This document shows positions 1 through 34,603 of a stretch of DNA of 34,603 nucleotides, one piece after another. Below the pieces are notes generated by a model. That model was given only the letters and a program-made list of their open reading frames with translations, had not been told where the DNA came from and made no database searches. Numbering within the stretch: position 1 is the first letter of the stretch; every line of letters starts with the position of its first letter. Both the position numbers and the translations under genes were made by a program. Origin of the DNA: an uncultured Petrotoga sp. (GTDB taxonomy: Bacteria > Thermotogota > Thermotogae > Petrotogales > Petrotogaceae); contig CALMRR010000129.1 of assembly GCA_937871925.1 (NCBI GenBank), positions 1 to 34,603 of the forward strand, read 5' to 3'.

Positions 1-431
1 TGGGAATAGCTCTTATAGGAAATTTTTCCGCAGGAAGCAGCGAGCTTTACATACCTGCATTCTCAGCATTTTCAATACTAGGACTCTTGTTCACCATACT
101 TTCAATGAGTGCGGTAGCGGCTTCTATGATAATTCTTATGGGGAGCTTTGCAAGAAACGTTAAAGAAGCCTCGGGATATATAATGCCTGTATATATTATC
201 GCTATCGTTGTTGGAGTTGCTACCATGAACATGGATTTTACAAGTTCGATAGGAATCTCTTTTATTCCTCTCATAGGATCGGTTTTTTCTCTCAAGGGAC
301 TGCTGTCAAACCAGATATCGCTTTTGCAGGTGCTTTTGTCTATATTCAGCAACTTTGCTGTATCTTTCCTTTTTGCATACGTAACGGCTAAGCTGTTCAA
401 CTCTGAAAAAATTATGAACACAGTAGGGTGA
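1..431 (+). CDS. ABC-2 type permease, NatB-like, C-terminal part (5' end outside window)
   Basis: This is the tail of a membrane permease. The reading frame is open from base 3 and contains no start that fits, so the gene begins upstream. The visible 142 residues hold about four hydrophobic segments and the stretch ARNVKEASGY, which matches the conserved ARxxKEAQ-type cytoplasmic motif of NatB-like sodium-efflux ABC-2 permeases. It would form the membrane channel of an ABC exporter whose ATPase should lie just upstream. The hydrolase gene starts 9 bases after its stop codon, so the three genes up to 1886 look like one transcript. The family assignment rests on this motif and the hydropathy. 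The substrate (Na+ or other) cannot be told from this fragment. Confidence 0.75.
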   Translation, partial: GIALIGNFSAGSSELYIPAFSAFSILGLLFTILSMSAVAASMIILMGSFARNVKEASGYIMPVYIIAIVVGVATMNMDFTSSIGISFIPLIGSVFSLKGLLSNQISLLQVLLSIFSNFAVSFLFAYVTAKLFNSEKIMNTVG

Positions 432-440
432 GGCGGTGGA

Positions 441-1193
441 ATGTCAATATTAAGAAGCTTCATAATTGGGAAAAGCGGAAAAAGAATCGTTGGAATAACA
501 GAACGTCCTGACAGTCCAGGTAAGTATCCGGTAATTTTAATGCTCCACGGTTTTTCCGGTGACCATATCGTGTCAGGTTTCAAATTCCCCAGAGTATCAA
601 GACTTTTAGTTGAAAGGGGGTTTGCTACCGTAAGATTTGATTTTAGGGGCTCTGGCGACAGCGAAGGAAGTTTTGAGGATATGAGCATACTTACGGAGCT
701 TTCTGATGCTATGGAGGTATTTGGATATGTCAAGAAAAAAGAGTTTTATAACCATAAGCTTGGAATAATCGGATACAGTATGGGTGGAGCGGTCGCATCT
801 CTTCTCGCTCCAAAGGTTAAAGATACAAGTGCAGTGTGCTTATGGTCTCCCGCCATATTCAACAAAGAAGTTTTCCAATCCGGTCCCATGATAAAAAAAC
901 TCTCAGAACAGCCTTTTATAGATGTAGGAGGATTGAAAATATCAACAGTGTTCGCACAGGACTGTGAAAAAGTTAACGCCTATGAAGAGCTTCTAAACTA
1001 TAAGAAAAATCTCAGAATAATACACGGTTCCAAAGATGAAAGCGTGGATTTTATAAAAGTAAAGAGTTTCTGCATCCAAAACAGTATCAGTTTTCACCCG
1101 ATTGAAAATGCTGATCACAAATATCTAACCGTTGGCTACATGAATGAGCTTTTCAACCAGACAGTTGATTTTTTCTGCGCAAGCATGAAATAA
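441..1193 (+). CDS. alpha/beta hydrolase (cytoplasmic esterase-like)
   Basis: The 250-residue protein has the alpha/beta-hydrolase fold and no signal peptide. The oxyanion strand HGFSG lies at residues 36-40, RFDFRGSGDSEG at 65-76 is typical of the BAAT/feruloyl-esterase-like group, and GYSMGG at 111-116 is the nucleophile elbow with Ser113. Asp199 (HGSKDESV) and His226 (ENADHKY) complete the triad, so the enzyme should be active. It probably hydrolyses an ester or small acyl substrate, but the sequence does not show which. It lies 9 bases after an ABC permease and 12 bases before an AIM24-family gene, so it is probably cotranscribed with both. The ATG start follows a GAGGCGG ribosome binding site. 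Confidence 0.85.
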   Translation: MSILRSFIIGKSGKRIVGITERPDSPGKYPVILMLHGFSGDHIVSGFKFPRVSRLLVERGFATVRFDFRGSGDSEGSFEDMSILTELSDAMEVFGYVKKKEFYNHKLGIIGYSMGGAVASLLAPKVKDTSAVCLWSPAIFNKEVFQSGPMIKKLSEQPFIDVGGLKISTVFAQDCEKVNAYEELLNYKKNLRIIHGSKDESVDFIKVKSFCIQNSISFHPIENADHKYLTVGYMNELFNQTVDFFCASMK

Positions 1194-1205
1194 AAGGAGG
1201 AAAAG

Positions 1206-1886
1206 ATGGACTATAAGGTAGATTTCAAAGGTTCTTACAGTATGCTTAGAGTACTATTGAACTGTGGTGAATCTATAAAAAGCGAACCCGGGTCGATGCT
1301 CAGCATGTCAGGAAATATAGAGATTCAGACCGATACGGGAGGAGGATTTCTAAAAGCTGTCAAAAGAAGCTTTCTTGGCGGTGAAAGTTTTTTCATGAAT
1401 ACATTTTATGCTTTATCTGAGGCAGAAGTATGCCTTGCTCCTGAGCTTCCGGGAGATATTGAAGTTGTCGATATCAACAGTGAGCTTTTTGTACAGTCAA
1501 CTTCATTTCTCGCCTGCGATACCGGCATAGACATGGATACCCGTTTCGGCGGCATGAAATCCTTTTTTTCTGGTGAAGGGTTGTTTATGCTTCATCTGCG
1601 AGGCAGCGGCAGAGTTGCTATATCTTCTTTTGGCGCCATATTTAAAAAATATATCGCTCCGGGTGAAGTACTAACCGTAGATACCGGCCATATAGTTGCA
1701 TTTGACGGCTCTGTAAGCTACTCGATAGATAAGTTCGGAAGCTGGTCTTCAACTATACTTGGCGGTGAAGGTCTTGTATGCAGATTTACCGGACCGGGAA
1801 ACGTTTATATTCAGACCAGAAACGTTCCCGCATTCATAGACTGGATAAAAGGATATATTCCAACACGTGAAACCGGCAGCAGATAA
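1206..1886 (+). CDS. AIM24 / TIGR00266 family protein
   Basis: The 226-residue protein matches the AIM24 (TIGR00266) family in length and pattern. The N-terminal part has GESIKSEPGSMLSMSGNIE, then glycine-rich beta strands (TDTGGGFLKAVKR, FLGGESFFMNTF), and a second half with LRGSGRVAISSFG and a closing SWSSTILGGEGL region. This is the TRAP-like double-stranded beta-helix fold. The bacterial function is not established; yeast Aim24 is mitochondrial. The start is set by an AAAAGGAGG site at 1193-1201 just before the ATG. The gene is last in the operon and is followed by a strong terminator at 1896-1940. I see no membrane segment or export signal. Confidence 0.88.
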   Translation: MDYKVDFKGSYSMLRVLLNCGESIKSEPGSMLSMSGNIEIQTDTGGGFLKAVKRSFLGGESFFMNTFYALSEAEVCLAPELPGDIEVVDINSELFVQSTSFLACDTGIDMDTRFGGMKSFFSGEGLFMLHLRGSGRVAISSFGAIFKKYIAPGEVLTVDTGHIVAFDGSVSYSIDKFGSWSSTILGGEGLVCRFTGPGNVYIQTRNVPAFIDWIKGYIPTRETGSR

Positions 1887-1895
1887 TCTTTGATA

Positions 1896-1940
1896 AAAAT
1901 ATCCGTCCTGATACAGATGAAGGACGGATATTTTATTTTT
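1896..1940 (+). terminator. intrinsic terminator after the AIM24 gene
   Basis: Two perfect 14-base arms pair: 1896-1909 (ending ATCCGTCCT) with 1921-1934 (starting AGGACGGAT). They flank an 11-base loop and are followed by a T-rich tract to 1940. The hairpin ends the first operon. Its T-tract also lies 17 bases upstream of a TATAAT at 1955-1960. Confidence 0.88.
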
Positions 1941-1960
1941 TAAACTTATTAATGTATAAT
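1932..1960 (+). promoter_or_regulatory. candidate promoter for the outer-membrane protein gene
   Basis: TATAAT at 1955-1960 lies 50 bases before the start codon at 2010. At exactly 17 bases upstream the sequence is TTTATT (1932-1937), part of the T-tract of the preceding terminator, a poor match to TTGACA. The -10 is perfect and the -35 is weak, so this is a candidate only. Confidence 0.4.
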
Positions 1961-2009
1961 ATTAATATATGTAACTCAACAATAATCTAAAGACAAAGGA
2001 GTGGTTCAC

Positions 2010-2837
2010 ATGAAGAAAAGAGTTTTCCTGACCTGCGCTTTACTTGCATGCTTTATGGGAATGCTGACGGCAAATCCTTTTAAGCTTCAGCTGGAGTATG
2101 AAAAAGGCTTTGTAGGACCTGTATTTCATCAGATTCAGTTCGGTAAAACAGAAAACGGGAACACCAAGTTTGATTATGTTAAAGACGGCGGTCAGGATAT
2201 ACTTTTTCCTGCAGAGAAGTTCACACTGCGCTTTGAACCGGCTCATAACCATCTTATCACCTTTGTATATCAGCCTCTGGAGCTGCAGACTAAAGCCTAT
2301 CTTACATCAGATGCCACGATTAACACTGTAAAGTTTGAAAAAAACTCCGGTCTGTCTTTAAAATACTCTTTTCCTTTTTACAGAGTCAGTTATATGTATA
2401 AGTTTATAAATGAAAAGAGTTTTGAGATCGGAGCAGGTCTCTCTTTACAGCTAAGAAATGCCAGCATATCCTTTGAAAGTCTGGACGGAAAAAAATTTAT
2501 TATAAACCAGAATCTCGGACCTGTTCCTATTCTTAAGTTCGCCGCAAACTACCGCTTTGAAAACGGCATCTTTTTTGGAACAGAGGTGGATGGGTTTTAT
2601 GCTTCATCAGCATTCATAAACGGAAGTTCATTTGATTTTGAAGGCTCCATTTTAGATTTAAATATAAAAGCAGGTGCACCCTTCAGCAGCTCTCTTTCTT
2701 CTTTTCTGAATATAAGATGGCTTGCCGGAAGTGCTAAAGGAACAGAAAAAACTCCTTCGAATCCTTTAAGTGACGGCTATACCGATAACGTTTTATCTTT
2801 CTTTCTTCTGACGCTTGGATTCATAATCAACATATAA
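2010..2837 (+). CDS. exported beta-rich protein, putative outer-membrane beta-barrel
   Basis: The 275-residue protein starts with a basic n-region (MKKR), a hydrophobic core and a plausible signal-peptidase I site after LTA (residue 20). I use the ATG at 2010 rather than the GTG at 2001 because AAAGGAG at 1995-2001 overlaps the GTG and is well spaced for the ATG. The mature part has no long hydrophobic helix but many alternating-hydrophobicity stretches, such as FTLRFEPAHNHLITFVYQPLE near 72-92, and ends in a beta-like hydrophobic strand (SFFLLTLGFIINI). This is typical of small outer-membrane barrels. LLAC at residues 11-14 could be a relaxed lipobox, so a lipoprotein is the alternative. I do not recognise the family. 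It appears to be a single-gene unit. Confidence 0.65.
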   Translation: MKKRVFLTCALLACFMGMLTANPFKLQLEYEKGFVGPVFHQIQFGKTENGNTKFDYVKDGGQDILFPAEKFTLRFEPAHNHLITFVYQPLELQTKAYLTSDATINTVKFEKNSGLSLKYSFPFYRVSYMYKFINEKSFEIGAGLSLQLRNASISFESLDGKKFIINQNLGPVPILKFAANYRFENGIFFGTEVDGFYASSAFINGSSFDFEGSILDLNIKAGAPFSSSLSSFLNIRWLAGSAKGTEKTPSNPLSDGYTDNVLSFFLLTLGFIINI

Positions 2838-2859
2838 CTGATTCTTCATAGAATACCTC

Positions 2860-2889
2860 TTGACAGACTGTATACTGTCATGTTATACT
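2860..2889 (+). promoter_or_regulatory. sigma-A-type promoter of the hydrolase/ytr-like operon
   Basis: TTGACA at 2860-2865 is a perfect -35. It is followed after 17-18 bases by TTATAC/TATACT (2883-2889) as the -10, and the start codon at 2931 is 41 bases further on. The -10 lies in the 8-base spacer of a perfect palindrome, so binding there should block RNA polymerase. Confidence 0.75.
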
Positions 2890-2911
2890 ATGACAGTAGT
2901 ATATTATGACA
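2861..2911 (+). promoter_or_regulatory. palindromic operator array, probable site for the YtrA-type GntR regulator
   Basis: The perfect inverted repeat ACTGTCAT-N8-ATGACAGT spans 2874-2897. Further half-sites TGACAG at 2861-2866 and TGACA at 2907-2911 give four half-sites spaced 14, 16 and 16 bases apart, the first three in alternating orientation. They cover the -35, the -10 and the likely transcription start of the operon that encodes a GntR-family regulator as its second gene. Autoregulation by that protein is inferred from position; GntR proteins bind as dimers to such inverted repeats. Confidence 0.65.
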
Positions 2912-2930
2912 CTATCAATGGAGGTGTTCT

Positions 2931-3914
2931 ATGAAGAAGTTATACTTATCTTTTGCTCTGATACTTTTCTCAGCAGTCTTGATCTTCTCTCAGGAAGTTT
3001 TATACAATGAAGTTGAAGTTTCCTTTGAAAGCAAAGGTTTCAAATTATATGCAACTCTTACACTTCCCTTGAACAGTGGGAAAGATTTTTTTCCTGCCGT
3101 TGTAATGGTTCACGGCTCGGGTGCAAACGACAGAGATGAAAGCCTTCCTGTTTCACAAAACGTTGTGATAAAACCATTTATGAACATCGCACATGAACTG
3201 GCTAAAGCCGGAATAGCCTCTCTGAGATATGACAAAAGAAATTTTACGATAATCAAGGAAAATCTTTTGGAAAACGGTATGGTAAATGTATATCCACAGG
3301 ATTTTATAGACGATGCAAGAGCGGCTTTTGATTTTCTTTGCAGCACTGAACATATAGACAAAAACAGGATCTTTTTTATAGGTCACAGCGAAGGAGCGAG
3401 TTATGCCCCATTTATCTGCAAGGATAAGCAGTTTGCAGGGGCTGTACTTTTGGCTCCGGGACTGGAAAGAATCGATATAATGGTTATAAAGCAGCTTGAA
3501 CTGCTGATTTCCATATATACACAGAATAACGTAAGCAATCAGTACCAGTCCTACATAGATCAGTATACTCTGATGAGAGATGCATTGAAATCACAGTTTG
3601 ACCTTCTTCAGAGCGGCTCCATTTCAGAGGACAATTATATAATGGGAGCAACCCCTGAATACTTCAGAAGATGGAAAAAGCTCACGGAAAACACTCCGCA
3701 GGATATAGCCGCAATGACGATTCCTGTCCTTATAATAAACGGAACAGCAGACATGAAATGCCCTGTTCAGGATCTTAAAAACTATGAAAGCATTCTGAAA
3801 AAGAATAAAGATCTGGAAGTATATATTATAGACAATATGATCCATGAGCTTACAGATCAACAGTTAAACTTCGAATATAAGGTAACGGAAAAAATAATAC
3901 AGTGGATTCTTTAG
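2931..3914 (+). CDS. exported alpha/beta hydrolase (S33 / dienelactone-hydrolase-like)
   Basis: The 327-residue protein begins with a clear signal peptide (MKKLYLSFALILFSAVLIFS, then QE), so it acts outside the cytoplasm. The hydrolase domain follows: HGSGANDRD at 61-69 provides the oxyanion hole, RYDKRN lies at 99-104, and GHSEGA at 151-156 is the nucleophile elbow with Ser153. Asp274 (NGTADMKCP) and His305 (DNMIHEL) complete the triad. A roughly 80-residue helical lid lies between 185 and 265. Related proteins act as peptidases or esterases; the substrate is unknown. The start follows GGAGGTG at 2920-2926. It is first in an operon with a GntR regulator and two ABC systems, which suggests a role in envelope stress or compound detoxification, but that is inference. 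Confidence 0.85.
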   Translation: MKKLYLSFALILFSAVLIFSQEVLYNEVEVSFESKGFKLYATLTLPLNSGKDFFPAVVMVHGSGANDRDESLPVSQNVVIKPFMNIAHELAKAGIASLRYDKRNFTIIKENLLENGMVNVYPQDFIDDARAAFDFLCSTEHIDKNRIFFIGHSEGASYAPFICKDKQFAGAVLLAPGLERIDIMVIKQLELLISIYTQNNVSNQYQSYIDQYTLMRDALKSQFDLLQSGSISEDNYIMGATPEYFRRWKKLTENTPQDIAAMTIPVLIINGTADMKCPVQDLKNYESILKKNKDLEVYIIDNMIHELTDQQLNFEYKVTEKIIQWIL

Positions 3915-3941
3915 CACTGAAAGCGACATGGTGGGTTAATA

Positions 3942-4340
3942 GTGTGGTTCAAAGTGGATTACAGATCTTCCAAGCCTGTCTATGAACAGATAAAGGAAAG
4001 AATAAAGGAACAGATCCTTACAAAAAAATTAAATCCCGGGGAGTACCTTCCCTCAATACGGACTCTGGCACAGGATATAGGGGTTAATCTTAACACTGTG
4101 TCCAGATCCTACAGAGAGCTGGAAGCAGAAGGTTTTGTACTTTCAGAAAAAGGTCTGGGATACACTGTAAAAACTGTTCAAGACGATAAGATAGAAACAG
4201 AAATAATGGATGAGTTCGCAAAGTATGTAAAAAAACTTAAAAGAAGCGGGATACCTCAAAACAAAGCAATTGAAACAATTAAAAACATATACGGAAACGG
4301 TGGTGAGGAAAGTGGCACTTGTCCAGATAAACAGTCTTAA
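3942..4340 (+). CDS. GntR-family transcriptional regulator, YtrA subfamily
   Basis: The 132-residue protein has the N-terminal GntR winged helix (residues 8-75). PVYEQIKERIKEQI and PGEYLPSIRTLAQDIGVNLNTV are the typical dimer and recognition-helix signatures, and a wing follows at ELEAEGFVLSEKGLGY. The remaining roughly 55 residues form a short helical tail and no ligand-binding domain, which is the hallmark of the YtrA subfamily, whose genes usually lie beside ABC transporter genes. That is also the case here: the next gene overlaps its end by 29 bases. Start is GTG at 3942 with a weak GGTGGG site upstream. It probably represses the operon through the operator array at 2861-2911 until a cell-envelope signal appears. 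Confidence 0.9.
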   Translation: MWFKVDYRSSKPVYEQIKERIKEQILTKKLNPGEYLPSIRTLAQDIGVNLNTVSRSYRELEAEGFVLSEKGLGYTVKTVQDDKIETEIMDEFAKYVKKLKRSGIPQNKAIETIKNIYGNGGEESGTCPDKQS

Positions 4341-5160
4341 AAAATCATACAGGTCAGGGGTCAGGGCACTAAAAAAAATATCGTTCGACCTGCAGGATAA
4401 CGAGGTTCTTGCACTGCTGGGCCCAAACGGTGCCGGAAAAACAACTGCTCTCAAGTCAATCATGGGTATAATCAAAAGTGGCGGGGAAATTCTTTTCAAG
4501 TCACGTCCTCTGACCAGGGAAGATGCTTTACAGAACATTGTTTTCGTGCCGGAGGAAAAAAATCTTTATGATCACTTCTCTGCAAAACAGCTATCAAAAA
4601 TAGCTAAACAGCTTACTCCTAAGTTTGACTCATCAAAATTTGATAGCTATATGGAAGTATTTGAACTTAATAAGAACCAGAAGTTCTCTCATCTTTCAAA
4701 TGGTATGAAAACCTTGGTTTATCTATCTTTGGCATTTTCCACCGATTCGCTGATCTATATTCTGGACGAACCGACATGGGGGCTTGATCCGTTAATGCGC
4801 AATACAGTACTGCGTGAAATACGGAATCTTACCTTCAACGGTAAAAGTGTGATATATACAAGCCATATTCTTTCGGAAGTGGAAAAAACCGCTGACAGAA
4901 TTGTAATACTGAACAAAGGCAAAATAAGAGAGTTTGACAGCATGGATGAGATAAAGCTTAAGTATGCGGCACTTTCATCTTCACAGGATCTTCCCAGTTA
5001 TATTTCCAAGAAGAGGGTTTCAGAGAGTGATTTTTTATATATCGTGCGCAGCAGTGAGCTTACTATGCTTAAAAACTCGTATCCTTCGGCAAGACAGGAA
5101 GAGATAAGCTTTGAAGATATCTTTGAAGCGCTGGTACGGAGGGATTCTGATGTGGATTAA
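4312..5160 (+). CDS. ABC transporter ATP-binding protein (YtrB-like)
   Basis: The frame is open further upstream, but GTG at 4312 preceded by GGTGAGG (4302-4308) gives the normal ABC N-terminus VALVQINSLKKSY and a 282-residue protein. Walker A is GPNGAGKT, the signature is LSNGM (a variant of LSGGQ), Walker B is LIYILDEPTWGLDP, and the H-loop is TSHIL. It is therefore a complete nucleotide-binding subunit. After about residue 210 it has a C-terminal extension common in this group. It overlaps the GntR gene by 29 bases and its permease starts at 5150, so the genes are translationally coupled. The two should form an ABC-2 exporter; the cargo is unknown. Confidence 0.88.
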   Translation: MALVQINSLKKSYRSGVRALKKISFDLQDNEVLALLGPNGAGKTTALKSIMGIIKSGGEILFKSRPLTREDALQNIVFVPEEKNLYDHFSAKQLSKIAKQLTPKFDSSKFDSYMEVFELNKNQKFSHLSNGMKTLVYLSLAFSTDSLIYILDEPTWGLDPLMRNTVLREIRNLTFNGKSVIYTSHILSEVEKTADRIVILNKGKIREFDSMDEIKLKYAALSSSQDLPSYISKKRVSESDFLYIVRSSELTMLKNSYPSARQEEISFEDIFEALVRRDSDVD

Positions 5161-5899
5161 AGAGTTTGCTGATATGCGAATAAGGTTTTTCGTTATACTT
5201 TTCATCTTCTCTGCAGCACTTATACTTTTTTTTGGCATGAAGAATTACATTACTCAAACCATATTAAATGTATCGCTTGACCAGGGAACTTTTCCCCTCA
5301 TGTCAGAAGAACAGTCCAGACTTTTTATGACCAATATACACAGATTCGATTTTTATACCGCAAGTCAATGGTACGGCAAGAATTTCGGTCAGTTTATACC
5401 TTTTATTGCTATTATTCTTGCATTTCCTGTTTTTTCAAGAGAAGTGGAGAAAAAAACCATATACTTTCTTATAACAAGAAAAAAACGAAGCAGCATTTTT
5501 TTTATAAAATTTTTTTGCGGAGCTTTTTTCAATGCATTAATCATCTTTCTCATGGTAACTGTCCCTTATCTTATGTCACTTTTTACAGATTACCCCATGA
5601 GAACCGATATATTTCTGAATTATCTTCTGGCACAGGTATCCGGCGGATCTTTCTGGTACAGTATAACAATCTTATTTTCAGTACTCTTTAATGATCAGAT
5701 AAAAACTGCCCTGGCCTCTTTCGGAGTTTTTATAGCCGTTTCGGTTTTACCGTTGCTTGAAGTACTAAGATTTTTGAACATCTACTCTTATATTCTTAAT
5801 CCTCTACAGCATACAAGACTTTACGGATTGGTTCTTTTAACCGTATCAGCCATACTATGTCTAGGCGGAAACTATATATTCAAGAAAAAAGACTATTGA
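5150..5899 (+). CDS. ABC-2 type permease
   Basis: This is a 249-residue membrane protein with about six predicted hydrophobic segments, the first beginning at RIRFFVILFIFSAALILFF. The ATG at 5150 is chosen over an earlier ATG at 5111 because GGAGGG (5138-5143) precedes it at ideal spacing. The loop FSREVEKKTIYFLITRKKRSSIFFIKF is the usual ABC-2 coupling region (erE..kT..fl...kp.sr..iilgK). The gene overlaps the end of the preceding ATPase gene by 11 bases and precedes a second ATPase gene by 11 bases. It should be the membrane partner of the 4312 ATPase. Confidence 0.82.
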   Translation: MWIKEFADMRIRFFVILFIFSAALILFFGMKNYITQTILNVSLDQGTFPLMSEEQSRLFMTNIHRFDFYTASQWYGKNFGQFIPFIAIILAFPVFSREVEKKTIYFLITRKKRSSIFFIKFFCGAFFNALIIFLMVTVPYLMSLFTDYPMRTDIFLNYLLAQVSGGSFWYSITILFSVLFNDQIKTALASFGVFIAVSVLPLLEVLRFLNIYSYILNPLQHTRLYGLVLLTVSAILCLGGNYIFKKKDY

Positions 5900-5910
5900 G
5901 GAGGCAGCAC

Positions 5911-6672
5911 ATGATAGAATTATCCGGACTGACTAAAGTATATAACGGAACTGTGAAAGCTGTTGATGACATATCTTTGACAGTAAAACCCGGTGAAATT
6001 TTCGGTTTTCTCGGACCAAACGGAGCCGGAAAATCCACAAGCATAAAAATGCTTGCCGGAATTCTCAAACCGACTTCGGGCAGTATAAAAATATGTGGAA
6101 TCGACAGAATGAAAGATCCCATAAAGGCTAAAATGAATATAGGTTATGTTCCTGACGAACCTTTGCTTATGGAAAAAATCACCGGAGCAGAGTATATAAA
6201 CTTTATAGCCGATGTCTTTGATGTACCGCCAAAAATAAGAACTGAAAGAGCACAGAAGCTCCTGGAATACTTTAAACTTATCAATGCCGTGAAAGACCCT
6301 ATATCAACCTATTCCCACGGAATGCGCCAGAAGCTTTCGCTTGTCTGCGCATTGATACACAATCCGCCTGTATGGGTTCTTGATGAACCTATCGTTGGTC
6401 TTGACCCGGAATCAGCATTTATTCTTAAAAAAATGATGGTAAGCCATGCCAAATCAGGCAATACTGTATTTTTTTCAACTCACATTATGGAAGTTGCCGA
6501 AAAAATATGTGACAGGATAGCCATTATAAGCAAAGGAAAAATTCTTTTCATCGGAACAGTCCAAGAGATAAGAAAGGCCAAAGGAGAACAGAGTCTTGAA
6601 AAGATATTCCTGGAGGTGACGGACAGTGAGAGCGAGAAAATTGACTTCTCTTACCTTGACACTAATCAATGA
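5911..6672 (+). CDS. ABC transporter ATP-binding protein (second pair)
   Basis: The 253-residue protein starts at ATG 5911 behind TGAGGAGG; the open frame further upstream lies inside the preceding permease gene. Walker A is GPNGAGKS, the signature is YSHGM, Walker B is VWVLDEPIVGLDP, and the switch histidine lies in FSTHIMEVAE. All ATPase elements are present. It is a multidrug/antibiotic-type (CcmA, COG1131) subunit. The next permease gene starts inside its last 47 bases, which indicates translational coupling. Two different ATPase/permease pairs behind a YtrA regulator recall the Bacillus ytr operon, which responds to cell-wall antibiotics. The same role here is inferred. Confidence 0.9.
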   Translation: MIELSGLTKVYNGTVKAVDDISLTVKPGEIFGFLGPNGAGKSTSIKMLAGILKPTSGSIKICGIDRMKDPIKAKMNIGYVPDEPLLMEKITGAEYINFIADVFDVPPKIRTERAQKLLEYFKLINAVKDPISTYSHGMRQKLSLVCALIHNPPVWVLDEPIVGLDPESAFILKKMMVSHAKSGNTVFFSTHIMEVAEKICDRIAIISKGKILFIGTVQEIRKAKGEQSLEKIFLEVTDSESEKIDFSYLDTNQ

Positions 6673-8317
6673 ACATTACGGAATATCAAAAAAATGGTAC
6701 ACCTATGCGGTTAAAAAACAACGTTTATGGGAAGCAGCTCTTATAGGCGGAGCGGTCATTGCTCTTATAGCAAGTTTAATACCACTTTACAGTGAGCTTC
6801 TTAACCCATTGATGGTTGAAAGCATTAAAATGGGTATGGGGAAACTTATGCTTTCAAACGCTTTTCTTTACTCATCGATCTTCGGACTTTTTCTTGGAAT
6901 GTTTACATTAATAAGCTCCTTCTTTTTCTCAAAAGAAACGGCAGCGTTGATTCCTCTACCTTTAAAACCGGCTGAGGTTCTAAGCGCAAAACTTTTCACA
7001 GTAACGATAGATCAACTCTTAGTCTCTTTGTTTATACTTGTTCCTGTTATTGTTCTGTACGGGATCAACTCAAATATGCAGATAGGCTATTATATAACAG
7101 GACTTATAGTATTCCTTTTTTCGCAGCTTTTCCCCATGCTGCTGGTAAGTATAATTATTTTTCCACTCTCTTCTGTAGTTAAGTTCAATAAAAATAAGGA
7201 TTTTATGATATTTTTCATAAGCACAGTAGTTCTTGTGGGAGTTATCTTTGGCCAGTACTATCTGAATCAGTTTGCCATGAATCAAAGCACTGCGGGCCTT
7301 TCTTCACAGGATATGGCTAAATTGCTTGCAAACCCTGATATGTTCATAAATAAAATTTCTATGGCATATCCTCCGGCTTTTCTCGCCCTTAATGCGCTTA
7401 CTCAGAGCGGCGCATCAAGCATTTTGTGGCTCCTGAGTTATATAGGAGTTCATCTTGCAGCCTTTTTACTGGTTTTATGGCTTGCTGAAAAATTCTACTT
7501 TTCAACCTACTCAGAACTTCAGGAGAATGCTGCCGGAAAGAAAAAACTTTCTGATAATGAGTTTGAAAAAGTTTTTTCTGTCAAAAGTACTATGTACCGT
7601 GCCCTTATGAAACGTGAATGGAGATACTTTCTCAGAGTACCGGCTTTCAGTTTTAACGGACTCGCTAATGTGGTAATTTTTCCTATTTTGCTTATAGTTT
7701 TTACAGCAGGTGCTTATAACATACCTGAATTTCAGGCACTTATGACATTTATAGATCAGTACAAAGAGCTTGTAGTACCGGTGGGATCGCTTCTGGCTGC
7801 TCTTGCAGGATCAATGAGCCTTCTTCCCGCATCAGCCTTCAGCCGTGAGGGAAGGCTCCTAATAGAACTGAAAACGCTGCCTGTGAATCCAGCAGCTGTA
7901 ATAAAAGTAAAGTTCGTACATTCTAACTTGATAAGCGGTGTAGGTGTTTTCTGCTCAGCCATTGCAGTAGGATTTATCACAAAAATAGGATGGCTTGAGG
8001 TTCTTTGGATTATAGTAACGGGATATCTCCTAACCATATTCCTGAATAACCTACAGATGATTGTCGATACGGCAAAGCCCATGCTGGAGTGGGACAATCC
8101 TATAAAGGCCATGAAACAGAATATAAATGGATTACTTGCAATTGCAATTGTTTTTGGATTTGTCTTTGGACTAGGCTACCTTGGATACATTACAAGAGAG
8201 TATATCCCAAATCAGCTGATGAATCCGGTTCTTATGCTTATAGGAATAGCTGGAAGCCTAATTACCTGGAAAACTTTGCTTACACAGGCCAAAAAGCTTT
8301 TTGAAAAAGATTTATGA
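6626..8317 (+). CDS. large ABC exporter permease with two related halves
   Basis: This is a 563-residue membrane protein with around a dozen hydrophobic segments. Start is GTG at 6626 behind GGAGGTG (6612-6618), within the preceding ATPase gene. The cytoplasmic motif ALIPLPLKPAEVLSAKL near residues 107-123 is echoed as ELKTLPVNPAAVIKVKF near 412-428, so the protein looks like two fused ABC-2 permease halves that could form the whole channel with a homodimer of the 5911 ATPase. This architecture is known for putative ABC exporters of clostridia. The gene ends the operon and is followed by a terminator at 8320-8344. The substrate is unknown. Confidence 0.8.
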   Translation: MRARKLTSLTLTLINEHYGISKKWYTYAVKKQRLWEAALIGGAVIALIASLIPLYSELLNPLMVESIKMGMGKLMLSNAFLYSSIFGLFLGMFTLISSFFFSKETAALIPLPLKPAEVLSAKLFTVTIDQLLVSLFILVPVIVLYGINSNMQIGYYITGLIVFLFSQLFPMLLVSIIIFPLSSVVKFNKNKDFMIFFISTVVLVGVIFGQYYLNQFAMNQSTAGLSSQDMAKLLANPDMFINKISMAYPPAFLALNALTQSGASSILWLLSYIGVHLAAFLLVLWLAEKFYFSTYSELQENAAGKKKLSDNEFEKVFSVKSTMYRALMKREWRYFLRVPAFSFNGLANVVIFPILLIVFTAGAYNIPEFQALMTFIDQYKELVVPVGSLLAALAGSMSLLPASAFSREGRLLIELKTLPVNPAAVIKVKFVHSNLISGVGVFCSAIAVGFITKIGWLEVLWIIVTGYLLTIFLNNLQMIVDTAKPMLEWDNPIKAMKQNINGLLAIAIVFGFVFGLGYLGYITREYIPNQLMNPVLMLIGIAGSLITWKTLLTQAKKLFEKDL

Positions 8318-8319
8318 AG

Positions 8320-8345
8320 CAGCGGACTTTTCCGCTGTTTTTTTC
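8320..8345 (+). terminator. intrinsic terminator of the ytr-like operon
   Basis: CAGCGGA (8320-8326) pairs with TCCGCTG (8331-8337) around a CTTT loop, followed by seven T residues (8338-8344). It lies directly after the stop codon of the large permease. Confidence 0.85.
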
Positions 8346-8365
8346 TGTCTTTTTAAGGGTATAAT
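8338..8365 (+). promoter_or_regulatory. candidate promoter of the M24 peptidase operon
   Basis: A perfect TATAAT lies at 8360-8365, 35 bases before the ATG at 8400. No TTGACA-like element is present. The position 16 bases upstream holds the TTTTTT of the preceding terminator. Confidence 0.45.
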
Positions 8366-8399
8366 ACTACTGAAAGCATTTATACAGGGGAGGTTTATT

Positions 8400-9467
8400 A
8401 TGAACAAAACACGTTTTGAAAAACTTTTTGATCTTATGGAAAAAAATTCCGCAGGTCAAATTTTAGTTTCTTCTCCTTCTTATATTTACTATCTTACAGG
8501 AGTATGGCCGGAGTGCGGCGAAAGAATGGTAGTTCTGAGCATAAGTCTGAACCGCAGTGTAAAACTTATTATCAACAGATTATTTCCGATTGAACCTATA
8601 GAAGGAGTCCAACTGGTTTACTTCGATGATTCTGAACCTGCAGTTGAAGTTCTGTGTAATAACCTTGATAACTCAAGAACAGGTATAGACAAAAACTGGC
8701 CTTCAAGGTTTCTTATCGAACTTATGGACAAAAAACCGGGAATGACCTTTTTCAACTCTACGTTCATGCTTGACAGCCTTCGGATAGTAAAAGACAAACA
8801 AGAGATAGAGCTGATGAAAACAGCCAGCATGATCAATGATTCCGTAATGGAAAAAGCTGTTGAGCTTGTACCGGAACTGCTTAGCGAGCACCATCTTGCC
8901 AAAGCGGTCAAAAACCTTTTTGAAACTCAAAACTCCAGATTTTCCTTCGAACCTATAGTGGCATACGGAAAGAACGCCGCATCTCCTCATCACGAACCGG
9001 ATAACAGCATTCTGAAAATAAACGAGGGGGTAATCCTTGACATTGGAGGAATGTATCAAAGATACTGTTCCGATATGACCAGAACTGTTTTCTACGGCAA
9101 AGCGCCGGCTGAGTTCAGGAAAGTATACGACGTAGTTTTAAATGCCCACTTAAAGGCTATTAATTTCATAAGACCAGGTGTAAAGTTCTGTGAAATTGAC
9201 TTTCAGGCAAGAAACTATATAACCGAAAAAGGATTCGGACAGTATTTTACACACAGAACAGGACATAATATTGGTCTGGATGTACATGAGTATGCAGATG
9301 TCGGCCCTTCAAACGAGCTTACGGTACAGCCCGGAATGATATTTTCTATAGAACCGGGCATATATCTTCCGGACAATCTGGGCGTAAGGATAGAGGATCT
9401 TGTTCTTGTAACAGAAAATGGCGCTGAAGTACTTAATAAGTACGATAAAAATCTTATTGAATTATAA
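8400..9467 (+). CDS. M24 family metallopeptidase (Xaa-Pro aminopeptidase/dipeptidase-like)
   Basis: The open frame extends upstream, but ATG 8400 behind AGGGGAGG (8386-8392) gives MNKTRFEKLFDLM, the usual creatinase N-domain start, and 355 residues, normal for prolidase-type enzymes. The N-terminal half (1-120) is the creatinase-like domain. The pita-bread catalytic half keeps all five metal ligands: Asp214 (DIGG), Asp225 (SDMTR), His289 (HRTGHNIG), Glu318 (SIEPGIY) and Glu332 (RIEDL), plus the substrate histidines His197 and His296. It should cleave the bond before or after proline in small peptides in the cytoplasm. The dehydrogenase gene starts 15 bases downstream, probably on the same transcript. 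Confidence 0.9.
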   Translation: MNKTRFEKLFDLMEKNSAGQILVSSPSYIYYLTGVWPECGERMVVLSISLNRSVKLIINRLFPIEPIEGVQLVYFDDSEPAVEVLCNNLDNSRTGIDKNWPSRFLIELMDKKPGMTFFNSTFMLDSLRIVKDKQEIELMKTASMINDSVMEKAVELVPELLSEHHLAKAVKNLFETQNSRFSFEPIVAYGKNAASPHHEPDNSILKINEGVILDIGGMYQRYCSDMTRTVFYGKAPAEFRKVYDVVLNAHLKAINFIRPGVKFCEIDFQARNYITEKGFGQYFTHRTGHNIGLDVHEYADVGPSNELTVQPGMIFSIEPGIYLPDNLGVRIEDLVLVTENGAEVLNKYDKNLIEL

Positions 9468-9482
9468 AGGAAGTGAAAATCA

Positions 9483-10445
9483 TTGAAACCCAAAGTATAT
9501 ATCACCAGAAATATTCCAGAAAAAGGGATTGAAATCTTAAAAAACCTTTACGATGTGAAAGTCTGGCCGGACGAGCTTGCAATTGCCAAGGATATTCTCA
9601 AAGAGGAGCTGCGTGACTGTCAAGGCGTTATAACAATGCTATCTGACAAGATAGACAGCCAAGTAATCGATAGCGCTCCAAACCTTAAGGTTATAAGCAA
9701 CTATGCTGTCGGATACGATAACATAGACATAAAGTACGCCGCATCTAAGGGCATTAAAATTGGTAACACACCTGGAGTTCTGACTGAAACTACAGCCGAT
9801 CTTGCTTTTTCGTTGCTGATGGCTGTATCCCGCAGGATAACAGAGGCAGCGGAGTATGTAAAGCAAGGAAAGTGGAAAACATGGGGACCTCAACTGATGC
9901 TTGGATACGATATATGGGGAAGCACAATCGGTATAATAGGATTCGGAAGAATCGGACAGGCAATGGCCAGAAGAGCTCTAGGTTTTGGAATGAAAGTTCT
10001 GTACTACAGCAGAACCAGAAAACAGCAAGCAGAGAAAGAGATGAATGTTACTTACTGCACTCTAGAACAGATTTATCAACAAAGTGATTTTATATCGCTG
10101 CATACTGATCTTAACCCATCAACTAAAGGTTTGATAGGAAAAGAAGCATTTCAAATCATGAAACCAAACTGTATACTGATAAATACAGCCAGAGGGCAGG
10201 TGGTAAACACTGCCGATCTTATTGACGCTCTTAAAACCAAAAAAATTGCCGGTGCTGGACTGGATGTAACCGATCCCGAACCTATAAACATGGACTCAGA
10301 GCTTCTCCGTATGGAAAACTGTATAGTATTGCCTCATATTGCCTCCGCAAGTTACAGCACAAGAACCCGAATGTCTGTTATGGCAGCCGAAAACATTATT
10401 GCAGGAATATGCGGAAAGAAACTCCCATATTGCGTCGATGTTTAA
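9483..10445 (+). CDS. D-2-hydroxyacid dehydrogenase (glyoxylate/hydroxypyruvate reductase-like)
   Basis: The 320-residue protein is a full-length member of the D-isomer-specific 2-hydroxyacid dehydrogenases. The Rossmann motif GFGRIGQ lies at 153-159, and the catalytic residues are Arg237 (NTARGQ), Glu266 (DPEP) and His285 (LPHIAS). NYAVGYDNID at 73-82 is the substrate-loop signature of the GyaR/GRHPR group. The residues after the second beta strand (YYSRTRK, 174-180) are basic rather than acidic, which suggests NADP(H). The start codon is TTG, supported by AAGGAAGTGA just upstream and by the normal N-terminus KPKVYITRNIP. It probably reduces glyoxylate, hydroxypyruvate or a similar 2-keto acid; the exact substrate is uncertain. 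Confidence 0.9.
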   Translation: MKPKVYITRNIPEKGIEILKNLYDVKVWPDELAIAKDILKEELRDCQGVITMLSDKIDSQVIDSAPNLKVISNYAVGYDNIDIKYAASKGIKIGNTPGVLTETTADLAFSLLMAVSRRITEAAEYVKQGKWKTWGPQLMLGYDIWGSTIGIIGFGRIGQAMARRALGFGMKVLYYSRTRKQQAEKEMNVTYCTLEQIYQQSDFISLHTDLNPSTKGLIGKEAFQIMKPNCILINTARGQVVNTADLIDALKTKKIAGAGLDVTDPEPINMDSELLRMENCIVLPHIASASYSTRTRMSVMAAENIIAGICGKKLPYCVDV

Positions 10446-10468
10446 ATTTCATTACTCATTAAACAATC

Positions 10469-10515
10469 TATCATAAAAACTCCGGGAAATTTAATTTCCC
10501 GGAGTTTTTATGATA
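10469..10515 (+). terminator. terminator with a 22-bp perfect stem
   Basis: The arms 10469-10490 and 10494-10515 are perfect inverted repeats of 22 bases around a TTA loop, with core ACTCCGGGAAAT/ATTTCCCGGAGT and an A-tract/T-tract at the base. It is symmetric, so it could act in both directions. The distal end of the right arm overlaps the TATAAT of the next gene. Confidence 0.85.
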
Positions 10516-10519
10516 TAAT
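10514..10519 (+). promoter_or_regulatory. -10 element for the diguanylate cyclase gene
   Basis: A perfect TATAAT lies 30 bases before the start codon at 10550. Its first two bases belong to the right arm of the upstream terminator hairpin. No good -35 is seen (TTAATT at 17 bases, in the hairpin loop). Confidence 0.45.
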
Positions 10520-10549
10520 GGCTTTGTTACAGATTATCAAGAGGTGCAT

Positions 10550-11920
10550 ATGCGTAAAGGAAATACTTTCTCATACGATTTTTTCAAGTACTTTTCATTT
10601 TTGATACTACTGATCATGTTAATAACGATAGTAAGCGTTGTCGTTATCGAGTGTACGTTTTACAACAACGAGCTGCGTCTCATTGACAGTACCTATAAAG
10701 TCATTGAACTCTATATTGAAAAAAGCTCCGTAAACGAATCTGTTCTCCGGGACACTCTTTCTTTTCTTCATGAAAGAAAGCAAACGGCTGATATGAAGTT
10801 TATAAAAGCGTTGATTGTATGGTCGTGTTTTATGGCCGGACTTTTTATTACAGCCGTTCTTCTGTTTCGCAGCTTCTCAAAAAAAATCCGCAACGAATCG
10901 ATACTTTTGAAAACCAAAATTGAACAAAGCTATTACTCTATGTCACAGATGAGTGTAAAAGATCTTTGCTTCAAAGATCATCGTGAAATAGCCGAAAATG
11001 TCAACAGCATGATATCTACACATATAAAAGCACTTACTCAGCTGCGTGAAAGCGAGGAGAGATTTGAGCTGATTTTTAACGCTGCTAATGATGGTATTTG
11101 GGATCTGGATCTTAAAAACAACAGAGCTTTTTTTTCAAAAACTTACAAACAGATGCTGGGCTACGAAGATAACGAAACTATACCAAATGAACTTGATTGG
11201 AAAGAACGCATTCATCCTTTGGATCTGCCGGATGTCCTGCAGGCACTCAACGATCATTATACAGGAAAGACAACATGCTATATATCGGAACACCGTGTTA
11301 AAAGTAAAGATGGAACATATGTATGGGTTTTAGACAGAGGAAAAGCCTTTTTCGATGAAAAAGGCACTCCGATAAGAATTTTAGGAAGCCATACTGATAT
11401 CTCCGATTGGAAGATACGTGAGGAAGAGTTAAGGAAATGCGCCACAACAGACTCTCTTACCAATGCATATAACAGATTATACGGTCTTAACTTTCTGGCA
11501 CGGCAGATGCAAATGTCTATAAATAACGGGGAAAAGCTCACCATATGCTATATAGACGTGAATGATCTCAAAAAAATAAATGATACCTATGGTCATGGAG
11601 AAGGGGACGAATTAATTATAAATATTATAAATATACTCAGATCAAGCATCCGCAGCAGCGATATAATTTCACGGTTGGGTGGAGATGAATTTATAGTAAT
11701 TTTCCCAAAAACAGATCTTGTTACAGCATATGAAATAAGAAAAAGAATACATGTAAACCTCCAGAAGTATAACTTCATAAGCCAGAAAAATTACAAAATC
11801 AGCTTCAGCATGGGCTTTATAGAATACGACCCTCAAAAACACATATCTCCTGAAAATCTCATCTCAGAAGCGGACAAAGAGATGTATAAAGATAAATTCA
11901 CCTACAAAACCATTCTTTAG
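10550..11920 (+). CDS. membrane-bound PAS-GGDEF diguanylate cyclase
   Basis: Starting at ATG 10550 (GAGGTG upstream) the protein has 456 residues. Two membrane helices lie at about 15-34 and 86-107, flanking a short extracytoplasmic loop. A linker follows, then a PAS_3-type domain with PAC (about 168-290, including GIWDLDL, VKSKDGTYVWVLDRG and GSHTDIS). The GGDEF domain (about 297-450) has TDSLTNAYNR, CYIDVNDLKKINDTYGH and an intact GGDEF at 377-381, so it should make c-di-GMP. The inhibitory I-site RxxD (RSSD, five residues before GGDEF) is also intact, so feedback inhibition is expected. It converges on the minus-strand DNA-repair pair with interleaved stop codons. Confidence 0.92.
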   Translation: MRKGNTFSYDFFKYFSFLILLIMLITIVSVVVIECTFYNNELRLIDSTYKVIELYIEKSSVNESVLRDTLSFLHERKQTADMKFIKALIVWSCFMAGLFITAVLLFRSFSKKIRNESILLKTKIEQSYYSMSQMSVKDLCFKDHREIAENVNSMISTHIKALTQLRESEERFELIFNAANDGIWDLDLKNNRAFFSKTYKQMLGYEDNETIPNELDWKERIHPLDLPDVLQALNDHYTGKTTCYISEHRVKSKDGTYVWVLDRGKAFFDEKGTPIRILGSHTDISDWKIREEELRKCATTDSLTNAYNRLYGLNFLARQMQMSINNGEKLTICYIDVNDLKKINDTYGHGEGDELIINIINILRSSIRSSDIISRLGGDEFIVIFPKTDLVTAYEIRKRIHVNLQKYNFISQKNYKISFSMGFIEYDPQKHISPENLISEADKEMYKDKFTYKTIL

Positions 11921-12660
11921 TTCTTCTCCGTAAGATACTTCCAGTATCTTTGAGGCATAAAAGCCCTTTGAAGTTTTGGATTGGTTCTCTCTCTTATGGC
12001 TATGCTTTCAAAGTACGCCTTCCATAACTGCCGATAAGTACTCTCCTGCTCGGAGTAAGTATTTTTAGTTATCTCAATGTCCTTTACTTCCAAATATTCA
12101 AGATTATGGTTTCTGTAAAAAACGGCATGTCCCCTTTTTACATCATTTATCATCCAGACCTCATTGCAAAGCCTTCTTTCAAAATGTTTTGATAAAATAG
12201 AAACAATATTATAGTCAGGCTCCACCGGTGCATAAAGACTGCCATCTCTAAGCTCCGAAAATCTTAGCAAGCCCTTAAGCTTATGACATTCAAAACTTAC
12301 CTTCCTGCTTATCTCATTAACGCTGTAAACTGTTTTGTTAGAAAGATGCCTGTCAGTATCTGCACCTATTCTGAACCCGCAGATAATGTATCTGAATAAA
12401 AGATCCTCTATTTTATTCTTTTCCGAAAGAAAAGAGTATATAATGTTCTGAAATGAAAAGACAGAGATTTTTGAACAGATGACTTTTGCGATGTACTGGG
12501 CATTTAAGTTATCAGTTGGAATAAACTCTGATTCTGAAAAAAGTACAGGTCTTTCCAATCCTGATTTTTCAATTGAACAAAAACTTTCCCTGCTTTTGAG
12601 TATATGAAAAAATGTACTTAGCATACCTTCAAACGAACCATCATATAGAAAAACTTTCAT
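11917..12660 (-). CDS. TIGR03915-type putative DNA metabolism protein (UDG-like partner of radical SAM)
   Basis: The 247-residue protein matches the family known as the radical-SAM-linked probable DNA metabolism protein. It starts MKVFLYDGSFEGMLSTFF, has a mid-region with LLRFSELRDGSLYAPVEPDYN, HFERRLCNEVWMINDVKRGHAVFY, and ends YRQLWKAYFESIAIRERTNPKLQRAFMPQRYWKYLTEK, all typical of this family. In many bacteria the homologue is fused to a uracil-DNA-glycosylase domain; that domain is absent here. The ATG overlaps the stop codon of the radical SAM gene as ATGA, so the two are coupled and probably act together in DNA (or nucleic acid) modification or repair. The actual reaction is not known. 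Confidence 0.85.
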   Translation of the reverse strand: MKVFLYDGSFEGMLSTFFHILKSRESFCSIEKSGLERPVLFSESEFIPTDNLNAQYIAKVICSKISVFSFQNIIYSFLSEKNKIEDLLFRYIICGFRIGADTDRHLSNKTVYSVNEISRKVSFECHKLKGLLRFSELRDGSLYAPVEPDYNIVSILSKHFERRLCNEVWMINDVKRGHAVFYRNHNLEYLEVKDIEITKNTYSEQESTYRQLWKAYFESIAIRERTNPKLQRAFMPQRYWKYLTEKN

Positions 12661-13919
12661 GTACCCACCTCGTATAAAAAAGGAAGTTTAAGCTTTTTGG
12701 ACTTGCTTTCGGCTTTAGGCATAAGAAAAGCTCTGATAATAAAGGGATCTGTGCAAGGATCAGAAATTTTTCTGCCATTGCATGTAATAAAAAATCTTGC
12801 CCGTTTCACAACTACACCAAATTTCTTAAGGTCATCAGGCATTATCTTACCGTATCTTCTTGCATTGAGTATTTTTAATATACTTTTAACGCCCATTCCC
12901 GGGACTCTCAACAGTTCGTCATATCCAGCTCTGTTTACCTCCAACGGAAAGAACTCCATATGCCTTAATGCCCAAGAGCTTTTGGGATCAATTTCTTCAT
13001 CAAGATACGGAAATGAACTGTCAAGTATTTCATTGGCACTGAACTTGTAAAATCTCAAGAGCCAATCGGCCTGATAAAGCCTATTTTCTCTCCTAAGCGG
13101 CGGATATGCAAGAACAGGAAGCCTATCATCGCTGATGTTGGTATGAACATAAGCTGAGTAGTACACCCGCTTCATACTGAACTTTTTATAAAGACCTTCG
13201 GCCAGTTTTATTATCTGAAGATCATTGTCGGGCGTTGCTCCTACAATAAGCTGTGTACTCTGTCCTCCGGGTATGAAAAGCGGAGCCTTTCTATATCTTT
13301 GACGTTCCTGTGTACTTTCGAGCCAGTTTTTACCCATAAAAGCCATTGGCTTAAGAATATCATCCTTTTTTTTATCTGGAGCAAGCATTTTCAAACTGCT
13401 TTCAGAAGGAAGTTCGATATTAACACTCATTCTGTCGGCATACATGCCCGCCTGTCTTATAATAGAAAGATCTGCACCGGGAATAGCTTTAAGATGAATA
13501 TACCCATAGAACTTTTCAACCTCACGCAGCCTTTTGACTACACCCAGCATATGCTCCATGGTAACATCAGGACTGACAAATACGGCAGAGCTAAGGAAAA
13601 GCCCTTCTATGTAGTTTCGCTTATAAAAATTCATTGTAAGCTGTACAAGCTCCTGTTGGGTAAAGGATGCCCTTCTGACATCATTGCTCTTTCGGTTTAC
13701 ACAGTAAGCGCAGTCGTACATACACTGGTTGGAAAAAAGTACTTTCAAAAGCGAAATGCATCTGCCGTCGTCTGCCCAGCTATGGCATATACCGGCACAG
13801 CTTGCATTCCCCATTCCTCCGGAATTTTCACGTTCACTTCCGGATGAAGCACATGATGCATCATACTTTGCAGACTGTGATAAAATTTTTAGCTTTTCAA
13901 CGATATCCATCTTATCCAT
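12657..13919 (-). CDS. radical SAM protein, TIGR03916-type (putative DNA modification/repair)
   Basis: The 420-residue protein carries the radical SAM cluster motif CMYDCAYC (Cys66, Cys70, Cys73; CX3CX2C), so it should bind a 4Fe-4S cluster and cleave S-adenosylmethionine. The N-terminus has the conserved YDASCASSG and a further group of cysteines (41, 45, 54) that could hold a metal. The TIM-barrel core follows (IHLKAIPGAD, MSVNIELPSE, FIPGGQSTQLIVGATPDND). A helix-hairpin-helix motif near 335-355 (LLRVPGMGVKSILKILNARR) supports DNA binding. This combination is characteristic of the family. It sits first in a two-gene operon with its partner and is driven by the promoter at 13952-13980. The substrate is unknown. 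Confidence 0.9.
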   Translation of the reverse strand: MDKMDIVEKLKILSQSAKYDASCASSGSERENSGGMGNASCAGICHSWADDGRCISLLKVLFSNQCMYDCAYCVNRKSNDVRRASFTQQELVQLTMNFYKRNYIEGLFLSSAVFVSPDVTMEHMLGVVKRLREVEKFYGYIHLKAIPGADLSIIRQAGMYADRMSVNIELPSESSLKMLAPDKKKDDILKPMAFMGKNWLESTQERQRYRKAPLFIPGGQSTQLIVGATPDNDLQIIKLAEGLYKKFSMKRVYYSAYVHTNISDDRLPVLAYPPLRRENRLYQADWLLRFYKFSANEILDSSFPYLDEEIDPKSSWALRHMEFFPLEVNRAGYDELLRVPGMGVKSILKILNARRYGKIMPDDLKKFGVVVKRARFFITCNGRKISDPCTDPFIIRAFLMPKAESKSKKLKLPFLYEVGT

Positions 13920-13951
13920 GCTTTTTATCCTTGTTTTTTATGGTATAATTA

Positions 13952-13980
13952 AGTATACCTTATTTATTTAAAAAAGTCAA
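13952..13980 (-). promoter_or_regulatory. promoter of the radical SAM operon
   Basis: On the minus strand TTGACT (13975-13980) and TATACT (13952-13957) are separated by 17 bases, and the start codon lies 32 bases downstream. GGTATA-N6-TATACC (13942-13959) is a palindrome covering the -10 and might be an operator. Confidence 0.75.
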
Positions 13981-14000
13981 CCCCTGCAAAAGCAGGGGTT
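13970..14000 (-). terminator. intrinsic terminator of the MFS transporter gene
   Basis: On the minus strand AACCCCTGC pairs with GCAGGGGTT around TTTT (13979-14000), followed by GACTTTTTT. It lies 13 bases after the transporter stop codon. Its foot overlaps the -35 of the next operon. Confidence 0.85.
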
Positions 14001-14012
14001 TATTGGGAAAGT

Positions 14013-15293
14013 CTATTTACTTGCTTGAACCGGGGAAGGCTCATCAGAAAGAATTTCTTCTTTCCCAGAAAATATGAAAAGCATAACTACAAAAAACACA
14101 ATGATATTGTCTACTAGATAAATATAATGAACTCCAATTTTATCAGAAAGCATTCCTACTATAAATATACCCCACGGTACGGCTATCTGCCCCATAAAAT
14201 CAAGAACAGAAAAAACTCTGGAACGCATATCCGCAGGAATAAGCTTTTGCATAATAGTCATAAGCGGTGTATTTATAAGAGCATTGAAAAAGCCCATTAT
14301 TGCCATTGAAAGTGAAAACAAGCCAAACATTGCAACTGAAGGACCGTTTAAAAACATAATGACCGCCGGGAACATAATAACGGAAGTTGCTAGAAAATAA
14401 CTGGTCTGAAAAAGCAGTCCTGACTTTATAATTTTTTTGCTTTCCCTTTTTGAAAGTATAGTTGCCAGCGCAAAGTTTCCTAAAAGGATACCTACAGAAA
14501 AAAACATTTCAACTGCACCATACTGAACTGCATCAAACTTAATTGTACTTCGCATTACAAAAGGTACTACCACTGAAAACATCGGGGTACTCATAAAGTT
14601 TATAAACATGGCAAACAAAAAAAGTATCATAAGATTTTGAGACTTCTTTATATAACCCAGTCCTTCCTTTATATCTTCAAAAAATATCTTTACACTAAGT
14701 TTTTTATCTCTGATAACCGGTCTTTTGTAAACTATGAATATTTCACTTATGGCAGAAAGTACGAAAGAAACTGCGTTTATAAGAAAAACTCCACTTATCC
14801 CAACTGCTGAATATATAAGACCTCCGACCGCAGGACCGAGAATTCTCGCCGTCCAGTCAAAGGAGCTTACCAAAGAGTTAGCCTTTCTAAGATCATCGGA
14901 ACGCACCAGATCGGGAAGCATTACAGAACCTGTTGAATAATTGAATATAGCATCCAAAACAGCAAGTATTATCTGCCCGATTATAAGAACCGTTATATTA
15001 AGACCGCCGTAGATACTTACTACCGACATAATAAATATAAGTATGCCTCGTGCAAAGTCCATATTAACCATGATATGTTTTCTGTTCAGCCGATCTCCCA
15101 AAACACCTGCAATCGGAAGCATTATAAGCATAGGGACAAGCGAAAACATAGTTACTGTACTCATTATTTTAGCCGATCCTGTAAGATCAAGAATAAACAA
15201 GGGTATTGCTATAGCTTGTATACCGCTTCCTAATATTGAAACAAATCTTCCCCATACATAAAGAACAAGATTTCTCTTTTCCAAGCTGCTCAT
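14013..15293 (-). CDS. MFS transporter, macrolide/drug-efflux type
   Basis: From the ATG at 15293, preceded by AGGAGGATTT, the protein has 426 residues and about twelve hydrophobic segments. An in-frame upstream ATG at 15344 is rejected because it lies upstream of this ribosome binding site and near the promoter. The start SSLEKRNLVLYVWGRFVSILGSGIQAIAIPLFIL and the loop GVLGDRLNRKHIMVNMD (the MFS motif A equivalent between helices 2 and 3) are typical of the MFS_3/MefA-like exporters. It probably exports a drug or metabolite from the cytoplasm by proton antiport. It is a single-gene unit with its own promoter and terminator. Confidence 0.87.
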   Translation of the reverse strand: MSSLEKRNLVLYVWGRFVSILGSGIQAIAIPLFILDLTGSAKIMSTVTMFSLVPMLIMLPIAGVLGDRLNRKHIMVNMDFARGILIFIMSVVSIYGGLNITVLIIGQIILAVLDAIFNYSTGSVMLPDLVRSDDLRKANSLVSSFDWTARILGPAVGGLIYSAVGISGVFLINAVSFVLSAISEIFIVYKRPVIRDKKLSVKIFFEDIKEGLGYIKKSQNLMILFLFAMFINFMSTPMFSVVVPFVMRSTIKFDAVQYGAVEMFFSVGILLGNFALATILSKRESKKIIKSGLLFQTSYFLATSVIMFPAVIMFLNGPSVAMFGLFSLSMAIMGFFNALINTPLMTIMQKLIPADMRSRVFSVLDFMGQIAVPWGIFIVGMLSDKIGVHYIYLVDNIIVFFVVMLFIFSGKEEILSDEPSPVQASK

Positions 15294-15331
15294 AAATCCT
15301 CCTAAAAATATAATTTTGAACTTTGATAAAA

Positions 15332-15360
15332 ATTTTATCATCAATAATTAAAAAAGTCAA
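15332..15360 (-). promoter_or_regulatory. promoter of the MFS transporter gene
   Basis: On the minus strand TTGACT (15355-15360) is followed after 17 bases by TAAAAT (15332-15337), with the ATG 38 bases further on. The -10 lies in the short palindrome GATAAAA-N1-TTTTATC (15325-15339). Confidence 0.7.
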
Positions 15361-15434
15361 GTTTTTTATTAAAAATTTTTATGAAATAATTTTTTTTGTG
15401 TTTTAAATAAATTTTTTTATTTTAATTCTAATAA

Positions 15435-15455
15435 TTTCTTCCTGTTCAGGAAAGT
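15435..15455. promoter_or_regulatory. short palindrome in the MFS/degV intergenic region
   Basis: TTCCTG-TT-CAGGAA is a short perfect inverted repeat between the divergent MFS and DegV genes. The rest of this interval (15361-15565) is very AT-rich and holds only a candidate -10 (TATAAT at 15510-15515) for degV. A regulatory role is possible but unproven. Confidence 0.25.
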
Positions 15456-15565
15456 CTTCTGTGCAAAAAAGTTTTCATATTATATTTTTGTTTTTAACCT
15501 TAATAAATATATAATATGTTATGACCATAAGTCATCAATATGTATTCCATAACAGGAGGCGGAAA

Positions 15566-16405
15566 ATGAAAATAGGAATAGTAACTGACAACACATGCAA
15601 CATACCGGCTGCAGAACTTGAAAAAAACGGAATAGAGTATGCAAGCCTTTATATAATGAATGGCGAAAAATACACAAGTGCCGACCAGATACCAAAAAAT
15701 GTATTTTATGATGAAATTCAAAAAGCACAGTACATTCCAAAGACATCTCAACCATCGGTTGACGATTTCATAAAAACTTACAGAAAAGCACTTGCACAAT
15801 ACGATAAGATTATCTCTGTTCATCTTTCTTCAAAACTCAGCGGAACAGTAAACTCTGCGAATCTTGCAGCAAAAGAATTTGAGCCCGGACGAATAACCGT
15901 CGTAGATAGTCTGCTCACCAGCTGGGCCCTGGGTTTTCTGATACTTCATTTAAAAGACAGAATAAATGAGGGAGCACAGGATATATCACAACTTGCACGT
16001 TTAGCCGGAGAGTTTCATAAAAAGACACGAGTGTTTTTTTCCGTTGGAAATCTTGAATATCTGCACAAGGGTGGAAGAATAGGAAAGGGAAAAGCTCTTT
16101 TGGGCTCTATCCTTCAGCTCAAACCTATTCTTCAGCTTAAAGACGGAGAGATACATCCTTATAAAAACATCCGTGGAATGAACGGTGTTCTTAAAGAACT
16201 GGTTAATCTGGCAATAGATGAAGGGAAGCAGCCAAAGGGAATCGCTATCGTTTCGACAGGAAACACTTCAATAGCCTCCTATGCAACTGAAAGAGCAAAA
16301 GAAAAAAATATTGATATTTCAAAAATACGTACAGGCTATATCGATGTCGTTCTTGGACTTCATCTCGGACCTGATTCGATAGGAGTAATAACCTATTACG
16401 AGTAG
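15566..16405 (+). CDS. DegV family fatty-acid-binding protein
   Basis: ATG 15566 with GGAGGCGG upstream gives a 279-residue DegV protein, a typical length. Characteristic motifs are KIGIVTDNTCNIP at the start, TSQPS at 60-64, SSKLSGT at 88-94 (Ser92 and Thr60-region hydroxyls bind the fatty-acid carboxylate), LEYLHKGGRIGK in the middle and HLGPDSIGV near the end. In Gram-positive bacteria related proteins (FakB) present exogenous fatty acids to the kinase FakA. No fakA-like gene is visible here, so that role is inferred from the family. The gene stands alone before the amylase gene, with no obvious terminator between them. Confidence 0.92.
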   Translation: MKIGIVTDNTCNIPAAELEKNGIEYASLYIMNGEKYTSADQIPKNVFYDEIQKAQYIPKTSQPSVDDFIKTYRKALAQYDKIISVHLSSKLSGTVNSANLAAKEFEPGRITVVDSLLTSWALGFLILHLKDRINEGAQDISQLARLAGEFHKKTRVFFSVGNLEYLHKGGRIGKGKALLGSILQLKPILQLKDGEIHPYKNIRGMNGVLKELVNLAIDEGKQPKGIAIVSTGNTSIASYATERAKEKNIDISKIRTGYIDVVLGLHLGPDSIGVITYYE

Positions 16406-16473
16406 ATTATTTTTTTATAAAAAATTATTATATAATAATATTACTTTAAATCTTTTTCAGGGGAGGAGTATAA

Positions 16474-18987
16474 ATGAAGAAAACTTTTCTCATCGTTTCA
16501 TTTTTTTTATTGCTTGTTTTTGAAGGATTCTCTCTATCAACTTTCAGATGGCAGGATCAGATCATATACTTGGTTATGATCGACCGTTTTTCAAACGGCG
16601 ATCCTTCCAACGACAGACAGACCGAAACAGGTATAGAATCAGGAAATGTAAACTCAAAGTACAATGGAGGAGATTTGCAGGGATTGATCAACCGGCTCGA
16701 CTATATAAAAGAGCTTGGCGCTACCGCTATCTGGATTACTCCGCCTGTTGCCAATCAGTGGTGGGATGACTCTGTAGACTACGGAGGATACCATGGCTAC
16801 TGGGCACGTGATTTTTCAAAGATAGATGAGCACTTCGGAACTAACGAACTTTATACCGAATTTGTAAAAAAAGCCCATGAAAAGGGTCTATACGTTATTC
16901 AGGATATAGTACCCAATCACACCGGAAACTTTATTATATACAATAACGGTAAGTACAGTCTTAATGAAAAATCCATACCTGTCAGTAAGCCGCAGCAGTA
17001 TCCTTTCAATATGAATGATTTCAACGATCCCAAGCAGAGAGAGCTTGCCATATACCACTTTCCATCTCTTATCGGTGAATTAGATATCTATAATACATCC
17101 TTTTCAGACTTAGACGACATCAACACCGAAAATCCGCAAGTACGGAAAGTTCTCAAGGAAATCTACGGAAACTGGATAGAGACAGCCGGTATAGACGGAT
17201 TTAGGGTTGATACGGCCAAATATGTGGAAAAAGAGTTCTGGCAGGATTTTTTCAAGGGTGAAAACAATATTTACGAAAAAGCCCAATCACTGGGAAAAGA
17301 TAACTTCATAGCTTTCGGAGAAACATGGATAAGTCCCAATCCGTATGAAAATACTGCCGACATTGAAATAAACAAGTACTTTGATTATGGGTTCAACTCA
17401 ATGCTTGACTTTGGTCTTCTCACCGATATAAAACGTGTCTTCAAAGAAGGGAAGCCAACCTCATACCTTGAGTACAGACTCACTCAAAGACAAGAAGTGT
17501 ACAAAGATCCGTCCATGCTGGTCACTTTTGTGGACAATCATGACATGGACAGGTTCCTCAAGGGAGCAACCATAAATGACCTTAAGATTGCCCTTACGCT
17601 TTTATATACCATACCAGGAATACCCCAAATATACTACGGTACGGAACAGGGTTTTACAGAAACACGAGCAGCCATGTTCAAAGAAGGTTTTTCAAGTATT
17701 GGAGAGGATCATTTTAATAGTAATTCCGATCTTTTTAAGTTTATCCAGGCCATAAACAAAATGAGAAAAGAGATCCCGACCTTCAGATACGGTAGAATAA
17801 AAGTACTTTTTTCTGACAGCACAGGACCAGGCATACTTTGCTACAGCATCGAGTATGAAAATGAAAAATATCTTATTCTTATGAATACTAATTCAAAAAG
17901 GAAGTACGCTACCGGAATAAAACTTGAAATTCAGGACGGTACGGTTTTGAAACCTGTTATGTCTATGAATGTACCTCAAAATGACCTGGTTTACGAGGGA
18001 AAACTTGATACCTCCCTTAATGAAAAATCCTTTATAATCTACAAAGTAACTGATGAAAAAGTTACTCTCAAGCCTAAAACCGTTTCGGTACAGCTCGATA
18101 TGCAGCTCCAGGGAAAAACCTTTTCAGATGACTTTTATATAAAAGGAAGAGCTAACGGAGCAAAGTCGGTAAGACTTATCATAGACGGAGACGATAAAGA
18201 GTATGCGGCTATAAATCTTTCCATGAAAGAAAATGAAGAGTGGAGCATTCCTGTTAAGATAGCCGACTTTACTCCAGGCAAGCATACTGCTTTTGTAAAA
18301 GCCTTCGGAAAGACACCACTCTTTTCCGATTACTCTCCTACGGTTTATTTTTCACTTGACATTCCACAAAATGAACTCGCAGCCGTTGAAGATCCTTTGG
18401 GAGATGATAACGGCCCGCAAGGAAAATACTCTTATCCGAAGGATCTTACCTTTAAGAATCAGCAGGATATGCTAGGGGCAAGAGTCCAGCAGATCGGGAC
18501 AATGCTGAGCATTGAAATAGTCATGCGTGAACTCAGCGACGTTTGGGGTCCGGCAAACGGTTTTGACCACGTCACTTTTCAAATATTTCTGGACAGTCCG
18601 AATAAAAAAGGAGTCACGGCTCTTCCAAAACAGAACGCTCTGATGCCTGCCGGTCTGGACTGGGATTACCAGCTCTATATAACCGGATGGTCATGTTCAG
18701 CATACAACAGTACCGGTGCAGGAACCGACAGTTATGGTCTGCCTATTACTCCGGCTCCGGGAATAAAAGTAGAAAAACAGTTCTCGAAAATAACCTTTTC
18801 ACTTCCTCTTTCGGTAATTGAAGCAAGTACCATGAAAAACTGGAACATATACATAACCACTTATGATTATGACGGAATAGAAGCTGTTCTAAGACCAATA
18901 AGCCCTCAGGGAGGACAGTGGGCATATTCCGGTGGTCAGACCGATTCTCCTAAGATAATGGATGATCTTTTGATAAGTATAAAATAA
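16474..18987 (+). CDS. exported GH13 alpha-amylase with glucodextranase-type C-terminal module
   Basis: The 837-residue protein begins with a signal peptide (about residues 1-20, no lipobox cysteine). A GH13 catalytic domain occupies about 22-525: YHGYWARDF, VIQDIVPNH, GFRVDTAKYV with nucleophile Asp246, GETW with acid/base Glu283, and FVDNHD with Asp357. All catalytic residues are present. A beta-sandwich-like linker (about 530-630) follows. Residues 638-835 (starting VEDPLGDDNGPQGKYSYP) match the C-terminal binding module found in glucodextranases and some amylopullulanases. The enzyme should break alpha-glucans in the periplasm or at the surface. ATG follows GGGGAGGAG. The 68-base leader region (16406-16473) is AT-rich. 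Confidence 0.92.
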   Translation: MKKTFLIVSFFLLLVFEGFSLSTFRWQDQIIYLVMIDRFSNGDPSNDRQTETGIESGNVNSKYNGGDLQGLINRLDYIKELGATAIWITPPVANQWWDDSVDYGGYHGYWARDFSKIDEHFGTNELYTEFVKKAHEKGLYVIQDIVPNHTGNFIIYNNGKYSLNEKSIPVSKPQQYPFNMNDFNDPKQRELAIYHFPSLIGELDIYNTSFSDLDDINTENPQVRKVLKEIYGNWIETAGIDGFRVDTAKYVEKEFWQDFFKGENNIYEKAQSLGKDNFIAFGETWISPNPYENTADIEINKYFDYGFNSMLDFGLLTDIKRVFKEGKPTSYLEYRLTQRQEVYKDPSMLVTFVDNHDMDRFLKGATINDLKIALTLLYTIPGIPQIYYGTEQGFTETRAAMFKEGFSSIGEDHFNSNSDLFKFIQAINKMRKEIPTFRYGRIKVLFSDSTGPGILCYSIEYENEKYLILMNTNSKRKYATGIKLEIQDGTVLKPVMSMNVPQNDLVYEGKLDTSLNEKSFIIYKVTDEKVTLKPKTVSVQLDMQLQGKTFSDDFYIKGRANGAKSVRLIIDGDDKEYAAINLSMKENEEWSIPVKIADFTPGKHTAFVKAFGKTPLFSDYSPTVYFSLDIPQNELAAVEDPLGDDNGPQGKYSYPKDLTFKNQQDMLGARVQQIGTMLSIEIVMRELSDVWGPANGFDHVTFQIFLDSPNKKGVTALPKQNALMPAGLDWDYQLYITGWSCSAYNSTGAGTDSYGLPITPAPGIKVEKQFSKITFSLPLSVIEASTMKNWNIYITTYDYDGIEAVLRPISPQGGQWAYSGGQTDSPKIMDDLLISIK

Positions 18988-19016
18988 ACAAGAGGCGTAA
19001 GCCTCTTGTTTATTTT
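18981..19016. terminator. bidirectional terminator shared by the amylase and fliD
   Basis: Arms 18981-18996 and 19001-19016 are perfect 16-base inverted repeats (core ACAAGAGGC/GCCTCTTGT) around a GTAA loop, with A/T tracts on both ends. It includes the stop codon of the amylase and the first two bases of the fliD stop codon, so it serves both converging genes. Confidence 0.9.
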
Positions 19017-21294
19017 ATTGATTGTTGTTACTATTATTTCCCAGCTTGCTCAAAAGGTACGAACCTTGGATACTCATTTTGGAAACTGCCTGCTCCATCT
19101 TGGAAAAAGTCTGGTAAAGATCCGCTTCTTTTTTCTGAAGTTTATTAATTTCATTTACAAGCCATTTGGCGATCCTATTCATTTCCTTTCCTATAGTACC
19201 GTTAGTGCCAGAGATCTGATCTATCGTACCGCTGTACTTTGTAACCTGCCATATATAATCCTTGACCTGGGTAACTACTCCTGAGTTCTTGGAATAAATG
19301 GGTTTGTTGGCTGAATCATAGCCCACAACCACTTCTTTTTCCTCGGATATAATATTCCACACATCAATGGGATTTTCCTTAAGCTTGGCTTTTAAAGTGG
19401 CTTCATCAACAGAAAGATGGCCTTTGAGCGTATTTTCATAAGTTTTTCCGGCATCTCCGTTTATTATACCTATCTGCGAAAATGAAGAATACTTAGGTTT
19501 ATCGTCTGAATACCAATTCACGGTACCGTATGAAATACTTCTCATCTTCATGAAAATATTCTGAAGATTGTTGTCTCCTCTGAGAACCACTTCAAGTTTT
19601 TGCTCTTCCGTCATATCCTCGGTAATTGCATCAGGATCTTTTGGCCTCGTCGGATTGCTGACATCGATGGTCGTTGATGCAGGTGTCTTTTTATATCTAA
19701 CATAGAGGAAGTCCATAAGCTCATTGTACTTTGTAACGTATTCTTTTATTTTCTCAACCGATTTATCAACATCCTGTTCCACATCAATCTTGGTGTATGT
19801 TGAAGATGTCTCCGAAAGACTTTTTAGATTTATGGTTATGTCTTCAAAATTAACATTGTTGGTCCAGGAAGTCACAGTCATAGCTCCTGTTCCCGATGCT
19901 GATGAAGAAACTTTAACAATCGCAGCCTCACCGGCACTTATAGTACCTGCAAGAGTTGCCTCGTCAGGCTCAAGCATCTTAAGAGCTACAAGAAGTTTCT
20001 TCCCGCCGCTGTCCTTTCCGCTTATACTTATATCGGCAGGACCGCCTTCTCTGTTTTCAATAAAAAACCTTCCGCTGCTGTCAACAGAAGCCGTAGCACC
20101 AGCTTGAGATCCGTTTATCTTAGCAATAAGAGTTGTAAGGGAATCACTCGATGTAAAAGTAATATCCACACCGTTTACAGTAATAGTATTTTCTATCGAG
20201 CTTACCCCGGAAACATAGTTGCTGAAAGCCTTAGACTGTCCTACAGACCATACAGGCTCTGTGCTTTCCAGACCGCTGAGGGCTGTAGAGGTCTGATACT
20301 TATAGCTCACGCTGTCCATGCTTTTTCCATCTAAAGATGAATCACTGAATACACTGAACTTACCGGTAGTATAGTTTATAAAACCTACTACTGTACCGTC
20401 AACTTTTTTTAAGTTACCTCCGCCGTCATCTTTTAAAGTCTGGAGTCCTCCATTGAGACTGAAAGTAATACTTCCTGGTATTAGCGGAAGATTGTTCAGA
20501 GTATCGTCTGCGGGAGTAGGATAGGTTCCCCCTACAACTTCACCGCTTACCGTGGTTATGACTTTTCCTGTTGAATCAGCTGCACCGTTAAGTTTAAAAA
20601 CATCAAAAAAGTTTGAAGTATCCGAACTTGACCCAAGTATAATCTTATTCGTGTCTCCCTGCTTTATAAGTTGAAGCTTTCCATTGTTTAACTCCGCAGT
20701 CATCGCTCCGGAGAACTCTGTGTTTATTTTATCCAGTATTTGCTGGACAGTAGGATCTCCTGTCGAAAGCGCCGCCATATCGATACTGACATTTTTAGTA
20801 ATGTTTCCATTGGAGTTCACTGTTTTTATAGTAAAGGTGTTTACCGACGGATCTCCGCTTGAAGAAGAAGGAGTGGTGGTATACGTCAGCTGACTAAATT
20901 TTTTGGTAAGCAGAACATCGTCTCTTATAAAGTTCGGACCGCTTGCTGCAGTATACTTTGAAGGTGATGCCATCTGCACAACATTAACATATAAGGATCT
21001 GTTTATAGCTGCCGGCTGCGCGGTAACTGTTATGATTTTTTCATCCGCAGACGTAACTTTCTTTGGTATAAGAGAACTCTGCACTCTGAAGTCAGCAAGA
21101 TACGACCAAAAATCGCTGAGTTTCTTATCCACGGCCTGCCATGCCTTCTGTTGATATGAGAGCTTATCAAACTTAGTCTGCTCCCTTTCCACAGGAACTA
21201 ATTTCTTTTCCATTATTTTGTTTATCATAGACTTGGTATCTATACCGGTAAGACCGGCCATCTGCATTGAACCAAGATATGGATTGTCAGCCAT
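19015..21294 (-). CDS. fliD: flagellar filament cap protein FliD (hook-associated protein 2)
   Basis: The 759-residue protein starts with the FliD N-terminus (GLTGIDTKSMINKIMEKKLVPVE, followed by the coiled-coil FDKLSYQQKAWQAVDKKLSDF) and ends with the matching coiled-coil region (MNRIAKWLVNEINKLQKKEADLYQTFSKMEQAVSKM) that packs against it as domain D0. The middle is a long threonine/serine-rich, beta-rich variable region, longer than in many FliD proteins. It should cap the flagellar filament and guide flagellin assembly after export; there is no Sec signal peptide, as expected. The ATG follows GGAGGTATAAA. It is divergent from fliS and preceded by a sigma-28-like promoter. Confidence 0.93.
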   Translation of the reverse strand: MADNPYLGSMQMAGLTGIDTKSMINKIMEKKLVPVEREQTKFDKLSYQQKAWQAVDKKLSDFWSYLADFRVQSSLIPKKVTSADEKIITVTAQPAAINRSLYVNVVQMASPSKYTAASGPNFIRDDVLLTKKFSQLTYTTTPSSSSGDPSVNTFTIKTVNSNGNITKNVSIDMAALSTGDPTVQQILDKINTEFSGAMTAELNNGKLQLIKQGDTNKIILGSSSDTSNFFDVFKLNGAADSTGKVITTVSGEVVGGTYPTPADDTLNNLPLIPGSITFSLNGGLQTLKDDGGGNLKKVDGTVVGFINYTTGKFSVFSDSSLDGKSMDSVSYKYQTSTALSGLESTEPVWSVGQSKAFSNYVSGVSSIENTITVNGVDITFTSSDSLTTLIAKINGSQAGATASVDSSGRFFIENREGGPADISISGKDSGGKKLLVALKMLEPDEATLAGTISAGEAAIVKVSSSASGTGAMTVTSWTNNVNFEDITINLKSLSETSSTYTKIDVEQDVDKSVEKIKEYVTKYNELMDFLYVRYKKTPASTTIDVSNPTRPKDPDAITEDMTEEQKLEVVLRGDNNLQNIFMKMRSISYGTVNWYSDDKPKYSSFSQIGIINGDAGKTYENTLKGHLSVDEATLKAKLKENPIDVWNIISEEKEVVVGYDSANKPIYSKNSGVVTQVKDYIWQVTKYSGTIDQISGTNGTIGKEMNRIAKWLVNEINKLQKKEADLYQTFSKMEQAVSKMSIQGSYLLSKLGNNSNNNQ

Positions 21295-21341
21295 TGAGTT
21301 TATACCTCCAGATTCTTTATTTATTTAAATATCTAAGTTTA

Positions 21342-21369
21342 TTATCGACTGTAACTACAGGTTACTTTA
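21342..21369 (-). promoter_or_regulatory. sigma-28 (FliA)-type promoter of fliD
   Basis: On the minus strand TAAAGTAA (21362-21369) and GTCGATAA (21342-21349) are 12 bases apart. The flagellar sigma-28 consensus is TAAAGTTT-N11-GCCGATAA, so both boxes match well, with one extra base in the spacer. The start codon is 47 bases downstream. The spacer contains the near-palindrome CTGTA-AC-TACAG. Confidence 0.6.
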
Positions 21370-21412
21370 TGCTATAATTTTAATATACTGCTTTTGCATT
21401 TACGGACGATAA
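21370..21412 (+). promoter_or_regulatory. candidate promoters of fliS
   Basis: An extended -10 TG-C-TATAAT lies at 21370-21378, 69 bases before the start codon. Closer to the gene, GACGATAA (21405-21412) resembles the sigma-28 -10 box but lacks a clear TAAA box 15 bases upstream. Either could drive fliS. Confidence 0.45.
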
Positions 21413-21447
21413 AATGATATGACTATTTAGAAAAACGGGGTGAAATT

Positions 21448-21978
21448 ATGCCGGAAAATACTAACAATGCAAAAGTAATCACTAACGGAACTTACAGCAA
21501 GTTTATAAAACCGCAGATAATAAACAATAGCCAGGTACGCATTGATCAGCTCTCACAGAAACCACGGGAAGAACCAAAGGAAAGACGCGATCCGGCGGAG
21601 CAGTATCTTGAAAATTCGATACTTACAGCAAGTCCTCAGGAACTGGTGCTCATGCTTTTCAACGGCGCAATAAAGTTCATGAACCAGTATATTGACTCTG
21701 TTTCAAAAAAAGAGTATGCAAATGCGCACACAGCGATAATACGTGCCCAGGATATATTCATAGAATTGATGTCTACTCTTAAGCCCGAATATGAGATTTC
21801 AGGAAATCTTTTCGGTCTTTACACTTTTATACTTGACAACCTTGAAAAAGCCAACTTTAAGAAAGAAACCGAGCCGGTTTCACAAATGATAGAACTTACA
21901 AAAGATCTGCGCGATACATGGGAGGAAATTGTTAAAAATCCGAACGGAAAACCACCTGAGAGCCAGACAGAAAAATAA
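21448..21978 (+). CDS. fliS: flagellar export chaperone FliS, with N-terminal extension
   Basis: Residues from about 48 onwards (DPAEQYLENSILTASPQELVLMLFNGAIKFM) match the start and core of FliS, the four-helix chaperone that binds the C-terminus of flagellin and stops it polymerising in the cytoplasm. The rest of the helical bundle continues to about residue 162. The total of 176 residues exceeds the usual 125-135 because of a hydrophilic, Asn/Gln-rich N-terminal extension of about 47 residues and a short tail. The start is supported by GGGGTG upstream of ATG 21448, so the extension appears to be translated. It is divergent from fliD and cotranscribed with the small gene at 22013. Confidence 0.9.
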   Translation: MPENTNNAKVITNGTYSKFIKPQIINNSQVRIDQLSQKPREEPKERRDPAEQYLENSILTASPQELVLMLFNGAIKFMNQYIDSVSKKEYANAHTAIIRAQDIFIELMSTLKPEYEISGNLFGLYTFILDNLEKANFKKETEPVSQMIELTKDLRDTWEEIVKNPNGKPPESQTEK

Positions 21979-22012
21979 TACTACTTTCTAATTGGTGAAA
22001 GGAGGGAGCAGC

Positions 22013-22204
22013 ATGGACATTTACGGAATCAACGCAAACAACTCCGTCTTACAGCAGGCTGTATCGCTTAGAGTTATGAAAATGGCTGTTGATACGAAGA
22101 AAGAAGGAGCTGACATGCTTGTCCAAAGCATGCAGGAAACAACACAGGCAATGCATCAGGCTCTGAATCCTTTCCTTGGGAACAACCTTGATATTTACGC
22201 TTAA
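22013..22204 (+). CDS. YjfB-like small motility-associated protein
   Basis: This 63-residue protein starts at ATG 22013, with AAAGGAGGG ideally spaced upstream; the GTG at 21992 lies before that site and is rejected. The sequence (SVLQQAVSLRVMKMAVDTKKEGADML) has the amphipathic helical pattern of the YjfB/putative motility protein family, small proteins often found among flagellar genes. Their function is unknown. It lies 34 bases after fliS, and a terminator follows at 22216-22239, so the two genes form one operon. Confidence 0.75.
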   Translation: MDIYGINANNSVLQQAVSLRVMKMAVDTKKEGADMLVQSMQETTQAMHQALNPFLGNNLDIYA

Positions 22205-22215
22205 CACCTGCTATG

Positions 22216-22239
22216 GTTGCCCGTAAGGGCAACTTTTTT
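22216..22239 (+). terminator. intrinsic terminator of the fliS operon
   Basis: GTTGCCC (22216-22222) pairs with GGGCAAC (22227-22233) around GTAA, followed by TTTTTT (22234-22239). Confidence 0.9.
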
Positions 22240-22262
22240 ATATTCAATATGATTTTTATACT
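22234..22262 (+). promoter_or_regulatory. candidate promoter of the amidohydrolase gene
   Basis: TATACT at 22257-22262 lies exactly 17 bases after TTTTTT (22234-22239), the T-tract of the preceding terminator, and 33 bases before the ATG. The -10 is good; the -35 resembles no TTGACA. Confidence 0.4.
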
Positions 22263-22295
22263 TTAATCTGCGATAGTGCCAAAAAGGAGGACAAA

Positions 22296-23579
22296 ATGCA
22301 TATTTTGACTAAAGACGGAGTTTTTAGATTTATAAGTACTCCGGTAAATTGTAATGATTATATAACCCCTCTTATAACCGACTCTCACATGCACCTTTTA
22401 TCTTTCGGAAAAAAACTTATAACACCGTCTCTGGAAAATCTTACTCTCGCACAGATAAAAGAACTTATTGTTAAAAAATTGCAAGAAGGGAGCTCTCCAA
22501 TATTTCTAAGAGGCTGGGATGAATCAACCGCATTGGTTACAAGGAGATTTATCGATGAAATCACTATTGAAACACCGGTTATACTCATCAGAAGATGTGG
22601 CCATAAGGCAGTGGTAAATAAACCTGTGATAGACACGGTGGACTTCTCTGCAGAAAGCTCCTATGTTGATCCTGTCAGCGGTACTGTCACTGAAAATGCA
22701 ATAAAAATTCTTTACTCCGCCATAAAGGAGAACTTTGATATCAAAAAAGCTTTTGAACATGCAACTGCCTATCTTACTTCAAAAGGCTACGGATTTATAC
22801 ATTCCGATGATCTTCACGGAATAACCCCTGAAGAACTTCCCTTTGAAAACTCCAAACTCAAGATATTCGAAAAAGTAGCAGTAAATAACTGTGATGAGCT
22901 TTTATCGTTCAGCGAACAGGGTTACTTCGAATACTTCCGTTCAGTTAAAATATATGTGGATGGTTCCTTCGGTGCAAGAACTGCATTACTTTCCCAAAAA
23001 TATAAGGATACTGAAGACCTTGGACAAAAAGTATGGAATAAAGACCAGATAGCGCAAGCGCTTAACTTCTGTGAAGAAAAAAATCTTCACCTCGCAATGC
23101 ATGCTATAGGAGACGGAGCCATCGATGAAATACTCGGTGCAATAGAACAGGTAAAACCTCGTAAACTTCATAGAATTATCCATGCTTCTCTTATACGCGA
23201 TGAACAGCTTGAATACATAGCTTCCCATCCGGTAGTACTTGATGTTCAGCCGGCTTTTATAGAGTCTGACAAAACATTGATCCCTCTCTGTCTGGGAGAA
23301 AGAGCTGCTCTTTGCTATAGGTTCAAAGATTTCTTCACTTACTCTATCCCTGTAACCTTTTCTTCAGATGCCCCGGTGGAAACACCTGATTGGGTAAGGG
23401 ATTTGAGAATTCTTTCAGAAAGCGGGGTTTCACTAAGACAAAGCATTGTTTCTATGACATACGGAGCATCGGTAATTGATGACTTTGAAAGAGATCCGCT
23501 TACAACCGGCAAATATCTTGTATTTAATTGTGATCCTTTTGAAAAGATTAGTATTCCACAGATTTTTTTGATAAATTAG
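22296..23579 (+). CDS. YtcJ-like amidohydrolase (amidohydrolase_3 family), compact
   Basis: The 427-residue protein has the metal-binding pattern of the amidohydrolase superfamily: His31 and His33 (DSHMH), Lys218 (KIYVDG, possibly carbamylated), His269 (AMHAIGDGAID), His296 (RIIHASL) and Asp358 (SSDAPVETPDW). The metal ligands are all there, so it should hydrolyse an amide or related bond. Typical YtcJ proteins have about 530 residues with a longer N-terminal strand domain; here only 30 residues precede the HxH motif and the insert between HxH and the lysine is short. The substrate is unknown. The gene has its own GGAGGA ribosome binding site and stands alone. Confidence 0.85.
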   Translation: MHILTKDGVFRFISTPVNCNDYITPLITDSHMHLLSFGKKLITPSLENLTLAQIKELIVKKLQEGSSPIFLRGWDESTALVTRRFIDEITIETPVILIRRCGHKAVVNKPVIDTVDFSAESSYVDPVSGTVTENAIKILYSAIKENFDIKKAFEHATAYLTSKGYGFIHSDDLHGITPEELPFENSKLKIFEKVAVNNCDELLSFSEQGYFEYFRSVKIYVDGSFGARTALLSQKYKDTEDLGQKVWNKDQIAQALNFCEEKNLHLAMHAIGDGAIDEILGAIEQVKPRKLHRIIHASLIRDEQLEYIASHPVVLDVQPAFIESDKTLIPLCLGERAALCYRFKDFFTYSIPVTFSSDAPVETPDWVRDLRILSESGVSLRQSIVSMTYGASVIDDFERDPLTTGKYLVFNCDPFEKISIPQIFLIN

Positions 23580-23680
23580 CATTTTTTGTTTGCTTTTGCT
23601 TAAAAAACAAATTACGAATATATTTACCTACTATCTTATTATTTATAGAATATATTCATCTTGATTTTCTTTATTTTGCA

Positions 23681-23707
23681 TTAGCACTTGACATTATCGA
23701 GTGATAA
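23681..23707 (+). promoter_or_regulatory. CIRCE element (HrcA operator)
   Basis: TTAGCACTT-N9-GAGTGATAA matches the consensus TTAGCACTC-N9-GAGTGCTAA at 16 of 18 arm positions with exact spacing. It overlaps the -35 and the spacer of the hsp20 promoter, the normal position for HrcA repression. No hrcA gene lies in this window. Confidence 0.88.
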
Positions 23708-23716
23708 TGATATTAT
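23688..23716 (+). promoter_or_regulatory. promoter of hsp20
   Basis: TTGACA (23688-23693) and TATTAT (23711-23716) are 17 bases apart and 38 bases before the ATG. The -35 lies within the CIRCE element, so heat-inducible derepression is expected. Confidence 0.85.
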
Positions 23717-23753
23717 TGTATTACATAAAAATATGAGATAGGAGGAAATATAT

Positions 23754-24188
23754 ATGACAGCATACATAAGATACTTACCGGCAGATGACGAGTGCGGTTT
23801 TTGTTCTTCAGTATTGAACGGAAAGGAGTACGATGTTTCAGAGTTAATGGCAAAAGATTCAACTTATAATGGAATCTCACCTGATACCGATATATATGAA
23901 AAAGATGAAAAGATAATTTTTGAAACGGAACTGCCGGGACTCTCTAAAAATGATATAAAGATAAAGGTTCAAGAAGATATCTTATCAGTATCGGCTCAGA
24001 AAAGCGTTGATGCCTCCAGAAAGTTTCTCAGAAAAGAACGTGTTTACGGAAAACTGGAAAGAACTTTCAGATTGCCTAAGGATTATGATATCAACTCTCT
24101 TAATGCCAGGTACGAAAACGGAGTACTTACACTAGAGCTTTCAAAGACAAAAAACGATAACAAAGTACGTGAAGTTCAGGTATTATAA
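23754..24188 (+). CDS. hsp20: small heat-shock protein, Hsp20 family
   Basis: The 144-residue protein contains an alpha-crystallin domain from about 43 to 140: DIYEKDEKIIFETELPGLSKNDIKIKV, then RKERVYGKLERTFRLP and the signature ARYENGVLTLELSK. The C-terminal VQV can serve as the I/V-x-I/V oligomer contact. It should bind unfolding proteins and hold them for refolding. The short N-terminal arm contains CGFC (Cys14, Cys17), unusual for this family. The ATG follows AGGAGG. It lies behind a CIRCE element and before htpG, with a small terminator hairpin between them that may be leaky. Confidence 0.92.
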   Translation: MTAYIRYLPADDECGFCSSVLNGKEYDVSELMAKDSTYNGISPDTDIYEKDEKIIFETELPGLSKNDIKIKVQEDILSVSAQKSVDASRKFLRKERVYGKLERTFRLPKDYDINSLNARYENGVLTLELSKTKNDNKVREVQVL

Positions 24189-24197
24189 AAGAATAAG

Positions 24198-24227
24198 CCA
24201 AAAAGGACTCGAGAGGTCCTTTTTTGG
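24198..24227 (+). terminator. hairpin terminator between hsp20 and htpG
   Basis: CCAAAAAGGAC (24198-24208) pairs with GTCCTTTTTTGG (24216-24227), with one bulged base, followed by TTATAAAAA. It could reduce rather than abolish read-through into htpG. No strong promoter is visible between it and htpG. Confidence 0.7.
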
Positions 24228-24256
24228 TTATAAAAATAGACAGGAGGAAAGAAACA

Positions 24257-26173
24257 ATGGCTGAAAAAATGCAATTTCAAGCAGAAACTAAGCAACTTCT
24301 GGATCTTATGATCAACTCTATATACACTCATAAGGAAATTTTCCTTAGAGAGCTTATATCAAACGCTTCTGATGCTTTGGATAAGGCTAGATTTCGTTCT
24401 TTGACCGATACAAGCATCCTGGCGGATGATACTGAACTGAAAATACTTCTGGAAATTGACAAAGAAGCAGGATGTCTAAAAGTATCAGACAACGGAATAG
24501 GAATGAGCTATGATGAAGTTATCCAGAACATCGGAACAATAGCCAAATCCGGTTCCAAGGCCTTTATTGAAAAAATGAAGCAAACTCAGGCATCTGCAGA
24601 CGGGTTGGAACTTATAGGACAGTTTGGAGTGGGTTTCTACTCTGCTTTCATGGTAGCAAAAAAGGTAACCATAATGACCAAATCCATAGATTCCCAAGAA
24701 AGAGCCGTCCTATGGGAGTCTGAAGGAGACGGAACCTATACTATTGACTACTGTGACAGGTTAAATCGCGGAACCACTATAGTTATTGATCTGAGAGATG
24801 AGTTTAAAAACGATGCAAACGGTCTGAACCTTCTTGACCAGTACACTATAAGCGAGCTTGTCAAAAAGTATTCCGATTACATACGATACCCGATTATTAT
24901 GGACTATGAAGTAGAGGAAAAAATAAAGGATGACGCTGACAGCGGGAAAGAAAAAACCGTTACAAGAAAAATTCCTAAAACCCTTAACTCGTTGCTTCCC
25001 CTCTGGGAAAAAGATAAAAAAAATATATCTCAGGATGAGTATAATCAGCTTTACAAGGATCTTTTTCATGATTGGAACGATCCAATACAGGTGGTGCATT
25101 TCAAAGGCGAAGGCACGGTTCAGTTTACTGCCCTTGTATATATTCCGTCTAAAGCTCCTTATGATTTTTATACCAAGGATTTTCAGAGAGGTGTGAGTCT
25201 CTATTCAAAACATGTATTTATAATGGAAAAGTATGAAGATCTTCTTCCTGAGTATCTTGGCTTTATAAAAGGACTTGTTGATTCGCCGGACTTTTCATTA
25301 AATATATCCAGAGAGCTTCTGCAACAGGGAAAACAGCTCCAGGGAATTAAAAAATCTCTTGAAAAGAATATTATTCAGGCGTTAAAATCAATGCTTGAAA
25401 ATGACAGAAAAAAATATGAAGGATTTTGGAAGGAGTTTTCAAGAGCAATAAAAGCCGGAATTTATATGAACTATGAAAACAAGGAAAAACTTTCGGAGCT
25501 GCTTATGTTTGACAGTTCATCTGATGTAGGATTGACAACTCTGAAAGAGTATGTTTCGCGTATGAAAGAAGGGCAGGAGTATATTTACTACGCTTTTGCC
25601 AAAGACAGAAGTGCGGCACAAAAGCTTCCGCAAATAGAGGGTTTGATTGATAAGGGCTTTGAAGTACTTTTTATATATGAAAATATGGATGAGCTTGTGC
25701 TTGACTTCATATCGGAGTTTAATACAAAAAAGATTCAGTCAGCCAGTAAGGAAGAGGAAAAACCTTCAGATAAACAGGATAAGACAGAAAACGCAGAGCA
25801 GTCAGATATATTGCAGTTCATAAAGGAACATCTTAAAAATACTGTCTCAGATGTACGTATAAGTTCCAGGCTAAAGAACAGCCCTTCATGCATAGTAAGC
25901 AGTAAAGACGGAATAAGTATGGCTGTTGAACAGTTGATCAAACAAATGGGTGAAAATCAGGATCTATCTGAACTAAAAGCTAAAAAAATTCTTGAAATAA
26001 ATCCCGACCATAAAATGTACGCCGCCATAAAAGCATCGTTTGAACAGGATAAAACATCTCAGAAGCTTAAGAATCTTATAGATGTAATTTATGCGCAGGC
26101 GCTTATATCTCAGGGACTTGCACCTGAAGATCCTTCGTCTTTTATTGAAAAAATTTCCGAGTTAATTTCCTGA
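24257..26173 (+). CDS. htpG: molecular chaperone HtpG (Hsp90)
   Basis: ATG 24257 with AGGAGGAAAG upstream gives 638 residues, normal for bacterial Hsp90. The N-terminal GHKL ATPase has ELISNASDALDKAR (Glu32, Asn36), SDNGIGM (Asp78) and GQFGVGFYS (121-129). The middle domain carries NISRELLQQ, which supplies the ATP-contacting arginine, and the C-terminal dimerisation region follows an acidic lysine/glutamate-rich linker (about 505-520). It lacks the eukaryotic MEEVD tail, as expected. It works as an ATP-driven chaperone dimer in the cytoplasm. It may be transcribed in part from the CIRCE-controlled hsp20 promoter, given the missing promoter of its own. Confidence 0.97.
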   Translation: MAEKMQFQAETKQLLDLMINSIYTHKEIFLRELISNASDALDKARFRSLTDTSILADDTELKILLEIDKEAGCLKVSDNGIGMSYDEVIQNIGTIAKSGSKAFIEKMKQTQASADGLELIGQFGVGFYSAFMVAKKVTIMTKSIDSQERAVLWESEGDGTYTIDYCDRLNRGTTIVIDLRDEFKNDANGLNLLDQYTISELVKKYSDYIRYPIIMDYEVEEKIKDDADSGKEKTVTRKIPKTLNSLLPLWEKDKKNISQDEYNQLYKDLFHDWNDPIQVVHFKGEGTVQFTALVYIPSKAPYDFYTKDFQRGVSLYSKHVFIMEKYEDLLPEYLGFIKGLVDSPDFSLNISRELLQQGKQLQGIKKSLEKNIIQALKSMLENDRKKYEGFWKEFSRAIKAGIYMNYENKEKLSELLMFDSSSDVGLTTLKEYVSRMKEGQEYIYYAFAKDRSAAQKLPQIEGLIDKGFEVLFIYENMDELVLDFISEFNTKKIQSASKEEEKPSDKQDKTENAEQSDILQFIKEHLKNTVSDVRISSRLKNSPSCIVSSKDGISMAVEQLIKQMGENQDLSELKAKKILEINPDHKMYAAIKASFEQDKTSQKLKNLIDVIYAQALISQGLAPEDPSSFIEKISELIS

Positions 26174-26183
26174 CACATCTAAA

Positions 26184-26236
26184 AACCCCTTTTACCAGAT
26201 ATTTCACCTGATAAAAGGGGGTTGTTTATTTTTATG
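26184..26236 (+). terminator. intrinsic terminator of htpG
   Basis: AACCCCTTTTA (26184-26194) pairs with TAAAAGGGG-GTT (26212-26223), extended by CAG/CTG after one mismatch, and is followed by a T-rich run. The rest of the interval to 26343 is AT-rich; TTGAAA at 26258 and TAAAAT at 26293 are weak promoter candidates. Confidence 0.85.
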
Positions 26237-26343
26237 AGGCTATCTTTTTAGTACACTTTGAAAACAAATTTTATTTTTCAGTAATAATCTGGTAAAATAT
26301 TATATAAGTTTGCTTTTATTTTTTTGTTCAGGGTGGGTGCATA

Positions 26344-28671
26344 ATGAAGTATCTTCTTGAAGATCTCTTGGATATATCGGCACTTAAAAAAGTGCTTACC
26401 AATTTTTATGAGTTCTCAGAAGTTCCGGTAACTTTGATAAACTCTGTCGGCCGCCCTCTGATAAGCATAGGCTGGATTGATATCTGCACAAAATTTCATA
26501 GGAAAAATCCTTTTTCTTCCGCTAGATGTACGGAAAGTGATTTTGAGCTCTTTAATTCATTGCTCAAGGAAAATTCTCATGTGTTAAAAAAATGCAGTAA
26601 CGGCCTTCTTGAACTGGGTTCAAAGATAACCATCGATAATGTTTTCATGGGAAGCATCATTGTCGGACAGTTCCTTACGGAAAAACCGGATATAAACTTC
26701 TTCATGGAACAGGCAAGGAACTACGGCTTCAATGAACCCGAATACATTCTTGCAGTAAAAAAGATTCCATTAATATCTCATGAAAAAATCAATGCTATAA
26801 TTCAGTTCGTGACAAGTTTGACCTTTATGATAGCCCAGGTTGGTTATAAACGCTTAAAAGAACTTGAACTTATAAATATCATGAACATTACCCAGGACAG
26901 ACTGACAAACGTTGAAGGATTTTACAGCCAGCTCCTTGATATCCTGCCCGATCCATGTATAATTATGGGACTGTCGGGAGAAATCAGGACAGCATCCAAA
27001 AAGACTCTTAAACTGTTTGATTATACCTTGGAATCCTTTTCAAAAATGAAAATTACCCAGGTTATTGAACCGCAAAGTATCAAAGATGCTTCTGACGATC
27101 TTGCTGCTTTGAAGTCATGCCTTGAAATAACTCCAAAAGAGTACTGCCTTAAAACCTCAAAAGGACAGATATTCTATGCCTCTGTAAACTCCAAATTACT
27201 TTATGATATCAATGGATCTCCGAACGCTATTGTCTGTTCACTGCGCAAGACAGAGAATTTTTCTGAAAATGATGAAAGCTCTTTGAAAGTACAGCTTTCA
27301 CTTTCCAATCTATTTGATATAAACTTAATTTCGGCATTGTATTTGAAGCTTCAGCTTCGCAGCCTGAAAAATGAAGACAAAGATGCTCTTTATGCAGCTA
27401 ATGGTTTCTCATGGTCTTCTGCGGACGGAAAAGAAAGCATGTTCAGCCTTAAAGATACGATATTAGCAACCGCCCAAGCATACAGACCCAAGATAGGCAA
27501 GCTTAACATCACCATGGAAAACAGCAGCGATATGGCACCGGATTTGATTATCTCAGATTTTCATGCTTTGGCACGAATACTTTACGATATTTTTGCCGTT
27601 ATTGAAAGAATCTCAGGCAATCAAGTCATAAATATAAACGTTTCGACTTTCAATTTAACTCCCCAGAAGTTGGGTATATCTTTTACACTTGACAGTTCGG
27701 TTTTTTCTATTGACGAGTTTTCAGGAACGTATCGTTTTTCTTGGACAGATTATAGCTTGGCGGATGATCTCTTTTTCCGGCTTCCGTATCTTAAAGCTCT
27801 CGTTTCTTCTATGAAGCCTTTATTTGGAGAGATGCAAGTGCTTTTCACTAAATCATCAAGCAGATTAACACTGGAGTTTGCTTTCAAAAACTTCCAAATT
27901 GACACAGCTTTATCTTCTGAATGCTTTGAAAATCAGTCCGGAGGGAAAAAGAGTATGTCTGACTTGAATGTTCTTGTTGCTGAAGATGATTTCATTAACC
28001 AAAAACTTATCGGCAATATTCTTGCTAAAGAAAAAATATCCTGCTTCATTGTATCCGATGGACAGAAGGCTGTGGATGAGTATATCCGCAATCCTTCTTA
28101 CGATCTTATTTTAATGGATATACAGATGCCTGTTATGAACGGCATAGATGCCAGTAACGCCATAAGAAAAATAAATCCAACGGTTCCTATTGTTGCTCTT
28201 ACCGCTGATCTTTCGTCAGAAGATAAAGACAGGATCAAAGCTGCCGGAATTGATAAACTTTTGGTAAAACCCTTTCAGACAAGTGATCTTATTGAGACAT
28301 TTAAAATCATGAATATTTGCACCAGCAGTTCAGAAAAAAACATAAAAGAGCTTATTGGAAAGGTTCAGGAAGAAACAGGACTTGTGGAAAGTGAGGTTCA
28401 GGAGTTGCTTGGCGAATATGTCAAATACACTTCATCTGAATTTGAAATTCTCGGAGAGATGATTGAAAAAAATGATTTTGAAGGTATTTCAAAGCTTTCT
28501 CACAAATTGAAAGGCTCGTCCCTTTCTCTAAGAATATCAAATATTGCTGAAATTTTACAGAAAATGGATGAAGATGCAAAGAATAAAAACAATCTTAATT
28601 TCCAGGACTATCTTGATGAACTGGACATATATCTTAAAGCCATAAAAAACGGGCTTAGTGGACAGAGGTGA
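26344..28671 (+). CDS. PocR-PAS-degenerate histidine kinase-REC-HPt hybrid protein
   Basis: This is a 775-residue cytoplasmic protein. PocR sensory domain about 1-175, with the three typical cysteines Cys48, Cys62 and Cys84 and GSIIVGQFL; PAS about 190-305; a kinase-like region 313-515; receiver about 541-655 (Asp548/Asp549, phospho-acceptor Asp592 in LMDIQMP, Thr620, Lys642); HPt about 680-770 with His720 in LSHKLKGSS. The kinase-like region follows the HisKA-HATPase layout (FSLKDTILATAQAYRPKIGKLNI, then DFHALARILYDIFAVIERISG), but no phospho-acceptor His occurs between 146 and 408, the N-box asparagine is replaced and no DxGxG or GTGLGL box is found. It probably relays phosphate rather than autophosphorylating. 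The HD-GYP gene follows after 4 bases. Confidence 0.88.
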   Translation: MKYLLEDLLDISALKKVLTNFYEFSEVPVTLINSVGRPLISIGWIDICTKFHRKNPFSSARCTESDFELFNSLLKENSHVLKKCSNGLLELGSKITIDNVFMGSIIVGQFLTEKPDINFFMEQARNYGFNEPEYILAVKKIPLISHEKINAIIQFVTSLTFMIAQVGYKRLKELELINIMNITQDRLTNVEGFYSQLLDILPDPCIIMGLSGEIRTASKKTLKLFDYTLESFSKMKITQVIEPQSIKDASDDLAALKSCLEITPKEYCLKTSKGQIFYASVNSKLLYDINGSPNAIVCSLRKTENFSENDESSLKVQLSLSNLFDINLISALYLKLQLRSLKNEDKDALYAANGFSWSSADGKESMFSLKDTILATAQAYRPKIGKLNITMENSSDMAPDLIISDFHALARILYDIFAVIERISGNQVININVSTFNLTPQKLGISFTLDSSVFSIDEFSGTYRFSWTDYSLADDLFFRLPYLKALVSSMKPLFGEMQVLFTKSSSRLTLEFAFKNFQIDTALSSECFENQSGGKKSMSDLNVLVAEDDFINQKLIGNILAKEKISCFIVSDGQKAVDEYIRNPSYDLILMDIQMPVMNGIDASNAIRKINPTVPIVALTADLSSEDKDRIKAAGIDKLLVKPFQTSDLIETFKIMNICTSSSEKNIKELIGKVQEETGLVESEVQELLGEYVKYTSSEFEILGEMIEKNDFEGISKLSHKLKGSSLSLRISNIAEILQKMDEDAKNKNNLNFQDYLDELDIYLKAIKNGLSGQR

Positions 28672-28675
28672 GATA

Positions 28676-29761
28676 ATGGATGACTTTCTGAGCTTTGCAC
28701 AAGAAACCCAAAACACTTGCGGTTATACCAAAGAAGCATGGAAAATTCTCATAGTTGATGATGATGTGATGATACATAAAATAACCAAAATAGTACTTAA
28801 GGATATGACTTTCAGAAATAAAAACATCGAATTTCTCAGCGCTTACAGTGAAAGGCAGGCAAGAGAAGTACTTTTCAGGGAAGACGATATTGCCGTAGTG
28901 CTTTTAGATGTAGTGATGGAGGAAAACGACTCCGGTCTTAAGCTGGTAGAGTACATACGTAATGAACTGAAAAACAGTATGCTCCGTATAATTCTCAGAA
29001 CCGGACATCCTGGTTCGGCACCGGAAGAAAAAGTTGTGCTTGAATACGATATAAACGATTACAAAGAAAAAACAGAGCTGACCAAAGGCAAGCTTTTTAC
29101 TTCAATTATAAACGCTCTCAGAAGTTATGATGATATGGTGCAGCTTGATTTAAAACGTAAAGAACTGAAAGAGACTCAAAAAGATATAATAATGACACTT
29201 TCGGAAATAGCTGAAACCCGTTCGAAGGAAACAGGAAATCATGTAAAAAGAGTATCAGAATTTGCACAGCTAATAGGAAAAAAATACGGTTTTTCAGATG
29301 AAGACAATGAAATACTTAAAAATGCCGCAGCTCTGCACGATATAGGCAAAATAGTAATAGCTGACAGTATTCTTCTGGCTCCCAGACAGTTGACAACTGT
29401 AGAGTTTGATATAATGAAAAATCATACCGTTTATGGGTATGATCTTTTGAAAAGTTCAAAACAACAGATGCTTCAAAGTGCTTCAGTAGTTGCTCTGCAA
29501 CATCATGAAAGGTATGACGGAAAAGGTTATCCGAACGGTCTTTCCAAAGACGAAATACATATATTTGCACGTATCGTATCCATAGCCGATGTCTTTGATG
29601 CACTTAGCACTGACAGGGTATACAGAAAGGCATGGACTCTTGACAATACACTGGAATATATGAAACGTGAACGTGAAAAACAGTTTGATCCGTTCCTTTT
29701 GGACATTTTTATAAACAGCATAGATACAGTAAAGTCCATAATGAATAAGCTCAACGACTGA
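28676..29761 (+). CDS. response regulator with HD-GYP c-di-GMP phosphodiesterase domain
   Basis: ATG 28676 (AGAGGTG upstream) gives 361 residues. The receiver (about 22-150) has VDDD and phospho-acceptor Asp78 (VLLDVVME), and its LRTGHPGSAPEEKVVLEYDINDYKEK stretch is typical of receivers fused to HD-GYP. The HD-GYP domain (about 175-350) has all hallmark residues: His189 (GNHVKRV), HD at 221-222 (ALHDIGKI), His250, HHERYDGKGYP at 276-286 and Asp305 (IADVFDAL). It should be an active c-di-GMP phosphodiesterase controlled by phosphorylation, opposing the cyclase at 10550. It follows the PocR hybrid gene by 4 bases, so that protein's HPt is the likely phosphate donor. It converges on the histidine kinase gene with an 11-base overlap. 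Confidence 0.93.
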   Translation: MDDFLSFAQETQNTCGYTKEAWKILIVDDDVMIHKITKIVLKDMTFRNKNIEFLSAYSERQAREVLFREDDIAVVLLDVVMEENDSGLKLVEYIRNELKNSMLRIILRTGHPGSAPEEKVVLEYDINDYKEKTELTKGKLFTSIINALRSYDDMVQLDLKRKELKETQKDIIMTLSEIAETRSKETGNHVKRVSEFAQLIGKKYGFSDEDNEILKNAAALHDIGKIVIADSILLAPRQLTTVEFDIMKNHTVYGYDLLKSSKQQMLQSASVVALQHHERYDGKGYPNGLSKDEIHIFARIVSIADVFDALSTDRVYRKAWTLDNTLEYMKREREKQFDPFLLDIFINSIDTVKSIMNKLND

Positions 29762-31754
29762 CAGAAGATACAGGAAATGAAACGGTAAAGACTGTTCCTT
29801 CGTTTTTGATACTTTGACATTTAATACTGCCCTTGAGCGTCTGGGTGACAAGGTTATAAACTATGCTTAGTCCCAGACCGGTATTGCCTTTACTCCTGTT
29901 AGTAGTAAAAAACGGATCGTATATTTTCTCTATATCTTGCTGAGATATCCCGTGACCGTTATCGCTGTAAACCAGTTCAATCATCTGTTTATTCTTATCA
30001 GACTGATCGGTTATAAGAACAGCTTTTATTTTTATCGTACGTTTCTCGAGCCCTTCAAATCCATGAATAACCGAGTTGGAAACAAGGTTGGTAATTATTT
30101 GCGACAAAGCTCCTGGGAAGCTTTCTATATCAAGATTTTCATCACAGTCTATTTCTGTACGGTGACCGTTTTTCTTCAGAGGATAGTTCATGGTAAGAAC
30201 TATATCCTCAAGATACTTTTTTAAGTTAAACTTCCTTTTTTCTTGACTGGACTGATCCACAGAGATTTCTTTGAGACTGGCCACCAAACCGGCAGCCTTT
30301 TTAAGATTCAAAACTATTATATCCGAAGTTTCAATATTTTTCCTCAGGAACTCCTCAAAACAGGATCTTGTAAGTTCTCCTTTACTGTGCATATTCAGTA
30401 TTTTCCTGTTCTCGTCAGATATATAGGTACTTCCCACCAGGCCGTTTCCAAGAGGTGTGTTTATTTCGTGGGCTATCCCACCGACAAGCTTACCCAGAGC
30501 AGCCATCTTTTCGCTTTCAATAAGGCTTTTCTGTGTTTTTCCCAGTTCATTCAGAGCTGCCTGAAGCTCTTGGTTCATAGCCAAAAGCTCCTGATTCATC
30601 GCAACAAGGCCCTCGTTTGCTTCATCCAACTGCGCATAAGCTTTTTCAAGATTCATAGTCCGCTGCTGTATAAGCTTTTCAAGATTATTGTTAAGCTCCA
30701 TAAGCCTTTTCTGAGTTTTTATTCTTTCCGTTATATCTTGCACAAAAGAAAAATTGTACTTCTTATCTTTGTACACAAGATAGTTTGAAGTAACTTCAAC
30801 ATCGTAAAGAGAACCGTCTTTCCTTTTCTGCTTTCTCTGAAATACCATGCTTTGCTCATCTTTTATTTTTTCCATGTGACTGCTCCACATCTGCTCATCC
30901 AAATCCGGATCTATATCAAACACAGTGAGTTTTCCAAACTCCTGTTCACTGTAGCCAAGATTCTTCCTCGCCGAACTGTTTGCATAGACTATACTTCCGT
31001 CGGTTTTTATCCAGTAAGCTTCTATCATAGACTTTTCAACCGCAAACTTGGAAACCTCCAATGCAGTATCAAGCCTTTCCAGTCTGTAAGAGCTCTCTCT
31101 AAGCTTTGTCTCACGGTTTTTTATCTCCAAAACCATCTTTGCAAAGCTTTCCTCTATCTTTAGGAACTCTCCGCAACTCTTCTCAATCTTTTCATCGTAT
31201 CTGCCGTTAGAAATATTCTGAATATAAGCCATAAGCTTGTCCAAAGGTTTTTTAATAAACCTAGAAAACAAAAATGAAGATGAAATCTGTATAACTGCTA
31301 TAAGAACCACCACAAGCAACAAAATCATGGCTATACTGTCGACAAAATCCCTTATCAGCGTATCATATCCAAAAGAAACCTTTAGTTTCCCCAGTGCTTT
31401 ATTCCCGTAGAATATGGTTTTAGAAACAGATATATGATTAGGCGGTACTTTTTTTTCCTTAATTAACACTATACTATCGTTGATATCGTATACAGTTATG
31501 CTTTTCACACTCTCATCAAGAAAAAAAGTATCCGCAGCTTTTTCCATCCCCTGAAAATCCTTCTCTTGAAGTTCTAAAGACATAAGTTCTGAAAGATTTG
31601 CTGTGCTTGATTCATACAAACTTATGAAATCCTTTTTTCTTAGGTCGTAGCTCCACAAAACACCTATCATTCCAACAACAAAAACAGATAAAGCTACTAT
31701 TGCACCAAGATAAAATGAAAACTTTGAAGCTATAGACATACCGTTTTTTTCCAT
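29751..31754 (-). CDS. membrane-bound PAS sensor histidine kinase
   Basis: The 667-residue protein has a transmembrane helix at about 12-34, an extracytoplasmic sensor region of about 100 residues, a second helix at about 139-161 and a HAMP-like linker. A PAS domain with PAC follows (about 232-343, RKDGSLYDVEVT). A coiled coil (345-415) contains two seven-residue repeats AMNQELL/AMNQELQ. HisKA has the phospho-acceptor His429 (GGIAHEINTPLG). HATPase keeps the N box (NLVSNSVIHGF), DNGHGI and GNTGLGLSIV, so the kinase should be active. It has no receiver of its own, so it must pass phosphate to separate receivers, several of which are encoded nearby. ATG follows AGGGGTAAGAGA. Confidence 0.92.
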   Translation of the reverse strand: MEKNGMSIASKFSFYLGAIVALSVFVVGMIGVLWSYDLRKKDFISLYESSTANLSELMSLELQEKDFQGMEKAADTFFLDESVKSITVYDINDSIVLIKEKKVPPNHISVSKTIFYGNKALGKLKVSFGYDTLIRDFVDSIAMILLLVVVLIAVIQISSSFLFSRFIKKPLDKLMAYIQNISNGRYDEKIEKSCGEFLKIEESFAKMVLEIKNRETKLRESSYRLERLDTALEVSKFAVEKSMIEAYWIKTDGSIVYANSSARKNLGYSEQEFGKLTVFDIDPDLDEQMWSSHMEKIKDEQSMVFQRKQKRKDGSLYDVEVTSNYLVYKDKKYNFSFVQDITERIKTQKRLMELNNNLEKLIQQRTMNLEKAYAQLDEANEGLVAMNQELLAMNQELQAALNELGKTQKSLIESEKMAALGKLVGGIAHEINTPLGNGLVGSTYISDENRKILNMHSKGELTRSCFEEFLRKNIETSDIIVLNLKKAAGLVASLKEISVDQSSQEKRKFNLKKYLEDIVLTMNYPLKKNGHRTEIDCDENLDIESFPGALSQIITNLVSNSVIHGFEGLEKRTIKIKAVLITDQSDKNKQMIELVYSDNGHGISQQDIEKIYDPFFTTNRSKGNTGLGLSIVYNLVTQTLKGSIKCQSIKNEGTVFTVSFPVSSVSR

Positions 31755-31807
31755 TCTCTTACCCCTGATTTTGATTTTAAAAACACATTTTACATGATAT
31801 CTACTTT

Positions 31808-31836
31808 ATAATACGTTTTTTTGTTAAGAAGGTAAA
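31808..31836 (-). promoter_or_regulatory. candidate promoter of the histidine kinase gene
   Basis: On the minus strand TTTACC (31831-31836) and TATTAT (31808-31813) are 17 bases apart, 54 bases before the ATG. The match is moderate. The upstream terminator implies the kinase gene needs its own promoter. Confidence 0.4.
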
Positions 31837-31846
31837 TATATCTTAC

Positions 31847-31882
31847 AAAAAAAAAGAATAAGACCCTCCGGTCTTATTCTTT
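31847..31882 (-). terminator. intrinsic terminator of the phosphatase-HPt-acyltransferase operon
   Basis: AAAGAATAAGACC (31853-31865) and GGTCTTATTCTTT (31870-31882) are perfect 13-base arms around a four-base loop. On the minus strand a run of nine T residues follows. It includes the acyltransferase stop codon. Confidence 0.9.
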
Positions 31883-32629
31883 ATAGTAGCTCTGATTCTT
31901 CAAAAGCTGTTCCTGCGGAACATCTCTTAGTACTTTGGCGGGCGAGCCTATATAAACTTTACCTGCCAAGGTACTTCTGGTTACAACGCTTGCAGCTGCT
32001 ACAAGGGTATCCTCAGCAATCACCACACCAGGCAGTATAGTAGAGTTAGCCCCTATTCTTGCACCTTTTTTCAATGTCGGCCCTTTGAAATATTTTTTTC
32101 TTTCTTCTGTTCTCCCCAAGAAATTATCGTTGGTAAAGGTAACCTCCGGAGCAATGAAACAGTAGTCCTCTATAACGGATATTGCCGTGATATATGCATT
32201 AGTCTCGACTTTTACGTACCTTCCTATAACAGTTTTATTTTCAACGCTCACACCACGTCCTATAATAGTAAACTCTCCGATGGAAACCTCTTCTCTCACG
32301 CTTGCAAGATCACCTATGAAAACATGGCTTTGTATTACAGCTCCAGCATATAGTATACAGCCCGCACCTACCGTAACACACTCGCCTATAGCAAGCGGAT
32401 CAAGTAAAACGTCCTTGGTAACAGCCGAGTTGCTTGCCTTGAAAGGTCTTTTGCCCAAAACAGTACTATCGCCTATCACGCTTGACCTTCCTATTTTAGT
32501 ACCTTCATGGATAATTACAAAATCACCTATAACTGAATTTTCACCTATTACTACACCGTCATCAATCACAACATTCCTTCCGATTCTAACGTTATCTCCT
32601 ATAACAGCCTTTTCTGATATGCTGCTCAT
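31874..32629 (-). CDS. left-handed beta-helix acyltransferase (sugar N-acetyltransferase-like)
   Basis: The 251-residue protein is made largely of hexapeptide repeats ([LIV]-G-x-x-x-x), for example VIGDNVRIGRNVVIDDGVVIG at the start, so it folds as a left-handed beta helix and probably forms trimers. The C-terminal part (FIAPEVTFTNDNFLGR near 158-173, then PTLKKGARIGANSTILPGVVIAEDTLVAAASVVTRS and IGSPAKVLRDVP) is like nucleotide-sugar N-acetyltransferases of the WlbB/QdtC type, which use acetyl-CoA and contribute to surface polysaccharides. The long N-terminal run of coils makes it larger than WlbB. The ATG overlaps the HPt stop codon as ATGA and follows GGAGGGATACT, so it is translated together with signalling genes. 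Confidence 0.85.
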   Translation of the reverse strand: MSSISEKAVIGDNVRIGRNVVIDDGVVIGENSVIGDFVIIHEGTKIGRSSVIGDSTVLGKRPFKASNSAVTKDVLLDPLAIGECVTVGAGCILYAGAVIQSHVFIGDLASVREEVSIGEFTIIGRGVSVENKTVIGRYVKVETNAYITAISVIEDYCFIAPEVTFTNDNFLGRTEERKKYFKGPTLKKGARIGANSTILPGVVIAEDTLVAAASVVTRSTLAGKVYIGSPAKVLRDVPQEQLLKNQSYYKE

Positions 32630-32946
32630 AGTATCCCTCCCGATTTTTGAACTGCTTCCGCCCTGCGTATAAGCTCCGCAATGCTGTCCTTATTCTGTGA
32701 AATAGCCGCCTTTTCAATATCAGAAAACAAAACCGCAATTTCATCGTACATTATATTGGCACTTGCACCCTTAAGTGAGTGCGCACAGTTTTTGATCTGT
32801 GTGTAATCAAGCACATGCAATGATTTTTTTAGTTCCTCCAACTTTTGAATAAATAACTGACGAAAATCCTTTATTATATCCAAAGCTTCTTCTTTTGTAA
32901 GCCCATATCTCAAAACCAATTTTTCGCAAAGTTCGTTTTCTGTCAT
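32626..32946 (-). CDS. stand-alone HPt phosphotransfer protein
   Basis: This 106-residue protein consists of a single HPt four-helix domain. The phospho-accepting His56 lies in CAHSLKGASANI, the conserved HxLKGxS motif, so it should be functional. Its job is to carry a phosphoryl group between receiver domains, for example to or from the receiver of the upstream REC-phosphatase, the PocR hybrid or the HD-GYP protein. The ATG is preceded by GGAGGAGATTTT. The gene lies 22 bases after the phosphatase gene and overlaps the acyltransferase gene by four bases. Which partner it serves is not shown by the sequence. Confidence 0.88.
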   Translation of the reverse strand: MTENELCEKLVLRYGLTKEEALDIIKDFRQLFIQKLEELKKSLHVLDYTQIKNCAHSLKGASANIMYDEIAVLFSDIEKAAISQNKDSIAELIRRAEAVQKSGGIL

Positions 32947-32968
32947 AAAATCTCCTCCATCATAAAGT

Positions 32969-34117
32969 CTAGAGAATTTTTAAAACCATGATACTGATGT
33001 CATCGGAGCATCTTTTTCCCTGACACTTAAGAAAATTTTGCTTTATTTGCCAAACTGTGTCTTCAGCAGTCATTAAGTGCATATCAAGCTTGTTCATAAA
33101 ACCGATGAGTTGTTTTACCCAATCTCTTACGGTAAGCTGGTCATCATCAGCATTGTTTTGAAACCCATCGCTGTACAGAATTATAAAGTCGCCTGCTGCT
33201 ACCTCCGTCTGCGTTTGAAAATATTCTGCCTCTTTCATAATACCTACAATGAACCCATTTTCCTCTATAAGAAAAAAATCCTTGGATACAGCTTTGTAAA
33301 CCAGAGGATATGGATGTCCTGCGTTGCAGAAGGTAAGACAGTTATTCTTTATATTCCCTATAAATGCCGTAAAGCTAAAGTACAGATTGCCTTTTATACT
33401 ATCACAAAAAAAATCGTTCATCCTTTTTATAACCCCGGCAGGAGTGTTCTCTAACTTGATATAATTTTCAAACATGACCTTTACCATGGAAGATATCATC
33501 GAAGCAGCCACTCCATGTCCGGAAACATCGGCTATTATGAACCAAAGTCCATCCTGGTTTTCTATACAGTCAAAAAAATCGCCGCCAACCTTTGAGGCCG
33601 GAAGATAATCACCGTACATCTGAGCTGTCTTAAGCTCTTTGGTATTATTTATTATCATATGCTGAAATATGTTGGCAAGTTCCATCTCCTCCTGCATCAT
33701 ACTGTTCAGCTCCATAATGGTTCTGATATGTTCAACTTCCTTAAGTGCATTTTTTACTTTTAGCGGAAGTATAAACTCTATCTGTTCCGATGTAAAGGGC
33801 TTTGTAAAATAGTCATCTGCCCCCAGCTCAAGAGCTTTTTTTACATATTCAGTCTCATCTATGGCTGAACTAACTATTACTGGAATATTACTGTATCTAT
33901 CACTGCTTTTTATCTCCTTCAAAAACCCAAAACCATCAAGCTTGGGCATCAAAAGATCTAAAAAAATTAGATCTACTTGGTTATGATGCATGATTTCAAG
34001 GGCCTGAACGCCATCAGAGGCTTCATAGAAATTCAGTTCTGTCATATTCTTTGATATTACTGCCTTTATAAGTTTGCGGTTGATTGAAATATCATCCACA
34101 ATAAGTATAGCTTTCAC
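32969..34117 (-). CDS. response regulator with PP2C-type (RsbU/SpoIIE) phosphatase domain
   Basis: The 382-residue protein has an N-terminal receiver (1-120; Asp8/Asp9, phospho-acceptor Asp54 in LIFLDLLMPKLDG, Lys106 in TKPF), a helical linker, and a PP2C/SpoIIE domain from about 165. Metal ligands are present: Asp180 (GGDFFD), Asp197 (ADVSGHG), Asp317 (YSDGF) and Asp372/Asp373 (SDDIS). Such proteins dephosphorylate anti-sigma-factor antagonists and thereby control a sigma factor or another output by partner switching. No anti-sigma factor or antagonist is in this window. The start codon is GTG at 34117 behind TGGAGGAAAGACA. It heads an operon with HPt and an acyltransferase. Confidence 0.92.
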   Translation of the reverse strand: MKAILIVDDISINRKLIKAVISKNMTELNFYEASDGVQALEIMHHNQVDLIFLDLLMPKLDGFGFLKEIKSSDRYSNIPVIVSSAIDETEYVKKALELGADDYFTKPFTSEQIEFILPLKVKNALKEVEHIRTIMELNSMMQEEMELANIFQHMIINNTKELKTAQMYGDYLPASKVGGDFFDCIENQDGLWFIIADVSGHGVAASMISSMVKVMFENYIKLENTPAGVIKRMNDFFCDSIKGNLYFSFTAFIGNIKNNCLTFCNAGHPYPLVYKAVSKDFFLIEENGFIVGIMKEAEYFQTQTEVAAGDFIILYSDGFQNNADDDQLTVRDWVKQLIGFMNKLDMHLMTAEDTVWQIKQNFLKCQGKRCSDDISIMVLKIL

Positions 34118-34156
34118 TGTCTTTCCTCCATAGAAAAACCTGCCTTTTTACTTTTA

Positions 34157-34185
34157 ATTATACCCTAAACCTCATCTATAAAAAA
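34157..34185 (-). promoter_or_regulatory. candidate promoter of the phosphatase operon
   Basis: On the minus strand a perfect TATAAT (34157-34162) lies 39 bases before the GTG start. At 17 bases upstream is TTTTTT (34180-34185), the T-tract of the terminator of the preceding permease gene. No TTGACA-like element is seen. Confidence 0.45.
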
Positions 34186-34211
34186 AGACCCCCAAGGATC
34201 AGCTTGGAGGT
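34180..34211 (-). terminator. intrinsic terminator downstream of the FtsX-like permease gene
   Basis: On the minus strand ACCTCCAAG (34203-34211) pairs with CTTGGGGGT (34188-34196) with one G-T wobble, around a six-base loop, followed by seven T residues after one C. It lies about 150 bases after the permease stop codon. The interval 34212-34364 is AT-rich and I see no gene in it. Confidence 0.75.
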
Positions 34212-34364
34212 GGGGCTAATATTTAAATATAAGAGATGAAGCTATCTATTATGGGTTATAAGTTTTTATCAGATACTAATCTTATAATTATATACAGTAT
34301 AACTCACATTAGTTACATTTAGGTTAAAATAAAGCTATGTTTAGAAAAAAAAGAAAACATGCAT

Positions 34365-34603
34365 CTATTCATATCTTAAAGCCTCTATCGGGCTAAGTTT
34401 AGACGCCTTGTTGGCGGGATAAATACCAAAAAACAGGCCTATACCGGACGAAACCCCGAAAGCAATAAGAATTGAAGGCAGTGACATTACAGCTTTCAGC
34501 TCATACTGAACAGCAAAACTTTCAATGAGCTTTGAAAGACCTATACCTAAAACTATCCCTATGATACCCGCCACAAAAGTGATCATAATGCTTTCAACAA
34601 GAA
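34365..34603 (-). CDS. MacB/FtsX-like ABC permease, C-terminal part (5' end outside window)
   Basis: The frame is open to the window edge on the minus strand, so only the last 79 residues are visible. They contain two hydrophobic segments (FVAGIIGIVLGIGLSKLIE and PSILIAFGVSSGIGLFFGIYPANKASKLSPIEALRYE). The ending GIxPAxKAxxLxPIEALRYE is the hallmark of the C-terminus of MacB-type permeases with an FtsX domain. The full protein would work with a MacB ATPase, often to move lipoproteins or peptides across the envelope. The rest of that system should lie just beyond the window end. Confidence 0.85.
   Translation of the reverse strand, partial: LVESIMITFVAGIIGIVLGIGLSKLIESFAVQYELKAVMSLPSILIAFGVSSGIGLFFGIYPANKASKLSPIEALRYE

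Follow-up and report, generated by a model that had tools for sequence, protein, structure and literature searches.

The window analysed here is a stretch of 34,603 nucleotides from an uncultured Petrotoga sp. (GenBank assembly GCA_937871925.1, contig CALMRR010000129.1), and its forward strand encodes a 775-aa protein in which a PocR sensor domain and a weak PAS domain precede an apparently eroded histidine kinase core, a receiver domain (REC), and an HPt domain. The source assembly (2.3 Mb, 522 contigs) is 94.9% complete with 6.0% contamination, and contamination is an improbable source of the locus, since a sister genome of the same genus (G020) carries the same gene neighbourhood at 97-99% DNA identity. 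The layout of the protein is as follows.

26344-28671, forward strand: gene of the 775-aa PocR-PAS-eroded core-REC-HPt protein (ORF, Pfam)
26362-26847, forward strand: PocR sensor domain, residues 7-168 (Pfam E 1.5e-39; genome search match at the same coordinates)
26920-27246, forward strand: weak PAS domain, residues 193-301 (Pfam E 0.002, short of its cut-off)
27250-27429, forward strand: position of the DHp/HisKA region, residues 303-362, shortened, without histidine and unrecognised by profile
27430-27711, forward strand: first half of a HATPase_c remnant, residues 363-456, with D415/V419 in the N-box and the G1 box lost (HMM, hhalign, order of elements in the AF2 model)
27712-27888, forward strand: probable second half of the HATPase remnant, residues 457-515, with the ATP lid/G2 missing (hhalign to residue 500, order of elements in the AF2 model)
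27970-28299, forward strand: receiver domain, residues 543-652, with D592, T620, and K642 intact (Pfam E 1.2e-23, residue positions)
28405-28650, forward strand: HPt domain, residues 688-769, with H720 intact (Pfam E 6.7e-6; genome search match at 28402-28650)

The domains on both sides of the core are well preserved. PocR scores 136 bits with Pfam, PF00072 and PF01627 both lie above their cut-offs at the C terminus, and the residues of the relay are kept in the receiver (E547/D548/D549, D592, T620, K642) as well as in the HPt domain (H720-K-L-K-G), with Asp592, Lys642, and His720 at the positions that a sequence-only reading of the locus had given for them. In NCBIfam, the REC-HPt part is matched best by BarA, LetS, and ArcB. 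Because PocR, receiver, and HPt are all kept, the erosion is, as far as motifs and profiles tell, concentrated in the kinase core. The maximum mean hydropathy over 19 residues is 1.5 in this protein versus 3.1 in the membrane kinase encoded nearby.

Residues 313-515, which correspond to positions 27280-27888, give no HisKA or HATPase match with Pfam, neither within the whole protein nor when 27280-27890 is searched alone, unlike the neighbouring kinase, in which Pfam readily detects HATPase_c. Histidines occur only at residues 52, 79, 146, 407, and 720, so that there is none from 147 to 406; in the best alignment (MAFFT), Leu320 occupies the place of the H-box histidine in the DHp-like stretch. 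Alignment to a profile of intact cores places D415 and V419 at the first and second asparagine of the N-box. The DxGxG motif reads S451-S-V-F-S455, or D450-S-S-V-F if taken one residue earlier, both glycines being lost either way, and the GTGLGL (G2) segment is lost in a gap of 8 aa that follows YSLADD (residues 470-475, F-box-like). The sequence-only reading had described a kinase core stripped of its catalytic motifs and flanked by an intact PocR sensor and REC-HPt pair, with valine at the N-box and neither DxGxG nor GTGLGL, and our alignments bear this out for the histidine, N-box, G1, and G2 alike; its histidine-free interval (146 to 408) needs correcting at one end only, the next histidine being residue 407. 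A frameshift or assembly artefact was considered as the source of the lost boxes and rejected, as the other frames hold no H-box or kinase box.

The core appears to lack the residues for ATP binding or histidine phosphorylation, from which we infer that it is catalytically inactive. Other pseudokinases are known to catalyse without canonical residues, and on that model the core might be imagined to retain some activity, or to act as an unconventional kinase, through an altered nucleotide site; we regard this as extremely unlikely for a core that is without a phosphoacceptor histidine and has lost the N, G1, and G2 boxes all together.

For the ancestry of the core we used a profile HMM built from 106 intact hybrid-kinase cores in the fetched loci. 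Residues 363-456 match it with 14.0 bits, a score that one of 20,000 shuffled versions of the region equalled, while other parts of the protein reach about 1 bit or less and three intact hybrid kinases of the genus (two from this genome, one from the sister genome) reach 288-310 bits. A local hhalign match covers residues 364-500 (P = 2.6e-4) and locates both the final helix and the F-box, where FSQAD is aligned with YSLADD. When residues 303-362 (DHp-like) and 457-515 (second half) are each taken alone, they score no better with the profile than shuffles do; the former were therefore rejected as a recognisable HisKA on these shuffle statistics, despite a persuasive-looking MAFFT alignment. 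Furthermore, the FSLKDTILATAQ segment aligns with HATPase helix 1, not with HisKA. The HisKA-HATPase layout that the sequence-only reading had followed through residues 313-515 thus survives in its HATPase part (363-456) and not in its HisKA part, and the comparison with HATPase by profile or structure for which it had called does give a match at 363-456, where the objection that no such match exists fails.

An AlphaFold model made with no alignment is poor (pLDDT 45), yet its helices and strands already follow one another as in HATPase, and Foldseek returns for it weak matches, among them ATPase domains (those of AgrC, VanS, and NtrB) alongside unrelated folds. An AF2 model with a 33-row alignment has a pLDDT of about 59-83 for residues 361-450 (about 50-83 across the putative HATPase fold) and the HATPase order of elements; as its alignment included intact kinases, this model favours the ex-kinase reading but is not independent of it. 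The best match of this full model in a Foldseek search of the PDB is the hybrid kinase ShkA (E = 1.3e-10, 411 columns), most of the remaining top matches being receivers. A PDB sequence search with the core gave no meaningful match; this empty result and that of Pfam, the nonsignificant scores of DHp and second half, and the low pLDDT of the single-sequence model are what one might expect if the core were a domain of other origin whose layout happens to look like that of HATPase. We nevertheless consider that very unlikely, given a profile match in the right place and order at a level seen in one of the 20,000 shuffles, the hhalign result, and the location of the core, which follows PAS and precedes REC-HPt just as the kinase core of intact hybrids does. 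At the level of sequence, HATPase ancestry is thus demonstrated for residues 363-456 and likely for residues 457-515, and the DHp is, by the same profile, lost, shortened, or unrecognisable.

The eroded-core variant is known so far from one genome, with a REC-HPt counterpart in the sister genome of the same genus. No orthologue of the eroded core was found among 103 genomes of the phylum, in viral contigs, or among 80 loci kept from GTDB contigs, where the matches owed their scores to the receiver or to intact HATPase-REC. With no relative found that shares this erosion, the case can bear only limited weight. An intact membrane PAS-HK-REC-HPt hybrid in the sister genome (L172 1237-3801, contig C201) is 36% identical over residues 541-749 and is possibly an intact paralogue. 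The PocR relatives from the same order (L085-L091, sister family f2) are single chains of PocR, PAS/GAF, and HD-GYP of up to about 900 aa; they were rejected as homologues of the eroded core, being PocR-HD-GYP proteins without a kinase core. They would be direct PocR-to-c-di-GMP phosphodiesterase sensors, and from a separate side they hint at a link between PocR sensing and HD-GYP output. Outside the phylum, the eight genomes searched yielded four PocR proteins in three genomes, two with an intact kinase core and two with no intact-core match.

The sister genome holds only residues 516-775 of the protein (contig C244, L096 1-3), its contig starting inside the gene at residue 516, and residues 1-515 were found nowhere else in that assembly, which is about 80% complete. 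The shared part is 95% identical, with 13 amino-acid versus 9 silent changes, and departs from neutrality (P = 0.02). Its omega is 0.40, as compared with 0.12-0.15 for the HD-GYP, kinase, hexapeptide transferase, and REC-SpoIIE genes (Fisher P = 0.049 on counts, with three of the four neighbours pooled). The REC-HPt part looks selected, perhaps less strongly than its neighbours, and since its omega exceeds theirs, relaxed constraint is possible. This bears on the idea of slow gene decay, in which the kinase died first and the remainder is eroding with no present function. The higher omega, the lack of a core orthologue in the phylum, and the missing first 515 residues in the sister assembly would all suit such a decay; we think it unlikely, since the gene runs through 775 codons without a stop, PocR still scores 136 bits, the relay keeps every one of its residues, the REC-HPt part is not neutral, and the sister contig of an incomplete genome simply ends inside the gene.

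The following genes surround it and include its possible partners.

28676-29761, forward strand: REC-HD-GYP response regulator, a c-di-GMP phosphodiesterase by motifs (4-base spacing, Pfam, HDIGK and HHERYDGKGYP motifs)
29751-31754, reverse strand: intact membrane PAS histidine kinase (Pfam, intact boxes, hydrophobic segment; paired relative in G019, a genome of the same family)
32626-32946, reverse strand: stand-alone HPt protein of 106 aa (Pfam E 2.2e-7)
32969-34117, reverse strand: REC-SpoIIE (PP2C) regulator (Pfam)

The REC-HD-GYP gene lies 4 bases downstream of the 775-aa gene (stop at 28671, ATG at 28676), as had been noted from the sequence, and the two genes are probably in the same operon. 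The HD-GYP gene and the membrane kinase gene run towards each other and share their last 11 bases (29751-29761), an overlap that is kept in the sister genome. Beyond the membrane kinase, near the stand-alone HPt and REC-SpoIIE genes, lies also the hexapeptide transferase gene; the stand-alone HPt and REC-SpoIIE pair is conserved in the sister genome. This pair, an HPt gene adjoining that of a REC-phosphatase (SpoIIE), resembles the HptB-HsbR module of Pseudomonas in gene pairing only, and the Pseudomonas module is fed by hybrid kinases encoded elsewhere (PMC5085249). About 4-7 kb upstream of the 775-aa gene, flagellar fliD (reverse strand) and fliS (forward strand) are divergent (19015-21978).

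In G019, a tight operon (L158 5443-9282) encodes a histidine kinase, a REC-HD-GYP protein that carries an additional stretch in its middle, and another REC protein; the kinase gene overlaps the REC-HD-GYP gene by 8 bases. This kinase is 44% identical to the membrane kinase of the window over the DHp-HATPase part, and the two HD-GYP receivers are 52% identical. Because these relatives of both proteins overlap in one operon, the membrane kinase of the window probably phosphorylates the HD-GYP regulator directly. With respect to HPt domains, a genome search found three in the assembly, namely those of a CheA-like protein, the 775-aa protein, and the stand-alone HPt. At least two intact hybrid kinases in the assembly end in a receiver without an HPt of their own and therefore would need one in trans.

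We consider it moderately probable that the 775-aa protein is a former BarA/ArcB-type ternary hybrid kinase that now works as an RcsD-like, sensor-attached REC-HPt module feeding or draining phosphate. Its ancestor would have been a ternary hybrid (sensor-HK-REC-HPt) whose kinase core then lost the ATP-binding and histidine-phosphorylating residues, the protein being kept as a cytosolic REC-HPt transfer module; because the kinase motifs are missing, it would be unable to start a phosphorelay by itself. Since the relay residues are intact, Asp592 and His720 may exchange phosphate with other receivers, taking it from, or returning it to, receivers that other kinases have charged, with, as the likeliest partners, the regulator REC-HD-GYP of its probable operon and the receiver domains in which the two HPt-less intact hybrid kinases end. 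PocR and PAS would set the efficiency of transfer or drain, and hence the c-di-GMP phosphodiesterase activity. In the feeding direction, phosphate would pass from a hybrid or the neighbouring kinase to the 775-aa protein and on to the HD-GYP receiver; in the draining direction, it would pass from the phosphorylated HD-GYP receiver to His720, then to Asp592, and finally to water. Draining is slightly ahead of feeding, because the HD-GYP regulator has a probable direct kinase next door, and this probable kinase of its own also counts against the explanation as a whole, as do the higher omega of the REC-HPt part and the lack of a core orthologue in which the same losses could be seen to be conserved.

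Either direction may also be stated alone. If the protein only drains, the neighbouring membrane kinase would charge the HD-GYP regulator and the 775-aa protein would remove phosphate by a PocR-tuned reverse relay, a reading that we hold to be doubtful although a serious candidate. It fits the overlap of the kinase and REC-HD-GYP relatives in one operon of G019, draining requires no kinase core, and work on EvgS describes reversible transfer at the HPt, with most of the phosphate released by the hybrid receiver (PMC4494823). On the other hand, the two HPt-less hybrid kinases with their need for a trans HPt favour some feeding via this or the stand-alone HPt. The sequence-only reading had proposed a phosphorelay hub that takes phosphate from another kinase and gates it by PocR/PAS signals. 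Spelled out as a forward relay, this would mean that Asp592 is charged by another kinase (or His720 by a hybrid receiver) and that the HD-GYP receiver then obtains the phosphate from His720. The eroded core and the intact PocR and REC-HPt on which it drew are confirmed; the operon spacing and the HPt-less hybrid kinases of the genome agree with it as well, and RcsD, which has an inactive kinase domain and an HPt and relays phosphate from RcsC to RcsB (PMC13317618), offers a precedent. The pairing in G019, however, makes it probable that the HD-GYP regulator has a direct kinase. Moreover, the pairing of receivers with kinases is usually specific, and such a forward hub seems rather unlikely to us. 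A ligand-gated soluble valve, in which metabolite-bound PocR acts via the dead core as a mechanical linker and toggles the REC-HPt pair between feeding and draining an HD-GYP phosphodiesterase that has its own kinase, is a tentative suggestion to which we give little credence as yet.

The feed-or-drain REC-HPt module that we prefer can be set against known systems. BarA, LetS, and ArcB, the top NCBIfam matches of the REC-HPt part, are ternary hybrids with the same HK-REC-HPt order, and the 775-aa protein differs from them in being without any kinase box. In DivL of Caulobacter, a tyrosine replaces the histidine, and the protein acts on the kinase CckA by contact and is without REC-HPt. Two papers present DivL as related to histidine kinases but put to use without the normal output of a kinase (PMC4211667, PMC9430884), and in this the two proteins are alike. 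With its eroded core, no recognisable DHp, and a kept REC-HPt pair, the 775-aa protein is, by its predicted domains, not a DivL-type pseudokinase. It shares more with RcsD, which also combines a hybrid-kinase-like layout, an inactive kinase domain (here, lost motifs), and an intact HPt, that of RcsD moving phosphate between other proteins (PMC13317618). Yet RcsD is membrane-bound with a periplasmic domain, whereas the 775-aa protein is predicted to be cytosolic with PocR/PAS; RcsD has an ABL domain where an intact receiver is found here; and its partner is RcsB, that of the 775-aa protein probably being the HD-GYP regulator. The protein is RcsD-like in its presumed working and, judged by these domains, not a member of RcsD.

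Few kinase-dead histidine kinases with relay domains kept are known, RcsD being the standard one. If our interpretation is true, a second independent case, here with a cytosolic metabolite sensor, would show that a signal-gated phosphate valve can arise repeatedly by loss of the kinase and retention of REC-HPt, and PocR sensing would be linked to c-di-GMP breakdown.
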